Part shown: positions 1 to 64,000 of the stretch, piece by piece
Numbering within the stretch: the first letter of the stretch is position 1
Layout: each line of letters begins with the position of its first letter
Notes under the pieces: generated by a model
Seen by the model: only the letters and a program-made list of their open reading frames with translations
Databases searched by the model: none
What the model was told of the DNA's origin: nothing
Program-made: the position numbers and the translations under genes
From: Xanthocytophaga agilis
GTDB taxonomy: Bacteria > Bacteroidota > Bacteroidia > Cytophagales > 172606-1
Direction: 5' to 3'
Length of the DNA stretch: 64,000 bases
Assembly: GCF_030068605.1 (NCBI RefSeq)
Contig: NZ_JASJOU010000005.1
Span: 1 to 64,000 of the forward strand

Positions 1-429
1 GTTCAGGTGTATGACCATATGAATCTAAGCTCATTTGCCGGATGTTATTATGTGACAGTGGTAGACCGAAGTGGCAATGAGAGTGCTCCAAGCAACATTG
101 TTTGTCAGGATAATTGTCCTTACTATGTGTTGCCTAATGTGATTACACCAACACTGACAGATTTAAAAAATGACTTATTCAAACCCTATCCTTGTCCACG
201 TTTTGTTGAGTCAGTAAAATTTTCAGTTTATAATCGCTGGGGCCGAAAAGTGTACGAGACAAATGAAAGCATTTACATAAACTGGTCAGGAAGAATAGGT
301 TCTGGAGAAAATAATCTATCAGAAATAGTGTCATCAGGAGTATATTATTATCTGGCAGAAGTAAAATTTATTCGGTTAAAACGGCAAGATGAAATAGTAA
401 AGATCAAAGGCTGGCTACAAGTATTTTAA
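1..429 (+). CDS. C-terminal part of a secreted protein with a T9SS type B sorting domain (5' partial)
   Basis: The reading frame is open to the left edge, so the gene starts outside the window and only the last 142 codons are seen. The end of the protein reads as a gliding-motility-associated C-terminal domain: a NVITPT segment (family form NxFTPNGDGxND), then a VYNRWGRKVYE motif, then a strand-rich end. In Bacteroidota this domain directs Sec-exported proteins through the type IX secretion system to the surface or medium. The fragment before it looks like the end of an extracellular Ig/fibronectin-like module (TVVDRSGNES). The calcium-like NGDG segment is degenerate here. The function of the missing N-terminal part cannot be told. 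A hairpin terminator follows. Confidence 0.8.
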   Translation, partial: VQVYDHMNLSSFAGCYYVTVVDRSGNESAPSNIVCQDNCPYYVLPNVITPTLTDLKNDLFKPYPCPRFVESVKFSVYNRWGRKVYETNESIYINWSGRIGSGENNLSEIVSSGVYYYLAEVKFIRLKRQDEIVKIKGWLQVF

Positions 430-824
430 TTATTATACAACATACAAATTGTGAACAAACCTTGCATATATTTATCTGTGCAAGGTTTTTCCATAAATAC
501 AATAACTTAAACAAGAATACCTGATAGTCAATTTGGTCTCATCAGCTGTTGCATTTTTTATATATTACACCAGTAAATATCTACCTTTAATCAAACCTTT
601 CTTCTATTTTTTTCGTACGTATAACCTATTTGAAATACATTCATTGCTAGTCAGAGAGTTGCATTTCAGAGATGAATTCCTATACTTTGTAGTATTAATC
701 GTTTGTAAAAGAAATACATCCTGAAATGTATTAAGCTCTTTCCAGATTTGAAATACAATTAATGGAAAAGAGGGTTATACTTTAACAAATACTCTTATTT
801 AACTAACTTCTTCTTATTAACTAC
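430..824. other. Intergenic stretch before fabD
   Basis: About 395 bp. The first 60 bp hold the terminator of the preceding gene. The rest is AT-rich. An open frame of about 60 codons at 533-724 has no recognisable domain and no credible start signal, so I do not call it. I see no clear promoter consensus. Confidence 0.5.
457..490 (+). terminator. Rho-independent terminator of the T9SS cargo gene
   Basis: A perfect 10-bp stem (457-466 with 479-488) encloses a 12-nt loop and runs into five T residues. It lies 28 bp after the stop codon. Confidence 0.75.
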
Positions 825-1700
825 ATGAAAGCATACATCTTTCCGGGTCAAGGCGCACAATTTACAGGTATGGGAAAAAATCTTTATGAAGAATCAGCCA
901 AAGCTCGCGAATTATTTGAACAGGCAAATGAGATTTTAGGATTTCGAATTACAGATACAATGTTTTCTGGTACTGAGGAAGAACTAAAACAGACTAATGT
1001 TACTCAACCTTCTATTTTTTTACATTCTGTAGTATTAGCTAAGATAAGTTCTAACTTCCAGCCAGATATGGTTGCTGGTCACTCTTTGGGTGAATTTTCT
1101 GCACTGGTAACCAATGGTGCACTCTCATTTGAAGATGGTCTACGTCTGGTTGCACAACGTGCTGCTGCTATGCAAAAAGCTTGTGAACTTCAACCTTCTA
1201 CAATGGCAGCAGTACTTGGTCTTGATGACGAAGTCGTAGAAAATATATGTAGAGAGATTGACGACGTTGTTGTCCCTGCCAATTACAACTGCCCTGGTCA
1301 ACTTGTGATATCTGGTACTATACGTGGTGTAGAACTAGCTTGTGAGAAACTGAAAGCAGCAGGAGCAAAAAGGGCATTGATTCTGGCAGTAGGTGGAGCC
1401 TTCCATTCGCCGTTAATGGAACCAGCTCGTGCAGAATTAGCGGCAGCTATTGAAAAAACAGTTTTTAGTACGCCTATATGTCCTGTATACCAGAATGTAA
1501 ATGCACAGCCTGCCATAGACACTACAATCATTAAACAAAACCTGATAGATCAGCTTACAGCTCCTGTGCGCTGGACACAAAGTGTACAGAACATGTTGAC
1601 AGATGGTGCAACACAATTTGTAGAATGTGGTCCAGGAAAAGTTTTACAAGGACTTGTCAAGAAGATTAGTTCTTCTGCTGAGGCAATGAGTGTAGCCTGA
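825..1700 (+). CDS. fabD: Malonyl-CoA:ACP transacylase FabD
   Basis: Moves the malonyl group from CoA to acyl carrier protein, supplying the extender for type II fatty-acid synthesis in the cytoplasm. The 291-residue length is typical. Visible motifs are the N-terminal FPGQGAQ, the nucleophile elbow GHSLGEF (Ser87), the GAFHSPLM segment with the catalytic His in the last third, and the C-terminal ECGPGKVL motif. It stands alone, without other fab genes beside it, and is followed by an 11-bp hairpin. The ATG at 825 places the FPGQG motif at the normal distance from the N-terminus. Confidence 0.96.
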   Translation: MKAYIFPGQGAQFTGMGKNLYEESAKARELFEQANEILGFRITDTMFSGTEEELKQTNVTQPSIFLHSVVLAKISSNFQPDMVAGHSLGEFSALVTNGALSFEDGLRLVAQRAAAMQKACELQPSTMAAVLGLDDEVVENICREIDDVVVPANYNCPGQLVISGTIRGVELACEKLKAAGAKRALILAVGGAFHSPLMEPARAELAAAIEKTVFSTPICPVYQNVNAQPAIDTTIIKQNLIDQLTAPVRWTQSVQNMLTDGATQFVECGPGKVLQGLVKKISSSAEAMSVA

Positions 1701-1714
1701 TAATGATTTACCTC

Positions 1715-1761
1715 ATGTGTGCTGGTACAGTTTTTTACTCTGAAAACTCGCCAGCACACAT
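1715..1761. repeat. 11-bp inverted repeat after fabD
   Basis: A perfect 11-bp inverted repeat (1715-1725 with 1751-1761) has a 25-nt spacer. No T run follows, so it may be a weak terminator or an mRNA 3'-end hairpin rather than a standard intrinsic terminator. Confidence 0.5.
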
Positions 1762-1824
1762 CATGCATAAATTACTGATTATTAAAACATTAAAATAAGC
1801 AACCGACCGATAAACCAGCCATAT

Positions 1825-3765
1825 ATGAGATATTTGAATCTATTCAGACTTATAAAAGTTATTCCCAGATGGACGGTATTGCAATTAGATCTCTTACTTT
1901 GTAGCCTTGCGCTCTCACTAGCTTATCTGCTTAGATTTAATTTTGAATGGGAACAAATCAATTTTTCTGAATTCTGGATTTCTTTACTGGTTGTTGTTAT
2001 TGTAAAAGCCATCTTCTTTTTATTTACTCAAAGTTTTGCTGGCATCATCCGTTATACGAGTATAGAAGATGCAAAACGGATTTTTTTAGCTCTCACCTAT
2101 AGCATGTTGGTGGTAGGCGCTATAGATTTTGCATACAGAAGCTCTAATATTTATGGGCAATATCTGATTCCTGTTTCTATTCTGCTCATCGATTATTTTT
2201 TCTCCATGTTATTTATGGGGGCATTCCGTATTCTGGTAAAGATTATTTACTTTGAATGGAAAAACCAACAAAGCGAGAAGATCAATGTAATTATTTATGG
2301 AGCAGGAGAAGCAGGGGTTATTACGAAAAAAACGATATCACAGGATAAAGATACACACCTACATGTAGTAGCTTTTCTTGATGATGATTCTTCCAAGGCA
2401 CGTAATACGATTGATGGAGTCCCTATTCTTCCTAATACGCCAGAGAATCTACTTAAGATTGTAAAAAATAAACAGGCAGAGATTCTTATTATTGCTATTC
2501 AGGATATTACTCCTGAACGTAAAAAACATATCATTGACCAATGCCTGACACTGAATGTACAGGTGCGTAACATTCCTCCTGTACATAAATGGATCAATGG
2601 AGAGCTTAGTCTGAAACAAATCAAGGATGTAAATATAGAAGACGTACTTGGACGTAAGCCAATTCAATTGGATAAAACCCGAATCAAGAAGGATATTGAA
2701 GGTAAAGTTGTGCTGGTAACAGGAGCAGCAGGCTCAATTGGAAGTGAGCTAGCCAGACAGATTGCAGCGTTTCAACCAGAGAAGCTATTATTGGTCGATC
2801 AGTCCGAATCTGCATTGTATGATCTGGAGTTGGAAGTAAAAGAACTTGCACTGTCCTCACGTATCAATTTCAGAACTATTTTGTGTGATATTACTAATGC
2901 AGAACGCATGGGTAAAATATTCCGAAAATATCAGCCTGAAATCGTGTTTCATGCAGCAGCGTACAAACACGTTCCTGTCATGGAAGATAACCCGTCAGAG
3001 GCCATCATTAACAACGTACTGGGAACTAAAATCATAGCAGACTTATCGGCTCGATATCATGCTGAAAAGTTCGTTATGATATCAACAGACAAGGCGGTTA
3101 ATCCTACAAGTGTGATGGGAGCATCTAAGCGGATTGCGGAGATCTATATTCAATCCCTGAATGAAGAACTGGAAAGTCGTCAACCAAATGAAGTATTACA
3201 ACATACCAAGTTTATTACTACCCGTTTTGGCAATGTGTTGGGCTCAAATGGATCTGTCATTCCTCGTTTTCAGAGACAAATCAATGCAGGCGGACCAATT
3301 ACCGTTACCCATCCTGAGATAACCCGTTATTTCATGACAATTCCTGAAGCTTGTCAGCTAGTACTGGAAGCAGGTTCGATGGGTAATGGCGGAGAGATAT
3401 TCCTTTTTGACATGGGAGAATCTATCAAAATTGTAGATCTTGCCAAGAAAATGATCCGTCTGTCAGGTTTAACACTTGGAAAAGATATTCAGCTGGTATT
3501 TACAGGTTTGCGTCCAGGTGAAAAATTATATGAAGAATTATTGAGTAATGAGGAGAATACAATACCCACTCACCATCCCCAAATCATGATTGCCAAGGTT
3601 AGGGAATATGATTTCAATCTGATTCAGCAACACCTAGGAGAAATGAATCACCTGCTGTCTATTCAGGACAATGATTCTATTATTATGAAAATGAAGAAGA
3701 TTGTGCCCGAATATATTAGCAATAATTCAACCTATGAGAGGTTAGATCAGATTCGCGAAATATAA
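1825..3765 (+). CDS. Membrane-bound nucleotide-sugar 4,6-dehydratase (WbpM/CapD/FlaA1 family)
   Basis: Acts on UDP- or dTDP-activated N-acetylhexosamines at the inner face of the membrane, making 4-keto-6-deoxy intermediates for surface polysaccharide or glycan. The 646 residues match the long WbpM/PglF-type subfamily. There are about four N-terminal membrane helices (residues 15-150), a first Rossmann-like CoA-binding domain (YGAGEAG near 165), then the catalytic SDR domain with TGAAGSIGSE near residue 300. The segment STDKAVNPTSVMGASKR holds the atypical catalytic residues of this family, in which Met and Lys replace the usual YxxxK. Substrate is not predictable. It ends at a bidirectional terminator shared with the convergent minus-strand operon. 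It may serve the same envelope-polysaccharide pathway as the exporter genes at the right end, but that is inference. Confidence 0.92.
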   Translation: MRYLNLFRLIKVIPRWTVLQLDLLLCSLALSLAYLLRFNFEWEQINFSEFWISLLVVVIVKAIFFLFTQSFAGIIRYTSIEDAKRIFLALTYSMLVVGAIDFAYRSSNIYGQYLIPVSILLIDYFFSMLFMGAFRILVKIIYFEWKNQQSEKINVIIYGAGEAGVITKKTISQDKDTHLHVVAFLDDDSSKARNTIDGVPILPNTPENLLKIVKNKQAEILIIAIQDITPERKKHIIDQCLTLNVQVRNIPPVHKWINGELSLKQIKDVNIEDVLGRKPIQLDKTRIKKDIEGKVVLVTGAAGSIGSELARQIAAFQPEKLLLVDQSESALYDLELEVKELALSSRINFRTILCDITNAERMGKIFRKYQPEIVFHAAAYKHVPVMEDNPSEAIINNVLGTKIIADLSARYHAEKFVMISTDKAVNPTSVMGASKRIAEIYIQSLNEELESRQPNEVLQHTKFITTRFGNVLGSNGSVIPRFQRQINAGGPITVTHPEITRYFMTIPEACQLVLEAGSMGNGGEIFLFDMGESIKIVDLAKKMIRLSGLTLGKDIQLVFTGLRPGEKLYEELLSNEENTIPTHHPQIMIAKVREYDFNLIQQHLGEMNHLLSIQDNDSIIMKMKKIVPEYISNNSTYERLDQIREI

Positions 3766-3784
3766 GGTTCTTTATTCTAAACAT

Positions 3785-3824
3785 AAAAAACACCTCTCTA
3801 TCATCTGATAGAGAGGTGTTTTTT
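3785..3824. terminator. Bidirectional terminator between convergent transcription units
   Basis: A 12-13 bp stem (3791-3803 with 3806-3818) is flanked by six A residues on the left and six T residues on the right, so it can end transcription from both sides. Confidence 0.85.
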
Positions 3825-5601
3825 ATGCCTTCTCTCTCCACCATAGTATAAATAGGGCTATGAGCAAAGCCATAAAGAACCACACTAATGGAATATTTTT
3901 CCAAGTTGTAAATTTCTGATTTGTATTGATATTAGTAATACTTCTAATTTGAGAATTCGTTTGAAACCAGCTTGCCTGTTTTAAATCTTTCCATTTATCA
4001 GCTTGTACTACATAAACACTTGCAGCATGAGTAGTATCATTGTCTGACGTGACCGTTAGCCAGCCTGCTTCATCTGGATGAAATGGATAGGTAGCAACAC
4101 TCGTTTCCGGCAAATCAATCTTTGGTTGTATTTTTTCTTTACTACCAGACAGATATTGAACAGTCATTGCAGCTACAGCAGTATCCGTATATAACAAATG
4201 GGATATATTATCTTCCCATGCAAATGGAAACTGCTTAAATTTAACTTCTATGTGCTCCTTTTTACGACTAAATCCCTGTAGTATCTCTGTCCAGAATGTG
4301 CTGTATACTTTATCTTTTGCATTAAGTATCCAGGTATATGTGCCATTAGCCAATTGTACCCCTACTCTACCTAATCCAACAGGCATATAGGCAGCAACAG
4401 GTTCTTTATCTTTGCTGTAAACAATTGGAACAACAATTTGTCTATCACTGAATGCCACAGGCAGCTTTTCGATTGCATCAGAGACAGCGCCTGAAGTGGA
4501 TAAGTGCACTGGAATAAACTGCTTTATACCAGTAGTATGGACGGCAAATTTATGACCTAATACATCTGCTTTCTGAGACCATTTGTCATCTGGTAATAAA
4601 AGTAGTCCTAATCCCTGTGCTACAGCCGTCTGTACCTGCTTTTTCTCCTGGGCAGATAGCTGTTCCAGACTTTCGGTATCTGCAATTAGTAGGTCTGCAT
4701 TCTCAAGCGAAGCTTTCGATAAAATAGCCAGTTGCTGCTTTTGAGTAGGAAGGTTAATCTGCTGAAACGAATATTTATCCCGACTAATGCGGGCACGAAT
4801 TTGTACTCTATGCTTTTGGTCAGCGAGCCAGTCTTTTAAATAATTGGTTTCAAAATCCGGATAGGCTTGGAGTACAATAACATTCAGAGGTTCTTTGGGA
4901 GTAACAATATAAGGTAAAGGTTCATGCCTGACCTCTTTGTTTTGTATTACCTGTATTTCACCAACAAAATTTCCTGGCAATCGGGGATGTGCATTCAGTG
5001 TAAAATCTGGATGTTTGTGAGTTATCCAAACAGAGTCTTGAGCACCTTCAGAAGTTACTAACCGAATCTTCAGGCTATCTTCAGAACGAATGTAGTAATT
5101 TCCACTCACTCTCAATGCTTCCTCAGCCTTTACTTTATGAAGATAATCCAGCCAGTTGAATCCTTCCGGCCTATCTTTTTGCAAAAAAATTAGCTGAATT
5201 CTATGTAGGGACTTTGTTTCTTCGGGATCTAGTCCATAACCAGCAACAAACACCTGTTTTATTTCCGGATGGTTACGCTCCAGTGTAGCAAGATCAGTGA
5301 TAGGAGCCACAGCTTCATCTGCTTTTACACCAGGCAATACAAATCCTGGTAAAGAATCGGGTACAGATAATCCATTTTCGGTTACTAAGAAAGCATTACC
5401 TGTTTGCTGTTCTTTTGCATATTGAGGCTTCCAGATGATCAAACAAAGACTAAACAATACTACAGCAAGCAGTAAACTACGTAATAGCAATTCTTTCCCA
5501 CTTACCGTTTGTCGCGATACAAAAAGGTATAACCCCAAAATACCAACTGCCACCAAACCTGTCAGTAGTGTTTCTGTTGTTGGAAGTTGACTCCAATGCA
5601 T
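3823..5601 (-). CDS. Membrane protein with amidotransferase-like middle domain, last gene of the MoxR/BatA cluster
   Basis: No named family is certain. Two membrane helices lie at the N-terminus (about residues 13-31 and 38-58) and one just before the short basic C-terminus, so the roughly 500-residue middle should sit outside the cytoplasm. The middle has a stretch resembling a class I glutamine-amidotransferase-like alpha/beta fold (VIVLQAYPDFE, then LLIADTE and GLGLLLLP), as seen in large membrane proteins encoded next to BatA/DUF58 genes. No catalytic Cys is evident. The start ATG lies only 2 bp after the stop of the preceding gene, a clear sign of co-transcription. A role in an envelope complex with its operon neighbours is inference. 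Confidence 0.7.
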   Translation of the reverse strand: MHWSQLPTTETLLTGLVAVGILGLYLFVSRQTVSGKELLLRSLLLAVVLFSLCLIIWKPQYAKEQQTGNAFLVTENGLSVPDSLPGFVLPGVKADEAVAPITDLATLERNHPEIKQVFVAGYGLDPEETKSLHRIQLIFLQKDRPEGFNWLDYLHKVKAEEALRVSGNYYIRSEDSLKIRLVTSEGAQDSVWITHKHPDFTLNAHPRLPGNFVGEIQVIQNKEVRHEPLPYIVTPKEPLNVIVLQAYPDFETNYLKDWLADQKHRVQIRARISRDKYSFQQINLPTQKQQLAILSKASLENADLLIADTESLEQLSAQEKKQVQTAVAQGLGLLLLPDDKWSQKADVLGHKFAVHTTGIKQFIPVHLSTSGAVSDAIEKLPVAFSDRQIVVPIVYSKDKEPVAAYMPVGLGRVGVQLANGTYTWILNAKDKVYSTFWTEILQGFSRKKEHIEVKFKQFPFAWEDNISHLLYTDTAVAAMTVQYLSGSKEKIQPKIDLPETSVATYPFHPDEAGWLTVTSDNDTTHAASVYVVQADKWKDLKQASWFQTNSQIRSITNINTNQKFTTWKNIPLVWFFMALLIALFILWWREKA

Positions 5602-5603
5602 AC

Positions 5604-7865
5604 TTATTTACGAAGTTCGTTTACAAAATTATCAAGTTCTGGTTCATTCCCCTTCCCTACTAATCCAGGCTGTTTGTTTTCAATTGGTAGCAGTCGTTGT
5701 AATTGCCACTGCATACGTCGGATAGTATCTGGCGAAATCTTCTCTCCTGCTATAACTTTCCGGAGATCATTTAGAGTGCTTGCCCGAATACCTGGTTGTT
5801 TAAGGATTAAAGAAGCTAACTCACCACTGGCTTTTTCCAGTATTTGCCGATCCAGAGTAGTTGTAGCGTAATTAGGTTGATGATTATGCATCTTTTCCAA
5901 AACACCTACTGCTTGCCGAAGATGAGGATAAACCACAGCTATAGTTTGAGCATTCCATGCTTCATGAGGACTTTGTATATCTTCCAGTTCACCAGTAAGC
6001 CTTTTCTCTGCAGGTTTGAGTGGCGGAGGTTTAAAGCCTACTTTCTCAACATAAACTCTACTCTTCTGTTGCAAAGATTTGATTAACTCCAGTGCTTTGT
6101 ATTCATAAGGTAATGCTTCGGCAGGACGCATGGTTCGTAACCGTAATTCCGCTTCCCACATCTGAGCCAATGCAGCTTTCAACTGAGATTTCATGGTCTC
6201 ATCAAAGAAGGTAGCAACATCTTCCATATCATGGCGGTGAGCGTACCCATTGAGCATATCTCCTAGTTCACCAAATTTAGTGGGAGAGTTATTGTCTCCA
6301 TGATCGTGACTATGTAACTGCTCAACGGTTTTCTCCTGTGACCCTTCTTTTTCTGCATGTTCATCATGGTCGTGCTCATCTTCACCTTCATGTTCTTCTT
6401 CCTCATGGTTATGACGGTCACTACCTATACTTGTTTCAAATTCTTCACCCAAAAACTGACCATACCGCAAACGAAGTACTTTCTGATCCACACCCAGATC
6501 ATTACTACGAGTCTTAAAAGTCTGATTATCCAGCCCTTTCTTCTCAGCTAGTAATTTCTCTGTATCTATAATCACCTGTCGCTGGCTACGGAAATAAGCT
6601 GGCATATTGTCTAGTGAAATCCCCGCCATTACGGATGTCTTTTGCGAGGTAGTGTCTTCCCATTGAATAAAATAGGTATCCGTCCGGCTCTTTTGTGCAG
6701 GGCTTGCCTGATCCCATGTCTCTGCATAAAAATACAGTTCATCTCCTGGCTCCATTTTCAAATTGGTAAAATCAAGCTTCTTTTGCAAAGAGGCAGTACG
6801 ATTACCTTTTATATTATCTGGAAATGCTAACTCTATCTCTCTGAATTTCACAGATTCTCCACTTCCCCGGCTCACTGTGGCAATCAGATGTGCCCGATCC
6901 AATCCATAGTCATCCGTAAGTTGTATTCCTACCTGCACTTCTGTTTTTTGTCCATATAAAACCAATGTATAAGGTCCGGGCTTCTGCACTGTAATTACAG
7001 GTGCCTGATCATCTATAGCATGCAATGTATATACTGGGCTTACAAACCATTTGTCATGTATACCATAACGAAACTGATAATATACGGCTGACTTCAGATT
7101 ATATTTCCAGGTATAGTGATTCTTTTCTATAGCAGAGACATCTATTGTATCCTTGCCATTCCATATTACCTGAAAAGCTTCTGCTGCTCCACTTAACTGG
7201 CAATCCCATTGAATCCCAGATTGTTCAGGAGCTTCCAAAGAAAGGTCTTTTGCACTCCATTTGCTTTTATGAGTGTAAGCAGGTGGTGTCACTTCTATCC
7301 TTATGGAAACAACTTCTGGTAATTTCCCAGTTAGTGCTTTAGGAACTGAGGGTAAGGCAGTAGACTCTATATTCCCTGACTCTGCAGTTGGAGTATATCC
7401 TTTGAGAAACCATATACAACAAACCGAATAAATAAGAGCTATACCCGCAAATACAACTGTAATCCGACGCAGATCAGGCCATGCCTTTATTTCACGTTTC
7501 TTATTTACCAATGTATGCAATACCCTCTGCCGCTGTAACTGTGGCAACACACCTTCTGGAGTTACAGGAATTAACTGAGCACTGAATTCCAGCCAGGAAT
7601 ATTGGTGATTGAGGTACTGAATCAATGCTTCTGCATGCCAATATCGGTTAAACCGAATACTCATAAATGCAACCACAGCTAAACTTACAAAAGCAGGTAA
7701 AGCAAAGCTTGTAGTAAGGTTGAAAGTTCGTACAAGTAAGTCAACCAGCAAATAACAAGAGGCAGCTATAAAGAATAGCTGTACAAAATGCCCCAACTGA
7801 TGCTGAAAACGTAATTGTTTCCAAACAGATTGTGCTTGTATTTCTATTTCGCTTGTTTTGGCCAT
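5604..7865 (-). CDS. DUF4175-like large membrane protein with His/Asp/Glu-rich insertion
   Basis: About 753 residues from the ATG at 7865. The frame is open further upstream, but starting there would overlap the preceding gene by 67 instead of 22 bp, and MAKTSE looks like a normal start. Three hydrophobic helices lie in the first 170 residues, followed by a long extracytoplasmic region with beta-rich segments (VSIRIEVTPPAYT, QLTDDYGLDRA) typical of DUF4175 proteins of MoxR/BatA clusters. An acidic, histidine-loaded low-complexity stretch (DNA about 6290-6420) could bind divalent metal. The C-terminal quarter is helical and Gln/Glu-rich. Function unknown. The overlap with the upstream gene and the 2-bp gap to the next indicate one operon. 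Confidence 0.72.
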   Translation of the reverse strand: MAKTSEIEIQAQSVWKQLRFQHQLGHFVQLFFIAASCYLLVDLLVRTFNLTTSFALPAFVSLAVVAFMSIRFNRYWHAEALIQYLNHQYSWLEFSAQLIPVTPEGVLPQLQRQRVLHTLVNKKREIKAWPDLRRITVVFAGIALIYSVCCIWFLKGYTPTAESGNIESTALPSVPKALTGKLPEVVSIRIEVTPPAYTHKSKWSAKDLSLEAPEQSGIQWDCQLSGAAEAFQVIWNGKDTIDVSAIEKNHYTWKYNLKSAVYYQFRYGIHDKWFVSPVYTLHAIDDQAPVITVQKPGPYTLVLYGQKTEVQVGIQLTDDYGLDRAHLIATVSRGSGESVKFREIELAFPDNIKGNRTASLQKKLDFTNLKMEPGDELYFYAETWDQASPAQKSRTDTYFIQWEDTTSQKTSVMAGISLDNMPAYFRSQRQVIIDTEKLLAEKKGLDNQTFKTRSNDLGVDQKVLRLRYGQFLGEEFETSIGSDRHNHEEEEHEGEDEHDHDEHAEKEGSQEKTVEQLHSHDHGDNNSPTKFGELGDMLNGYAHRHDMEDVATFFDETMKSQLKAALAQMWEAELRLRTMRPAEALPYEYKALELIKSLQQKSRVYVEKVGFKPPPLKPAEKRLTGELEDIQSPHEAWNAQTIAVVYPHLRQAVGVLEKMHNHQPNYATTTLDRQILEKASGELASLILKQPGIRASTLNDLRKVIAGEKISPDTIRRMQWQLQRLLPIENKQPGLVGKGNEPELDNFVNELRK

Positions 7866-9151
7866 ATTCTTTCTAAGGCTAATAGTACTAATGCAGCCAT
7901 TCCAAACCACACTCTGTAATCGTGTGAGGCAGAATGGTCTGTTCCGGCAATTATCATTTTGGGATTTACAGTAAGGCTGTCACTACGCAAATCAATCTTT
8001 CTGTAATCAAGTGCAGGCGGGATGACGTTCTTCGTTTTGAAAGCCAGTACATAGGGTCTTATAGCCTGCAACCATCCACCTTCCAATACTTGACCCGCAG
8101 ATAGTTTCTTACGTATAGTAAGGCTATCCATTTTTACTGTCTGAATCCATCCTGCATGATTACCTGGATAGTAATTCCACCAAAGATCTGGTTGTGCAGA
8201 ATTACCTATTGGTAAGTCTTTTCCCATGCTAACCAACCAGTCTGCTTTTTCAGAAACCCCAACAAATCGAACAGGTATTTTATGAAATGCAGCAACCGCC
8301 CGAACAGATGCCTGAAAAATATGCCACTCGTCCAGATACTGATCCGCAATTGCTCCTGCTATTTGTAAAGTGTCGGCCACTCCTACTGTAACTTCATAGC
8401 TTTTTTGGCTTTGACTTACTTTTATAATTTGTTGATCTTTCAGATACTCGACTTGTGGTTTCTTCCCAAAAGCATTAACAATTCCGTTTTCCCATATATA
8501 ACCTGTTTGTTCTGGAGAAGAATGAAACCAGAGTAGTTCAGGCTCCTTACTGATTAGAGAAGCTTGTATTAATTGGAAAGTATCTTTCTTCAAAGGAATC
8601 AGTTCCCATGACAATGGAGCTCGTGTAGGTATTCGTTTTCCACGCCAATAATCACATCTGTCAGGAGCTATTACATGAATGCTGTCAGAAGGGAATTTTT
8701 TATCTGCCTCTGCTAACAGTGACCATATGGAGGTGTTACCAGTATCTTTTTCCAAAGGATCATTTATAACTGAAAACCTGGGTGTGAGCCAGCGGACTTG
8801 CACCGAATCATTTTGCCATTTCTGAGCTAGTTGCCGGAACTGTATGGAATCTCCTGCTTCCGGATGAATCAGGATTAATGTTGTAATCTTACTAAGATCC
8901 TTATTTGTATGAGTAGTATAGAGATCTACCAGTAACAAAATCACCACTACCAATAATGCAAGCCGAATCAGCAATAATGGCCATTGCTGAACACGACGAA
9001 AATTAGCCTGGGCAGGCTGCACTTCTGTAATCCATCTCAGACTACCTAATATCTTTACTTTAGTAGGACGTCTGTTATATAAATGAATCAGTATGGGAAT
9101 AGCCAATGCTCCCAATCCCCACCAATAAATCGGATTAACTGCCTGCCACAT
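7844..9151 (-). CDS. BatA-type membrane protein (N-terminal double transmembrane domain)
   Basis: The N-terminus carries the BatA signature: WWGLGALAIPILIHLYNRR is followed by KVKILGSLRWI and a second helix (LLLIRLALLVVVILLLVDL). The remaining 330 residues are extracytoplasmic and have no visible von Willebrand MIDAS motif. A last helix (VWFGMAALVLLALERI) precedes the basic end. BatA-type proteins in Bacteroidota are encoded with MoxR and DUF58 genes and are linked to envelope stress, though their biochemical role is poorly defined. The gene overlaps the DUF58 gene upstream by 17 bp and the DUF4175-like gene downstream by 22 bp, which points to translational coupling. Confidence 0.82.
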   Translation of the reverse strand: MWQAVNPIYWWGLGALAIPILIHLYNRRPTKVKILGSLRWITEVQPAQANFRRVQQWPLLLIRLALLVVVILLLVDLYTTHTNKDLSKITTLILIHPEAGDSIQFRQLAQKWQNDSVQVRWLTPRFSVINDPLEKDTGNTSIWSLLAEADKKFPSDSIHVIAPDRCDYWRGKRIPTRAPLSWELIPLKKDTFQLIQASLISKEPELLWFHSSPEQTGYIWENGIVNAFGKKPQVEYLKDQQIIKVSQSQKSYEVTVGVADTLQIAGAIADQYLDEWHIFQASVRAVAAFHKIPVRFVGVSEKADWLVSMGKDLPIGNSAQPDLWWNYYPGNHAGWIQTVKMDSLTIRKKLSAGQVLEGGWLQAIRPYVLAFKTKNVIPPALDYRKIDLRSDSLTVNPKMIIAGTDHSASHDYRVWFGMAALVLLALERIWPKQAK

Positions 9152-10052
9152 ATGCTTCAGAAGATTGACCTTTTAAAAATGCTCTTAATGCAGATACTGG
9201 AGAGTCCTCAATCGTACATAAATAATAGTTGGCTCCCCATTTCAGAATCTGATCGCGGGATGACCGTATAAACTCAGTTGCCTGCTTCTCATATTGACTT
9301 CGAATGCGGTTTGGATCTGTCTGTAGTTGTTGCCCGGTTTCGGCATCTTCAAAGACTGTCACTCCGGAAAAATCCAGATTCAATTCTTTTTTTCCCATCA
9401 GATGAAAGATCATTACCTCATTGCGGGCAGGCAAGAGGCTGCGAATAAAAGCTCCCAGCTCATCAGTATGTTCATACAAATCAGTAATGAGAATGAATTT
9501 ATGTTGAAACCCGCCCTGTTGCAGAGGCAATTGAATCTTCTCAGGCCATTTCCCTTTGCTGTCTGCCTGAAAAAGCATCTGCATACGAGCGTTTTCCATG
9601 CCTGCTTTAGGAGGTAAATGCAATACCTGCTGATCATTAATCAAAGCTAATCCATCCGCATCACCTTGCTGGCGGGCAATAAATGCAATAGCAGCCCAGA
9701 GTATTTTTGCATACTGCCATTTGCTCATTCCGTTCTCTTCATATACCATACTGGAACTCGCATCTAGTAATCCATACCATCGGGTACGGCTTTCCAGCTC
9801 GGATTCTTTCAGATACAGCCGATCTGTACGCCCAAAAATCTTCCAGTCTATCCGACGCAAGTCATCGCCGGGCATATACGTCCGGTACTGACTAAAATCT
9901 GTACCTTGCCCTAGCCGCACGCCTCCATGCAAACCCGAAATAGCCTCATGGGCTACTTTACGGGCCAGCCACTCCAATCCTTTTAAACTTCGAAGTTCTT
10001 CAGGAGTAAACCATTGGGTTAAGGAAACAGATTTATTTTTAGACTGACTCAT
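9135..10052 (-). CDS. DUF58 domain protein (MoxR partner)
   Basis: 305 residues. The DUF58 hallmark is visible near residue 65: MPGDDLRRIDWKIFGRTDRLYLKE. It is preceded by a GLHGGVRLGQGTDFSQYR segment and followed by a von Willebrand-like fold with LLDASSSM near residue 92. DUF58 proteins are cytoplasmic or membrane-anchored and are almost always encoded after a MoxR ATPase, which is thought to act on them as a chaperone. Here the MoxR gene lies 105 bp upstream. The first residues are polar, so no membrane anchor is seen. Confidence in the family is high and in the role moderate. Confidence 0.92.
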   Translation of the reverse strand: MSQSKNKSVSLTQWFTPEELRSLKGLEWLARKVAHEAISGLHGGVRLGQGTDFSQYRTYMPGDDLRRIDWKIFGRTDRLYLKESELESRTRWYGLLDASSSMVYEENGMSKWQYAKILWAAIAFIARQQGDADGLALINDQQVLHLPPKAGMENARMQMLFQADSKGKWPEKIQLPLQQGGFQHKFILITDLYEHTDELGAFIRSLLPARNEVMIFHLMGKKELNLDFSGVTVFEDAETGQQLQTDPNRIRSQYEKQATEFIRSSRDQILKWGANYYLCTIEDSPVSALRAFLKGQSSEAYVAGS

Positions 10053-10157
10053 AGTCCTAACTGTAATGCATTAATATCTCAACTTTGACAGACTGAGACA
10101 TCAAGCAATAGATTTAACTTTATGTAGAAGAATTTATGGTAAAAAACAATACATGAA

Positions 10158-11147
10158 CTAAGCCTTGGCTGGACGAACTTTTGAAAGCAGTGCTTCAATA
10201 ACCCGGTCAGGAGATACACCATCTGCTTCTGCTTTAAAGTTTAACAGAATGCGGTGACGTAATACAGGTTTTGCTAATGCCTCAATATCTTCAGGTGTCA
10301 CAGCATATCGACCTTTTATTAAGGCACGCGCTTTCGCACAAACAACTAGTGCCTGTCCTGCACGTGTACCTGCTCCCCATTGTACCCAATCTTTTACTTC
10401 CTGTGGACTATCAGATCCGGAACGAGTAGCGCGCACCAGACGGTTGATCCAGGAAAGTAAATCATCATGGACTGTCACTTCTCGAGCCCAATGTTGCAAA
10501 TCCAATACTTCCTGCTGGCTTAGTACAGGTTCAATAGCCGCTTGTTTGCTTCCTGTAGTCTGACGCAACACTTCCAATTCGTCTGCAGACTCCGGATATT
10601 CCATCTGGATATATAAAAGAAAACGGTCTAACTGCGCTTCTGGTAACGGAAACGTGCCTGCCTGTTCCAGCGGGTTCTGGGTTGCCAGAATAAAGTAGGG
10701 AGCCTGCATTTTGTAGGTTTTCCCAGAGTAGGTTACCGACTTTTCCTGCATGGCTTCCAGCAAGGCAGCCTGTGTCTTTGGAGGAGTTCGGTTGATCTCA
10801 TCCGCCAGGATAATATTGGCAAATAAAGGTCCAGGTATAAATTTAAATTTTCGCTGGCCAGACTCATCTTCCTGTAAAATAGATGTTCCTACAATATCTG
10901 AAGGCATCAGATCAGGAGTGAACTGGATACGTCGGAATTTCAGATGTAATGCTTGCGCTACAGAACGTATCAAAAGTGTTTTACCTAATCCAGGAACACC
11001 TTCCAGCAAAGCATGTCCACTCGCCAGCAAAGCAATTAACAACTGCTCTACCGTATCTTCCTGCCCAATCACAGCCTTGCCAATTTCCTTCTTCAACAGG
11101 GTTAGTTTTTGCTGAAGTTCCTGTACATAAGTCGTCGTATTCAACAT
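10158..11147 (-). CDS. MoxR-family AAA+ ATPase
   Basis: 329 residues, typical for MoxR. Walker A is GVPGLGKT near residue 55. Walker B with the adjacent conserved segment is ADEINRTPPKTQAALLEAM near 115. Sensor 1 is ATQNPLEQAGTFPLPEAQLDRF near 155, and an AAA lid domain follows with the R-H-R-I-L-L-N-F end motif. MoxR ATPases act as chaperones for assembly of metal- or vWA-containing complexes. Here the gene lies between a DUF4159 gene (87 bp upstream) and the DUF58 gene, the standard order of this cluster. Cytoplasmic. Confidence 0.95.
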   Translation of the reverse strand: MLNTTTYVQELQQKLTLLKKEIGKAVIGQEDTVEQLLIALLASGHALLEGVPGLGKTLLIRSVAQALHLKFRRIQFTPDLMPSDIVGTSILQEDESGQRKFKFIPGPLFANIILADEINRTPPKTQAALLEAMQEKSVTYSGKTYKMQAPYFILATQNPLEQAGTFPLPEAQLDRFLLYIQMEYPESADELEVLRQTTGSKQAAIEPVLSQQEVLDLQHWAREVTVHDDLLSWINRLVRATRSGSDSPQEVKDWVQWGAGTRAGQALVVCAKARALIKGRYAVTPEDIEALAKPVLRHRILLNFKAEADGVSPDRVIEALLSKVRPAKA

Positions 11148-11234
11148 TTGTATGGTTTGATTAGTTGCTGATACGGAAGTTCCGTATAGTAAGTGATGTT
11201 TTAAAATAATAAAGTCTTCTTTATCATGAAGTGC

Positions 11235-11861
11235 TTAACGAGTCAGAGCATGAACAACAATGTTGACACCAAATTTCGTATTGTCTTTGGCCAGCCAACG
11301 TTTATTGCGATAATCGTAGTCCCATTCACAGCCATAATCCTTATTACTGTACAAAACTCCAATACGTCCATTTACCAGAATGGCTTTCAGATAATCGTGT
11401 ACCAGATCATCACCCCAACCATTCAGTTCTACACTGGTAGCGGGAGGGCCATCTTCAAATTCAAAGAAGCAAGAATAGAGGGCATGATCGTTAGGGAGCT
11501 TCTGTAAAGCATTGGCACCAAACAACTCTTCCATCTGTCGCTCAAATGACTTGGCAAACAGACCATCGATATCATGATTACAATCGTCTACAAATACAAA
11601 TCCACCACGCTGTACATATGCCTTAAAGTTCTCTTTCTCCTGTTTGGTAAACTCAACCAGTTTATGTCCACTCAGATAACAGAATGGCGAAGAAAAGACA
11701 GCTTTGTCTGATAAAGAGACAACCTTTTCTTCGATATCGACAGGTATGGTTGTATACTCAATCAGCGAGTTCATCAGATTGGTAGGCATACGCTGGTCTG
11801 TATTCCAGTCACCAGATGTGTATTGTAATCGTGTAAAGAAAAAAGCCTTGCTAAACTCCAT
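11235..11861 (-). CDS. DUF4159 domain protein
   Basis: 208 residues made almost entirely of the DUF4159 domain, which has a class I amidotransferase-like fold. Markers are FFFTRLQYTSGDW at the start, a PFCYLSGH segment, YVQRGGFVFVDDCNHD, and the closing IGVLYSNKDYGCEW ... KFGVNIVVHAL. No signal peptide is seen, so the protein is probably cytoplasmic, although many family members are exported. It lies between the TldE gene (62 bp upstream) and moxR, in the same direction. DUF4159 genes are commonly found with MoxR/DUF58/BatA genes. Biochemical function is unknown. Confidence 0.88.
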   Translation of the reverse strand: MEFSKAFFFTRLQYTSGDWNTDQRMPTNLMNSLIEYTTIPVDIEEKVVSLSDKAVFSSPFCYLSGHKLVEFTKQEKENFKAYVQRGGFVFVDDCNHDIDGLFAKSFERQMEELFGANALQKLPNDHALYSCFFEFEDGPPATSVELNGWGDDLVHDYLKAILVNGRIGVLYSNKDYGCEWDYDYRNKRWLAKDNTKFGVNIVVHALTR

Positions 11862-11922
11862 ATTTTTGTAACAGGGATAGCATTACAGTCTAAGAGAGTT
11901 AAACTGTAATGCTATTCGTCTC

Positions 11923-13239
11923 TTAAACAGCGTCAGATAAACTGGTAAAGGTAAAGTCACGAATCCGCATAGGAGGAATCAGGTTGCCATTCACACGTTG
12001 TGCTTTTCCCATGGCATCCAGATTGTTCAACATGATGACCGGACTTTCATTAAAACGGAAGTTTTTGACAGGATATTTGATTTGTCCGTTTTCAATGTAG
12101 AAAGTACCATCACGAGTAAGACCTGTATAGAGTAATGTTTGAGGATCAACAGAGCGGATATACCAGAAACGAGTAACCAGAATGCCTTTTTCTGTACCTT
12201 TAATCAGGTCTTCCAGACTGCCATTACCCCCAGGAATGATAATATTAGAAGGGAAGGCAATAGCTTCTGTGCCTTTTTTCTGTGCCCAGAAACGATCATA
12301 GGCCATTGTCTTTACTACACCATTCTGTATCCAGTCTGTACGTTTGCGAGGTAGGCCATCATTGGTCCAGGTAGAGCCCGGAACTTCTGCATTCAATGGG
12401 TCAGAGTAGATACTGATTCGTTCGTCCAACAGCTTTTCTCCCAATTTGTTGCCTCCTCCTTTTTTAGAAAGGAAACTACGACCTTCATCTGCATTACGGG
12501 CATTGAAGCTGCGCATCATATTTTCAATCAGATCTACAGCAGCAGCAGGTTCTAACACAACTGTGTACTTACCTGGTTCAATAGCTTTTGCACTACGGGA
12601 GCCTATTGCTTTCTGAATAGCAATTTCAGAAGCTTCGCCGGAATCCAGTTTGGCAGCATCATTAAAATCACGGGTAACCCATCCCGAACCTAGCCCATCG
12701 TTAGTACGCATGGTCACAGTAAAGTTCAGGTCACTCTGTGTATGATAGGCAAACAGACCTTTGGAATTCATAATGGAAGAAAAACCAGAAGAATGCTCCA
12801 GGAAACCAGCTGCTGTTATATCTTTCTTAGAAGCTGGCAAAATGCTCTTCTCTGCTACATTGGCACGAAACTCAGGATCTATCTTTGCAGTACTATCAAA
12901 ATAGGCTTTAGCTTCAGCATATTGCTGAGGTCCTAATATACTTACATATTCAGGGTTTTCCGGAGCTAGTTTTGCTAGTTCTTCTGCTCGCTTCACTACT
13001 TTTTCCAGGGATGCACTATCAAATTCATTGATACTGGCAGTTCCTGTTTTCTTTCCAAATGAAGACTGGACAGACAACGTCATGTTCGTTTCTTCACCAC
13101 TGGTAGAGACCGTATTACGAGCATAACGAATGTTCCCACCATGATTATTATTCAGGCTTATTGAACACTCATCAGCCTTTGAATAGCCCAATACTTTTGT
13201 AAGCAATTGTTTTGCTTCCTCTTTACTTAATATTGCCAT
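11923..13239 (-). CDS. TldE/PmbA-type protein, copy 1
   Basis: 438 residues. The protein aligns along its whole length with the plus-strand copy at 17227-18564. Family markers are the N-terminal KADECSISL segment, RYARNTVSTSGE, GKYTVVLEP, and the C-terminal GLTRDGTFYIENGQI and FRFNESPVIMLNN. Like E. coli TldE it has no HExxxH motif, so it is presumed to be the non-catalytic half of a TldD-TldE metalloprotease heterodimer. No signal peptide is visible. It starts 28 bp after the stop of its TldD partner and is followed by DUF4159. An 86-bp segment near the 3' end (12041-12126) matches the other copy at 84 positions. Confidence 0.9.
   Translation of the reverse strand: MAILSKEEAKQLLTKVLGYSKADECSISLNNNHGGNIRYARNTVSTSGEETNMTLSVQSSFGKKTGTASINEFDSASLEKVVKRAEELAKLAPENPEYVSILGPQQYAEAKAYFDSTAKIDPEFRANVAEKSILPASKKDITAAGFLEHSSGFSSIMNSKGLFAYHTQSDLNFTVTMRTNDGLGSGWVTRDFNDAAKLDSGEASEIAIQKAIGSRSAKAIEPGKYTVVLEPAAAVDLIENMMRSFNARNADEGRSFLSKKGGGNKLGEKLLDERISIYSDPLNAEVPGSTWTNDGLPRKRTDWIQNGVVKTMAYDRFWAQKKGTEAIAFPSNIIIPGGNGSLEDLIKGTEKGILVTRFWYIRSVDPQTLLYTGLTRDGTFYIENGQIKYPVKNFRFNESPVIMLNNLDAMGKAQRVNGNLIPPMRIRDFTFTSLSDAV
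12041..12126 (-). repeat. Near-identical 86-bp tract in TldE copy 1
   Basis: The reverse complement of this segment matches 18343-18428 at 84 of 86 positions. Flanking sequence on both sides is more diverged. It encodes the GLTRDGTFYIENG region, so functional constraint may contribute. Confidence 0.75.
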
Positions 13240-13267
13240 TGGTTAGGTTTGTTTTAAGGATAGATGA

Positions 13268-14914
13268 TTAGATTTTCCGGGCGGTATTAATGACATTGAC
13301 ACCATCGAAGCGGGCAGTAGAACTTCCATGTGATACCGCACTTATCTGAGAAGGCTGTCCTTTGCCATCAAAGAAAGACCCAAACAAACGATAATCACTT
13401 TCATCACATACTTTCGAACACGAGTTCCAGAATTCCTGAGTATTGGATTGATAGGCTACATCATTTAGCATACCTACAACTTTTCCACCTTTTATTTCAT
13501 AGAAAAGCTGTCCGCCAAACTGAAAGTTATAGCGTTGCTGATCAATGGAATAAGACCCACGACCTGCAATGTAAATACCTTTCTCTACATCTTTAACCAA
13601 GTCATTGACAGAACATTTCTCTTTTCCTGGAGCAAGAGATATATTCGCCATCCGTTGAAACTGTACCGAACTCCAGCTATCGGCATAACAGCACCCTTGG
13701 GATTCAGCTTCGCCGATGATATGCGCCTGGTCGCGAATAGCCTGGTAATTAACAAGGATACCATCTTTAACCAGATCCCATCGTTTAGTTTTTACGCCTT
13801 CGTCATCATATCCTACAGCGCCCAATGATCCTGGTTGAGTCTTATCCGCAAATATGGTTACCTGCTTGCTACCATAATTAAAGTTTTTCGTTTTCCACTT
13901 ATCCAGTGTGGCAAAAGAGGTTCCTGCGTAATTAGCTTCATATCCAAGCACACGATCCAGCTCCAGCGGGTGACCTACCGATTCGTGGATCGTTAGACCC
14001 AAGTGGTTAGGCTCCAGTACAACTGTATATTTTCCCGGTTCTACAGATTTAGCAGTCAGCTTTTCTTTGGCATGTTTGGCTGCAGCAGTGGCATCTTCTA
14101 TAATGTCGTATGAGTTCTTATATAAAGAGAGACCTGTACCTGTTGGCCCTGCAATTTTGCCTGCTCCCTTTCCAGTCAAATATTCATATCCCATTCCCAT
14201 GGGAGCACTCAACGCATCACGGGTTTTGAAAGAGTTGGTTTTAGGATCGATGGCAGTTACTGTAAAATTAGGCCATATCCGATGTATATCCTGATCAATG
14301 TAAGATCCATCCGTTGAGGCAAAATATTTTTGTTCATTTATAAGGAACAGGGCAGAGTTCACAAAGTTGGCGCCATTCTTCATAGCAGCAGCATTAGCGG
14401 CTAGCAATAGGTCTACTTTCTCAGAAACAGGTACTTCAAACGCATTTTTCTGAATAGGAGTCTTCCAAGTCACTTCCCCATATCCTTTTTGCGGGGCTAA
14501 TTGAACCGGATCTTTTTGCAAACGGGAGTTTGCTTTGGCAATTGCAACAGCTTGCTTTGTTGCTTTAGCAATACCTTCAGTTGTTACTTCAGAAGTTGCT
14601 GAAAATCCCCAGGTGCCATTTACTAAGACGCGAATTCCAGCGCCAAAAGATTCTGTATTTACAATATTCTGCACCTTATCTTCTCTGGTAAACAGATACT
14701 GGTTCAAATAGCGACCTATACGAACATCTGCGTATGAGGCTCCACTACTTTTTGCGGCTTGTAAGGCAACATCAGCCAATTGTTTTTTCTGAGATACCTC
14801 CATTCCTGAGTTCAGAAATACAGAGGGGTCAACAGATTCTCCAAACATAGGTATAGGCATCATAAGTCCGCCTAATCCAAGTCCAGCAGCTTGAATAAAG
14901 TCTCTTCTTTTCAC
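13268..14914 (-). CDS. tldD: TldD-type metalloprotease with Tat-like signal, copy 1
   Basis: 548 residues from a GTG start at 14914. An in-frame stop lies five codons upstream, which excludes an earlier start. The N-terminus KRRDFIQAAGLGLGGLMM is a twin-arginine signal with a short hydrophobic core. The catalytic zinc motif HESVGH lies near residue 310, within TIHESVGHPLELDRVLGYEAN, followed by the conserved ANISL and NFQFGGQLFYEIKGGKVVG segments and NSCSKVC. TldD is the catalytic half of the TldD/TldE protease, which unthreads and cleaves peptides in E. coli. It heads the eight-gene minus-strand run. It differs from E. coli TldD in having an export signal. A 192-bp block is almost identical to copy 2. 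Confidence 0.92.
   Translation of the reverse strand: MKRRDFIQAAGLGLGGLMMPIPMFGESVDPSVFLNSGMEVSQKKQLADVALQAAKSSGASYADVRIGRYLNQYLFTREDKVQNIVNTESFGAGIRVLVNGTWGFSATSEVTTEGIAKATKQAVAIAKANSRLQKDPVQLAPQKGYGEVTWKTPIQKNAFEVPVSEKVDLLLAANAAAMKNGANFVNSALFLINEQKYFASTDGSYIDQDIHRIWPNFTVTAIDPKTNSFKTRDALSAPMGMGYEYLTGKGAGKIAGPTGTGLSLYKNSYDIIEDATAAAKHAKEKLTAKSVEPGKYTVVLEPNHLGLTIHESVGHPLELDRVLGYEANYAGTSFATLDKWKTKNFNYGSKQVTIFADKTQPGSLGAVGYDDEGVKTKRWDLVKDGILVNYQAIRDQAHIIGEAESQGCCYADSWSSVQFQRMANISLAPGKEKCSVNDLVKDVEKGIYIAGRGSYSIDQQRYNFQFGGQLFYEIKGGKVVGMLNDVAYQSNTQEFWNSCSKVCDESDYRLFGSFFDGKGQPSQISAVSHGSSTARFDGVNVINTARKI
13647..13838 (-). repeat. Near-identical 192-bp tract in TldD copy 1 (inverted partner of 16538-16729)
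   Basis: Read on the minus strand, this block matches 16538-16729 at 189 of 192 positions. The three differences are synonymous transitions. In the neighbouring 60 bp (13861-13920 against 16456-16515) 10 of 60 positions differ, so the edge of the block is sharp. Confidence 0.9.
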
Positions 14915-15467
14915 TTTGATTGGTTTTTAGGTTGATAACTCCTCTTATTGGAAATATTATATATCCTGTTGCTATAAGTCAAATCCAACAAGCTATATTC
15001 TTCAATTATCCCAAATATAATTTTTGTTTATATGAATGGAAGAAAAAAATGATGGGCGGTAGTATGTAAAACATTATACTCTTTTGTGAAAAGCATCCTT
15101 CACCAAATTATATTAAATAAGCGAATTTGCCATATATTTTTCACGAAAGAAGAGTAATTACTATTTATATATTGTATACAACAATGGCGGAAACAAGGTA
15201 CTAATAGACTAACTCAACTACATAAATTATAAAAAATCTTCAATTTTGAGTGATTCTATCATCCCACTTATCCTGATACATAGACCATACTTCCCTGAAT
15301 CCTGCCGTTCAAAAAATTTGACTATAACTTTATTGCGGCCACTCCTAATCTTATGTAATTTAAAAATCTGTAATTTTATATGGCTTATTGTGTATTTCTC
15401 CGAAGAGAGTTTGCAGAAGAGTCATTTTTTCAAAACCAACCTAACTTAAACCAAGGAGGAAATTACC
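14915..15467. other. Divergent intergenic region between the two TldD/TldE pairs
   Basis: 553 bp, strongly AT-rich, with no gene I can support. It should hold the promoters of both divergent units. A TATATTTG (minus strand, 15012-15019) fits the Bacteroidota -7 box but lacks a good -33 TTG. A 10-bp palindrome TTGTATACAA is at 15172-15181. An open frame of 67 codons at 15246-15449 shows no domain and ends just before the Shine-Dalgarno site of the plus-strand tldD, so I reject it as a gene. Confidence 0.5.
15453..15459 (+). promoter_or_regulatory. Perfect Shine-Dalgarno site supporting a TTG start
   Basis: AAGGAGG lies 8 nt before the TTG at 15468. Such a full anti-16S match is unusual for Bacteroidota and fixes the start of the plus-strand tldD at a non-ATG codon. 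Confidence 0.8.
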
Positions 15468-17108
15468 TTGAATCGTAGAGACTTCATCCAACTAGCCGGT
15501 ATGGGAGCAGGAGCATTTATGCTACCTAACATTCCAGTTTCCGGTCGTCCTATTGCAGTAGAAGCCATGCTGGAATCTCCCATGGACGTCGCCGTTAAAA
15601 AACGTTTAGCAGATGCAGCATTAAATGCGGCCAAATCAAAAGGTGCAACCTACGCTGATATTCGTATTGGCCGCTATCTGAACCAATTTGTCATAACCCG
15701 CGAAGACAAAGTACAGAACATTGTGAATACAGAGTCCTATGGAGTAGGTGTACGTGTCATTGCCAATGGTTGCTGGGGATTTGCTGCTGTGGTAGATGCT
15801 AAAAGTGAAGCTGACACTGCCAAAGCTGCAGAACAAGCAGTAGCCATTGCGAAGGCCAATTCCAAATTATTGAAGGAACCTGTTCAGCTAGCTCCACAAA
15901 AAGGATTCGGAGAGGTAAGCTGGAAAGCACCTATTCAGAAAAATGCGTTTGAGGTACCTATTAAGGAAAAAGTGGACCTGCTATTGAATGTTAATGCGGA
16001 AGCCTTAAAAAATGGAGCCAATTATATTAACTCTCTATTATTCTTAGTAAACGAACAGAAGTACTTTGCGTCAACGGATGGGTCTTATATCGATCAGGAT
16101 ATACATCGGATATGGCCTGTATTTACAGCAACTGCTATTGATCCTAAGACAGGTAAGTTTGAGACCCGCCAATCACTAAGTGCGCCTATGGGAATGGGAT
16201 ATGAATATTTGCAAGTTAATCCTAAAGATAAGGTGACAGGTATTACAACCCGTTATAATAAAGGATATGACATGCTGGAAGATGTAATAGCAGGAGCAAA
16301 ACAGGCAAAAGCAAAGCTAACAGCCAAGTCTGTTGAAGCAGGTAAATATGATCTGGTATTAGATCCTTCTCACTTATGGCTTACGATCCACGAATCAGTA
16401 GGTCACCCGCTGGAACTCGATCGCGTGCTTGGATACGAAGCCAACTTTGCCGGTACTTCCTTTGCTACACTTGATAAATGGAAATCAAAAAACTTTAACT
16501 ATGGTAGCAAACAAGTCAATCTGTTTGCCGACAAAGTTCAACCAGGATCATTAGGCGCTGTAGGATATGATGACGAAGGCGTAAAAACTAAACGATGGGA
16601 TCTGGTTAAAGATGGTATCCTTGTTAATTACCAGGCTATTCGCGATCAGGCGCATATCATCGGCGAAGCTGAATCCCAAGGATGCTGTTATGCCGATAGC
16701 TGGAGTTCGGTACAGTTTCAACGGATGGCAAATGTTTCTCTTGCTGCCGGAAAAACACCATTATCAGTTGCAGAAATGATTAAAGATGTAAAACGTGGTA
16801 TTTATATTATTGGTGATGGGTCATTTTCTATTGATCAGCAACGATATAACTTCCAGTTTGGTGGACAGCTTTTCTATGAAATAAAAGATGGTCAGATTGT
16901 AGGTATGCTGAAAGATGTAGCTTATCAATCCAATACTCAGGAATTCTGGAATTCTTGCGTAAAGGTTTGCGACGAGAAAGACTACCGCCTGGGAGGTTCA
17001 TTCTTTGATGGCAAAGGACAACCTTCTCAATCCAGTGCAGTATCACATGGAAGTTCTACTGCCCGCTTTAATGGTGTCAATGTCATCAACACTGCCCGTA
17101 AGCTATAA
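15468..17108 (+). CDS. tldD: TldD-type metalloprotease with Tat-like signal, copy 2
   Basis: 546 residues. Translation starts at a TTG supported by AAGGAGG 8 nt upstream and by alignment with copy 1 (NRRDFIQ against KRRDFIQ). The Tat-like N-terminus has a hydrophobic core GMGAGAFMLP. The zinc motif HESVGH is near residue 307 within TIHESVGHPLELDRVLGYEANF. Most of the protein is collinear with copy 1, but a loop after GMGYEYL differs in sequence and length. It is followed 118 bp later by its TldE partner. Whether it processes the same substrate as copy 1 cannot be told from sequence. Confidence 0.92.
   Translation: MNRRDFIQLAGMGAGAFMLPNIPVSGRPIAVEAMLESPMDVAVKKRLADAALNAAKSKGATYADIRIGRYLNQFVITREDKVQNIVNTESYGVGVRVIANGCWGFAAVVDAKSEADTAKAAEQAVAIAKANSKLLKEPVQLAPQKGFGEVSWKAPIQKNAFEVPIKEKVDLLLNVNAEALKNGANYINSLLFLVNEQKYFASTDGSYIDQDIHRIWPVFTATAIDPKTGKFETRQSLSAPMGMGYEYLQVNPKDKVTGITTRYNKGYDMLEDVIAGAKQAKAKLTAKSVEAGKYDLVLDPSHLWLTIHESVGHPLELDRVLGYEANFAGTSFATLDKWKSKNFNYGSKQVNLFADKVQPGSLGAVGYDDEGVKTKRWDLVKDGILVNYQAIRDQAHIIGEAESQGCCYADSWSSVQFQRMANVSLAAGKTPLSVAEMIKDVKRGIYIIGDGSFSIDQQRYNFQFGGQLFYEIKDGQIVGMLKDVAYQSNTQEFWNSCVKVCDEKDYRLGGSFFDGKGQPSQSSAVSHGSSTARFNGVNVINTARKL
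16538..16729 (+). repeat. Near-identical 192-bp tract in TldD copy 2
   Basis: Partner of the minus-strand block at 13647-13838: 189 of 192 positions agree and the three differences are silent. The block begins just after the FADKV codons and ends within the ANVSL codons, where divergence resumes at once. Confidence 0.9.
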
Positions 17109-17226
17109 CAATGGTGTCTATGGTATGGAGAGTACAATGGTATAGATAGAAGAAACTATACTCGTAACTCTATCTAATGCATGAGAAAAGGAAAATAAAG
17201 TCAACCACACCTACACAAGAATAATT

Positions 17227-18564
17227 ATGTCAGTTATATTAACAGAAGCTGAAGCTAAGGCATTGCTTCAGAAAGTATTAAGCTATTCTAAAGCAGATGA
17301 ATGTGAAGTAAATATATCGGGAGAACAACGAGGTAACATCCGTTATGCCCGCAGTTCCGTTTCTACCAGTGGATCTTTGATCAATAAAAACCTGGTTGTA
17401 CAGTCTGCTTTTGGGAAGAAAGTAGGAACAGCCACTATTGATGAATTCGATGATGCCTCACTGGAAAAGGTAGTACGCCGTTCAGAAGAACTAGCAAAAC
17501 TAGCTCCGGAAAACCCTGAATATGTAGGATTACTAGGTCCTCAACAATACATTAAAGCAACCGGATACTTTGACAGTACAGCCGCCGTATCTCCCGATGT
17601 TCGGGCCGAAGCGGTAGCAAAGAGTCTCCAGCTGGCTCAGGAAAAGAAACTGGTTGCGGCCGGTTTCATGGAAGATCGCAGCGGATATTCTGCTATGATG
17701 AATTCCAAAGGCCTCTTTGCTTACTATCCAAGCACAAATGTAAACTTTTCCTTAACTGTTCGTACAGAGGAAGGTACAGGTTCTGGATATGTTATACGCG
17801 GCTACAGCGATTTTAAAAAGCTGGATACAGCAGCGGCTACGACTATTGCTATTCAGAAATCTGTAAATTCTGTTGGAGCAAAAGCCATTGAACCGGGTAA
17901 ATATACTGTTATACTGGAGCCAACAGCAGCTGCAGTTCTCCTGGAGAACCTTTTCTTTGATATGGATGCACGTAGTGCAGACGAAGGGCGTTCCTCTCTT
18001 AGTAAAGCGGGAGGTAAAACTAAATTGGGAGAAAAGATTGTAGATGAACGTGTCACTTTTTACTCTGACCCTACCAATCCTGACTTACCTGCCTCTCCAT
18101 GGTCTGGTGATGGTCTACCTCAGGAAAAAATTAACTGGATAGAAAAAGGTGTAGTCAAGAACTTATCCTACTCACGGTATTGGGCTCAAAAGAAAGGCGT
18201 AAAAGCAATTCCTCAACCCAACAATATGATTATGGTTGGAGGAACAGCATCTCTGGAAGAGTTGATCAAAGGTACAGAAAAAGGCATCTTAGTTACCAAG
18301 CTTTGGTATATTCGTCCAGTGGACCCTCAGACATTGTTACTCACAGGTCTTACCCGTGATGGTACTTTCTACATTGAAAACGGACAAATCAAATATCCTG
18401 TTAAAAACTTCCGTTTTAATGAAAGTCCAATCATTATGCTTAATAATCTGGAAGCTATTGGAAAATCAGAGCGTGTTGTAAGCACAGAATCAGATATAAA
18501 TTATCTGATACCACCACTTAAGATTCGCGATTTTACATTTACCAGTTTATCTGATGCTATTTAA
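17227..18564 (+). CDS. TldE/PmbA-type protein, copy 2
   Basis: 445 residues, collinear with copy 1 on the minus strand. It shares KADECEVNI, RYARSSVSTSG, GKYTVILEP and the C-terminal GLTRDGTFYIENGQI and FRFNESPIIMLNN segments, and has a short extra stretch (VVSTESDINYL) before the final PPLKIRDFTFTSLSDA. It has no HExxxH motif and no signal peptide, so it should be the non-catalytic partner of the adjacent TldD. An 86-bp segment (18343-18428) is almost identical to copy 1. An intrinsic terminator follows, ending this two-gene unit. Confidence 0.9.
   Translation: MSVILTEAEAKALLQKVLSYSKADECEVNISGEQRGNIRYARSSVSTSGSLINKNLVVQSAFGKKVGTATIDEFDDASLEKVVRRSEELAKLAPENPEYVGLLGPQQYIKATGYFDSTAAVSPDVRAEAVAKSLQLAQEKKLVAAGFMEDRSGYSAMMNSKGLFAYYPSTNVNFSLTVRTEEGTGSGYVIRGYSDFKKLDTAAATTIAIQKSVNSVGAKAIEPGKYTVILEPTAAAVLLENLFFDMDARSADEGRSSLSKAGGKTKLGEKIVDERVTFYSDPTNPDLPASPWSGDGLPQEKINWIEKGVVKNLSYSRYWAQKKGVKAIPQPNNMIMVGGTASLEELIKGTEKGILVTKLWYIRPVDPQTLLLTGLTRDGTFYIENGQIKYPVKNFRFNESPIIMLNNLEAIGKSERVVSTESDINYLIPPLKIRDFTFTSLSDAI
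18343..18428 (+). repeat. Near-identical 86-bp tract in TldE copy 2
   Basis: Matches the reverse complement of 12041-12126 at 84 of 86 positions. Confidence 0.75.
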
Positions 18565-18583
18565 TTAAAACTATACCTCTCTG

Positions 18584-18617
18584 CTCCTCTGATATCTGTG
18601 ATGTCAGGGGAGTTTTT
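18584..18617 (+). terminator. Intrinsic terminator after the plus-strand TldD/TldE pair
   Basis: A 9-bp stem with one G-T pair (18584-18592 with 18604-18612) is followed directly by five T residues. Confidence 0.75.
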
Positions 18618-18649
18618 ATATCTTTTCTCTCTTTATTTAATCTACATTG

Positions 18650-19207
18650 ATGGATCAGTCTACTGAATTTCATCTGTCTCCTGATGAATCCGAAATTTTA
18701 AAGGCAGATTTTAACCCTGTAGTAAAAACATATATCTTCTGGTACATACTCGTTATCCTAGTATCTACTGTGATTGGCATACCTGTAGCATTGGTATGGG
18801 TTTTAGGCTGGGGACAATGGTATAGCCGCAAGTTTTACGAAAATATGGTATGTGTCTTAACCACAAAGAACCTCCGTCTTCGTAATGGTATTATCTTTCA
18901 GATTGAGAAAACTATTCCACTCGAAAATATTCAGGATTTGACGTTTCTGGAAGGTCCCATTCTAAAAGCATGGCACTTATCAATGATTAAAGTAGAAACG
19001 GCTGGATCTTCTCACCAGTATGGAAGCCAGATGAAACTTATTGGTGTTATCAATGCTCACGAATTTCGAAGCAAAGTATTAACTCAAAGAAGTCTTACAA
19101 AGAATCCAGGCACATCACCACCTGAATCCCAAACAGCTATTCTGACAGAAATTCGAGATCTGCTGCGGGAAATCAGAGATAACACAAAATCAAATAAACC
19201 AGTATAA
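18650..19207 (+). CDS. Membrane-anchored bacterial PH-domain protein (YdbS/DUF304 type)
   Basis: About 185 residues from the ATG at 18650. A TTG directly before it is in frame but less likely. Two closely spaced hydrophobic segments (residues about 30-60, with IFWYILVILVSTVIGIPVALVWVLGW) are followed by a bPH2 domain: VCVLTTKNLRLRNGIIFQIEKTIPLENIQDL is the usual signature, with the strand pattern ending near MKLIGVINAHEF. The last 35 residues are polar and helical. The role is unknown, and such proteins are thought to be membrane-associated scaffolds. It is separated from the TldE gene by a terminator and probably forms its own unit. Confidence 0.8.
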   Translation: MDQSTEFHLSPDESEILKADFNPVVKTYIFWYILVILVSTVIGIPVALVWVLGWGQWYSRKFYENMVCVLTTKNLRLRNGIIFQIEKTIPLENIQDLTFLEGPILKAWHLSMIKVETAGSSHQYGSQMKLIGVINAHEFRSKVLTQRSLTKNPGTSPPESQTAILTEIRDLLREIRDNTKSNKPV

Positions 19208-19649
19208 GCTTAAAAAATACTCATTTACCTTCTATCACATAGTAGAAGATTCACACATGAACTAATGGAATAGCATTTTTGCAGTAAACATGTGAACTTA
19301 ACACGTATTTTACTTCCGTAGACTGTCAAGACTTTAAATCTTTACTAAAAGTTACATAGCTCTATCATTACCAACCCTTGCCCTTACTCTAAAAGTAATT
19401 CTGAAAAACGGGTAAGTACAGGGTAAATATCCTCAAAAAATAATTTCAGCATTGATTCTATTTACCTAACAACCAAATTATTCTTCTCATTAAGGTATCA
19501 CCCAAACAAAATACCATTTCATATTACGCCTCTTAGTAAACCAACAAAACATCAGTGTTAGTATTGATCTGATTAAACTACATTTGCCTGAAAAACAAGC
19601 CCTTCTATTTTTCATTAAGGAGTCTATCCATTCATTATTATTCTCCATT
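19208..19649. other. Intergenic stretch before the GAF receptor gene
   Basis: About 440 bp, AT-rich, without a supported gene. A TACATTTG at 19579-19586 fits the Bacteroidota -7 element and lies 63 bp before the chosen ATG, but no TTG is found at the right distance upstream. The open frame continues upstream to a TTG at 19584, which would overlap this element. Confidence 0.4.
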
Positions 19650-21251
19650 ATGCTGGTACGCAAGTTATTTCAGAGACGGTATGTCATATACATTTCATTG
19701 CTAATTACGCTTGCTACACTATTTTTAGGTAGTTTCCTTAGTATTTATAATAGATCTGTGGTACAAAATACTACAAATATGAAGCTACAGGCTGAAGCTG
19801 TTGCCAGAGAGTTAAAGAACTGTTATGAACTTCCTGTACGGCACATTGATGTGAGTTTACGAGGATATGCTCTTATTCATGAGGATAGATTTCTATACAT
19901 CAAACCATCAGAAGTTCGTGGTGACATGGAACGGGCATTTACACGCTTGGATAGCTTATTACGAGTACAGCAGTACAATGATCCTAAAGGTTGGGAACAA
20001 TTGAAGGCAATGAAACAAGCTATGCGTGACTATGCAACATTTCATGAATCCATGATAAAGTTGATAAAGCAAGATAACATGCAGGACTTTCTGACAGAGT
20101 TCAGTAAGGACAAAGGCTTCTCACTCTGGAAAGTATACGAAAAGCTGCTGATTACAATTAATGCATTTGAAGAAAAGCGTCTGCGCGAAGCAGAACAAGA
20201 ATATGCAAATGCCAACAGCACTAATTTATACATTCAAATTTTATTGACGTTAATTGGTATTCCATCTATCTTATTCGTTATTCAACGGCTTCGGAAGGAA
20301 GGAACACAACGATTTCAGCTTCTGACTAATCTGGATGCTAATAACCGGAAGTATCTTTTTGATCCAGGCACTGCTTTAAATACGAATGAAGCACATAAGA
20401 GCATTGAACATTCTATTGATAATATCAAGAAAGCATCTTCCTTTGTTAAGGAAATAAGTCAGGGAAATTACAATGTAGACTGGCAAGGTCTCACTCAGCA
20501 GAATATCTATCTCAATCAGTCTAATCTTGCTGGAGAGTTGTTACAAATGCGAGAGCAAATGAAAAAACTAAAAGCAGAAGAAGAAAAACGAAACTGGACC
20601 AATGAAGGCTTGGCTCGTTTTTCTGAAATAGTCCGCAATCATCAGCACCATATAGAGAAGCTCTCTTATGAGGTCATTTGTTTTCTCACAAAATATATCG
20701 ATGCACAACAAGGAAGTTTATTTGTTGTACAGGGCACCGAGAAAGATGTATATCTGGAATTAACAGCCTGTTATGCTTTTGACAGAAAGAAGTTTATACA
20801 GAAACAAATACCTGCAGGCACCGGACTGCTGGGGCAAACCTATCTCGAAGGAGAATCTATCCTACTTACGGATATTCCTCAAGGTTATATTGAAATTACC
20901 TCTGGATTAGGTGATGCCACCCCAGGCTGCTTAGTTATTGTTCCAATGAGATACAATGACCAGGTAGAAGCATTGATAGAACTTGCGGGCTTTAATCAAT
21001 TTGAAGACTATCAGGTTCGTTTTCTGGAAAAAGCAGGAGAGTTTATGGCCTCCGCCATTATGAATGCAAAAACTGCTATGAGAACGGAAAAGCTTTTGCA
21101 GGAATCACAGGAGCAAGCAGAGATGCTAAAATCGCAGGAAGAAGAGATGCGTCAAAATATGGAAGAACTAGCTGCTACCCAGGAAGAAATGTTCCGTAAG
21201 GAACGAGAACTGGAAGCGAGGTTAAAATCTATGGAGAATATATCCCGTTAA
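19650..21251 (+). CDS. Membrane receptor with GAF domain and C-terminal coiled coil
   Basis: About 533 residues from the ATG at 19650. A TTG 66 bp upstream is in frame but would add a second hydrophobic stretch before the anchor. A first membrane helix (about 11-33) is followed by an extracytoplasmic helical sensor of about 150 residues resembling CHASE3, a second helix (LYIQILLTLIGIPSILFVI), a linker that may be HAMP-like, a GAF domain (about 340-480; GSLFVVQG ... GTGLLGQTYLEGESILLTDIP), and a C-terminal coiled coil with NMEELAATQEEMFRKERELE. No kinase, cyclase or methyl-acceptor output domain is present, so it must signal through a partner. It ends at a bidirectional terminator. Confidence 0.75.
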   Translation: MLVRKLFQRRYVIYISLLITLATLFLGSFLSIYNRSVVQNTTNMKLQAEAVARELKNCYELPVRHIDVSLRGYALIHEDRFLYIKPSEVRGDMERAFTRLDSLLRVQQYNDPKGWEQLKAMKQAMRDYATFHESMIKLIKQDNMQDFLTEFSKDKGFSLWKVYEKLLITINAFEEKRLREAEQEYANANSTNLYIQILLTLIGIPSILFVIQRLRKEGTQRFQLLTNLDANNRKYLFDPGTALNTNEAHKSIEHSIDNIKKASSFVKEISQGNYNVDWQGLTQQNIYLNQSNLAGELLQMREQMKKLKAEEEKRNWTNEGLARFSEIVRNHQHHIEKLSYEVICFLTKYIDAQQGSLFVVQGTEKDVYLELTACYAFDRKKFIQKQIPAGTGLLGQTYLEGESILLTDIPQGYIEITSGLGDATPGCLVIVPMRYNDQVEALIELAGFNQFEDYQVRFLEKAGEFMASAIMNAKTAMRTEKLLQESQEQAEMLKSQEEEMRQNMEELAATQEEMFRKERELEARLKSMENISR

Positions 21252-21254
21252 AGA

Positions 21255-21284
21255 AAAGAGAGCCTTTTTAGTAAGGCTCTCTTT
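21255..21284. terminator. Bidirectional terminator between convergent genes
   Basis: A perfect 12-bp stem (21255-21266 with 21273-21284) has a 6-nt loop and A/T ends on both sides. Confidence 0.85.
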
Positions 21285-21301
21285 ATAAAAGAAAATAGTA
21301 A

Positions 21302-22582
21302 TCAATATCCTAGAAAATCCCTTCCCAGTTCATTTGCTATCTGAAAAATGAGATAAGATAAAAATATCTTGTCTGTCATATTATCATCCATGTCTCTGCT
21401 AATAAATGTATAGGTATCAAGGCGTTTTTGCCCATTCTGATTCCGAATGCCACCACGTTGGATCAAAGCCTTCACTTTATCGTTAATAGTCACCTCAAAT
21501 GTATTTCGGGGAGCAACTGCCCTGATCCCAAAAACATCATATCCAACCTGACCTTCAAAACGTTTTTCACTCAAGGTATAATCTCCTACCAGTAATCGTT
21601 GAGCAGTGCACCGGATTTGTATAGGAGACACAGTACGAGAATATATATTCGTAGAATCTTTCGTTACATTACTTGTAACAGTAATTTCATATTCAGTTCC
21701 GTATGCTTTATCATTGAGTAAAATACGAGTACGGTATTCCCCTCTTAAAAAATTTTCATTTAATGAATAGCTTTGGTTAAATTGCCATACTCTTGGCACA
21801 CGTCCAGACTGCCGGAAGGAAATAATCTTTTCACGGTTAGATCCTTTGAAACTACTTGCAGTCTTTTCTGTTTCCTGTAAAATATAAAAACGGGGAGATG
21901 CGCCTGTTAAACCATAGGCTGAAACTTCTGTAGCAGGACGATAGAATGTTTGATGAGGCAAGCGTTTGTTTGTATTCTCAAAACCTGTGTTAATAGCATT
22001 GATAAGCAATTTCTCCCAGTCTTCTGCACTGATTTCCACTATCCCATACACTTGTCCGGCCCGGTTGGCAGTACTAAAAGGCTGGATTAACTTGGCTGTA
22101 TACAAAGTTTTTCCATCTTTATCTTGTGCCAGAATAGAACACGTGCTCATAAAGTTTTTAACAGTCATTCCCAGCGTATCAGCAGAAGTGGTAGTCAACT
22201 GTATTACCTGCTGAATAGCAACATAGATTGCACCACTCCCACGATTGACATCTACTTGTACAGGAACCGTTATATTTCTGAAATCAAGCCAGTTTCCGGC
22301 AGGCTGGTTTATCACCACATCTTTTACGCCAAATTTACGACGAATAGCAGACTTTACATTTGTGATAATACCGGCCTGTAGTTTGGCGTCCTGAGTAATA
22401 TAGTCAGGAAAGCTCTCTTCGTTAATCATACTTCGTACAGTAGGAGATAACCGTACAATCTGTTCAATCTTAGTGACTACAGCAGTGGAAGAGTCCTGAA
22501 TGGGCAAACAGTGTCCAGCCCTGGAGAGAAGGCATATAATAGCTATACAAGCAATTCTCAAATATCTACAATCCCTAATCAT
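21302..22582 (-). CDS. Secreted or periplasmic protein of unknown function
   Basis: 426 residues. I do not recognise the family. The first 25 residues form a signal peptide (basic MIRDCRYLR, then a hydrophobic IACIAIICLLS core and a cleavage-like GHC). A Cys close to the cleavage point could make it a lipoprotein, but the lipobox is poor. The rest is mixed alpha/beta without membrane helices. Recurrent features are a segment on oligomer-like secondary structure (AIYVAIQQVIQL) and a C-terminal part with many Arg/Lys residues. It has no close co-directional neighbour and seems to be a single-gene unit. Confidence 0.65.
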   Translation of the reverse strand: MIRDCRYLRIACIAIICLLSRAGHCLPIQDSSTAVVTKIEQIVRLSPTVRSMINEESFPDYITQDAKLQAGIITNVKSAIRRKFGVKDVVINQPAGNWLDFRNITVPVQVDVNRGSGAIYVAIQQVIQLTTTSADTLGMTVKNFMSTCSILAQDKDGKTLYTAKLIQPFSTANRAGQVYGIVEISAEDWEKLLINAINTGFENTNKRLPHQTFYRPATEVSAYGLTGASPRFYILQETEKTASSFKGSNREKIISFRQSGRVPRVWQFNQSYSLNENFLRGEYRTRILLNDKAYGTEYEITVTSNVTKDSTNIYSRTVSPIQIRCTAQRLLVGDYTLSEKRFEGQVGYDVFGIRAVAPRNTFEVTINDKVKALIQRGGIRNQNGQKRLDTYTFISRDMDDNMTDKIFLSYLIFQIANELGRDFLGY

Positions 22583-22744
22583 GCTTTAAATATACACTAG
22601 TATCTTCAAAGACCGGATTGCTCGCACAATATTTAACATTTTTTCACTAAAATGAATAGAAACGAATAACTACAAAGCATGTAAGTTGATGATATAAACG
22701 AACAGGCTTTGTAGACTATATTATGGTTTAAGTAAAACAATATG

Positions 22745-23608
22745 TTATTCAACAAACTGTCCAGCCCATTCAATGCCCATTACCAAATGCAGAAATGAAT
22801 AACGATTTGTAAATGTTTCTTCGGTATGTCCTAGTGCACAATAGAACATACGCCCCTTATTTATCTGGTTAGTCCATGAGATAGGATGATCTCCACCCAT
22901 TGCTTTTGGCCAAGAAGCCGGATAGGAACTCTCATCTACAGATAGTAAAATCTGTATGTTTCCTTTGCCTCGTACATTCTGTTTGAAATTATACCATTCA
23001 TCCGATTTTTTCCAGTGAGCTGGCAGATGCTTTGTGGTAGGATGATCTTTTATTTCTGTAACAAGAACAGCTTCCGGCAATTGTTCTGGAAATAGTGTAT
23101 GATCCCGAAAATGTGTCCCTATTAGGTGATCATACCACGTCCAGTCATATTCTGTATCACAAGCTGAATGAATTCCTACATATCCGCCCCCGTTTTCAAT
23201 AAATGAGGCAAAACTTTTCTTTTGCTCAGGAGTCAATATATCTCCAGTTGTGGAAAGGAATACCACTACTTTGAATCGCTTTAGGTAATCATCTGTAAAG
23301 AATGCACCATTCTCTGTTGCCCTTACATCCCACCCTCTTTCTTTACCTGCTTTTTGAAAAGCTTCAATACCTTTTTCAATAGACTCATGCCGAAAACCAT
23401 TGGTCTTAGAAAAAATGAGTACCCCTTTGCTACCTATAATCCCCGGATCTGCAGGACGTACAGTATCAAAGATAGGGGTCTGCCAAGGTAACTTGCGGGT
23501 CACATATAATCCCATAATCACAAAAGCTCCCATTAGCAGGGCTATACCTAACACAACGAATCCAATTACTTTACTTATTTTACGAAAGAGTGAGTTTCTG
23601 GTGGACAT
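22745..23608 (-). CDS. ThuA-domain protein with N-terminal membrane anchor
   Basis: 287 residues. One membrane helix (VIGFVVLGIALLMGAFVIMGLYV) is followed by a ThuA domain, an amidotransferase-like fold linked to sugar utilisation. Markers are VLIFSKTNGFRHESIEKGIEAF, VVFLSTTGDILTPEQKKSFASFIENGGGYVGIHSACD, and the end RMFYCALGHTEE. The ThuA domain should face the periplasm. Genes upstream encode a Tat-exported sugar isomerase-like protein and a sugar dehydrogenase fusion in the same direction, so a role in periplasmic sugar metabolism is likely. The exact reaction is unknown. A second ThuA protein lies at 28578. Confidence 0.9.
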   Translation of the reverse strand: MSTRNSLFRKISKVIGFVVLGIALLMGAFVIMGLYVTRKLPWQTPIFDTVRPADPGIIGSKGVLIFSKTNGFRHESIEKGIEAFQKAGKERGWDVRATENGAFFTDDYLKRFKVVVFLSTTGDILTPEQKKSFASFIENGGGYVGIHSACDTEYDWTWYDHLIGTHFRDHTLFPEQLPEAVLVTEIKDHPTTKHLPAHWKKSDEWYNFKQNVRGKGNIQILLSVDESSYPASWPKAMGGDHPISWTNQINKGRMFYCALGHTEETFTNRYSFLHLVMGIEWAGQFVE

Positions 23609-23685
23609 ATGTTAGTGTTTCAAATAAAAGCCATGGAGCCACAAGTACAGGTATCTTGTATCTCCATGGCAGTTCAGGTTGTGAT

Positions 23686-24684
23686 TTAAGAAAGTTGCCC
23701 ACCTACTTTTTCCAGCAAACGTTTTGTTGCCATGATGCCTTCGTATTCTGTAAGGTAATTTCCAGAAGCGCCCATCATCTTCATAAAACCACCTTCATAC
23801 TCAATGCCAATAAATCCTTTGAATCCAGCATCTTTAATAATTTTCAACATGCGATTAAAATCTGTCTCTGTGTCTTTGCCTTTATCATCAAACACATGCG
23901 TTTTAGCACTAACACCTTTGGCATAAGGCATCATTTTCGTTACTCCATCATATTTATCATATTCCTTGATTACCTGCGTTTTCATAAATGCCTCCATCGT
24001 CTGTGCTTCGGGCTCTGTACGGCGGGTGAAGTTTCCAAAGTCAGGTAATACTCCTGCATAGGGACTCTTTATCTGCTTAACAAGCTTCACTAACCAGTCA
24101 GGATTGGTAGATGGACCAAAATGGTTCTCAATAATCACTCCCATCTTATTTTTGGCTCCATATTCTACCAATCGCCCATACCCATCTACTCCTGCCTTCG
24201 CAATTTCATCATCAGTTCCTTTGCCGCTAATATTCACCCGAATTGAGTGACAGCCCAGAAACTTAGCGGCATCAATCCACTTGTAGTGATTCTCCACAGC
24301 CTGTTTTCGTTTGGCATCATCCGTATCACCTAAGTCTCCTTCTGAGTCGACCATAATCAATACATTACGAACTCCCAGATCATCTGTACGCATTTTAAGT
24401 TCTTTTAGATAAGCTTGATCTGTAGCTTTGTCTTTCCAGAACATAGAGACATACTCTACATTACTGATTCCAAAATCATTTTTTGCCATAGCCGGAAAGT
24501 CCAGATTTGATAGCTTGCCAGCAAACAAAGAACCAGCCAGAGAAAATTGAGCTAATGAGATGTCAAAAAACATCTTTTTAGGGGTTGCAAATAATTCTTC
24601 AGGTATAGTCGCAGCCAATCCGAGACCAGCTGCCGAAAGACCTAATTTCTCAATAAATCTGCGACGTGATGTATGTGTATTCAT
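23686..24684 (-). CDS. Tat-exported sugar phosphate isomerase/epimerase-like TIM-barrel protein
   Basis: 332 residues. The N-terminus has a Tat signal (SRRRFIEKLGLSAAGLGLAA), so the enzyme is expected in the periplasm. The remainder is an AP endonuclease 2/xylose-isomerase-like TIM barrel: FLGCHSIRVN, GVIIENHFGPS, GVLPDFGNF and GFIGIEYEG carry the metal-binding acidic and His positions of the family. The gene lies between the GSDH-cytochrome fusion (80 bp upstream) and the membrane ThuA gene (77 bp downstream), all on the minus strand, consistent with one transcription unit. Related periplasmic proteins act on keto-sugars, but substrate identity is inference. Confidence 0.88.
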   Translation of the reverse strand: MNTHTSRRRFIEKLGLSAAGLGLAATIPEELFATPKKMFFDISLAQFSLAGSLFAGKLSNLDFPAMAKNDFGISNVEYVSMFWKDKATDQAYLKELKMRTDDLGVRNVLIMVDSEGDLGDTDDAKRKQAVENHYKWIDAAKFLGCHSIRVNISGKGTDDEIAKAGVDGYGRLVEYGAKNKMGVIIENHFGPSTNPDWLVKLVKQIKSPYAGVLPDFGNFTRRTEPEAQTMEAFMKTQVIKEYDKYDGVTKMMPYAKGVSAKTHVFDDKGKDTETDFNRMLKIIKDAGFKGFIGIEYEGGFMKMMGASGNYLTEYEGIMATKRLLEKVGGQLS

Positions 24685-24764
24685 AATAATAGGGTTAAAA
24701 AGTGAAAGAATACATGTATTTGTATAAATCAGACTCTGTTAGTTTATATCACTTCTCTTTTACA

Positions 24765-27584
24765 TTACTTTCCAGATGCAACACTCTCTCCCGCACTATA
24801 TTGCAGCGTTAAAACAATAAATAATGGTTTTCCGCCAGACTTATCATTCTTAAATACATAGTATACATCATGAATACCCTGAGTAGGAGTAAGTTTGGCA
24901 TTGACCATATCAGGCGTAAATGAAGTTCCTGTAATTGGTGTATCTTTAGGTACTATAGCGGGACTTTGTCCAATCATCGGTCCTGTTGGGGAATCCAGAT
25001 ACACTTCAATAACTCCTCCTGCAGCATTTAATTGCTGAACAGGGGCACTTACAACAAAAGTAACATGGTCTATACCTGTCAGATCAGTCTTGCTAAATCC
25101 AATGTAGTTATCAGGTGCCATAGCAATTACCATTTCAACAGGTGGCTCAGGAAGCTTAAATTTCTGAACTCCTCCTGATTTATCTGCATTGCCAGCAGGA
25201 ACAGATGGATTACGCAATACCAGTACATCTTCTGCACTGGCAGATGGTACGCCATTGGCACCTTTATCTTTATAGGCTGCCCTGATAATATATGCTCCCT
25301 GATCATTACCTGTAGTAGCTTTAGGAGTATAGCTTCCTTTTACAGGCAACGACACTGCTGCGGCTTTGGAGTCTCCCAGACTAAGCACATACTGCACAAT
25401 CTCTTTGGCATCTGAAACAGATAATTGCGGATGTGCAGGCATAACTGCATCTCCCCAAACACCACCACCACCCTGTACTACTTTGGTAGTTAAGCGATCT
25501 ATGGCCTGAGGGTTACCTTTGTACTTTTGTGCAACTAACTGATAAGCAGGTCCAACAGATTTCTTATCTACAAAATGGCAAGACCTGCAGTCGTTGGCAT
25601 CCATCAATTTCTTGCCAGTAGCCAATGAAGCTGAAGCTTCAGCAGTACGATGGCCAGCCTCGATTTCTACAGGATCTACTCCATCTTTCAGATAATCTAT
25701 GGTAACAGCTACCTGAGCAGGTAAAATCTTTCCATTGGCCAGGCTGCCATCTTCTTTATCTGTTACAGCAACGGCGTATTCAAATGGCTTATTGGGGAAA
25801 TAAAATGACCGATTTCCCTTATTCATAGAAAAAGTGAGTTTAGGTGCTTCATTTCCAGCAACAATCTCCATTGAACGGGTAGAGGGTTCACCTTTCCCAT
25901 CTGATACAGTAAGTACCACGTTATACACACCTGGCTTTGTGAAAGTAAATGCAGGGTTAGGTTCTTTAAATGACTGTACAGACATCCCCTTTTTGTCTGT
26001 AATAGACCAGTCGTATGTAAGCACATCGCGATCATAATCCTGTGTTCCTTCTGAAGAAAACTTAACAGCCAGAGGATTGGCTCCTATTTTCTTATCGACG
26101 GTAGCTTCCACGATAGGTTTCCGATTACCACCATTGTACTCAATCCGTACTAACCGAGCATCGTCATTGCCTTGAAACCACCCAGTTCCATATTCCAGCA
26201 TATACAAGTCACCTTCTGGTCCAAACTCCAGTTCAATGGGGTTCGAAAATTTGTGTGATGGCATAAAAGGTTCTGTACGCAGATAATTTCCATCTTCATC
26301 CAATGTCACAGCTAGAATCCACCCCCGCATCCATTCATAGATGAACAGTTTGCCATTGTAATAGTCAGGAAAAGCTCGTTTGGCAGTACGAAAATCATCT
26401 TTATAATAGACAGGGCCTGCCATAGCACTACGTCCTCCTTTGCCCAATTGAGGAAAAAGAATTGACTCATTGGCAGGATACCAAATCATAGCATTCTGGG
26501 CAGGAGGTAACTCAGTAAGTCCGGTGTTGTTAGGAGAATTATTAACAGGTTTGGTAGGATCAAAAGGAGAGCCAGATTTTCCGGTAGCAAAATCATAATC
26601 CCAAAAAGGTTTATTATTTCCCTGAAAATAAGGCCAGCCAAAATTACCTGGTTGTTTTGCCTGATTAAATTCATCATGACCTCTGGCTCCCCGCCCGGTA
26701 GAATCTACCCCGGAATCAGCTCCTACATCCCCCCAATACAGATAGCCAGTCTTTTTATCTACTGAGATACGATAGGGATTGCGATGCCCCATCGTATAAA
26801 TTTCAGAACGAGTCTTGGCAGTACCTTTGGGAAACAAATTACCTTCCGGAACAGTATAACTACCATCTGGTTCTGGATGGATACGAAGTACTTTTCCACG
26901 TAAGTCATTGGTATTGCTGGACGATTTCTGTGCATCCCAGGGGTTACGTCCTGGTCGTTCATCCAAAGGGCTAAATCCTGTTGCCCGTGGACTTGTATTA
27001 TCTCCAGTAGAAAGAAATAGATTTCCTTTTCCATCAAATGCCATAGATCCTCCTGTATGGCAACATTGTTCTCTTTGTGTGGCAACATGGAGAATAACCT
27101 TCTTTGAATCCATCACCAGTTCATCGCCTCTCAGTTCGTATCTGGCTAATATATTTTCAGACGTTTCTCCTGCAGGTGAATAATAAAGATACAACCAATG
27201 ATTCTGTTCAAAGCCTGGGTCGAGAGTTAGTCCCAGCAATCCATCCTCAGCTTCTGTTTGCTTTCCTTCCTTATCTGTGTATTTGGTACTCACAGGTATT
27301 GTTGTAATCACTTTTACCTGCTTTGTGTCTGGACTGTAAAGCTTTACATTACCTTTCCGTTCAATAAACAATACCCTTCCATCACGTAAGGGTGCCATTT
27401 CCATAGGTTCATCCAGCTTTTCTGCCAGAACAATCTTGGTAAAACGATTCTCTTCAGGTGGAGTAGGCTGTACTACAGTCTGGATGGTTTCTGGCTTGGA
27501 ATGATAATTCCATAAACCCAAAGCAATAATACCTGGGAAGACCATTCGCGTAATTGACCATAGTGAAAGAGTATAATTGGTCAT
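24765..27584 (-). CDS. Sugar dehydrogenase (GSDH-like beta-propeller) fused to PKD domain and cytochrome c
   Basis: 939 residues. After an N-terminal hydrophobic export segment comes a PQQ-type glucose/sorbosone dehydrogenase propeller (about 45-490: DGRVLFIERKGNVKLY, GLLGLTLDPGFEQNHWLYLYYSP, GHRNPYRISVD). A PKD domain follows (about 500-580), ending in the PAFTFTKPGVYNVVLTVSDG motif. A class I cytochrome c domain near 655-750 carries the haem motif CRSCH and a distal Met in VMPAHPQLS. The last 180 residues look like a carbohydrate-binding beta domain. It should oxidise a sugar in the periplasm and pass electrons to its own haem. It is first in the minus-strand unit, and a large inverted repeat lies in its promoter region. 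Confidence 0.9.
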   Translation of the reverse strand: MTNYTLSLWSITRMVFPGIIALGLWNYHSKPETIQTVVQPTPPEENRFTKIVLAEKLDEPMEMAPLRDGRVLFIERKGNVKLYSPDTKQVKVITTIPVSTKYTDKEGKQTEAEDGLLGLTLDPGFEQNHWLYLYYSPAGETSENILARYELRGDELVMDSKKVILHVATQREQCCHTGGSMAFDGKGNLFLSTGDNTSPRATGFSPLDERPGRNPWDAQKSSSNTNDLRGKVLRIHPEPDGSYTVPEGNLFPKGTAKTRSEIYTMGHRNPYRISVDKKTGYLYWGDVGADSGVDSTGRGARGHDEFNQAKQPGNFGWPYFQGNNKPFWDYDFATGKSGSPFDPTKPVNNSPNNTGLTELPPAQNAMIWYPANESILFPQLGKGGRSAMAGPVYYKDDFRTAKRAFPDYYNGKLFIYEWMRGWILAVTLDEDGNYLRTEPFMPSHKFSNPIELEFGPEGDLYMLEYGTGWFQGNDDARLVRIEYNGGNRKPIVEATVDKKIGANPLAVKFSSEGTQDYDRDVLTYDWSITDKKGMSVQSFKEPNPAFTFTKPGVYNVVLTVSDGKGEPSTRSMEIVAGNEAPKLTFSMNKGNRSFYFPNKPFEYAVAVTDKEDGSLANGKILPAQVAVTIDYLKDGVDPVEIEAGHRTAEASASLATGKKLMDANDCRSCHFVDKKSVGPAYQLVAQKYKGNPQAIDRLTTKVVQGGGGVWGDAVMPAHPQLSVSDAKEIVQYVLSLGDSKAAAVSLPVKGSYTPKATTGNDQGAYIIRAAYKDKGANGVPSASAEDVLVLRNPSVPAGNADKSGGVQKFKLPEPPVEMVIAMAPDNYIGFSKTDLTGIDHVTFVVSAPVQQLNAAGGVIEVYLDSPTGPMIGQSPAIVPKDTPITGTSFTPDMVNAKLTPTQGIHDVYYVFKNDKSGGKPLFIVLTLQYSAGESVASGK

Positions 27585-27753
27585 AAAAAAAGAATTAAAT
27601 ATGAAAGATAAACAGGTGTTAGAACGGGAGATTGTAATCGTTATAAGGCAAGAAGTTGACTCAGAAAATTTTTATTGCGTACTTAATACACAATAATACT
27701 AAAAAATATAGAATGTATTAGTTACGCAATAAAAAATATTAGATTTGTTCAGT
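27585..27753. promoter_or_regulatory. Divergent promoter region of the sugar dehydrogenase and NUDIX regulator genes
   Basis: 169 bp. It contains the 22-bp inverted repeat listed separately. On the plus strand a TAGATTTG at 27740-27747 fits the Bacteroidota -7 box and ends 6 bp before the regulator ATG, which would give an almost leaderless mRNA. One arm of the repeat would cover the -33 region of this promoter. Confidence 0.55.
27669..27735. promoter_or_regulatory. Large inverted repeat, candidate operator of the NUDIX-type regulator
   Basis: Arms 27669-27690 and 27714-27735 are inverted copies agreeing at 20 of 22 positions, with core ATTGCGTA / TACGCAAT and flanking TTTTT/AAAAA, separated by 23 bp. 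The position in the divergent promoter beside a regulator gene suggests a two-site operator. Confidence 0.65.
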
Positions 27754-28527
27754 ATGAATGTAACAACAGAACTACACGACTTCATTTTTAATGGCCATCT
27801 TAATTACGTTCCACACCTATCAATAGACTGTGCAGTGTTTGGATTTCATGACAATCAATTAAAGATTCTGCTTTTGCGGTCAAAATATCTGGATGGATGG
27901 GCATTACCAGGTGGACATATACAGCGGAATGAACACATTGACATAGCAGCACAACGTATTTTGAAAGAACGGACTGGCCTAGATAAAATATTTTTGAAGC
28001 AGTACCAGACATTTGGAGATCCGGATCGTCTGAAAACGCAAAGTAGTCAGTATTTTCTCAATGCTGTACAAATACCTATACCACCTAATAACTGGTTAAT
28101 GGAAAGAATTGTATCCATTGGATACTATGCCTTGGTAGAATTTTCAAAAGCAACTCCTACACCTGATCTTTTTACAGAAGAATGTGTTTGGTGGGACATT
28201 CATCAACTACCAGCACTAATTTTTGACCATGATCATATGATAAATCTGGCGTTGCTGACACTTCAATCACAACTACATTACCAACCTATTGGATATAATC
28301 TGCTTCCGGATAAGTTTACTATGCCCGAATTACAGAAACTATATGAAACAATATTAGACAAACCTTTGGATCGCCGCAATTTCCAAAAGAAAATAATGGG
28401 ATTGGGTATTTTAGAAAAGTTAGAAGAACGAAAAAGTGTAGGACCACATAAATCACCTTACTATTATAGATTCAATGAAAAGAATTATCAGGAAGCCCTC
28501 ACCGCAGGTCTTTCCTTTGGATTTTAA
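27754..28527 (+). CDS. NrtR-like transcriptional regulator (degenerate NUDIX domain plus winged helix)
   Basis: 257 residues from the ATG at 27754. A TTG 9 bp upstream is also in frame. The first 150 residues form a NUDIX fold (SIDCAVFGFHDNQLKILLLRSKYLDGWALPGG). The Nudix box keeps the opening Gly-Gly-His, the next Glu, one Arg and the final Gly-Leu, but two of the catalytic Glu positions are Ile and Arg (RILKERTGL where REUxEExGU is expected). The domain should therefore bind ligand rather than hydrolyse it. The C-terminal 75 residues match the winged-helix of this family (KFTMPELQKLYETIL, DRRNFQKKIMGLGIL). In Bacteroidota related regulators control sugar catabolism, which fits the neighbouring dehydrogenase and ThuA genes. 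Confidence 0.88.
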   Translation: MNVTTELHDFIFNGHLNYVPHLSIDCAVFGFHDNQLKILLLRSKYLDGWALPGGHIQRNEHIDIAAQRILKERTGLDKIFLKQYQTFGDPDRLKTQSSQYFLNAVQIPIPPNNWLMERIVSIGYYALVEFSKATPTPDLFTEECVWWDIHQLPALIFDHDHMINLALLTLQSQLHYQPIGYNLLPDKFTMPELQKLYETILDKPLDRRNFQKKIMGLGILEKLEERKSVGPHKSPYYYRFNEKNYQEALTAGLSFGF

Positions 28528-28577
28528 AATTGTACTCTCAGTTATAACCCAAATTAGTAAACTACTCACACATTAGT

Positions 28578-29450
28578 ATGAAACCACTCACACACTTTTT
28601 GCAACCAGTATTACAAATATGTATTTACTTTCTTACAGGTCTTTGTCTACTTCAGGCTCAAACAGCAACTTCCAAATTCAAAGCAATTGCCTTTTATACA
28701 GCAAAGAACGATCAGGCTCATATCAGTTTCGTTCACGAAGCCAATAAGTGGTTTCCTCAAATGGCAGACAAATACAATTTTACATACGACACTACTTCTA
28801 ACTGGAACAATCTGAATGAGAACTTTTTATCTGGCTATCAGGTAGTGTTATTTCTGGACACACGTCCGGAACTCCCTGCCCAACGGAAAGCATTTCAAAA
28901 ATACATGGAAAATGGGGGTGCATGGATGGGTTTTCATTTTGCAGGCTTTGCGCTGACGCCATCTACCTATCCCCAAAACTGGGACTGGTACCACAATACA
29001 TTTCTTGGTTCAGGATCATATGGCAGTAACACATGGAGACCCACTTCAGCCGTATTACGCGTAGAAAAACCTAGGCATCCTGCTGTTCAAAATTTGCCTG
29101 TTACTTTTAAATCTTCTCCCAATGAATGGTATCGCTGGAGCAATGATTTGCGCAAGAATCCAGATATTGACATACTATTATCTATTGATTCAACCAGCTT
29201 TCCCCTAGGCACCGGACCTAAACCCCATGAAATATGGCATAGTGGATACTATCCTGTAATCTGGACTAACAAAAAATACAAGATGATATATCTTAATATG
29301 GGTCACAATGATATAGATTATGAGCATGGCACCAATAAGGAGCTATCCTTTACATTTGCCAACGAGACACAAAACAAGTTGATTATAGACGGATTATTGT
29401 GGTTGGGTAGCTCTGGAAATAAGTCTACCATGGGGAAAAAGAAAAAATAA
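28578..29450 (+). CDS. Secreted ThuA-domain protein
   Basis: 290 residues. A signal peptide (hydrophobic ICIYFLTGLCLLQAQ, cleavage after the AQ) is followed by a ThuA domain: KAIAFYTAKNDQAHISFVHEANKWF, VVLFLDTRPELPAQRKAFQKYMENGGAWMGFHFAGFA, and the conserved end KMIYLNMGHNDIDY. It ends with a lysine tail. It lies 50 bp after the NUDIX-type regulator gene in the same direction, so the two are probably co-transcribed. Sequence similarity to the membrane ThuA protein at 22745 is only at family level. A role in periplasmic sugar derivative metabolism is inferred from context. Confidence 0.9.
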   Translation: MKPLTHFLQPVLQICIYFLTGLCLLQAQTATSKFKAIAFYTAKNDQAHISFVHEANKWFPQMADKYNFTYDTTSNWNNLNENFLSGYQVVLFLDTRPELPAQRKAFQKYMENGGAWMGFHFAGFALTPSTYPQNWDWYHNTFLGSGSYGSNTWRPTSAVLRVEKPRHPAVQNLPVTFKSSPNEWYRWSNDLRKNPDIDILLSIDSTSFPLGTGPKPHEIWHSGYYPVIWTNKKYKMIYLNMGHNDIDYEHGTNKELSFTFANETQNKLIIDGLLWLGSSGNKSTMGKKKK

Positions 29451-29515
29451 GTTCTGAAAGTTGCCTTTTCTGAATTATCTAGTACCAGCAAAAAATATAG
29501 GGTAAATAACTTTGT

Positions 29516-29566
29516 AAAAAATCACACAGGCCGTTTGTCAGATTCAAACGTTCTGTGTGATTTTTT
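29516..29566. terminator. Bidirectional terminator between ThuA and E1 genes
   Basis: A 14-bp outer stem (29516-29529 with 29553-29566), including A6/T6 ends, encloses a second 6-bp stem (29532-29537 with 29545-29550). The genes on both sides converge on it. Confidence 0.85.
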
Positions 29567-29584
29567 GTTTGCGGGTCTTTTAAA

Positions 29585-31576
29585 TCAATAAGCCAGTAAT
29601 TTCTTAATCTTTTCCTCCATACGTTTTCGAGGTAGAAAGTTTTTCTCCAATGCAGGAGAAAACGGTACTGCCGTATCCAGACTACCTTCACGCATAACAG
29701 GTGCATCCAAATACATAAAACAATTTTCGCCTATCCAGGCAGCAATCTCTGCTCCGATTCCTCCTGAAAGTGTGTCTTCATGTACTACTAAGATGCGGCC
29801 TGTTTTTTGGACACTCTTTGCTACGGCTTCTTTGTCCCAGGGCAATAAAGTACGCAGATCAATGATATCAACAGAGACATCTACTCCCAACTCAGCAATA
29901 ATTTCTTTTGCCCAGTGTACACATAATCCATAGGTTACAATTGTTAGATCCTCACCTTCACTTACCAAGGCAGCTTTTCCAATAGGTACTGTATAATATT
30001 CTTCAGGGACTGGACCAGAAATAGATCGGTAAAGATATTTGTGTTCGAAATATAAATATGGGTTAGGATCAGCTAATGCAGCATTTAATAATCCTTTGGC
30101 ATCATAGGGATTAGAAGGATATACTACCTTTAATCCAGGAGTGTGAAAAAACCACGCTTCATTGGACTGAGAGTGAAAGGGCCCTGCCGCAGTATTAGCC
30201 CCAGTAGGCATTCGTACAACCACATCTGCATTTTGTCCCCATCGATAATGGCTCTTTGCCAGATTATTAACAATCTGATTGAATCCACTTGTTACAAAAT
30301 CGGCAAACTGCATTTCTACCATAGCCTTATATCCTTTGATAGATAAACCCAATGAAGCACCTAAAATTGCAGATTCACACAAGGGCGTATTACGAACTCG
30401 GTCTTTACCAAACTTGCTTACGAAACCATCTGTAATCTTGAATACCCCGCCATAATCTGCAATATCCTGCCCCATAAGTATCAGTTCCGGAAACTGCTCC
30501 ATACTTTGCCGCAATGATTCAGAAATAGCATCAACAAATCGGATTGCCCGCTCACCTGCTGGCGGATTCTCATTAGAAGGGTTCCCTGAAGTGACACGAG
30601 TATAATACATATCTGCCATTTCTTCCTCTGTATCTATATTGACTTCAGGAAGATCGAAAACCATAGACAATGCCTGTTCTATCTCCTGTCGGATATTCTG
30701 ACGCACTTTCTCAATTTCATCAGTTGTCAAAATATTTTGTTCCAATATATAGTTCTCATAATTTAAAACTGGGTCTTTTTTTCCCCATTCCTCAAAAAGC
30801 TCCTGAGGCACATACTTTGTGCCCGAAGCTTCTTCATGCCCCCGCATTCGGAAGGTCAACGCTTCCAGCAAAACCGGACGAGGTCTTTTCCTTAAATTAC
30901 GCGCCAGTTGCTGCACAGTGTCATATACCTCAAGAATATTGTTACCATCTACCTGAAATGCATCCATTCCATAACCAATTCCTTTATCAATAAAGGAACG
31001 ACATCTGAACTGTTCGCTGTTGGGTGTAGAGAGTCCATATCCATTATTCTCTACTAAAAAAATAACAGGCAGATCCCATACAGCTGCCACATTTAATGCT
31101 TCATGGAAATCACCTTCACTTGCTCCTCCATCTCCACTAAATACCAGGGTAACCTTCGGATTCTCAGCCAGTTTATCTGCCAGAGCTATTCCACATGCCA
31201 CAGCCAACTGAGGGCCCAGATGAGAAATCATACCAACAATATGTTCATCGTGTGTCCCAAAATGAAAAGACCGGTCTCTTCCTTTTGTGTACCCCTCCTT
31301 CTTCCCCTGCCATTGTGCGAACAATTTAGGCAACGGACAATTACGCACCGTAAATACGCCCAAGTTGCGATGTAAGGGCAATACATATTCATCTGATTCC
31401 AGAGCAGCAGTGGCGCCCACAGCAATAGCTTCCTGACCTATACCGGAAAACCATTTTGAAACACGGTTCTGCCGAAGCAAAATCAGCATTTTTTCCTCTA
31501 TTAGCCTAGGTTTTACCAAAGCATGATAGAGGTTATGTAATGTATCATCAGAGTAATGCTTGCGATCAAATTTCAT
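29585..31576 (-). CDS. Fused alpha-beta E1 component of a 2-oxo acid dehydrogenase (branched-chain type)
   Basis: 663 residues that join both E1 subunits. The alpha half (about 1-320) has the thiamine-diphosphate motif SGDGGASEGDFHEALN and ENNGYGLSTP. The beta half (about 345-663) has MGQDIADYGGVFKITDGF, LCESAILGASLGLSIKGYK and ADFVTSGFNQIVNN, ending with the transketolase C-terminal part (DIIDLRTLLPWD, HEDTLSGGIGAEIA). The enzyme decarboxylates branched-chain 2-oxo acids or a related substrate and passes the acyl group to E2 lipoyl. No E2 or E3 gene is adjacent. Such fused E1 proteins are frequent in Bacteroidota. Exact substrate preference is not visible. Confidence 0.93.
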   Translation of the reverse strand: MKFDRKHYSDDTLHNLYHALVKPRLIEEKMLILLRQNRVSKWFSGIGQEAIAVGATAALESDEYVLPLHRNLGVFTVRNCPLPKLFAQWQGKKEGYTKGRDRSFHFGTHDEHIVGMISHLGPQLAVACGIALADKLAENPKVTLVFSGDGGASEGDFHEALNVAAVWDLPVIFLVENNGYGLSTPNSEQFRCRSFIDKGIGYGMDAFQVDGNNILEVYDTVQQLARNLRKRPRPVLLEALTFRMRGHEEASGTKYVPQELFEEWGKKDPVLNYENYILEQNILTTDEIEKVRQNIRQEIEQALSMVFDLPEVNIDTEEEMADMYYTRVTSGNPSNENPPAGERAIRFVDAISESLRQSMEQFPELILMGQDIADYGGVFKITDGFVSKFGKDRVRNTPLCESAILGASLGLSIKGYKAMVEMQFADFVTSGFNQIVNNLAKSHYRWGQNADVVVRMPTGANTAAGPFHSQSNEAWFFHTPGLKVVYPSNPYDAKGLLNAALADPNPYLYFEHKYLYRSISGPVPEEYYTVPIGKAALVSEGEDLTIVTYGLCVHWAKEIIAELGVDVSVDIIDLRTLLPWDKEAVAKSVQKTGRILVVHEDTLSGGIGAEIAAWIGENCFMYLDAPVMREGSLDTAVPFSPALEKNFLPRKRMEEKIKKLLAY

Positions 31577-31794
31577 ATAGGTAAAACAATAGCGTATCGC
31601 AAATGTGCAAATGTTTTTTAGAAATTCAACTCATACTTTTCTGAAGTATGGGTTATAAGAAATTACTACTTTAAAGGTTCATTTGTTTATATTCATAATT
31701 TTCAATTTCTTTCGGGTTGTGCAACCTTTTTAACATATCAGGGTTTAGCAGTATAGGTTGCCTGAAATAGAATCTTAAAACCAACGAAATTATC

Positions 31795-33036
31795 ATGATT
31801 CATTATCAAAATTTTATATTAGACAACGGTTTACAGGTATATGTACATGAAGATCATAGTACACCCATGGCGGCAGTGAACATACTTTATAATGTGGGAT
31901 CAAGAGATGAATATGAAAATCGAACGGGGTTTGCACATCTTTTTGAGCACCTCATGTTTGGTGGTAGTAAACACATTCCATCCTATGATGAACCTTTACA
32001 ATTAGTAGGTGGAGAAAACAATGCGTTCACTTCTCCTGATATTACCAATTATTATATCACATTGCCAGCAGCTAATATCGAAACGGCTTTCTGGCTTGAA
32101 AGTGATCGGATGCTGAGTCTTTCTTTTGATCCAAAGGTATTGGAAGTTCAGCAAAAAGTGGTGATAGAAGAGTTCAAACAGCGATATCTTAATCAACCTT
32201 ATGGAGATGTATGGTTAAAACTTCGGCCACTAGCCTATGAAGTACACCCCTATCGCTGGGCGACTATTGGAAAAGATATTTCTCATATAGAACAAGCTAC
32301 TTTACAGAACGTACAGGACTTTTTTTATAAGTACTATTTGCCCAATAATGCGGTTCTGGTTGTTGCAGGAGATATAACCTTAGAACAAGTAAAGCAATTG
32401 TGCAAAAAATGGTTTGAGCCTATTCCTGCCGGAAAACCGTATGTTCGTGAGTTGCCTAAAGAACCTATACAAACTGCTGAACGCAAACTTGCAGTAGAGG
32501 CTCCTGTACCGTTGAATGCCATTTATAAAGCATTTCATATTGCAGGAAAAACAGAGGTTTCAGCCTATTTCAATGCGGATCTGCTAAGTGACATTCTCGG
32601 GAGAGGAAAGTCATCTCGCTTGTATGATAATCTGGTTAAGGATCAGAAACTTTTCAGTAATATATCTGCTTATACACTTAACTCTATAGATCCTGGCCTC
32701 ATGGTAATTCAGGGACAGATCAATGGTGGTATTTCTTTGGAAAAAGCGGATGCTGCGATTCAGGAAATTATAGAAGAAATAGTAGCAGATGGTATTCCAG
32801 AAGCAGAGGTAACAAAAGTGAAGAACCAAGCTGAATCCTCTCTGATCTATTCAGAAGTAGAGCTACTTAATCGGGCAATGAACCTTGCCTTTTATGCTAA
32901 TATGGGAGATGTTGAAGAGGTTAATCGGGAGACAGAACGAATCGAAGCTATTACACCTGCCACCCTTCATCAAATGGCAATCGAAACATTAAAACCTGAA
33001 AATACTTCCACATTATATTACAGTGCTATGCAATAA
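31795..33036 (+). CDS. M16 family zinc metallopeptidase (pitrilysin-like, half-size)
   Basis: 413 residues. The inverted zinc motif HLFEH (His48, Glu51, His52) lies in GFAHLFEHLMFGGS, with a third ligand in the VVIEEFKQR segment about 75 residues on. The second half has the R/Y-containing C-terminal domain of active subunits (GRGKSSRLYDNLVKDQKLFSNIS). It has no signal peptide, so a cytoplasmic enzyme is likely. Many Bacteroidota encode two M16 half-proteins in tandem, but here no second one follows: the stop codon is built into a strong terminator stem. Confidence 0.93.
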   Translation: MIHYQNFILDNGLQVYVHEDHSTPMAAVNILYNVGSRDEYENRTGFAHLFEHLMFGGSKHIPSYDEPLQLVGGENNAFTSPDITNYYITLPAANIETAFWLESDRMLSLSFDPKVLEVQQKVVIEEFKQRYLNQPYGDVWLKLRPLAYEVHPYRWATIGKDISHIEQATLQNVQDFFYKYYLPNNAVLVVAGDITLEQVKQLCKKWFEPIPAGKPYVRELPKEPIQTAERKLAVEAPVPLNAIYKAFHIAGKTEVSAYFNADLLSDILGRGKSSRLYDNLVKDQKLFSNISAYTLNSIDPGLMVIQGQINGGISLEKADAAIQEIIEEIVADGIPEAEVTKVKNQAESSLIYSEVELLNRAMNLAFYANMGDVEEVNRETERIEAITPATLHQMAIETLKPENTSTLYYSAMQ

Positions 33037-33070
33037 ATGAAATGCCCCTCTGATGAGGGGCATTTCATTT
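33035..33070. terminator. Bidirectional terminator overlapping both stop codons
   Basis: A perfect 16-bp stem (33035-33050 with 33055-33070) has a 4-nt loop. The left arm includes the last bases of the M16 stop codon and the right arm reaches the stop of the convergent thioesterase gene. Confidence 0.85.
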
Positions 33071-33590
33071 ATTCTTTTATATCAAAAATTGCTTTCAGTT
33101 CATTTGCATCATTGGGAGTCATACGTCCAGCCAGAATCAACCGTAACTGACGTCTGCGTAAAGCCCCATCAAACAAAGCTTTTTCTCCATCTGTTTCAGG
33201 TACTGCCTCAGGTACTGCCGTTGGTTTACCATCTTTATCCAAAGCAACAAATGTAAAAAAAGCTTTATTGGTAGCCAACTTTCGACGATTAGGGATATTT
33301 TCCGTCCACGCCTCAATATATACCTCCATTGAGGTATTAAAGGCACGGGTAACTTGTGCTCTTAGCGTTACTACATCTCCTACCTTAATAGGTTCTGAGA
33401 AAGAGATATTATCTACAGAAGCTGTTACTACAATTGCACTGGCATGTCGCTGAGCAGCTATAGCAGCTACAATATCCATCCAGTACATCAGCCACCCTCC
33501 CATTAGATTATTTAAACCGTTGGTATGATTAGGAAATACCATTTCGGTCATTGTGGTAAGTGACTCTTTAACAAGTTTTTTCTCTGTCAT
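33069..33590 (-). CDS. Acyl-CoA thioesterase (hotdog fold, YciA/ACOT type)
   Basis: 173 residues. Family markers are MVFPNHTNGLNNLMGGWLM (with the catalytic Asn/His region), WMDIVAAIAAQRHA, and the conserved VTASVDNISFSEPIKVGDVV, followed by NKAFFTFVALD. It hydrolyses acyl-CoA to free acid and CoA, probably as a hexamer in the cytoplasm. The C-terminal 30 residues are charged and predicted helical. It is a single-gene unit, separated by about 105 bp from the PorG-like gene upstream, which has its own terminator. Confidence 0.92.
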   Translation of the reverse strand: MTEKKLVKESLTTMTEMVFPNHTNGLNNLMGGWLMYWMDIVAAIAAQRHASAIVVTASVDNISFSEPIKVGDVVTLRAQVTRAFNTSMEVYIEAWTENIPNRRKLATNKAFFTFVALDKDGKPTAVPEAVPETDGEKALFDGALRRRQLRLILAGRMTPNDANELKAIFDIKE

Positions 33591-33640
33591 TTAGAAGGCC
33601 ATTTTAATATGGATGCGAAGGTAAAACGATTTATACCAAA

Positions 33641-33674
33641 ATAAAAAGGCAGTCTGTATTTATCCAGACTGCCT
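33641..33674 (-). terminator. Intrinsic terminator of the PorG-like gene
   Basis: A perfect 10-bp stem (33647-33656 with 33665-33674) is followed, on the minus strand, by a T-rich run. It lies 22 bp after the stop at 33696. Confidence 0.75.
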
Positions 33675-33695
33675 CACACAATATATGTATCTGAT

Positions 33696-34649
33696 CTACC
33701 TTCTTTTCTTCTGACGAGAACCGCCTGTACCACCAGAAAATTTAGGTCTTCTGAATTTAACGTTACTGCGGCGGGTTTTAACCAATGGATTGATTGTATA
33801 TTCTAATTTCGCAGCAACAATAATATAAGAATCTTTTCTATCAGGATTACCTCTCTTATGTCCTTCGTTCCAGTGAATTTTATCATTTGAGTCATAGGTA
33901 GGAGCGGCACTACCCAATTCTTTTGTCCGGTCTGCTAATGCAGCAGCAATCGGATCCATTGTTGCATTGTTCTGATAAACCGTACTTACATCATCCAGAT
34001 AGTCTGTAAATATCTTCCGATAGCCAACTTCAAGGCTTAAATCCCATTCATTTGCCAATGCGATCTGTACACCAAAGCCAAAAGGAATCACAGGTGTAAA
34101 TTGGCTATAGTCTACACCTTCTGTATCATAACGGGGCAGGGTATACCAACTTCCCTGATACTTGGTACGGGGAGTAAAATAGCTAACACCTATACCAGCA
34201 AATAAGTAAGGACTGAAAAGAGGACGTTGGTTAAAGAATTTATTATAGGAATAAAACTCAAATATACCAGTAGCTGCTACTTCTATATTTCCTGAACGAA
34301 AAGACAAATTCCGTACAGCATTTTTCCCTCCTGCATCAGTTGATGCTAAGCGAAAATAAGCACCTTCCATACGTGCGCGAACCCGTCCGCCAAAACGATA
34401 ATCAAATCCCAGATTAAAGTAAGGTCTTACGCTTATACAATCTCCTGTTTCACACAAATCACCAAAGTAAGTTGCGCTTCCTACTCCAACAGAAAGCTTC
34501 ATTACTCCATAGTTGCTAAGCCCACTATACAAGCGGGAATTTCGCAAAGGCCCCCGTTGGCGGGATCTCTGGGCTTCGGCTACACTTGTAGCCAGAAAAA
34601 ATGCCAATAAAACGAATCCACATGTAAAGTGTAAAATATCTTTTCTCAT
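33696..34649 (-). CDS. Outer-membrane beta-barrel protein, PorG/DUF6089-like
   Basis: About 317 residues from the ATG at 34649. The frame extends 20 codons further, but MRKDILHFTCGFVLLAFFLATSVAEAQ is a standard signal peptide and a promoter lies just upstream. The mature part begins with a short basic segment, then alternating strands typical of a small outer-membrane barrel (VGVGSATYFGDLC, YFNLGFDYRFGGRVRARMEGAYF, PYLFAGIGVSYF, FGFGVQIALANEWDLSLEVGYRKIFTDYLDDVS). The YFGDL and TDYLDD motifs are those of PorG-like proteins of the type IX secretion machinery. The end is strongly basic and Gly/Arg/Lys-rich, which is odd for a barrel. Membership in T9SS is a moderate inference. Confidence 0.72.
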   Translation of the reverse strand: MRKDILHFTCGFVLLAFFLATSVAEAQRSRQRGPLRNSRLYSGLSNYGVMKLSVGVGSATYFGDLCETGDCISVRPYFNLGFDYRFGGRVRARMEGAYFRLASTDAGGKNAVRNLSFRSGNIEVAATGIFEFYSYNKFFNQRPLFSPYLFAGIGVSYFTPRTKYQGSWYTLPRYDTEGVDYSQFTPVIPFGFGVQIALANEWDLSLEVGYRKIFTDYLDDVSTVYQNNATMDPIAAALADRTKELGSAAPTYDSNDKIHWNEGHKRGNPDRKDSYIIVAAKLEYTINPLVKTRRSNVKFRRPKFSGGTGGSRQKKRR

Positions 34650-34680
34650 AAAAAAATGGTTAGCACAGCGTAATTGCGAA

Positions 34681-34709
34681 CAAAAATAACGGAATATCAA
34701 AAAAATCAA
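34681..34709 (-). promoter_or_regulatory. Bacteroidota-type promoter of the PorG-like gene
   Basis: On the minus strand TATTTTTG (34688-34681) is preceded, after 18 bp, by TTG (34709-34707) inside a T-rich run. It lies 32 bp before the chosen ATG, just beyond the pcm stop codon. Confidence 0.5.
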
Positions 34710-34712
34710 AAA

Positions 34713-35384
34713 TTATTTCCAACCGTATTTACCCAAAAGAGGCACAAAACTAAATAAGTCAAATATTTCTGTATCAAACTGTTGAAAAACATTACATGTT
34801 ATTCGATACATCTTCTGGGTTTTAGGTTGTCCTACAGGTATCACTAGTTTCCCACCAGGACTCAATTGATGTAATAAATCCTCAGGAATAGATGGTGCAC
34901 CTGCTGTAACCAGTATACGATCAAATGGCGCATAAGTTGGCAATCCCAACGATCCATCGCCCAAAAATATGTGAATAGAATAATTTAATTGGTCAAATAA
35001 TTCTTTAGTTCTTTGATAAAGTGTTTGATTAAGTTCTATTGTATACAGTTCAATTGGCCATTGGTACAATACTGCAGCCTGATACCCAGACCCTGTACCT
35101 ATTTCTAAAATTTTATTCCCTTCCTTAATATCCAGCAACTGTGTCTGATAGGCTACTGTATATGGTTGAGAAATTGTCTGCCCCTCGCCGATTTGCAGTG
35201 CATGATCAGCATAGGCATCTTCGGGTGATGTTCTTATGGGTACAAAGAAATGCCGTGGCACTCTCTCTATTGCCTCCAACACCTCTGAAGAGGTAATTCC
35301 TTTCTCAGTCAAGCTATTGATTAACTCTTTTCGTAAAGCTTTATGCCCTTCTGAATCATATGTCTTTTTTCGTTCCCCTCTCAT
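34713..35384 (-). CDS. pcm: Protein-L-isoaspartate O-methyltransferase
   Basis: About 223 residues from the ATG at 35384. The open frame extends to 35498, but that would run through the 50-bp palindromic terminator, so the shorter form is chosen. The protein methylates isoaspartyl residues in damaged proteins using S-adenosylmethionine. Visible motifs are RVPRHFFVP, the substrate-binding GEGQTISQPYTVAYQTQLL, the SAM motif ILEIGTGSGYQAAVL, and FDRILVTAGAPSIPEDLL. The C-terminus is standard. The gene ends 64 bp before the PorG-like gene, and the downstream promoter partly separates the two. Confidence 0.93.
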   Translation of the reverse strand: MRGERKKTYDSEGHKALRKELINSLTEKGITSSEVLEAIERVPRHFFVPIRTSPEDAYADHALQIGEGQTISQPYTVAYQTQLLDIKEGNKILEIGTGSGYQAAVLYQWPIELYTIELNQTLYQRTKELFDQLNYSIHIFLGDGSLGLPTYAPFDRILVTAGAPSIPEDLLHQLSPGGKLVIPVGQPKTQKMYRITCNVFQQFDTEIFDLFSFVPLLGKYGWK

Positions 35385-35393
35385 AATAAACAA

Positions 35394-35443
35394 GTTACAA
35401 AAAAAGCAAGCCAAACGATCGTTTGGCTTGCTTTTTTTGTAAC
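35394..35443 (-). terminator. 50-bp perfect palindrome, terminator of the PspC/GIN gene
   Basis: Every base from 35394 to 35443 pairs with its mirror position, with centre ACGATCGT and seven-base A and T runs near each end. It lies 15 bp after the stop of the PspC gene and 9 bp before the pcm ATG, and reads as a terminator on either strand. Confidence 0.85.
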
Positions 35444-35457
35444 AAACAGGAGCAAAT

Positions 35458-37896
35458 CTATTCTTTATCAATAGAGCCTCCACTATTTGCTTTACCATTT
35501 ACGCGAGCATCGCCACGGTAGCGGATGTGGCCACCACTATTGGCATTTGCCTCCAACTGTTGATTTACATTAAGTTCAACAGAAGCGCCGCTATTTGCAT
35601 TAACATCAGCATTCTCGGCTTCCAGGTCAAATGCTGATAGCTGAGCGGCGCTGGTCACGTCAACATTCAGATCTTTTGTGTTTCCTCTTAAAGTTAATTG
35701 TCCGGCAGAACTTACATCTACCTTTAATTCATCAGCATCTACATCTATTTCACCTCTTGCACCTGCAGAGATATCAATATCCAGGTCATGTAAATCATCA
35801 AAATTATGTACCTCAAATGAAGTTGCACCTGAGAAATCGAACCCTTCTGCATCAGGCATAGTAATATGTATTGTTAAACGTGGCCCTTCCTCCCGGTTCC
35901 ACTCTTCCCATTTAAACAAAGGCTTTCTCCAGGTAATTTCCAGCTCATCTCCATTCTTATCAAATTCAACATCATCAATGTCGTCATCATTACCTTCTAT
36001 AGCTACTCGATATCTATCGTCCTGCTCAACAATCACCTGAAAAGGTCCTCTAATACGTAAGTGTTTAAAATCTCTGTAATCACGTCTGGTACTATTGCTA
36101 TAAAATTCCTCATTATCAAACTCTTTTCCCTGGTTACATGTAATACAAACCAATCCTTCTCTCTCCGTAAACTGGAAAATATTTCCGTTCATTTGTGAGG
36201 TATTATATCCATTCCGATATAATGTATTCTCAAGAATATTCTCCAGTTCAGGGTCCATCCGGAATTTCTTTCCATAAGGAACATATAACTTCATATGTAA
36301 TTCCTGGTGACGAAATTTTGCCCCTTTCTTATATTCAAAATGAGAATCAAAGATCAGTGTTGTATCTCTTTGCACTACATTATAGTCTATCATCTGAGCA
36401 TTTTCCTGGGCATCTTCTCTTGAAGATCCTCTTGCTTCAAATTTCTGTTCCAGTTTAGGTTCGTTCCCACTAAACCCTTCAATCTCCAGTCTGGCACGTT
36501 GATTCCAGTCATCACCAACATCATTTAGATCAATAAATAAACCTTTGTCACCAACCGTGTATTCTGTAGTTTTTTCAAAGGTAGCCTCTCGTCTGAATTC
36601 ATTTATTACTCTAGGAACTGTAAACGCAACTCCCAAAAGTGCCAATATCCAGAGGCTAAATAGTGTCCAACCAACAGGTTGATTCAATACAACACGTTTT
36701 GACAATAAACTCAGGCCAATGACTCCCAAAAATATGGCAGGAATTCCCATGCCAGCAAATGCAGCCAGCCAGCCAAAGAACGGGAATGTGTTATGAAACA
36801 TAGCTACCGGCATACTACCCACAACAATTGAATCAGGAGCATCCCATCCAATTCCTATACCTAGAAATATAAGAGCAGCAAACAACAAGGATACAGCTAT
36901 GATAACCACCATTAACCCTGCAAATATTCGTGCAGCTTCTACCAGAAAAACCGCCAAAGGTCCTAACACTTTTCCTAATGCTTCAAAGATGGCAGCTATT
37001 GCCCGAAACGGAAACAGGATAATTTTAGTGGCTGTATTCTCAGGAGCATTTACATCACCTTGAATGTTTTTTTTTACATTGGCCTCTATATTGGTTAATG
37101 TCACAGGCTCCCCTTGCATCTCCATCTTTTCTGTAAGAGATTTTGCCTCTGGCATACTAATCCATAATACAATGTATAGAAGGATACCTGTTCCAAATAA
37201 TAATACTGCCAACACAAATAACAACCGGATAATGGTCACATCAGTATTAAAATAAGCAGCAAGCCCACTACATACTCCACCTAGAGTACGATTATCAGGA
37301 TTACGATATAATTTCTTAAAAGGCTGGCTCTCTTCCAGACTTCTCGAACCAGGAACTACAATCCAAAGTACAACATAGGCAACGAATGCAGTACCTGAGA
37401 AAGAACCTGGCAAGAAGAATAAATCCAGTAATGTTCCTACAAATAAAAGGCGTATCCAGACAGGGTCAATTTCAAAATAAGCAGCTATGCCTGAACAAAC
37501 ACCTCCCAGCACCTTTCTGTCGAGATCCCGAAATAATCGTTTGGGTTTGGCATTGTTCAAGCTAGCAGCCTCATTGTAAGCGTTGTTGTTCTGTTTAGTT
37601 TTCGTAGTTGTAGTAGCAAGTTCTTCGTCAGCGATCGCCTCAAAATCAGGAATATTACCCATTGTGGCGATCAAATTATCTACATCTTCAGATGTAATTA
37701 CCTGTTTGCCGGCATTTAGCTTACCGGAAAATATTTCAGCGATTCTGTTTTCAATATCTGATATAATCTCTACTCCGTCCTCATAATTGGAAAAATAGCG
37801 TTGTACTCCGGACAAATAACTCTTCAGTTTCTCATACCCGTCTTCTTCAATGTAGAAGATCATACCACTTATATTAATACTGATTGTCTTTTTCAT
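35458..37896 (-). CDS. PspC-domain membrane protein with C-terminal GIN (DUF2807) domain
   Basis: 812 residues. An N-terminal domain of about 100 residues with regulatory appearance (ISINISGMIFYIEEDGYEKLKSYL) is followed by two PspC domains in tandem (about 125-185 and 195-255; KLYRNPDNRTLGGVCSGLAAYF). Then come four or five membrane helices (about 300-440), an extracytoplasmic part, and a C-terminal GIN domain of about 200 residues (DFKHLRIRGPFQVIVEQDD ... SGASVELNV, ending in Gly/Ser/Asn-rich beta-helix repeats). Genes of this kind are nearly always preceded by a PadR regulator, as here (104 bp upstream). A role in envelope stress is suggested by the PspC domains. Function is otherwise unknown. 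Confidence 0.9.
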   Translation of the reverse strand: MKKTISINISGMIFYIEEDGYEKLKSYLSGVQRYFSNYEDGVEIISDIENRIAEIFSGKLNAGKQVITSEDVDNLIATMGNIPDFEAIADEELATTTTKTKQNNNAYNEAASLNNAKPKRLFRDLDRKVLGGVCSGIAAYFEIDPVWIRLLFVGTLLDLFFLPGSFSGTAFVAYVVLWIVVPGSRSLEESQPFKKLYRNPDNRTLGGVCSGLAAYFNTDVTIIRLLFVLAVLLFGTGILLYIVLWISMPEAKSLTEKMEMQGEPVTLTNIEANVKKNIQGDVNAPENTATKIILFPFRAIAAIFEALGKVLGPLAVFLVEAARIFAGLMVVIIAVSLLFAALIFLGIGIGWDAPDSIVVGSMPVAMFHNTFPFFGWLAAFAGMGIPAIFLGVIGLSLLSKRVVLNQPVGWTLFSLWILALLGVAFTVPRVINEFRREATFEKTTEYTVGDKGLFIDLNDVGDDWNQRARLEIEGFSGNEPKLEQKFEARGSSREDAQENAQMIDYNVVQRDTTLIFDSHFEYKKGAKFRHQELHMKLYVPYGKKFRMDPELENILENTLYRNGYNTSQMNGNIFQFTEREGLVCITCNQGKEFDNEEFYSNSTRRDYRDFKHLRIRGPFQVIVEQDDRYRVAIEGNDDDIDDVEFDKNGDELEITWRKPLFKWEEWNREEGPRLTIHITMPDAEGFDFSGATSFEVHNFDDLHDLDIDISAGARGEIDVDADELKVDVSSAGQLTLRGNTKDLNVDVTSAAQLSAFDLEAENADVNANSGASVELNVNQQLEANANSGGHIRYRGDARVNGKANSGGSIDKE

Positions 37897-38000
37897 ATGT
37901 ATAAAGTTTGGAAGCCGACTGCAATAGATTCTGATCTATACTAAGTTTGATTATCAATTATTTATGAATATCGTAACAGCTGGTAACCTGACTATTTTCT

Positions 38001-38381
38001 CTAAGGAGCATATTCTTCTTCTGAAAATAGATTTCCGTTTGAAGTATTCCCATTCTTATGCTGGATTATCTGCTGTGTAGAAGATACCAGTTCCTCCCAT
38101 GTCTTTTGTAGCTCTATAAGAAACTGTTTGCCTGTGTCTGTAAGTGTATAATACTTGCGAGGAGGGCCAGAAACTGATTCAACCCATTTGTATTCAACTA
38201 ATCCTGCATTCTTTAATCGTGTTAATAAAGGATATAGTGTCCCTTCCACTACCATAATCTTAGCAGCAGTCAGCTCCTCCAGCATATCGGATGCGTAAAC
38301 TTCCCCACGGGATATGATATGAAGTATGCAGAACTCCAGAATCCCTTTACGCATCTGCACTTGTGTATTTTCGACGTTCAT
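38001..38381 (-). CDS. PadR-family transcriptional regulator
   Basis: 126 residues. The winged-helix is clear: MRKGILEFCILHIISRGEVYASDMLEEL, then VVEGTLYPLLTRLKNAGLVEYKWVES and GPPRKYYTLTDTGKQFL. The C-terminal dimerisation helix is present and ends in an acidic tail. It is the first gene of a two-gene unit with the PspC/GIN membrane protein, which it probably represses together with itself. A strong promoter with repeated AAGGTA elements lies upstream, a likely operator. Confidence 0.92.
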   Translation of the reverse strand: MNVENTQVQMRKGILEFCILHIISRGEVYASDMLEELTAAKIMVVEGTLYPLLTRLKNAGLVEYKWVESVSGPPRKYYTLTDTGKQFLIELQKTWEELVSSTQQIIQHKNGNTSNGNLFSEEEYAP

Positions 38382-38467
38382 ATGTTCTCACTAATTGAAT
38401 GATAAAAGCATTGATGAATCAAACTGCCATAGTGTTATTCACTCGTTGTTTTATTTACTGAACATCA

Positions 38468-38498
38468 CAAAGGTAAAAGAAGGTACTATGCAAAACAA
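38468..38498 (-). promoter_or_regulatory. Bacteroidota-type promoter of the padR-pspC operon with repeated elements
   Basis: On the minus strand TTG (38498-38496) is followed after 20 bp by TACCTTTG (38475-38468), an exact consensus match. The same region contains AAGGTA three times (at about 38471, 38480 and 38498 on the plus strand), two of them as AAGGTAC. These overlap the promoter core and may be the PadR operator. Confidence 0.75.
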
Positions 38499-38639
38499 GG
38501 TACTTTATAAGATAAGTATTCTTCATAGGTTGAAAGGAAAAAAATATGGATGAATGGTAAGGAAGCTAGGAAATATAAAAAGTGTATGCTGCCAAAATCC
38601 TATTATTTTTGTATTTGTAACCTTTTATCAGAAATAAAT

Positions 38640-39617
38640 ATGAACCGTATAGATCGCTTACAGGCTATCCTGACCCAGTTACAAAGCAAACGAATTGTAA
38701 AAGCACAGGAGATTGCAGATCGGTTTGAGATTAGCTTACGTACTGTATACCGGGATATACGGGCTTTAGAGGAAGGAGGAGTCCCCATTGGAGCTGAAGC
38801 CGGGATAGGTTACTATCTAATGGAAGGATATCATCTACCTCCTGTAATGTTTTCTAATACAGAAGCACATGCACTTTTATTAGGAGCTAAATTAATAGAG
38901 AATATGGCCGATCAATCAGTAGATACTGCCTTCCAATCAGCTTTATATAAAATCAAATCTGTATTAAAGTCACATTCCAAAGAAAGTCTGGAAGATCTGG
39001 ATCAGCGAATAAAAGTAGTTTCTAATACACGTACTGCACCCCAAACCTTCGACAGCCATTTTCTTGCTGACATTCAACAGGCACTAGCCCAACACCTGAC
39101 AGTAACCATAGAATATTTCTCTTCATACAATACAAAACTTACCGAACGAACAGTAGAGCCTGTAGGATTGCTCTATTATAACTCAGACTGGCATATGATT
39201 GCCTATTGTCTGCTTCGAAATGATTACAGGGACTTCCGTGTAGATCGGATCAAAAGTCTGACATTTTCCAAAACATTTAAAAGCCGGTCTTCCGATACTC
39301 TTCAAAATTACCTGGATAGTCTTGCCAGGACTGAACATCTGGAGGAAGCTGTTATTATCTTTGATAAGGAAATACTGCGTTATGCAGCTCCACAAAGATA
39401 TGGATATGGATTTGTATCAGAAGAAGATCTGGGGAATCAGGTACGCATGCGTTTTCTGGTAGGCTCTACTATGGGCATGGCTCACTGGCTACTTATGTAC
39501 ACTAATGCTGTCACTATCGAATCTCCATTTAGCCTCAAAGAAGCAGTTCAAAAACTAGTCATGGAATTACAAGAACATTACCTTACAGAATCCCAGTCAA
39601 TCTCAACTGAAGATTAA
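38640..39617 (+). CDS. YafY-type transcriptional regulator (HTH_11 plus WYL domain)
   Basis: About 325 residues from the ATG at 38640. The frame is open from 38550, but the family begins MNRIDRLQAIL. The N-terminal helix-turn-helix (IVKAQEIADRFEISLRTVYRDIRALEEGGVPIGAEAGIGYYL) is followed by a WYL ligand-binding domain near 140-220 (TVEPVGLLYYNSDWHMIAYCLLRNDYRDFRVDRI) and the WCX extension at the end. It faces away from padR with about 260 bp between the start codons. The target genes are unknown. WYL proteins can sense nucleic acid or nucleotide ligands. Confidence 0.93.
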   Translation: MNRIDRLQAILTQLQSKRIVKAQEIADRFEISLRTVYRDIRALEEGGVPIGAEAGIGYYLMEGYHLPPVMFSNTEAHALLLGAKLIENMADQSVDTAFQSALYKIKSVLKSHSKESLEDLDQRIKVVSNTRTAPQTFDSHFLADIQQALAQHLTVTIEYFSSYNTKLTERTVEPVGLLYYNSDWHMIAYCLLRNDYRDFRVDRIKSLTFSKTFKSRSSDTLQNYLDSLARTEHLEEAVIIFDKEILRYAAPQRYGYGFVSEEDLGNQVRMRFLVGSTMGMAHWLLMYTNAVTIESPFSLKEAVQKLVMELQEHYLTESQSISTED

Positions 39618-39676
39618 ACTTCTCGGCCAATGATTGGGCACACAGCACATGATTAATAATACTCTACCACCTTGTG

Positions 39677-40129
39677 TCATTTATGCTTCTTCTTGAAATT
39701 TATTCTATCAGGTAAGTCTATTCCAAATTCAGAGGGAAGACTCTCTTCCATATCACTTAATTGGATATTTAATGCTTTAGTTGACTTATAAATCTCTGCA
39801 ACAGAGATACTCAATGAAACCATGAGAGTTACTAAGGAAGCTCCAAAAGCATAGGTAGCCCATTTCATGCTTTCATTAAAAATCAAAAACATACTCACTA
39901 CACTTAAAAACAGACTCATCACCCCTACTACCTGCATGTTTCGGATCAAATTAATACGCTGCCGCAGATTATGGATCTGTGCAATTAGTTTAGGGTCATG
40001 ACTATCCTGATACTGAGCATGTAAATTACGAATCAGGCTGGCAGTCGCCATAAAACGATTCGTATACGCCAGCATGAGTAATGATATTGTAGGAAAGATA
40101 AATGCAGGAACATTAACTGATAAATCCAT
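39677..40129 (-). CDS. DUF2721 membrane protein
   Basis: About 150 residues from the ATG at 40129. An in-frame TTG at 40183 would add 18 polar residues, but DUF2721 proteins normally start close to the VPAFIFPTISLLMLAYTNRF helix. That segment is followed by the conserved RIRNLHAQY-like loop (SLIRNLHAQYQDSHD), a RINLIRNMQ segment and two further hydrophobic helices (VVGVMSLFLSVVSMFLIF, ATYAFGASLVTLMVSLSISV). Function unknown. It has no co-directional neighbour. Confidence 0.8.
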   Translation of the reverse strand: MDLSVNVPAFIFPTISLLMLAYTNRFMATASLIRNLHAQYQDSHDPKLIAQIHNLRQRINLIRNMQVVGVMSLFLSVVSMFLIFNESMKWATYAFGASLVTLMVSLSISVAEIYKSTKALNIQLSDMEESLPSEFGIDLPDRINFKKKHK

Positions 40130-40183
40130 AAAATCAGGCCGAGGCCTTATTAGTAACTTTTGAAATATACTATGTTTCTTCAA

Positions 40184-40537
40184 ATGTCAAAAACTATTTG
40201 AGATTTTCATTAGAGAATAAATCCATATAGTGGACTAACAAACGTTAAATATATCTGATTATAAAACTTTCCGTTTCTTTAAAATCCTCCTAATATAAAA
40301 CACTATCTGTTAACTTTTCTTTTATATAACTTCTCAGATATCTGAGGCTGTATTTTAGCAGTCTGTCCCTACTCTTATACCCTCCTTTCATTAAAATAAG
40401 AAAATTACTCTTTAAAATGGGAAGATCTTGCAGATAAACCCTAATTTTGTAAAAACTCGCATTTCATTTCTTCCTGAGTTAAATTCCTTTGCATATCGAA
40501 AACTCTCCTTACAGCTAAGGAGATGGGGGTGAGGTCA
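40184..40537. other. Intergenic stretch before the AddB-like gene
   Basis: About 350 bp between divergent genes. A 14-bp perfect palindrome CTCAGATATCTGAG is at 40333-40346. A TAATTTTG at 40442-40449 fits the -7 box for the plus-strand gene but lacks a clear -33 TTG. No other gene is seen. Confidence 0.4.
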
Positions 40538-43525
40538 ATGAATAAAACGTTTCTTGAGCAATCTGCAGAATATATCTTTACTAAATACCATGCTAATCTG
40601 GAGCAGGTGGTTGTTATATTACCTACTAATCGTGCCTGTTATTTTTTTAAGAGAGCTTTAGCTATGCAAACAGATCAGCCTGTCTGGTCTCCCAATATAC
40701 AACCAATAGATGATTTTATAGCTCAGACAGCAGATGCGGAACTGATTGATCCCATACAACTGCTCTGGTTACTGTTTGACACCTGCCGAGAAACAGATCC
40801 CAAGATTCAGTTTGACCGGTTTACCTCCTGGGCCTATACGCTGCTTCAGGACTTTGACCATATTGATCAATACATGATCGAAGCAACGCAGCTATTTGAG
40901 TATTTATCTGAAGCCAAAACCATTGAACGATGGTTACCTGACATGCCAGATGGACGAACGCCACAAGCATTTACCAATACATTACCTAATTATTTTAAGC
41001 TCTGGAATAATCTGCACAACGTCTACCTGCGTTTAAAAGAACGTCTCAGTGAACAGGGAAAAGGGTATAGAGGTATGTTGTATCGTCGCATTGCAGAAAA
41101 CCTCGACATATTATTGGACAATGAATCTGTCTATAAATACATATTTATTGGGTTTAATGCTTTAAGTCAGTCTGAACAAAAGATCTTCACAAAATTGGCA
41201 AAGAAAGGTAGAGGTGAAATTTTATGGGATACAGATGACTACTACATGGATGCTAATACGAATGTGAAAGCAGGTGATACGTTACGCCATTACCGAAATA
41301 GCGGAGAGTTCGGAGAATGGAACTGGCAATCACATGACTTGCTCCATCAGACTAAAAACATTTACATTATTGGTGTCCCTAATGTGAGTATTCAGGCAAA
41401 AGTTGCTATGCAGATTTACCGCAACCAGCTACTGGAAAACCAGACTGTAAAATCCAATGGACAGATCCAGTTGGATTTTACAGATATAGAAGAAGAATCA
41501 ACGTCAGCCATGACAGCAATTGTATTGCCAGATGAAAATCTGTTAATGCCATTGTTAAATACTCTCCCAGCAGAAATCAAGGATTTTAATGTGACAATGG
41601 GGTTATCGCTGAAAAACTCCGGTTTGTATACATTAGTTGAGGCACTATTTGAACTGCATCACTTAACCTATCTTGAAAAACGTGACGGACAGAAGACAGT
41701 AAAACTTAGTCACAGATATATAACTAAAGTATTAACTCATCCCTTCATACGACAGTATGATTACCTGTTACAACGTCAGAGAAATGCGGATGGCACTGAA
41801 CACAATAGTTATGTGCATACTATTTTGTATCAAATCTCTTTTCATAATAAAGTCTTCTTTACAGCAGACGAACTCTTTGCACTGTCAGAAAATCACCCAT
41901 TCTTTCTTACACTGTTTACTCCTTGGCATGGGGAATCTCAACAGGCACTTAAGTGTTTTTATGAATTGATTGAACATCTGCGCCAGGTATACCAGGACCG
42001 AAAAGATGCACTTGAGATTGAATATCTGTATCTGTTCCGTCAAATGGTCCAGCGGCTGGACGATATCATGAAAGATCGTGCAGCTCGTCCTAATGCAGAA
42101 AAGCTTACTTTACGCTCATTCAGGTTATTTCTTAATGAGTTATTTCGTCAAACCAAGATCCCATTCAGTGGTGAACCGGTCAGCGATCTACAGATTATGG
42201 GTATGCTGGAAACTCGTACACTGGATTTTGATACAGTTATTTTGTTGTCTGCCAATGAGAATACGCTTCCTCAAGGTAAAAAGCAGCAATCGTTAATTCC
42301 ATTTGACGCCAGTACTCAATTTGGGCTTCCTACTTATCGGACCCAGGAAGCGGTTATGAGCTACCATTTTTATCGGCTATTGCAACGTTCTGATACAATT
42401 TACCTATTGTACACACAACCTTCAGATTCCAATAAAAATGAGAAGAGTCGTTTTATACAACAGATAGAAAGCGAGCTAGTACGTTATAATCCCAATATTA
42501 CACTCCACTATCCTACTGTTAGAGTTGTGGAAAATGAACTCAGTGATGTATTGCTCAATTATGAAGTGCAAAAATCAGAGCCAATACTCACTAAGATACG
42601 TGAAAGGCTGGGAGAAGGACTATACCCCTCACATGTCAATACCTTCATTGAATGCTCATTGAAATACTATTTTGCACATGTACTCAAGCTACATATGGAA
42701 GAAGAAGTTGGAGAAACACTTGATGCAGGAAAGTTCGGAGATCTGGTACACAAAACACTGGAAAGCCTGGATCGTGAGATGTCAGAAAGAAAAACCGCTA
42801 TTCAGAAAGAAGACCTGGAGATCCTGTTTCCACAATTAGAAGCACGTGTGCGACATGAATTCGAAAATGCTTACCCGGATTATAGCATTGAAAGTGGATA
42901 CAACCATGTGATGTACAAAGTTGCTGTTCGTCTGATTCAGAACTTTTTGCAACAACAGGTCGAAGAAAATGTCTTTCCAGTAGAGATTCTTGGATTAGAA
43001 AAAGAAATGACTGCTGATTTGCAAACTTTTGTACATGGTGATCCTGTGTACGTAAAGCTTACAGGCAAAATTGATCGTATTGACAAAACTGCCAATCAGG
43101 TACGAATTATTGATTACAAGACAGGTAAGGTGGAGAAGAAACACCTGAAAACAAATGGTTCTGAACAGGAAGAATTATTATTACAGGATAGCGAAGCTGG
43201 TAAAGTTCGTCAGTTATGGCTCTACAAATACATTGTTGCTAAGAAGGTAGCACAGGATAAAGGCCTTCAGTTAGCAGATCGTCATATACCTCTGGAGCAA
43301 AGCCAGCTTGTTGCAGGTATTTACTCATTTCGAAACCTGAAAGATGGTCTACTGGAAGATCACCTGCAAATGGGAGAAGGAACACCAGAATCTTTTGTTA
43401 AACATTCGGAAGAGTATTTGCAGAAATTACTGTTCAAGCTTCTTGATCCAGCTCAGCCCTTTGAACGTACCTCCAATGTTAAATTATGTACTATGTGTAC
43501 ATTTAAAAAGATCTGCAACCGATAA
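40538..43525 (+). CDS. AddB-like PD-(D/E)XK nuclease with iron-sulfur cysteines
   Basis: About 995 residues from the ATG at 40538, preceded by a GGTGAGG sequence. An ATG at 40523 is also in frame. The overall plan is that of AddB/RexB: an inactivated helicase-like body and a C-terminal RecB-type nuclease. The nuclease motif is GKIDRID ... RIIDYKTGK. Four cysteines for a 4Fe-4S cluster are present: one in NTFIECSLKYYFAH before the nuclease core and three in CTMCTFKKIC at the C-terminus. The N-terminus opens VVILPTNRACYFFKRAL and shows no Walker A, so it cannot hydrolyse ATP there. An AddA helicase partner is not in the window. It should process DNA double-strand ends for recombination. Confidence 0.85.
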   Translation: MNKTFLEQSAEYIFTKYHANLEQVVVILPTNRACYFFKRALAMQTDQPVWSPNIQPIDDFIAQTADAELIDPIQLLWLLFDTCRETDPKIQFDRFTSWAYTLLQDFDHIDQYMIEATQLFEYLSEAKTIERWLPDMPDGRTPQAFTNTLPNYFKLWNNLHNVYLRLKERLSEQGKGYRGMLYRRIAENLDILLDNESVYKYIFIGFNALSQSEQKIFTKLAKKGRGEILWDTDDYYMDANTNVKAGDTLRHYRNSGEFGEWNWQSHDLLHQTKNIYIIGVPNVSIQAKVAMQIYRNQLLENQTVKSNGQIQLDFTDIEEESTSAMTAIVLPDENLLMPLLNTLPAEIKDFNVTMGLSLKNSGLYTLVEALFELHHLTYLEKRDGQKTVKLSHRYITKVLTHPFIRQYDYLLQRQRNADGTEHNSYVHTILYQISFHNKVFFTADELFALSENHPFFLTLFTPWHGESQQALKCFYELIEHLRQVYQDRKDALEIEYLYLFRQMVQRLDDIMKDRAARPNAEKLTLRSFRLFLNELFRQTKIPFSGEPVSDLQIMGMLETRTLDFDTVILLSANENTLPQGKKQQSLIPFDASTQFGLPTYRTQEAVMSYHFYRLLQRSDTIYLLYTQPSDSNKNEKSRFIQQIESELVRYNPNITLHYPTVRVVENELSDVLLNYEVQKSEPILTKIRERLGEGLYPSHVNTFIECSLKYYFAHVLKLHMEEEVGETLDAGKFGDLVHKTLESLDREMSERKTAIQKEDLEILFPQLEARVRHEFENAYPDYSIESGYNHVMYKVAVRLIQNFLQQQVEENVFPVEILGLEKEMTADLQTFVHGDPVYVKLTGKIDRIDKTANQVRIIDYKTGKVEKKHLKTNGSEQEELLLQDSEAGKVRQLWLYKYIVAKKVAQDKGLQLADRHIPLEQSQLVAGIYSFRNLKDGLLEDHLQMGEGTPESFVKHSEEYLQKLLFKLLDPAQPFERTSNVKLCTMCTFKKICNR

Positions 43526-43563
43526 AAAAATGGCTCATAAGATAATCTTGTGAGCCATTTTTT
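43525..43563. terminator. Bidirectional terminator between AddB-like gene and tsf
   Basis: A 10-bp stem with one G-T pair (43531-43540 with 43548-43557) is flanked by six A and six T residues. Confidence 0.8.
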
Positions 43564-43583
43564 AGGAATACGCTAAATTTATA

Positions 43584-44414
43584 TTATCCGATCTGTACAC
43601 GTTGGAAAGCGGAAACTGTCAATCCTTTGCTGATACCATCCAACATCTGAGCAACTGTTTTAGAACCATCTTTGATAAACTCCTGGTTCAACAATGTGCT
43701 TTCTTTAAAGAACTTGTTCAAACGGCCTTGAGCAATTTTCTCTAACATTGCTTCTGGTTTACCTTCGTTACGAGCCTGTTCTTTACCAATTTCAATTTCT
43801 TTCTCGATTACGTCAGTAGGTACTCCGTCTTTATCCAGAGCAACTGGCTTCATTGCAGCAATTTGCATAGCAACATCTTTACCAGCATCTGTTACTTCCG
43901 CACCATTGATGTTTTTCAATGCAACCAATACACCAATTTTGCTATTGCTATGCAGGTAGCTAATGATTTTCTCTCCTGTTACAATTGCATAACCAACCAC
44001 ATCGATTTTTTCACCGATTTTACCAGTCAGTTCAGTGATATATTCCTGGATCGTACGATCATCTATTTTAGAAGCAACCAACGCATCTTTATCAGCAGGC
44101 TTAGTAGATGTAGCCACATCTAGAATTTTCTGACCCAGGCTTAGGAATTCAGCATTTTTACCAACTGATTCTGTTTCGCAAGCCAAACCAAAAATAACAG
44201 ATTCAGTCTGTGCAGCGTTTGTCTGAATGAAAACAACACCCTCTTTTGTCTCGTTATCAGCACGTTTCAAAGAGATTTTCTCTCCTTTTTTACGTAAAAT
44301 TTCAATTGCTTTGTCAAAGTCTCCATCTGCTTCGGTCAGGGCTTGTTTACAGTCCATCATCCCCATTCCGGTCATTTGACGTAGTTTGTTAACATCTTGT
44401 GCAGTAATTGCCAT
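43584..44414 (-). CDS. tsf: Elongation factor Ts
   Basis: 276 residues from the ATG at 44414. The frame is open two codons more, to a TTG. It exchanges GDP for GTP on EF-Tu. The N-terminal UBA-like domain is clear (TAQDVNKLRQMTGMGMMDCKQALTEADGDFDKAIEILRKKG), as are the core markers GVVFIQTNAAQT, ACETESVGKNAEF, MQIAAMKPVALD, and the C-terminal NKFFKESTLLNQEFIKD. It lies 255 bp after rpsB in the same direction, with a terminator between them, so it may have separate or read-through transcription. Confidence 0.97.
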   Translation of the reverse strand: MAITAQDVNKLRQMTGMGMMDCKQALTEADGDFDKAIEILRKKGEKISLKRADNETKEGVVFIQTNAAQTESVIFGLACETESVGKNAEFLSLGQKILDVATSTKPADKDALVASKIDDRTIQEYITELTGKIGEKIDVVGYAIVTGEKIISYLHSNSKIGVLVALKNINGAEVTDAGKDVAMQIAAMKPVALDKDGVPTDVIEKEIEIGKEQARNEGKPEAMLEKIAQGRLNKFFKESTLLNQEFIKDGSKTVAQMLDGISKGLTVSAFQRVQIG

Positions 44415-44598
44415 AATCAATCAGGATAGTTATGTGTGAAAAGTTAATGAGTTAAGTTTTCGTAAAGCAAAGCAACCATTAGGTTAGCCTGCAAAATAAA
44501 AACCTACCTTCAATAAATGAATTCTTGTTTATTAACAAATGATTAATCCAGTCATGTATTTAACCAGATTAGGGTAAACTATAGTAGATATCTAAAAA

Positions 44599-44630
44599 AA
44601 ATTGAACACTGAGGATTCAATGTTCAATTT
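44599..44630 (-). terminator. Terminator or attenuator between rpsB and tsf
   Basis: A perfect 10-bp stem (44599-44608 with 44621-44630) is followed on the minus strand by seven T residues. It lies 39 bp after the rpsB stop. Confidence 0.7.
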
Positions 44631-44669
44631 CTGATAGATGATATATATCAAACAAACTCAGCGTTTGGA

Positions 44670-45461
44670 TTAACCTTCTGCTTCGTCTGTGTCTACAGAG
44701 GCAACGGAAGGAGCTTCATCTACAGCACGTTTTGTATCTTCCTCTTCTTGTAATTTCTGATCGTCTTTGTCTTTCTTACGCTCCATCAATCCTTCTTCGA
44801 TAGCCTTTCCGATTGCAGATGTTACTAAAGAAATTGATTTGAAAGCATCATCGTTGGCTGGGATTGGGAAATCAACCAGGTTCGGGTTAGAGTTAGTATC
44901 ACACATAGCGATAACAGGGATACCCAAACGACGAGCTTCAGCAATAGCGATATGTTCACGTTTTACATCTACTACAAACAACGCTGCTGGCAAACGAGTT
45001 AAATCAGCCAGACCACCCAACAACTTCTCCAATTTATCTTTCTCACGACTCAGTGTCAAACGCTCACGCTTTGCAATACTTTGGTAAGACTCATCCTTCA
45101 TCATTTTCTCCAGAGAAGACATTTTTTTCAATGACTTCCGGATTGTAGCGAAGTTAGTCAGCATACCACCTAACCAACGTTCTGTAACGTATGGCATTTT
45201 AAGGCGTTTTGCTTCTTCTGAAACCACTTCTTGTGCTTGTTTCTTTGTAGCAACAAACATGATCTTACGTCCAGAACGAACCATTTGACGAACAGCATGA
45301 GTAGCATCATCCAGGCAAGCCAGAGTTTTGTTCAGATCAAGAATGTGAATTCCATTTTTCTCCATGAAGATGTATGGAGCCATGCGGGGATCCCATTTAC
45401 GGGTAAGGTGACCAAAATGCACACCGGCATCCAGGAGGTCTTTATATTCTAATTGAGCCAT
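44670..45461 (-). CDS. rpsB: 30S ribosomal protein S2
   Basis: 263 residues. Family markers include LLDAGVHFGHLTRKWDPRM, YIFMEKNGIHILDLNKTL, VATKKQAQE, ERWLGGMLTNFATIRKS, LFVVDVKREHIAIAEARRLGIPVIAMCDTNSNP and ALKSI-like FKSISLVTSAIG. The last 40 residues are an acidic, low-complexity extension common in Bacteroidota S2. It follows rpsI by 128 bp in the rplM-rpsI-rpsB-tsf series. Confidence 0.97.
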   Translation of the reverse strand: MAQLEYKDLLDAGVHFGHLTRKWDPRMAPYIFMEKNGIHILDLNKTLACLDDATHAVRQMVRSGRKIMFVATKKQAQEVVSEEAKRLKMPYVTERWLGGMLTNFATIRKSLKKMSSLEKMMKDESYQSIAKRERLTLSREKDKLEKLLGGLADLTRLPAALFVVDVKREHIAIAEARRLGIPVIAMCDTNSNPNLVDFPIPANDDAFKSISLVTSAIGKAIEEGLMERKKDKDDQKLQEEEDTKRAVDEAPSVASVDTDEAEG

Positions 45462-45589
45462 TTACAGAGTTTTAGATCATTAGCAGGGCATCGGTCTCTG
45501 CAAGCCACCGCTAAATCAAATGAAATAAAATAAAATAGTGTTCTTATTAGGAATGGTCTGAAACCACCTGCGCCAAGAACAAAAGCAGA

Positions 45590-45976
45590 TTAACGCTTGC
45601 TGAACTGGAATCTACGACGAGCCTTACGACGACCGTATTTCTTACGTTCTACCATGCGAGGGTCACGAGTCAGATAACCTTCTTTTTTCAGGGCTGGGCG
45701 AAACTCAGCGTTTACTTCACATAACGCACGGGCAATCGCCATACGTAATGCTTCAGCTTGACCTGTAGTACCTCCACCTTTTACGTTTGCTTTCACATCG
45801 TAATTTCCCAAAGCCTGAATAGTAGCAAAAGGTTGGTTAACGATAGTTTGCAATACTTCTGTATGAAAATACTCTGTAAAACTACGGGCATTAACAGTAA
45901 TATCGCCTTTACCTGGCTTCAGGTATACACGAGCTACTGAGGTCTTTCTTCGACCAATGGTATTAACCACTTCCAT
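45590..45976 (-). CDS. rpsI: 30S ribosomal protein S9
   Basis: 128 residues, normal length. Markers are [20 protein letters not shown] near the start, the [19 protein letters not shown] segment, and the C-terminal [25 protein letters not shown], whose final Lys-Arg reaches the tRNA P site. It lies 83 bp after rplM in the usual rplM-rpsI pair. Confidence 0.97.
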
Positions 45977-46059
45977 TTGTTTATTTTTTAATTTGTTTTC
46001 GTTTATCAGCTATATTGGATGTAACGATCACCTGATTTCCAGAAGAAGTACAGGCAAGC

Positions 46060-46509
46060 TTATTTACCAACTTTTACTTCTTTTGGCTGTTGAGCAGTAT
46101 GAGGGTGCTCAGAACCACTGTATACGTACAAGTTAGTGAACAATCTGCGTCCTAAACGATTTTTAGGAAGCATACCTTTGATCGCGATTTCAACAATCTT
46201 AGCCGGATTCTTTTGCATGAATTCGCGGGGAGTTTTGAAACGCTGACCACCGGGATGACCTGTGTGACGGATGTATACTTTGTCAGTCATCTTATTGCCG
46301 GTCAAACGGATTTTGTCGGCGTTGATGATGATAACATTGTCACCACAGTCTACATGAGGCGTAAAACTAGGCTTGTGTTTGCCGCGGATGATCTTGGCAG
46401 CTTGACTTGCCAACCGTCCCAACACTTGAGATTCAGCGTCAATCACTACCCATCCTTTTTGTGCAGTAGCCTTATTAGCTGAAACTGTTTTGTAACTTAA
46501 ATGATCCAT
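46060..46509 (-). CDS. rplM: 50S ribosomal protein L13
   Basis: 149 residues. Markers are WVVIDAESQVLGRLASQAAKIIRGKHKP, HVDCGDNVIIINADKIRLTGNK, YIRHTGHPGG and GMLPKNRLGRRLFTNLYVYSGSEHPH. It is the first gene of the rplM-rpsI-rpsB-tsf series and has a very good promoter 57 bp upstream of its ATG, giving a leader of roughly 50 nt that could hold an autoregulatory site. Confidence 0.97.
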   Translation of the reverse strand: MDHLSYKTVSANKATAQKGWVVIDAESQVLGRLASQAAKIIRGKHKPSFTPHVDCGDNVIIINADKIRLTGNKMTDKVYIRHTGHPGGQRFKTPREFMQKNPAKIVEIAIKGMLPKNRLGRRLFTNLYVYSGSEHPHTAQQPKEVKVGK

Positions 46510-46565
46510 GAGTGAAAATAGTATCTTAAAGTAGGTAAAAACCTATGCTTTCAAAAATAGGACTG

Positions 46566-46596
46566 CAAAGGTATGGTATTTGAAAATCTAAAGCAA
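46566..46596 (-). promoter_or_regulatory. Bacteroidota-type promoter of the rplM operon
   Basis: On the minus strand TTG (46596-46594) is followed after 20 bp by TACCTTTG (46573-46566), an exact match to the Bacteroidota housekeeping consensus. Spacing and box sequence are the same as for the padR promoter. Confidence 0.85.
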
Positions 46597-46683
46597 GCGG
46601 AGGTTTAAAATTTATTTGGCAGGTATATAACGTGTATTATAAGGCACATAAATCCTTTATAATGTGCAAGTTTTCAGGTAGTA

Positions 46684-47433
46684 TTATCCTTCTGCCCACT
46701 CTTCTGTATGCCATGTATCCTGCACATTATTGCGCCATGCACGCCATCCATAGGGTAGATAATAGATCTGATTTAAAGAGGAATCTAACTCAACCAAGCT
46801 TTTAAGACTAACCACTATACCCTCATTTTCCTGTGGATCTGCTTCACTATGGAACTGCCAGTCACCATCTTCATTATGATATACATAGAGTATTGGCTTA
46901 CCATCAAGCACATGTTGGGTTGTAAATACAGCAAGGTTGTGCTCTTCTAAAAATCGAAAATCCGCATTGCGATCCAGTAAAGGTTGTATAAATTTCAGAT
47001 CTTGATCAAATCCTTCTTTCCAAGGCAATACCCCCTTGTTATCAGGCCATACCAATTGAAGAACTGGAAAATCCGATCCTTCATAATACCATCTGGCATA
47101 TCCAAAATAATCAGAATAATACTCTTTGCTTACCTTTATAAATTCCACATCAAAATCTTCCAGAAAGTCTGCATAGGCGCAGTCTGTCTCAAGATTATAT
47201 CCTTTCTCAATAAGATATCCTGCATTGTTAAGTACTTCTCCCAACAATTCTGGCTCTAATCCAACACACACAATTTCCGGATGTTCATAGGTCTCATATA
47301 AGCCGATTGTATAAGCAAAAGCAGGCAAATAGCCATCGCTTTCAATTATTCCAATATGAAACCCGTACTTTTCTATATCACTGATAATCTGCGCTTCAGC
47401 TTCCTGATCGTGTTGATCATGATTAATTTCCAT
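46684..47433 (-). CDS. DUF4262 domain protein
   Basis: 249 residues. The first 140 resemble DUF4262: DIEKYGFHIGIIESDGYLPAFAYTIGLYETYEHPEIVCVGL, then the conserved YARWYYEGSDFPVLQLVWPD near residue 120. The last 100 residues (AVFTTQHVLDGKPILYVYHNEDGDWQFHSE) form a second module of about the size of small DUF2185-like immunity-type domains. The protein is acidic, cytoplasmic and without known function. It begins 33 bp after an AAA ATPase gene, so the two are probably co-transcribed. Confidence 0.75.
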   Translation of the reverse strand: MEINHDQHDQEAEAQIISDIEKYGFHIGIIESDGYLPAFAYTIGLYETYEHPEIVCVGLEPELLGEVLNNAGYLIEKGYNLETDCAYADFLEDFDVEFIKVSKEYYSDYFGYARWYYEGSDFPVLQLVWPDNKGVLPWKEGFDQDLKFIQPLLDRNADFRFLEEHNLAVFTTQHVLDGKPILYVYHNEDGDWQFHSEADPQENEGIVVSLKSLVELDSSLNQIYYLPYGWRAWRNNVQDTWHTEEWAEG

Positions 47434-47466
47434 ATCTATTTGATAAACGAGTAATATTTTGATAAA

Positions 47467-48582
47467 CTATCTGAAACCAATTTTTGGTTTGGGTGCTTCG
47501 TATGTTTGCTCTTCCTGATTGTAAATATCACATAAACGCATGGATTTAGTAATCTTTGTAGAGAAATTTAATGACTCTGATAGTTTTTGAGCTTTTTCCT
47601 GTATAAGTTCTCCAAATTCATATTTGGCAATAAGCCGGCCTTTCCGCAATAATGCACTATCAACAGAGGAAAGTTGTGTATTAAAAGTGCAAATGATCTG
47701 AATATTGAGGCAGTCAGAGAGTAGACCATCAGATAAATTGAGTAAGGTAGAAATAGCAGAACTCTGTGTTTGTGAACGATCTGTTATAATATTTTCGGCA
47801 TCTTCTATCACTAGAATGGAATTGGGATTATCCAGTAATAATTCCATAAAATCCGGACGGGCAATGTTTACAGCAAGTTCTGGGGGTAGAAATACGACCT
47901 TCTTATTTACCTTTCCAACTAGATAGCGTAGATACGTTGTTTTCCCTGTTCCAGGCAAACCATGTAATAACACCAGGCCTTTATCATTTTTCTTATTCAG
48001 ACGCTTCAAAATAACCTTATGAACAGGTTCAAAATCATCATTGTAATGTGTATGAATGTTGAGTTTAGTTGGATTTACCTTTACAGAATTGAGCCTTAAA
48101 TATTCACTTCCTGTAAGTATATAAATTTCACGTTGCAGATGTTTGCGGACAAATTCAGGTAGCTTCTGAGTCAGCGCAGATACGTCAGAAGATGAATCTG
48201 AATGTAACAACAACAATTCATATTCATTCAGTAGAATAATCATTTCATTTTTCAGCACAAAGATTGTCTCTATATCTGACTTTTTGCGTACACTTAATGC
48301 TTCACTTTTATAGGTATATATTGATTCCAGTACATCTTTATACTCTTTCTGAATCCAACTATTGATTTTCGGACTATCAATATCATAAAATACCATTACG
48401 TTAAACAGCTTCCCAAACCGCAGAAAAAAATACCGTTTAATATTAAACAGATTATCATTCATGAAGAGAGGTAATGTATCTGTTCGCTTTTTTAATGTAG
48501 CCTCATCCACATGTAACAATGAAATCTGTTCATCAGAACCCAGTTCATTCTCTGTGATAGCAATATGTTTTAACGTATTCAT
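47467..48582 (-). CDS. AAA family ATPase of unknown role
   Basis: About 371 residues from the ATG at 48582. A TTG 12 bp earlier is also in frame. The first 190 residues belong to no family I recognise. The AAA core follows: Walker A HGLPGTGKTTYLRYL, Walker B SILVIEDAENI, then a sensor-1 region IQIICTFNTQLSSVDSALLRKGRLIAKYEF with an arginine finger-like Arg. The core resembles BCS1/ATPase AAA proteins that remodel a protein partner. The downstream DUF4262 gene, 33 bp away, is a candidate partner. There is no membrane segment. Confidence 0.8.
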   Translation of the reverse strand: MNTLKHIAITENELGSDEQISLLHVDEATLKKRTDTLPLFMNDNLFNIKRYFFLRFGKLFNVMVFYDIDSPKINSWIQKEYKDVLESIYTYKSEALSVRKKSDIETIFVLKNEMIILLNEYELLLLHSDSSSDVSALTQKLPEFVRKHLQREIYILTGSEYLRLNSVKVNPTKLNIHTHYNDDFEPVHKVILKRLNKKNDKGLVLLHGLPGTGKTTYLRYLVGKVNKKVVFLPPELAVNIARPDFMELLLDNPNSILVIEDAENIITDRSQTQSSAISTLLNLSDGLLSDCLNIQIICTFNTQLSSVDSALLRKGRLIAKYEFGELIQEKAQKLSESLNFSTKITKSMRLCDIYNQEEQTYEAPKPKIGFR

Positions 48583-48977
48583 TATGAGAGACAAGATTTA
48601 TGAAATAAATGTATTTTCTTTCTATTGATACAACTGGACAACAAAAAGTAATGTTTTCGAAAGCAAAATAGTAATGGGTTCCTGTGCTAGCTTATCTTTG
48701 TAACAATCCGCTCACGATCAATCTCTTGAGAAATCCGAATATACTAATTCTCTTAACCAGATCAGATATTATCCACTTCATTTTGCAGATACTTATCTCT
48801 TCAAAGATATTTTCAAACCAACAGTATTATCTGCTTTTCATCAGGCGTAGTTTTTGTACATAACTGACAAGATACGCAACCTTTGCCTACCTCAATATTT
48901 AAGTATACTAATATCTAAACTAAAATTAGGATAGTAATAAAAATGCGTTGTATCTTTCGGGGCATCGCCACAAGCCT
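48583..48977. other. Intergenic stretch between divergent genes
   Basis: About 390 bp, AT-rich. A TATCTTTG (plus strand, 48693-48700) fits a -7 box without a -33 TTG at the proper distance and would leave a 270-nt leader. No gene or RNA is seen. Confidence 0.4.
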
Positions 48978-49469
48978 ATGGAAAATTTTTATGTAGACCT
49001 GGATACATATAATCAGGTTACACCTTCACAAACAGAGCGGCAAATCCTACTTATCATAGGAATTCTATTTGGAATGGGCTCTGTCTTCTTATTTATTTTA
49101 GGACTGACACAGACTGATATTTATCTGGTCATTTCGCTAGTCAATGCGCTATTATGCCTCGGGCTGGCAATTGGAGCAATATATCTTTATAGAGGGCGTA
49201 ATCTCTATTCTTTACCACTGGGAACCTTTTTTCTACTTAATGAGGAGAAGATAAGTTATAAGTTTTCTCTTTTCTCTAAAGTCAGGCAATACAACTGGGC
49301 AGAAATTAAGAAAGCAGAAATGAGTATGTTTGTAATCTACTTATGGATTGGAAACGAATTTCACGAGATAGATTTACAGGAAGTGAAAGATAAAGGGCAA
49401 CAACGCATTCTAAAGCAAAAATTTAAAGAAGCACTAAAAACCCGTGAGTTTCTTCAGCAACCTGCTTAA
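48978..49469 (+). CDS. Small two-helix membrane protein with a PH-like C-terminal domain
   Basis: About 163 residues from the ATG at 48978. The frame is open ten codons more, to a TTG. Two membrane helices (LLIIGILFGMGSVFLFILGL and VISLVNALLCLGLAIGAIYLY) are followed by an approximately 70-residue beta-rich domain (TFFLLNEEKISYKFSLFSKVRQYNWAEIKKAEMSMF) with the pattern of bacterial PH domains, and a basic helix at the end. I do not recognise a named family. It is followed by a terminator and stands alone. Confidence 0.7.
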   Translation: MENFYVDLDTYNQVTPSQTERQILLIIGILFGMGSVFLFILGLTQTDIYLVISLVNALLCLGLAIGAIYLYRGRNLYSLPLGTFFLLNEEKISYKFSLFSKVRQYNWAEIKKAEMSMFVIYLWIGNEFHEIDLQEVKDKGQQRILKQKFKEALKTREFLQQPA

Positions 49470-49474
49470 AATAT

Positions 49475-49511
49475 AAAAGCCCTTGCAGATAGAATTTCTG
49501 CAAGGGCTTTT
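49475..49511. terminator. Bidirectional terminator between the small membrane protein and the macroglobulin gene
   Basis: A perfect 15-bp stem (49475-49489 with 49497-49511) has a 7-nt loop and A/T ends on both sides. Confidence 0.85.
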
Positions 49512-49531
49512 TTGTTAGACTTCTCTTAGTA

Positions 49532-52500
49532 CTATTTCGCAATCTTCACCCGCACACCTTCTGAGTGACTGCTAAATTCGGGTGCGTACATACACTGAAT
49601 GGTGCTTATTCCATTTGAGAAATCTCCTTTCTGAGAAACCCGCAGCGAATATTCAAACACATAGGTTCCTTTAGGTAAATATCCCATAAAGAAATTGGTA
49701 GCCAGATCTCTTGGGCTTTCATAATACCACAATCCATCCTGATATTTACTTCGGGAAATAGTTTCTACAGGTTCAAATCCGGCAGCACGCATATCTTTCA
49801 GATGCACATATTCCATTGTACGATCAGTTCTTAATTCTATGCGTACTTTCACCAGATCTCCTACTTTGAGTTCTGTTCCTTCTGTAATAGGGGAAATAAC
49901 AGGTCCACGGTCTGTATTCGTTTGTAAAAAAAGTTGCTTTTTCAGTTTTAATGGAGTTTCAGCAGGAGTAATTTTATCCAGTTGCTCAAAATACTGCCAG
50001 TATACTGCTCCCCAGGCAACTCCGTCTGCTGGTTTGGAAACTGTGATCTTACCCATGTCTGGTGTAATTTCGTTCCCAGTCCAGGCCATTTTGAAGTAAC
50101 CTGTACCTGCTTCCACTTTTGTAGCATCCTGTTTCAGTGGATCTATTTTCTCTTTGCCTACACTTACTTCTACCAAACGATCGTCTGCCAGTGCATCACT
50201 TCCTCTACGCAACAGAGCATAACAAGCTTCCGAAGTGGCTTTGGTCGTCTTCCAGTCTTGTGTCTGCTTTTGCTTTAGTAACCAAACCTTCAACTCATCT
50301 ACAGCTTTTTGATCATTGGCAACTTCATCGTATACTTCAATCAGTAATGCCTGAGTTTCGATTGGAGCCTGATACCAGTAGTAACCATATTCATTTTTCC
50401 AGTACATTCCCATCTCTTCAGACTTCAAAGCCCGTTCATTCAGCGACTTGATAATGGCAGCAGGAACTGTCTTGTCATTAAAACGATGCAGTGCCAGTGC
50501 TACCATGCCTTCCATATAGGTATTATTGTTCAGCCAGTATTTCTTAGCCTGTCCCAGATAATAATTGAAGGCCTCTCTGTATGCACTATTTACTTCTACA
50601 TCTTTGAAGTAACTTCGTGTATACAAATAATGGTATTCAAAGTATCCAATGTGTTTCTCTTCCAGTTTGATACGACCTTTTTTAGCTTCCGCTTTCAGAT
50701 ACTCATAGTCGTTATGCATTTTACTATCAAGGAAACCTATTGCCTTTTGGGTCATTTGCCAGGTACGATTGTCTTCACGTACTGATTTCACCCCCAAGGC
50801 ATCCAGATGTCCCAAGCCTGACACAATGTGCTGCGTCATATAACGATCTTCAGGAAAACCGGGGAACCAGGAGAATCCACCACTGGAAAGCTGTGCCTTC
50901 TGTACTTTATCCAGTGCACGCTCCTGCTCATCTGCCATACGGTTAAGATCAAACAACAAAGCTACATTCCGCTTACGCTGGCTTTCGTCTTTGGCATTGA
51001 GTACCCAGGGAGTTTCTTCCAACAGCGCTGACTTCAGTTCCTGATTTTTTTCCAGGTTTGAAAGCAACGCATCTGGCTGATAATTCTTCCAGGTATCAAA
51101 TACACGTTTGATTTTTGGATTGGAATTGGCAATATGTGATGCCATGCTGTTGGCGTAAAAACGGGAGAAGGTCTGCTCTACACATTCATACGGATACTCC
51201 ATCAGATAAGGTAGTGCTTGTACAGCATACCATGCCGGATTAGAAGTAAACTCTAATGTAAACCGATGACTTTTCAGTGTTTTAGAGTTATTGTTTACCA
51301 GTTTTTCCAGCTTGAATTCTTTGGTTTGCTTGCCTCGGATTGGCAAAGGCATTGTTTCTGTAACCAGCATGCGGTTGGTTACTACAGGTAACACCATAGA
51401 TTCTCCATCTGAAAAATCGCCAGCTTTGGCAACTACTTTATATGAAATAGCCTGAATACCTTCAGGTATAGCAATACTCCACTCTAAACTAGTGCTTTGT
51501 TTGGCTTTCAGCGAAAAACTCTTCTGACTCTCTGTTTTACTAGTCAGCAAAGTAACAGGCTGCATGGTAAGAGCATCAAAAAACTCCATTTGGGCTTGCC
51601 CATTCAGATCTTTATCAGATAGACTGGTAATCTTTACAGCAAACTGCATCTTGTCGCCTTCCCGGAAGAAACGAGGCTGATTAGGAACTACCATCAAGTC
51701 CTTCTGGGTAACCAGTTCCTTAACCACACTACCGGACTGCAACTCTTTTGTATGGGCAAAACCCAGCATCTTCCAGCGGGTTAATGCTTCCGGAATGGTG
51801 AAGTTGATACTAATCTCACCTTTATCGTTTGTTAACAAATTTGGATAGAAGAAAGCCGTTTCACTAAAGTTTGTCCGAACTTTAACATTGGACATATCTA
51901 CTTCATTGGTTTCAATTCCTCCTTTTACACTATCTTGTTTACGCGAAGAATTTTTAGCATCAGAATCCGCAACTACCGCAGGTGCCGCTTCTGCCATTGC
52001 CAAATCAGCTGATTCTTCTTCTTCTTTCATAGCAGATTTTTTTTGCTTCATCATGGGTGCGCCAGGCTTTGCATTCTCCATTGCCATTAAACCTTTACTT
52101 CTATATAATCTACTTCCTCCACCAAAATAATAGCCAAACCAGTTCAGGTTATCATAAGACGGTCCGGAGTAGCTCCGATAATCTGAACGGCTCCACTCTT
52201 TCTGAAAACTTCTGAAATCGTCTTCTTCAAATCCATTCTGACTTTGCCAGCCTAACCGACCAGACACAGCATTGTAGAAACTGGCATACCAACCATGTGG
52301 ACGGAATACATCCAGTGATGCATCATATAGCGTAGCCACCATTTCAGCCATTACTTTATCCGCTTGTTTGCCAGCCAGTTTTAACTTCCATTGTTCCTGT
52401 TGTCCAGGTTGAAGTTTGTCACGGAAGGTTTCAAATTGAATATCCAGTTGCTTATTTGTATACGGCACTACAATGGTGGTATTCTCTGTATACAACCTGC

Positions 52501-55500
52501 CATCCCGGACAAAACTATAATGAACCATAATATTGCCACGATACTCCTCTTTTATAGGTATTTCAAACCGATGTTGTTCATTTTTGAGTGTTATCCATTC
52601 CTGTGAAAGAATCTTACCGTCCTGTTCTACTTCATACAACATCTTTGCTTTGTCTGTAGCTGTACCAACCAACAGTATAGCCTTTTCACCTGGCTCTGCT
52701 GTAGCCTTCAGACTGGATGTTTCAAACATAGTTGGATAAGCTAATGTTTTTCCATCGGAGTCCATTACAGTAAAATAGGAGGTTTCCTTTACTGCCTGTC
52801 CGTATTTATCAGTAGAAGTAATTTCCAGTTGGTATTTGCCCAAACTCCAGCTCTTCAGATTGTTTACGGCAAACTCTTTTGCTTCACTGGTATTGAAATC
52901 AATAGACAGCACTTCCTTTTCTTTCTCCCATTTATAAAAATTTGACTCTTCGGCATATAAGTCCTGAGGGAACAGTTTATAGTACTCTTCCTGAGAGAAA
53001 ATATGTTTGTCAGGGCGTTCCCAAAGACGTTCGCGGAAAGCACGGGAAGGATTTTTTAACTTCCAGATCTTAATAGTACCTTTTGCTGCTTCAAACTCAC
53101 CAGAAAGATTAGTGGTACGAATAGCCCATTTCTTTTCCAATGCCTTTGCATCTGCTTTGTCTATATCTGGTGCGTCTACTCCTACTACCAATGCCTTGTA
53201 TCCTACACTTACTATCATCTGGGAACTATGTGTTTCACCATTGATATCTGTCACATCTGCATATACTTTGTAATCAAATGTAGGATCAGATGATTTGTCA
53301 ATGGACTCATCCGGAATAGCAGTAAACGAAACCTGAAACTTACCTGTAGCATCTGTCTGAGTTACACCATGAGTAATCTCCATTTCAGGAGAAGTGGGAT
53401 AATACCCTCTCCAGTACCACCACCAGATAGGGAATCGTGCAGTACGAACAACCCGATAGGCAACCTGTGCGCCATCTATATTGGCTCCTGAATATGCTTG
53501 TGCAGTTCCTTCTGTTTGAATTGTTTCCCCCAAACGGAATGACCCTTTCACCAGATTAAATTTTACTTCAAACTTAGGGCGTTTGTATTCTTCTACCGAG
53601 AAATAAACAGTGCCTATTCCCGATACATTCAGGTACATTTGCCCCATCAATCCTTTGGAAGGAGTAGTAAATGTTCCGCTAAAGGTTCCATACTCATTGG
53701 TAGTTACCGTTTGTGTAGCTACAACCTGATGGTTTACATCATGGAAAGTAACAGTTGTAGTATAGTTAGGAAGAATCGTGGAAGTCCTTCCATCGGTATT
53801 GTGTACCAAACCTTTGTAATACAAGGTTTGTCCAGGACGATAAATAGCCCGATCCAGAAACAGGATGGCATTTGTATGTGTTTCAGCTTTGCCATGCGGA
53901 TACTGATACAGATGAGTTCCATAGTAACCTTCATCATCAATATCCCGCATGCTTAGTTTATCTTTCTGAGTACTAAACTCAACAAAGAAATTACGGTCGT
54001 CATAGCTTTTGGCATTGCGATAGGGAACCACAAATCTTTCTTTGGCATCTGTCACATATACATTCTCTTTGTTGTATACATAATCCTGTAGCTTGGAACT
54101 ATATTTTTGTACAAATACCTGAGCCTGTACACCAGCCATAGGCTCCCCTGTCTGACGATGCAATACAAAAAACTCTGTACTACCTTCATCCAGATTACGG
54201 TGTATATAACTAAGTGAAGAGATCGTAGTGAAAGCATAAGCCAAGCCATTTTTAGTAGTTTTAAAATCTGGAGTATTACTTAGCAAAACCATATATTCGC
54301 CTTCTGCAAGACCATCCAGTTTTATCTCTACACTATGAGGCTGATACTCTTTGTCATCTGATAATGTGTATTTGCCTGTTTTCAGAGCTGGTTTGGCTGT
54401 AGACCACTCCAGAAACTTTTGCTCCTGATCTACATTATAGTTATTACGCCACTTCATTCGTTGCGCATGCACTTCTTCACGATTCACTTTTACGAGACGC
54501 CAGTGTACCTCTGTTACATTGCGGTAAGTAACTAACGTACGAAAAGGCAGATTGGGCAAGTTAACCTTCTCTACTTTCGCAGCTAACAATTTCTGCTCCA
54601 GAGAGATTTGCAGATTATGACATAAAGCAGCGCCATCCGATTGAGGGAAACGTTTTTTTGCCTGCTCACAAATCTCATACGCCTTCTTCAAATCAAATTT
54701 ATGCTCATCAGACTGTAAAGGTTTATACTGACCACCTTTTTCTACCCATACCTGAGCAATGGCATGAGTGATATGAGTTGAAACAGGATTTTTGATTGTT
54801 TTTTCTTCCAGACTTTGTAAGGCAGCCAGATACAATTCATTTTTAGTGGTCAATGTCAGATGTTGTTTCACAAAAGACAGCCTTTCTATATCTAATGTAA
54901 CCAACGCATCCGGATCTGCGTCCTTCAAATGAAACCGAATCAGTTCCTGGTAGATCTGTAAAGCATGGAATTTCTGAGAAAGTGTATCCTGTGATGTCAA
55001 CTGTAGATTTGCGAAAGACTGTGCATCTTTCAGATAGTCTCCGGAACTGATTGTAAAGGAATAAGCAGGTTTGGTAATTTCAACTTCCTCACTAGTATAA
55101 AAACCCAAAGCCCGATGTGCCAGAAAGTCATAAAGTGTAGGACGTACTACTCTTCCTTCGGTGTTTCCACTATGCAAAACTTCCTGATATACATCTATTT
55201 TTAACTTCTTTGATTCCTCAGCATTTTGTAAAGCCAACTGGTGTTCATGAAAAGTCTCCTGTATAATTTTATCCAGACCCCATGTTTCAATATCCTCATT
55301 GTTAAAGTTTACTGTCTCACTTCGATTACGAAATCTCCAGCGGTTATTGGTGTAATAATTCCAGTACATCTCTGCCAGCATGGAATGCAGTACAGGCTTT
55401 ACCAGAAAGTCAGCAAAAACAATCTGCGTTCGTAATTCATTGATATTCTTAACAAACGCATTCTCTTCTTTGTAATCGGTAAACTTAAACTGGTGAATAA

Positions 55501-55723
55501 CAGCTTTGACAAGTTGTGCAGAGTTTTTCTCAGTTTTAGCCTTCTGAAAGATCTCATTGACTACTTTCAAAGCTGATTCAGGTAATCCTTTGTCTTCAAA
55601 TTGTTGTACCTGTTTCCAAGCACCTGAATAATCATAATTGGGCATAGAGGTTTTGTTTTGTGCGTACGCAAAAAATGTAAACAAAGCTGGTATAAGTGTA
55701 ATAATAAGGTTTTTGTACAACAT
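49532..55723 (-). CDS. Alpha-2-macroglobulin-like giant envelope protein with thioester motif
   Basis: 2063 residues. A signal peptide (NLIITLIPALFTFFAYAQ) is followed by a helical N-terminal region specific to Bacteroidota, MG-type beta domains (FLDRAIYRPGQTLYYKGLVHN near 600 is the MG2 signature), an Asp/Glu/Lys-rich low-complexity stretch near 1200-1260, the alpha-2-macroglobulin domain (FFYPNLLTNDKGEISINFTIPEALTRWKMLGFAHT), then the thioester domain with CVEQ in YPYECVEQTFSRFY near 1513 and the terminal receptor-like domain. It is thought to trap foreign proteases at the cell surface. No Cys lipobox is visible. A pbpC gene, often its neighbour in other bacteria, is absent. It seems to be a single-gene unit. 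Confidence 0.92.
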   Translation of the reverse strand: MLYKNLIITLIPALFTFFAYAQNKTSMPNYDYSGAWKQVQQFEDKGLPESALKVVNEIFQKAKTEKNSAQLVKAVIHQFKFTDYKEENAFVKNINELRTQIVFADFLVKPVLHSMLAEMYWNYYTNNRWRFRNRSETVNFNNEDIETWGLDKIIQETFHEHQLALQNAEESKKLKIDVYQEVLHSGNTEGRVVRPTLYDFLAHRALGFYTSEEVEITKPAYSFTISSGDYLKDAQSFANLQLTSQDTLSQKFHALQIYQELIRFHLKDADPDALVTLDIERLSFVKQHLTLTTKNELYLAALQSLEEKTIKNPVSTHITHAIAQVWVEKGGQYKPLQSDEHKFDLKKAYEICEQAKKRFPQSDGAALCHNLQISLEQKLLAAKVEKVNLPNLPFRTLVTYRNVTEVHWRLVKVNREEVHAQRMKWRNNYNVDQEQKFLEWSTAKPALKTGKYTLSDDKEYQPHSVEIKLDGLAEGEYMVLLSNTPDFKTTKNGLAYAFTTISSLSYIHRNLDEGSTEFFVLHRQTGEPMAGVQAQVFVQKYSSKLQDYVYNKENVYVTDAKERFVVPYRNAKSYDDRNFFVEFSTQKDKLSMRDIDDEGYYGTHLYQYPHGKAETHTNAILFLDRAIYRPGQTLYYKGLVHNTDGRTSTILPNYTTTVTFHDVNHQVVATQTVTTNEYGTFSGTFTTPSKGLMGQMYLNVSGIGTVYFSVEEYKRPKFEVKFNLVKGSFRLGETIQTEGTAQAYSGANIDGAQVAYRVVRTARFPIWWWYWRGYYPTSPEMEITHGVTQTDATGKFQVSFTAIPDESIDKSSDPTFDYKVYADVTDINGETHSSQMIVSVGYKALVVGVDAPDIDKADAKALEKKWAIRTTNLSGEFEAAKGTIKIWKLKNPSRAFRERLWERPDKHIFSQEEYYKLFPQDLYAEESNFYKWEKEKEVLSIDFNTSEAKEFAVNNLKSWSLGKYQLEITSTDKYGQAVKETSYFTVMDSDGKTLAYPTMFETSSLKATAEPGEKAILLVGTATDKAKMLYEVEQDGKILSQEWITLKNEQHRFEIPIKEEYRGNIMVHYSFVRDGRLYTENTTIVVPYTNKQLDIQFETFRDKLQPGQQEQWKLKLAGKQADKVMAEMVATLYDASLDVFRPHGWYASFYNAVSGRLGWQSQNGFEEDDFRSFQKEWSRSDYRSYSGPSYDNLNWFGYYFGGGSRLYRSKGLMAMENAKPGAPMMKQKKSAMKEEEESADLAMAEAAPAVVADSDAKNSSRKQDSVKGGIETNEVDMSNVKVRTNFSETAFFYPNLLTNDKGEISINFTIPEALTRWKMLGFAHTKELQSGSVVKELVTQKDLMVVPNQPRFFREGDKMQFAVKITSLSDKDLNGQAQMEFFDALTMQPVTLLTSKTESQKSFSLKAKQSTSLEWSIAIPEGIQAISYKVVAKAGDFSDGESMVLPVVTNRMLVTETMPLPIRGKQTKEFKLEKLVNNNSKTLKSHRFTLEFTSNPAWYAVQALPYLMEYPYECVEQTFSRFYANSMASHIANSNPKIKRVFDTWKNYQPDALLSNLEKNQELKSALLEETPWVLNAKDESQRKRNVALLFDLNRMADEQERALDKVQKAQLSSGGFSWFPGFPEDRYMTQHIVSGLGHLDALGVKSVREDNRTWQMTQKAIGFLDSKMHNDYEYLKAEAKKGRIKLEEKHIGYFEYHYLYTRSYFKDVEVNSAYREAFNYYLGQAKKYWLNNNTYMEGMVALALHRFNDKTVPAAIIKSLNERALKSEEMGMYWKNEYGYYWYQAPIETQALLIEVYDEVANDQKAVDELKVWLLKQKQTQDWKTTKATSEACYALLRRGSDALADDRLVEVSVGKEKIDPLKQDATKVEAGTGYFKMAWTGNEITPDMGKITVSKPADGVAWGAVYWQYFEQLDKITPAETPLKLKKQLFLQTNTDRGPVISPITEGTELKVGDLVKVRIELRTDRTMEYVHLKDMRAAGFEPVETISRSKYQDGLWYYESPRDLATNFFMGYLPKGTYVFEYSLRVSQKGDFSNGISTIQCMYAPEFSSHSEGVRVKIAK

Positions 55724-56297
55724 ACCCTGTAAAGGTTTGGTAACTGAATGGGTGTTATTTTATGAAGGAGTTTGGTTCTGTATGAGTACTATACAGGTTA
55801 GTCACCCTTGTGAGGCAATCGTTAACATACAGACTCTACTAATAGATTCAAAATTATTTTTGATTCCATAAAAGAATTGCCTGTAAGGTTTGTGGTGTTT
55901 CTTTTTTTCTTCTTTCTTCCTGTCCTTCTGCAAGAAACTTCCCGCCACAGCAGGAAAAGTGTGACAAATAATGCCTTCTTTGGTTTCTGAGAGATAGAAT
56001 ACTCTCCAGTCTCGGCCATCGGTAGTGCCATGTCTGTTCATCATGGAGGAAGATCATTACAGAAAGACAAAAAAGGGTTGTTTCCTGAGTGGCATCCTTA
56101 CGTCGATAGAATTGGGTATTCACCTGAACCAAAGACACTTTCTTTATTTCCAAGAAACATAGGTGACAAGATAAGATACACGAGTTCTCCCCTACAATGT
56201 TCCTGTTTGATGCGCATAGTCTTATGCAAGCAGCAGTTTTGCAGTGAATTCCATTCAGATTCTGCTTGTGTGTTGAATAATGCGCAAGAAGAAAAAG

Positions 56298-56388
56298 TGA
56301 TCGGAATTCCGTTCAAAAAAAGTTTGCCGTGAGTTATGCGCAAACATAAAATTGATCGGAGCTCTGATCAAAACAGAAAATGATCGGA
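56298..56388. repeat. Three copies of TGATCGGA within 91 bp
   Basis: Copies at 56298-56305, 56353-56360 and 56381-56388, each preceded by an A-rich stretch. The second continues into a partial inverted copy (GAGCTCTGATC). Confidence 0.6.
56321..56344 (+). repeat. 24-bp degenerate repeat, copy 1
   Basis: The unit begins AGTTTGC, ends TATGCGCAAA, and matches 56443-56466 at 21 of 24 positions. The ends TTTGC/GCAAA are inverted. Confidence 0.65.
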
Positions 56389-56442
56389 GTTAGATGCAAT
56401 CTCTTCATTGATTGAACAACTTGCCTTCCCTTTCGAAAAAAT

Positions 56443-56466
56443 AGTTTGCTGTGAACTATGCGCAAA
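56443..56466 (+). repeat. 24-bp degenerate repeat, copy 2
   Basis: Second copy of the unit at 56321-56344, 122 bp further on. Three transitions separate the two. Confidence 0.65.
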
Positions 56467-56592
56467 TCAAAAATGCAAGAAAAATAAAGCCATATCATTC
56501 TATCTGCATTTTTAACGCTGACAGAGTTTTGATAAAATATACTATTTCAGCAGAACCCTGGTCAGTGTTAAAAAAACCTTTAATTTCTTCTA

Positions 56593-59541
56593 TTAATCAA
56601 GTAATGTCAAAATATCTTCTTTGGAAAGTGACTTCACAAAGGATTCCTCTGTTGTGATCAGATCACCAGCCAGACGCATCTTGTGTTGCTGCAGTGCCAG
56701 TATTTTCTCCTCAACCGTATTTTTAGTAATAAACTTATAGGTAAATACCGTCTGCTGCTGTCCTATTCGGTGTGCTCTGTCAACTGCCTGAGCCTCAATA
56801 GCAGGATTCCACCAAGGATCTAATATGAATACATAATCAGCTGCTGTAAGATTAAGCCCCAGGCCACCGGCTTTGAGCGAAATCAGAAATACTGGGATAT
56901 CCTCGCTCTCCTGAAACAACTCTACCTGTCCACGCCGATCTTTGGTTTGACCGTCCAGATAGGCATAAGTAATATCCTTTTTGTCCAGATGATGTCTAAT
57001 AATATTCAGATGTTTTACAAACTGACTGAATATTAAAATCTTATGATTTTCACTAATACCTGTCTCGAGGCGATGAAGTACATCCTGCAATTTACCTGAG
57101 CTACCTGCATAGCTAGGGTCAACCATCTTGGGGTGATTGGCAATCTGGCGCAACTTGGTAAGTCCCTGGATTAACAGCAACTGAGACTTAGCCATTGCTT
57201 TCTCATCTATATTCTCCAGAATCTTATTCCGGAAATAAGATTTAGCTTCTTCGTAAGCCTCTTCCTGATCAGGCTCCATCTTACAGTATTGAATGTGCTC
57301 TATTTTCTCTGGCAGATCCTTAGCTACCTGAGACTTATGTCTACGTAAGACAAACGGTCGGATAATGGCATGTAAACGTCTCAACTTCTGATCATCATTT
57401 CTCTTTTCAATCGGAGTCAGAAATTCATTCCGGAAAAATTGCTCATTACCCAATAGACCCGGATTGACAAACGACATTTGTGACCATAAATCCAGCGTAC
57501 TGTTTTCGATAGGTGTGCCTGTCAATACCAGGCGGTGTCTACAATGCAGTTCGCGTACTGCTTTAGCTACATTGCTCCCAGGATTTTTAATAGCTTGTGA
57601 CTCATCCAGAATCACATAGTTGAAGAAATATTTTTTTAGCTGCTCGATATCAATACGGACTATACCATAAGAAGTAATAATCACATCATAGTTATTGAAT
57701 TGCTCTACATTTTTATCACGTTGTGTACCAATGTAAGTAAACACTCTCAGATCAGGCGTAAACTTCTTGGCTTCCAGTTCCCAGTTGTAAACCAGCGAAG
57801 TAGGTACAATAACCAATGAAGGCTGATCAGGGTTACTCTCCTTCTGAGATTGCAACATTGCCAATGCCTGACTGGTTTTCCCCAACCCCATATCATCTGC
57901 CAGACACCCGCCAAATCCATATTTTTTCAGGAAGTGCATCCAGTTATACCCGGCTTTCTGATAAGGACGAAGCTCTCCTACAAACCCTTGAGGCATGGGT
58001 TGGTCTTCCAGATGTTCAAACGTTCGTAACTGTTCCAGCTTATTGCTGATGGTTACCTGAGCAAGATTTTCACGGTTCAATTCGGCCACCAAAGCCAGAT
58101 GATGTTTACGGATACTTACGGTATCACCTCCATCATGATTCTCTGAAAAAGCAATCAACTCCGAATACTGAGTAAGCCATACTTCCGGAATCACTGCAAT
58201 TTCGCCATTGGGTAGTGTAAACTCCCGCTTTTTACGTAGAATCAGATTCCGAAGCTTTATAAATGGCATCTCGTACTCCCCAAACCGTACAGTAGCATAG
58301 ATATCAAACCAGTCACGATTTTCGTTGATCTGTACGTTGATACTACTATTTCCTATAAAGTATTTTTTGCCATTGTTAGAGCTCTGCTGCAGTTCAAAAC
58401 CAGATTCTTTTATCAATTCACTATATTCATGCAACCAGGTAAAGGCTTCGGCTTTAGGCAACAACACCCGGCCATGTTTTAATTCCAGTCCTGTTCTCTT
58501 TAGAAATTCAATGTTCTCTGTTTCCAGTTGAGGCTTTCTACGAATTCTGTGAAAAATATATGAACCATTGCTTTTTTCCAGACTTACACTCACTGGAGCA
58601 CCTGTTTCTGAAGCTTTAAACGTAGAATGTCCATACCGGAATGATAGATCAAACAAAATCTGGCTTTCGCCATCATCTTCCTCTGCCACTGCCACATTAC
58701 TTCCTTCATCAAAAAGCGAAAGAGCGGTTTGTTTGGCTGTATGAAATTCAGTAAGCAATAGCAAAGGCTTAGGAGCATAGCCTTCAGATTGAATCTCAAA
58801 CCCTTTTGCATAGACGTCAAAAGAAGCAATAAGAGGTGCCACAAACTTTTGATAATAGGTTTCCTCTACACTTTTGGGAATAATAATATTGCTTCGATTC
58901 AAAAAAGGGCGAAGTTTTTTACCATCTACCTCTTTCGCAAAACTATACAGTTTGTCATTGAGTACCATCCATGCGGGTTCGTCACATACAATGAAAGCAT
59001 TCTGAAACTGAAAGTTCACTTTCTCACCTGCATATTTGATGGTAGGAAAATATACAGTCTCCGTTTCATTCCGGCGAAAGTGAAACAGTACTGTTGCTTT
59101 TTCAGAAAGTAACTCCAGTTGTTTCCAGGTCGGATTGCCATCACTACCCATAATAAACACCTGTTTTTCTGTCAGTCGCTCCAGAATCTTTGACTTTTGT
59201 GTGTCTACATATCCTTCAATAGCCTGTTGCAAATCTTTATCACCTTTCTTAGAATCATAGGTTTTAAGAAAGAAATCGGTAATGCTGATCTTTTTATTAT
59301 TAAATTTTCGGTAGATAACATCCTGTTGAAGAGAATCCGTCCATTCAATCAGTTGAAAATCGGTTTCGTCGAGTCCTGCCGAAAACTCATCTGCATTTTT
59401 CGAAGAAATATTCTGACATTTAAGAGTAAGGGTTCCTTTTTCATTTAGCTGTACGACAAAACTTTCGAATAAATAGCCTAAATATTCGTGTTGATAGATA
59501 GAGTAGACAATTTGAAAAGGTTCGGAAGTCGAAACGTTCAT
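56593..59541 (-). CDS. SNF2-family DNA helicase/translocase
   Basis: 982 residues. A large N-terminal part of about 530 residues with no clear domain precedes the Snf2 ATPase: motif I LADDMGLGKTSQALAM, Ia PTSLVYNWELEAKKF, II DESQAIKNP (DESQ instead of DEAH), III LTGTPIENS, then the second RecA-like half with IFSQFVKHLNIIRHHLD, motif V LISLKAGGLGLNLTAADYVFILDPWWNPA and VI QAVDRAHRIGQQQTVFTYKFI. It should use ATP to move along DNA and remodel bound proteins. It is typical of the long bacterial HepA-like group of Bacteroidota. It has no operon partner. The ATG at 59541 is the only good start. Confidence 0.94.
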   Translation of the reverse strand: MNVSTSEPFQIVYSIYQHEYLGYLFESFVVQLNEKGTLTLKCQNISSKNADEFSAGLDETDFQLIEWTDSLQQDVIYRKFNNKKISITDFFLKTYDSKKGDKDLQQAIEGYVDTQKSKILERLTEKQVFIMGSDGNPTWKQLELLSEKATVLFHFRRNETETVYFPTIKYAGEKVNFQFQNAFIVCDEPAWMVLNDKLYSFAKEVDGKKLRPFLNRSNIIIPKSVEETYYQKFVAPLIASFDVYAKGFEIQSEGYAPKPLLLLTEFHTAKQTALSLFDEGSNVAVAEEDDGESQILFDLSFRYGHSTFKASETGAPVSVSLEKSNGSYIFHRIRRKPQLETENIEFLKRTGLELKHGRVLLPKAEAFTWLHEYSELIKESGFELQQSSNNGKKYFIGNSSINVQINENRDWFDIYATVRFGEYEMPFIKLRNLILRKKREFTLPNGEIAVIPEVWLTQYSELIAFSENHDGGDTVSIRKHHLALVAELNRENLAQVTISNKLEQLRTFEHLEDQPMPQGFVGELRPYQKAGYNWMHFLKKYGFGGCLADDMGLGKTSQALAMLQSQKESNPDQPSLVIVPTSLVYNWELEAKKFTPDLRVFTYIGTQRDKNVEQFNNYDVIITSYGIVRIDIEQLKKYFFNYVILDESQAIKNPGSNVAKAVRELHCRHRLVLTGTPIENSTLDLWSQMSFVNPGLLGNEQFFRNEFLTPIEKRNDDQKLRRLHAIIRPFVLRRHKSQVAKDLPEKIEHIQYCKMEPDQEEAYEEAKSYFRNKILENIDEKAMAKSQLLLIQGLTKLRQIANHPKMVDPSYAGSSGKLQDVLHRLETGISENHKILIFSQFVKHLNIIRHHLDKKDITYAYLDGQTKDRRGQVELFQESEDIPVFLISLKAGGLGLNLTAADYVFILDPWWNPAIEAQAVDRAHRIGQQQTVFTYKFITKNTVEEKILALQQHKMRLAGDLITTEESFVKSLSKEDILTLLD

Positions 59542-59757
59542 AATTGGTTAGGGCAAATGCGTCGCAAAATCTGAAAATTACGGCAAAAACCCTTTCCGTG
59601 CAACTGAAATTTTACGTTTTTTGCACAATCTTATGTCAATGGCTCCTCTGGAAAGATAGTAGGGCAGTAAGGATGAAAGAAGATAAACAATTTGGTAATC
59701 AAAAAAACATTTTAGACTTGTACCTTGTAATACCACATAAGGACAGATAATTTTCCT

Positions 59758-60666
59758 ATGATTCAACCACCTTATCTACAAAAAGGGAGTAAAGTTGCGC
59801 TGGTTTCTCCAGCCAAAACAGTATCTCGTGAAAGTGTGTTGCCGGCCATTGATATACTTAAAAGCTGGGGACTAAACATTGTCATTGGAAAATATGCTTT
59901 TGCCGAGCACTTTCAGTTTGCTGGCACTGACAGACAACGTACAAAGGATTTGCAAAGAATGCTGGATGCCCCGGAAATCGAGGCGATTTTTTGTGTACGG
60001 GGAGGCTATGGTACAACAAGGATTATTGACAATCTGGACTTTACACGATTTCAGCAATATCCCAAATGGGTTATAGGCTATAGTGATATTACCGCATTGC
60101 ATTTGCATATACATACTCTCGGTATACAAAGTGTCCATGCTACTATGCCATTGCTTTTTACACGTGATTCAGAACAATCCATTAAATCTCTCAAAGTTGC
60201 ATTGGGTCTGGAGACAGCTCCCACATTGAACTATTCCTCTCTTACAATCAAACGAAAAGGAACTGCTAACGGTCAACTTATTGGAGGAAATTTATCTTTA
60301 CTTGTTAGTTGTATTGGAACTTCATCAGATGTAGATACAACTGGAAAAATTCTGTTTCTGGAGGATATAGATGAGTATCTCTACCACATTGATCGTATGA
60401 TGATACAACTAAAACGAGCAGGTAAATTACGAAATCTGGCCGGATTAATTGTTGGACACTTTACAGCAATCAAAGACAATGAAAAACCTTTTGGGAAAGA
60501 TGTTAATGAGATTATATGGGATGCAGTAAAAGAGTATACCTATCCGGTATGCGTTGGTTTTCCTGTTGGACACGAACCTGAAAACCATGCCCTTGTTTGT
60601 GGTAAAACTGTACAACTTATTGCTACTGCTAAACAAGTGAGCATTACCCTATCTGCTAGTTTGTAA
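59758..60666 (+). CDS. LD-carboxypeptidase (peptidase S66)
   Basis: 302 residues. It cleaves the bond between meso-diaminopimelate and D-Ala in muropeptides during peptidoglycan recycling. The nucleophile is Ser109 in WVIGYSDITALHLH, just after the family segment FCVRGGYGTTRIIDNLDF. The catalytic Glu lies in LFLEDIDEYLYHIDRMM and the His in FPVGHEPENHALVCG. The length and the absence of a signal peptide fit the cytoplasmic LdcA type. It faces away from the SNF2 helicase and converges on a small gene of unknown function. Confidence 0.94.
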   Translation: MIQPPYLQKGSKVALVSPAKTVSRESVLPAIDILKSWGLNIVIGKYAFAEHFQFAGTDRQRTKDLQRMLDAPEIEAIFCVRGGYGTTRIIDNLDFTRFQQYPKWVIGYSDITALHLHIHTLGIQSVHATMPLLFTRDSEQSIKSLKVALGLETAPTLNYSSLTIKRKGTANGQLIGGNLSLLVSCIGTSSDVDTTGKILFLEDIDEYLYHIDRMMIQLKRAGKLRNLAGLIVGHFTAIKDNEKPFGKDVNEIIWDAVKEYTYPVCVGFPVGHEPENHALVCGKTVQLIATAKQVSITLSASL

Positions 60667-60679
60667 ATATGCATTTCAT

Positions 60680-61021
60680 TCAGGAAGCATGAACTGCATT
60701 AGCAGAAGCATTTAGCTTTGTTACCAGATCATTTAATGCATCGAGCCAGGTTTTCCCTGTACCAGATATATGCAACTGCCGCTCTTCATCATAGACATTT
60801 AGGTAGACAGTTGTACGAAACAATCCTTTTTTTTCATCAAAAAACTTAGTACCTTCCATAGGTCTAACTACCTTAAATCCTATCTCCTGAAGAATCTCTA
60901 CAAGATTTTTGGGCATTCGCCGCAAAAAATGCCAGAACTTTTTTTCTTCTGGAATACCAGCAAAGGTAAAATCGTTAAAAAGAACAAATGTATTCTTCTG
61001 TGGATAGTAAATAAGATGCAT
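60680..61021 (-). CDS. Small hypothetical protein
   Basis: About 113 residues from the ATG at 61021. The frame extends 14 codons further upstream. I do not recognise the family. The sequence (MHLIYYPQKNTFVLFNDFTF, RTTVYLNVYDEERQLHISGTGKTWLDALNDLV) suggests a small alpha/beta fold without membrane segments. The coding frame runs on the opposite strand to the LD-carboxypeptidase, with only 13 bp between the stop codons and no obvious hairpin. Being real is likely, because composition and frame are regular. Confidence 0.65.
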   Translation of the reverse strand: MHLIYYPQKNTFVLFNDFTFAGIPEEKKFWHFLRRMPKNLVEILQEIGFKVVRPMEGTKFFDEKKGLFRTTVYLNVYDEERQLHISGTGKTWLDALNDLVTKLNASANAVHAS

Positions 61022-61588
61022 TTTCCCTAGCTTTTGGTTGGTTTGAATATGCCTTTTATACAATTTTTACAGTATCATACTATCATCATTTATATGACAG
61101 TTTCCTAGGCTTTCGAAAAAGTATCTCAAAGATACTTACTTAATTATCTTTAGAATAGTAAATGTAAGATATTTCACCTTTTTGTTTCAAACTAATTATC
61201 ATAAAGAAATCCTAAATAAACTCCTGTAATTCTGCCAAATATTATAGAACAAATACAATTTATTATTGTATTTTAAAAATCCCCTAGAAGCAATTAAATC
61301 TTTTTCAGGTAACAGATATAAGGTATATATACACAATAACTAAAAGTATGCCTGCTGACGCTTGATGTATGAAATACAGAAAGAATACAGGCATTTATTT
61401 TCGGCATATGGCAGCTTATTTGTTTACTTTGAGCATCATCTATTTAACGAATTATCTGTCCATACCCCTTTCTATCGCACTTTCACCTTTTTGTATATAT
61501 TGTTTTTTATAAAGAAAGTAGGCGTTATTCTGGAAAAAAACTAGATTTGCAGCTTGGCTATCTTATAACTATTGATTCTTTGTTCTCA
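61022..61588. other. Intergenic stretch before the polysaccharide genes
   Basis: About 570 bp, very AT-rich. An 8-bp hairpin with a 3-nt loop lies at 61119-61137, and a TATCTTTG (minus strand, 61134-61127) lies 106 bp before the small hypothetical gene. The open frame of 60 codons at 61362-61544 has no domain and no supporting signal, so it is not called. Confidence 0.4.
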
Positions 61589-62326
61589 GTGAAAGAGTGC
61601 ATTGTTGTTATCCCAACCTACAACGAGATTGAAAATATTGAAGAGATTATCAGGGCAGTATTTGTTCTCCCTGTTTTATTTCATATTCTAATTATAGATG
61701 ATGGATCTCCGGATGGAACGGCAAAGAAGGTACAGGAGCTTCAAAAAGAATTTCCAGGTCGGTTATTATTGGAACAAAGACAGGGCAAACTAGGGCTGGG
61801 CACTGCCTATATTCATGGCTTTGGGTATGCATTGCAGCATGGATACCAGTATATTTTTGAGATGGATGCAGACTTTTCCCATAATCCACAGGATCTGGTA
61901 AGACTTTATCAGGCTTGTAAGGACGAAAGATATGATCTTGCCATAGGCTCACGCTACATTACAGGTGTTAATGTTGTAAACTGGCCAATGAGTCGTGTGC
62001 TGATGTCTTATTGTGCAGGTAAATATGTTCAGTTTATTACTGGAATGCCTATTCGAGACGCTACAGCTGGATTTAAATGTTATCACCGGAAGGTGCTTGA
62101 AACCATTAATTTAAATAAAATCCGCTTTGTAGGGTATGCCTTCCAGATAGAAATGAAATTTTCTACATGGAAGTATGGTTTTAAAATCAAGGAGGTGCCC
62201 ATTATTTTTACAGATCGAGCTAAAGGGCAATCCAAAATGTCAATCAAGATATTTAGGGAAGCAATCTTTGGTGTAATACAGATGAAGATCCGGAGTTGGT
62301 TTAAGAGCTATAATAGTGCAGTATAA
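61589..62326 (+). CDS. Polyprenol-phosphate hexose (mannose) synthase, GT2 family
   Basis: About 245 residues if translation starts at the GTG at 61589, which gives the family start MKECIVVIPTYNE. A TTG at 61547 is the only other candidate in frame. GT2 markers are VIPTYNEIENIEEIIR, LIIDDGSPDGTAKKV and FEMDADFSHNP (DxD-like), followed by AIGSRYITG and the conserved SRVLMSYCAGKYVQFITGMPIRDATAGFKCYHRKVL. It makes polyprenyl-phosphate-linked sugar at the inner membrane for glycan or polysaccharide building. The gene is 100 bp upstream of the ABC exporter genes and probably transcribed with them. Confidence 0.88.
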   Translation: MKECIVVIPTYNEIENIEEIIRAVFVLPVLFHILIIDDGSPDGTAKKVQELQKEFPGRLLLEQRQGKLGLGTAYIHGFGYALQHGYQYIFEMDADFSHNPQDLVRLYQACKDERYDLAIGSRYITGVNVVNWPMSRVLMSYCAGKYVQFITGMPIRDATAGFKCYHRKVLETINLNKIRFVGYAFQIEMKFSTWKYGFKIKEVPIIFTDRAKGQSKMSIKIFREAIFGVIQMKIRSWFKSYNSAV

Positions 62327-62426
62327 TAAATATACCAATTTATTGTACTATATCTAGCATCACTTGGGAAGTAGTAACTTTTTTTCTTTTTTGTCGTTCA
62401 AATCATGATAGATTCCTATTGAATAT

Positions 62427-63308
62427 ATGTCGCAGAATGTTATCACAACCAATCATTCTAATGAATCAGATCATTGGGATATTGAAATCAAAGCCAAACC
62501 ACGGTTGTTAGATATTGATCTGAAAGAGTTGTGGAGGTATCGAGATTTGCTTGCTCAATTTGTCAGACGTGATTTTGTAGCTGCTTATAAGCAAACTATT
62601 TTGGGTCCTTTGTGGCATCTAGCAGACCCTTTAGCTACCACACTTACATACGCATTTATCTTTGGATTTGTATTTAATATGTCAACCAATGAAATGCCTC
62701 GTATTTTATTCTACCTTCCAGGTATTTCTCTGTGGACTTTATTTTCTAATACATTATTAAGTACATCAAGCACTTTTAATGCGAATGCTGGTATTTTTGG
62801 TAAAGTTTATTTTCCTCGTCTCATTGTTCCTGTCAATGTTGCAGTTAATTCACTGATTGCCTTTAGCATGCAATTATTATTATTCATTGTTTTGGTTATT
62901 ATTTACTTGATAGCTGGAGCTAATGTTCGTATCTCTTGGCTCATTATATTCACTCCTCTTATAACCTTATTAACTACTCTTATAGGCTTGGGACTAGGAA
63001 TGTTGCTAGCATCTGTAACAAATAAATATAGAGATCTAAGTAAGCTAGTATCTGTGAGTATGCGATTAATGATGTTTGCAACACCCATTATCTATCCATT
63101 ATCTAAAATACCTGAAAAATACCGTTGGGTTATTGAGCTCAATCCTATGACCAACATAGTAGAATGTTTTCGGTATGTTTGGCTAGGAGGAAACTATTCT
63201 GTGTCTGTGATAGGATTAATCTATAGTATTGTTATAATGATAATTGTAATGGTATTGGGAGCATTAGTATTCAATAAAGCAGAGAAAGTTGCCATGGATC
63301 TGGTATAG
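62427..63308 (+). CDS. ABC-2 type polysaccharide export permease (Wzm-like)
   Basis: 293 residues with about six membrane helices and the family segment LLAQFVRRDFVAAYKQTILGPLWHLADPLATTLTYAFIFG at the N-terminal side. Later helices include LIIFTPLITLLTTLIGLGLGMLLA. The end reads LNPMTNIVECFRYVWLGG, as in Wzm-type permeases. It exports a lipid-linked polysaccharide, such as an O-antigen-like chain, across the inner membrane together with the ATPase encoded 30 bp downstream. Confidence 0.92.
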   Translation: MSQNVITTNHSNESDHWDIEIKAKPRLLDIDLKELWRYRDLLAQFVRRDFVAAYKQTILGPLWHLADPLATTLTYAFIFGFVFNMSTNEMPRILFYLPGISLWTLFSNTLLSTSSTFNANAGIFGKVYFPRLIVPVNVAVNSLIAFSMQLLLFIVLVIIYLIAGANVRISWLIIFTPLITLLTTLIGLGLGMLLASVTNKYRDLSKLVSVSMRLMMFATPIIYPLSKIPEKYRWVIELNPMTNIVECFRYVWLGGNYSVSVIGLIYSIVIMIIVMVLGALVFNKAEKVAMDLV

Positions 63309-63338
63309 AAGTATTATTCATTTTAGTTCCTTATATCA

Positions 63339-64000
63339 ATGTCTGTAGTTGTCAAAGTAGAAAATGTTTCTAAAAAATACCATTTAGGTAAAACTGGCAC
63401 AAACTCTTTAAAGGGAGATTTTCAACGTTGGTGGGCATTAAAGAGAGGAAAAGATGATCCTTTTTCAAAAGTTGTTGAAGCTTCTCAATTACAAGGTGAT
63501 GAGTTTTGGGCACTGAAGGATATCAATTTTGAAATCAAGCAAGGAGAAGCAATCGGAATTATCGGAAAGAATGGGGCAGGGAAATCTACCTTACTTAAGA
63601 TACTTTCTCGTATTACGTTACCAACTACAGGAAGTATTAAAGTCAAAGGTCGTATTGCTAGCTTATTAGAAGTAGGAACAGGATTTAATCCAGATCTGAG
63701 TGGTCGGGAAAACGTGTATCTGAATGGTGCTATTTTGGGTATGACAAAAGGAGAAATCACAAAAAAATTTGATGAAATTGTAGATTTTTCTGGGATAGAG
63801 AGGTTTATAGATACTCCTGTAAAGCGGTATTCTTCTGGAATGTATGTCCGTTTAGCATTTGCTGTAGCAGCTCATCTAGAATCGGAGATTTTGATTTTAG
63901 ACGAAGTACTAGCAGTAGGAGATGCAGATTTTCAGCGAAAGTGTTTGGGTAAAATGGATGATGTTGCACATAAACAGGGAAGAACTATCATCTTTGTTAG
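63339..64000 (+). CDS. ABC-type polysaccharide export ATPase (Wzt-like), 3' partial
   Basis: The ATG at 63339 opens a frame that runs out of the window after 220 codons, so the end is missing. After an N-terminal insertion of about 55 residues comes the ATPase: Walker A GIIGKNGAGKSTLLK, a Q-loop region LLEVGTGFNPDLSGRENVYLNGAILGMTK typical of the Wzt/TagH group, the signature YSSGMYVRLAFAVAAH and Walker B ILILDEVLAVGDADFQ. Wzt proteins often carry a C-terminal glycan-binding domain, but this part is not in the window. It partners with the permease just upstream. Confidence 0.94.
   Translation, partial: MSVVVKVENVSKKYHLGKTGTNSLKGDFQRWWALKRGKDDPFSKVVEASQLQGDEFWALKDINFEIKQGEAIGIIGKNGAGKSTLLKILSRITLPTTGSIKVKGRIASLLEVGTGFNPDLSGRENVYLNGAILGMTKGEITKKFDEIVDFSGIERFIDTPVKRYSSGMYVRLAFAVAAHLESEILILDEVLAVGDADFQRKCLGKMDDVAHKQGRTIIFV

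Follow-up and report, generated by a model that had tools for sequence, protein, structure and literature searches.

Two diverged tldD paralogues lying in inverted orientation in the window (the whole stretch of 64,000 nucleotides that was analysed) share a nearly identical 192-bp block. We consider it almost certain that this block is an intragenomic (ectopic) gene conversion tract between copies duplicated long before, with one or more such events in each sister species since the two split. The homogenisation itself, its sharp limits and its action in both lineages after the split are shown by the data. The genes belong to two tldD-tldE operons that are arranged head-to-head in the window and diverge from a common intergenic region (Table 1). 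Over the whole tldD pair, 435 of the 1650 aligned columns (gaps included), approximately a quarter, differ between the copies, and the amino-acid identity of the two proteins is 76%.

Table 1. Features of the head-to-head tldD-tldE locus (positions in the window)
Feature	Positions	Strand	Remarks
tldD copy A	13268..14914	-	TldD-type metallopeptidase; HESVGH motif; Pfam PF01523/PF19290/PF19289 all above cut-off
tldD copy B	15468..17108	+	diverged from copy A; Pfam PF01523/PF19290/PF19289 above cut-off
tldE (PmbA-like) copy A	11923..13239	-	downstream of tldD A; three PmbA_TldD domains above cut-off
tldE (PmbA-like) copy B	17227..18564	+	downstream of tldD B; PF19289 and PF19290 above cut-off
Intergenic region between the divergent operons	14915..15467	.	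no clear likeness between the halves, by eye
Conversion block in tldD A	13647..13838	-	codons 359-423, within the C-terminal domain; 189/192 identical to the block in B
Conversion block in tldD B	16538..16729	+	189/192 identical to the block in A
Second, smaller silent tract in tldE A	12041..12114	-	73/74 identical to tldE B
Second, smaller silent tract in tldE B	18355..18428	+	73/74 identical to tldE A

Both TldD copies contain PmbA_TldD domains 1-3 together with the HExxxH motif (HESVGH in A and B), and are thus TldD-family proteins; copy A, the one searched, matched the E. coli TldD structure 5nj5_A at 1.4e-12. The locus resembles E. coli TldD/TldE (PmbA), as represented by 5nj5 and other structures, in domain make-up, in the HExxxH motif of TldD and in the pairing of the two genes. 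The likeness is a distant one, however, as the window copies lie outside the NCBIfam TldD equivalogs, scoring 69.2 and 63.0 bits against a cut-off of 513 for NF008006, and 141.7 and 126.8 bits against 635 for NF040952. In TldE B, PF01523 scored 19.8 bits, slightly short of its cut-off of 20.9. No plasmid match was found for positions 11900-18600 in the one collection searched.

The recount of the block gave three differences between A and B, all of them silent third-position transitions (G/A, C/T and G/A), in agreement with the initial annotation, which had also reported ten differences in an adjacent 60-bp comparison (13861-13920 against 16456-16515) and immediate divergence beyond the other edge. 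The former count was reproduced by eye on the alignment, and the latter is evident from the 20-codon windows flanking the block, which hold 12-14 nucleotide differences at one edge and, in the next two windows past the opposite edge, 18 and 23. Silent divergence in sliding 20-codon windows was not uniform along the tldD genes, which favours conversion: silent differences affected 0-2 of 19-20 codons in the block core and mostly 20-80% of codons elsewhere. The excess identity between the paralogues is therefore local, includes silent sites and has sharp limits. In both species the tract of low silent divergence was significant: p was 0.0002 by simulation (4000 runs using codon-specific background variability) and 5e-5 by permutation (20,000 runs), each being the lowest value that the test could give, and because of these values chance or uneven codon constraint was ruled out for the block. 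With the main tract masked, the tldD scan returned p values of 0.17 and 0.03, which we do not count as evidence. When the block was searched against the window-species genome, only the two tabulated copies were hit at E <= 0.001. A third copy acting as donor was rejected, the block being present just twice in that genome.

The likeness of the blocks within and between genomes, a comparison proposed in the initial annotation, was evaluated using the sister species (G001), which carries the same head-to-head pair. These are the only two usable species of the genus; a third genome (G002, 72% complete) gave no match. The first 40 kb of the window is collinear with the sister genome in one match at 93% identity. 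Within the block, the p-distance between A and B of the same genome was 0.016 in the window species and 0.021 in the sister, and the same gene differed between species by 0.068 (A) and 0.047 (B). The relation was reversed in the approximately 580 bp upstream of the block, with 0.279 and 0.265 within genomes against 0.076 and 0.030 between species; orthologue distances downstream were 0.051 and 0.053. Paralogues of one genome are thus closer to each other than to their sister-species orthologues in the tract, and the opposite holds in the flanks. The quartet site patterns followed the same division: the block contained no paralogue-type and 7 species-type sites, few because the block is short, as compared to 335 paralogue-type, 4 species-type and 2 cross-type sites in the flanks (Fisher p = 3e-12). 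In the AU test on the four sequences, the paralogue tree was rejected in the block (6.6e-5), whereas in the flanks the species tree was rejected both upstream (7e-8) and downstream (2e-41), the paralogue tree being preferred on both sides.

These data bear on whether a constraint on silent sites, such as an overlapping gene, RNA structure or codon usage, could have kept the block alike without any exchange. Open frames on the opposite strand do overlap the block, e.g., 13535-13828 (+). Block orthologues, however, differ approximately as much as orthologues elsewhere in the gene, the block distances to other genera range from 0.19 to 0.31, and constraint is unable to make copies of the same genome closer than orthologues. 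The distances, site patterns and AU test of the sister-species comparison exclude this explanation, and we assign it practically no probability. An assembly artefact, in which reads from two similar blocks were merged, is equally close to impossible. Both genomes are fragmented (9.77 Mb in 66 contigs for the window species, 60 contigs for the sister), but copies differing as the flanks do (about 20-28%) would not be expected to merge, and the block was found in two separate assemblies, each with its own alleles. Gene conversion, as the initial annotation had interpreted the block, is supported by the silent-divergence profile together with the sister-species comparison.

The same comparison refined the idea of a recent conversion, in that the process has acted in both lineages after the split and not just once. 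A single ancestral event, dating from before the species split and not followed by any other, would fit the tract limits determined by the scan, which nearly coincide in the two species (codons 360-431 and 366-424), and the tldE tract does resemble one older event, without species-type sites. An ancestral event alone, however, predicts roughly equal distances within and between species, whereas, out of 192 block positions, 3 and 4 differ between the copies within a species and 9 to 13 between copies of different species. The 7 species-type sites also speak against it, as does a stretch of 159 bp (alignment columns 1122-1280) with no A-B differences in the sister and three in the window species, and with nine orthologue differences in A and nine in B. 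Given this identity in the sister and the orthologue differences within the same 159 bp, both lineages were therefore homogenised after parting. We rejected the single ancestral conversion on these grounds and regard it as highly improbable. All four A-B block differences of the sister fall within the first 40 bp of the block, and its newest tract seems, judging from the alignment, to be shorter at the 5' end.

Under the repeated conversion that we favour, one copy would act as the template from which the corresponding stretch of the other is overwritten, a step presumably carried out by RecA-type homologous recombination. Tracts extending far into the flanks would be prevented by sequence divergence and mismatch repair, or else purged by selection. 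Copy B may have been the donor at least once; all four copies are B-type at the single diagnostic site of the block, a hint of the B-to-A direction. The block also includes two amino-acid states, Q406 and A423, common to both copies in both species and absent from the eight copies of the other usable genomes of the family (G003, G005, G006 and G007). Neither state is unique to this genus across the order, since other families have them too (of 77 sequences, counting this genus, 15 carry Q and 20 carry A), and their support for concerted change is limited to the family. A crossover in the block would flip 13839-16537 and thereby swap the 5' halves of the tldD genes. No inversion was detected between the window-species and sister assemblies (two genomes, collinear over 40 kb), and a fixed inversion through the blocks was rejected, as the two species show no such difference. 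There was likewise no sign of swapped gene halves: both upstream and downstream of the block, A is nearer to the A copy of G006 than to its B copy, and B is nearer to B. With a single orientation in the two genomes, there is no sign that the segment is invertible (phase-variable).

Gene conversion between paralogues is well known in bacteria, the tuf and rRNA genes being examples. The Salmonella tufA and tufB genes, like the tldD pair, are inversely oriented protein-coding paralogues of a single chromosome that undergo conversion (PMC5485169). The tuf pair is near-identical over its whole length (12 differences in 1185 nt) and its members are separated by 762 kb, whereas the tldD copies are approximately 25% diverged, start about 0.55 kb from each other and are homogenised in one segment. 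The tuf conversion was selected in the laboratory, and that of tldD is inferred from comparison; for tuf, almost half of the conversion events at one selected site were accompanied by inversion of the segment between the copies, and tracts were shortened by mismatch repair (PMC5485169). Intragenomic conversion also keeps the E. coli rRNA operons alike within a genome (PMC8022953); there it concerns whole RNA genes with one function, in contrast to one segment of two diverged protein genes. In one open literature library, no listed title dealt with conversion between tldD genes. The tldD block is a clean new instance of a known process. As a two-species case, it indicates that short conversion tracts are still active between protein paralogues diverged by approximately 25%, where recombination would be expected to be rare, and the segment is best handled separately in phylogenetic, dating or selection analyses of TldD in these bacteria.

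Other possible tracts were noted in the same gene pair. The tldE tract (Table 1) reached p = 0.004 in the window species and 0.0017 in the sister, and no species-type sites were found in it. It is probably an older or shorter conversion tract; it may represent one older event, or partly constraint. In columns 995-1038 of the tldD alignment (44 bp), copy A of the sister is identical to copy B of the window species, and at a series of sites around 13885-13928, just upstream of the block, the window-species A copy differs from the other three. Either clustered private changes or an additional tract in the sister may explain these columns. Some older exchange may also have touched the part downstream of the block, where the distance from the window-species A copy to its own B (0.218) is slightly smaller than that to A of G006 (0.234).

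The scan was extended to the order, using 77 sequences from 37 genomes, with 51 within-genome pairs from the 29 genomes that had two or three copies. Of 43 matching genomes, six were excluded: G034, G038, G071, G086 and G098 had one match each, and in G135 one copy was at a contig end and the other was partial. The partial or broken second copies in G022 and G133 were excluded as well. Three of the 51 pairs reached p = 0.0002, namely both pairs of this genus, each with its tract at the block, and one in G116, at codons 435-477. Among the remaining 48, eight had p values between 0.01 and 0.05, none of which would survive 51 tests, and seven of these lay elsewhere in the gene; the eighth was a weak tract in G017 that overlapped the block (codons 411-431, p = 0.046). 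The pairwise scan of these 51 pairs in 29 genomes thus did not reveal a tract at the same place across the order. Most pairs were neighbours (43 of 51; 41 direct and 2 inverted) and 8 were dispersed, the only inverted neighbours being the two pairs of this genus. The tldD pair in G116:C43 (L160, L163), which belongs to another family, is a direct repeat. A tldD copy with two in-frame TGA codons was observed at a contig end (G133:C71:4-1410).

Within the family, it is possible, at somewhat less than even odds, that this segment of the TldD catalytic domain acts as a recurrent hotspot, homogenised separately in several genera, even between distant copies, whereas the flanks would preserve two old and probably specialised versions. 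In the four further family genomes that could be used, the tldD copies lie on different contigs (G003, G005 and G006) or approximately 4.3 Mb apart on one contig (G007); in G005, both copies are near contig ends and possibly adjacent. The pairwise silent-site scan of these four genomes detected no significant tract (p from 0.22 to 0.40). The topology tests were more favourable to a hotspot. With this genus removed (8 sequences), the block favoured the lineage-wise topology, with an advantage of 18.6 log units and an AU value of 0.03 for the paralogue topology. Among 23 sliding windows over these sequences, 1088-1279 was the most lineage-wise (AU for the paralogue tree 0.02, uncorrected), four others leaned lineage-wise without significance and 18 leaned towards the paralogue tree. 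We relied on the full block, since the narrower core, with an AU value of 0.006, had been picked after seeing the data.

Twelve topologies were compared for 18 sequences, comprising 12 of the family and 6 of 25 from one other family. For the block, conversion in all four lineages was the best topology (AU 0.94), conversion in this genus alone was marginal (AU 0.0498), intermediate combinations that included this genus were acceptable (AU 0.067 to 0.23), and the four topologies without conversion in this genus were rejected. For the flanks, the sole accepted topology was the one with no conversion. In a block tree of 37 sequences, in which lineage-wise bootstrap support was low to moderate, the two G007 copies grouped at 82 and the four copies of genus g2 at 75, and the four copies of this genus were set apart at 98. 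The G006 copies were not sisters in this larger tree, and the hotspot was for this reason judged slightly less probable. Recurrence in other genera of the family is thus suggested by tree evidence that is borderline.

A recurrent hotspot would be the only unusual aspect of the locus. If it is real, one part of the enzyme would evolve in concert while the rest diverges, and the locus would offer a natural system for studying why conversion stays in one gene segment; in this genus, crossovers between the inverted blocks could also exchange the promoter-side halves of the two genes. The case stands slightly above routine because conversion was repeated in two species and may have recurred elsewhere in the family. 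In G006 (L026 and L027), the genes downstream of the A operon (DUF4159, MoxR, DUF58 and vWA-like genes) are those seen in the window, with no adjoining B operon; tldD and tldE of copy B lie on another contig, approximately 6.3 kb apart.

Both TldD proteins start with an RRDFIQ-type stretch (gene starts at 14914 and 15468), which we take to be a twin-arginine-like motif and list as a difference from E. coli TldD. The stretch was also present in TldD relatives and absent from both TldE partners. If TldD were exported by Tat, a putative route suggested by the motif, TldE might travel along with it.
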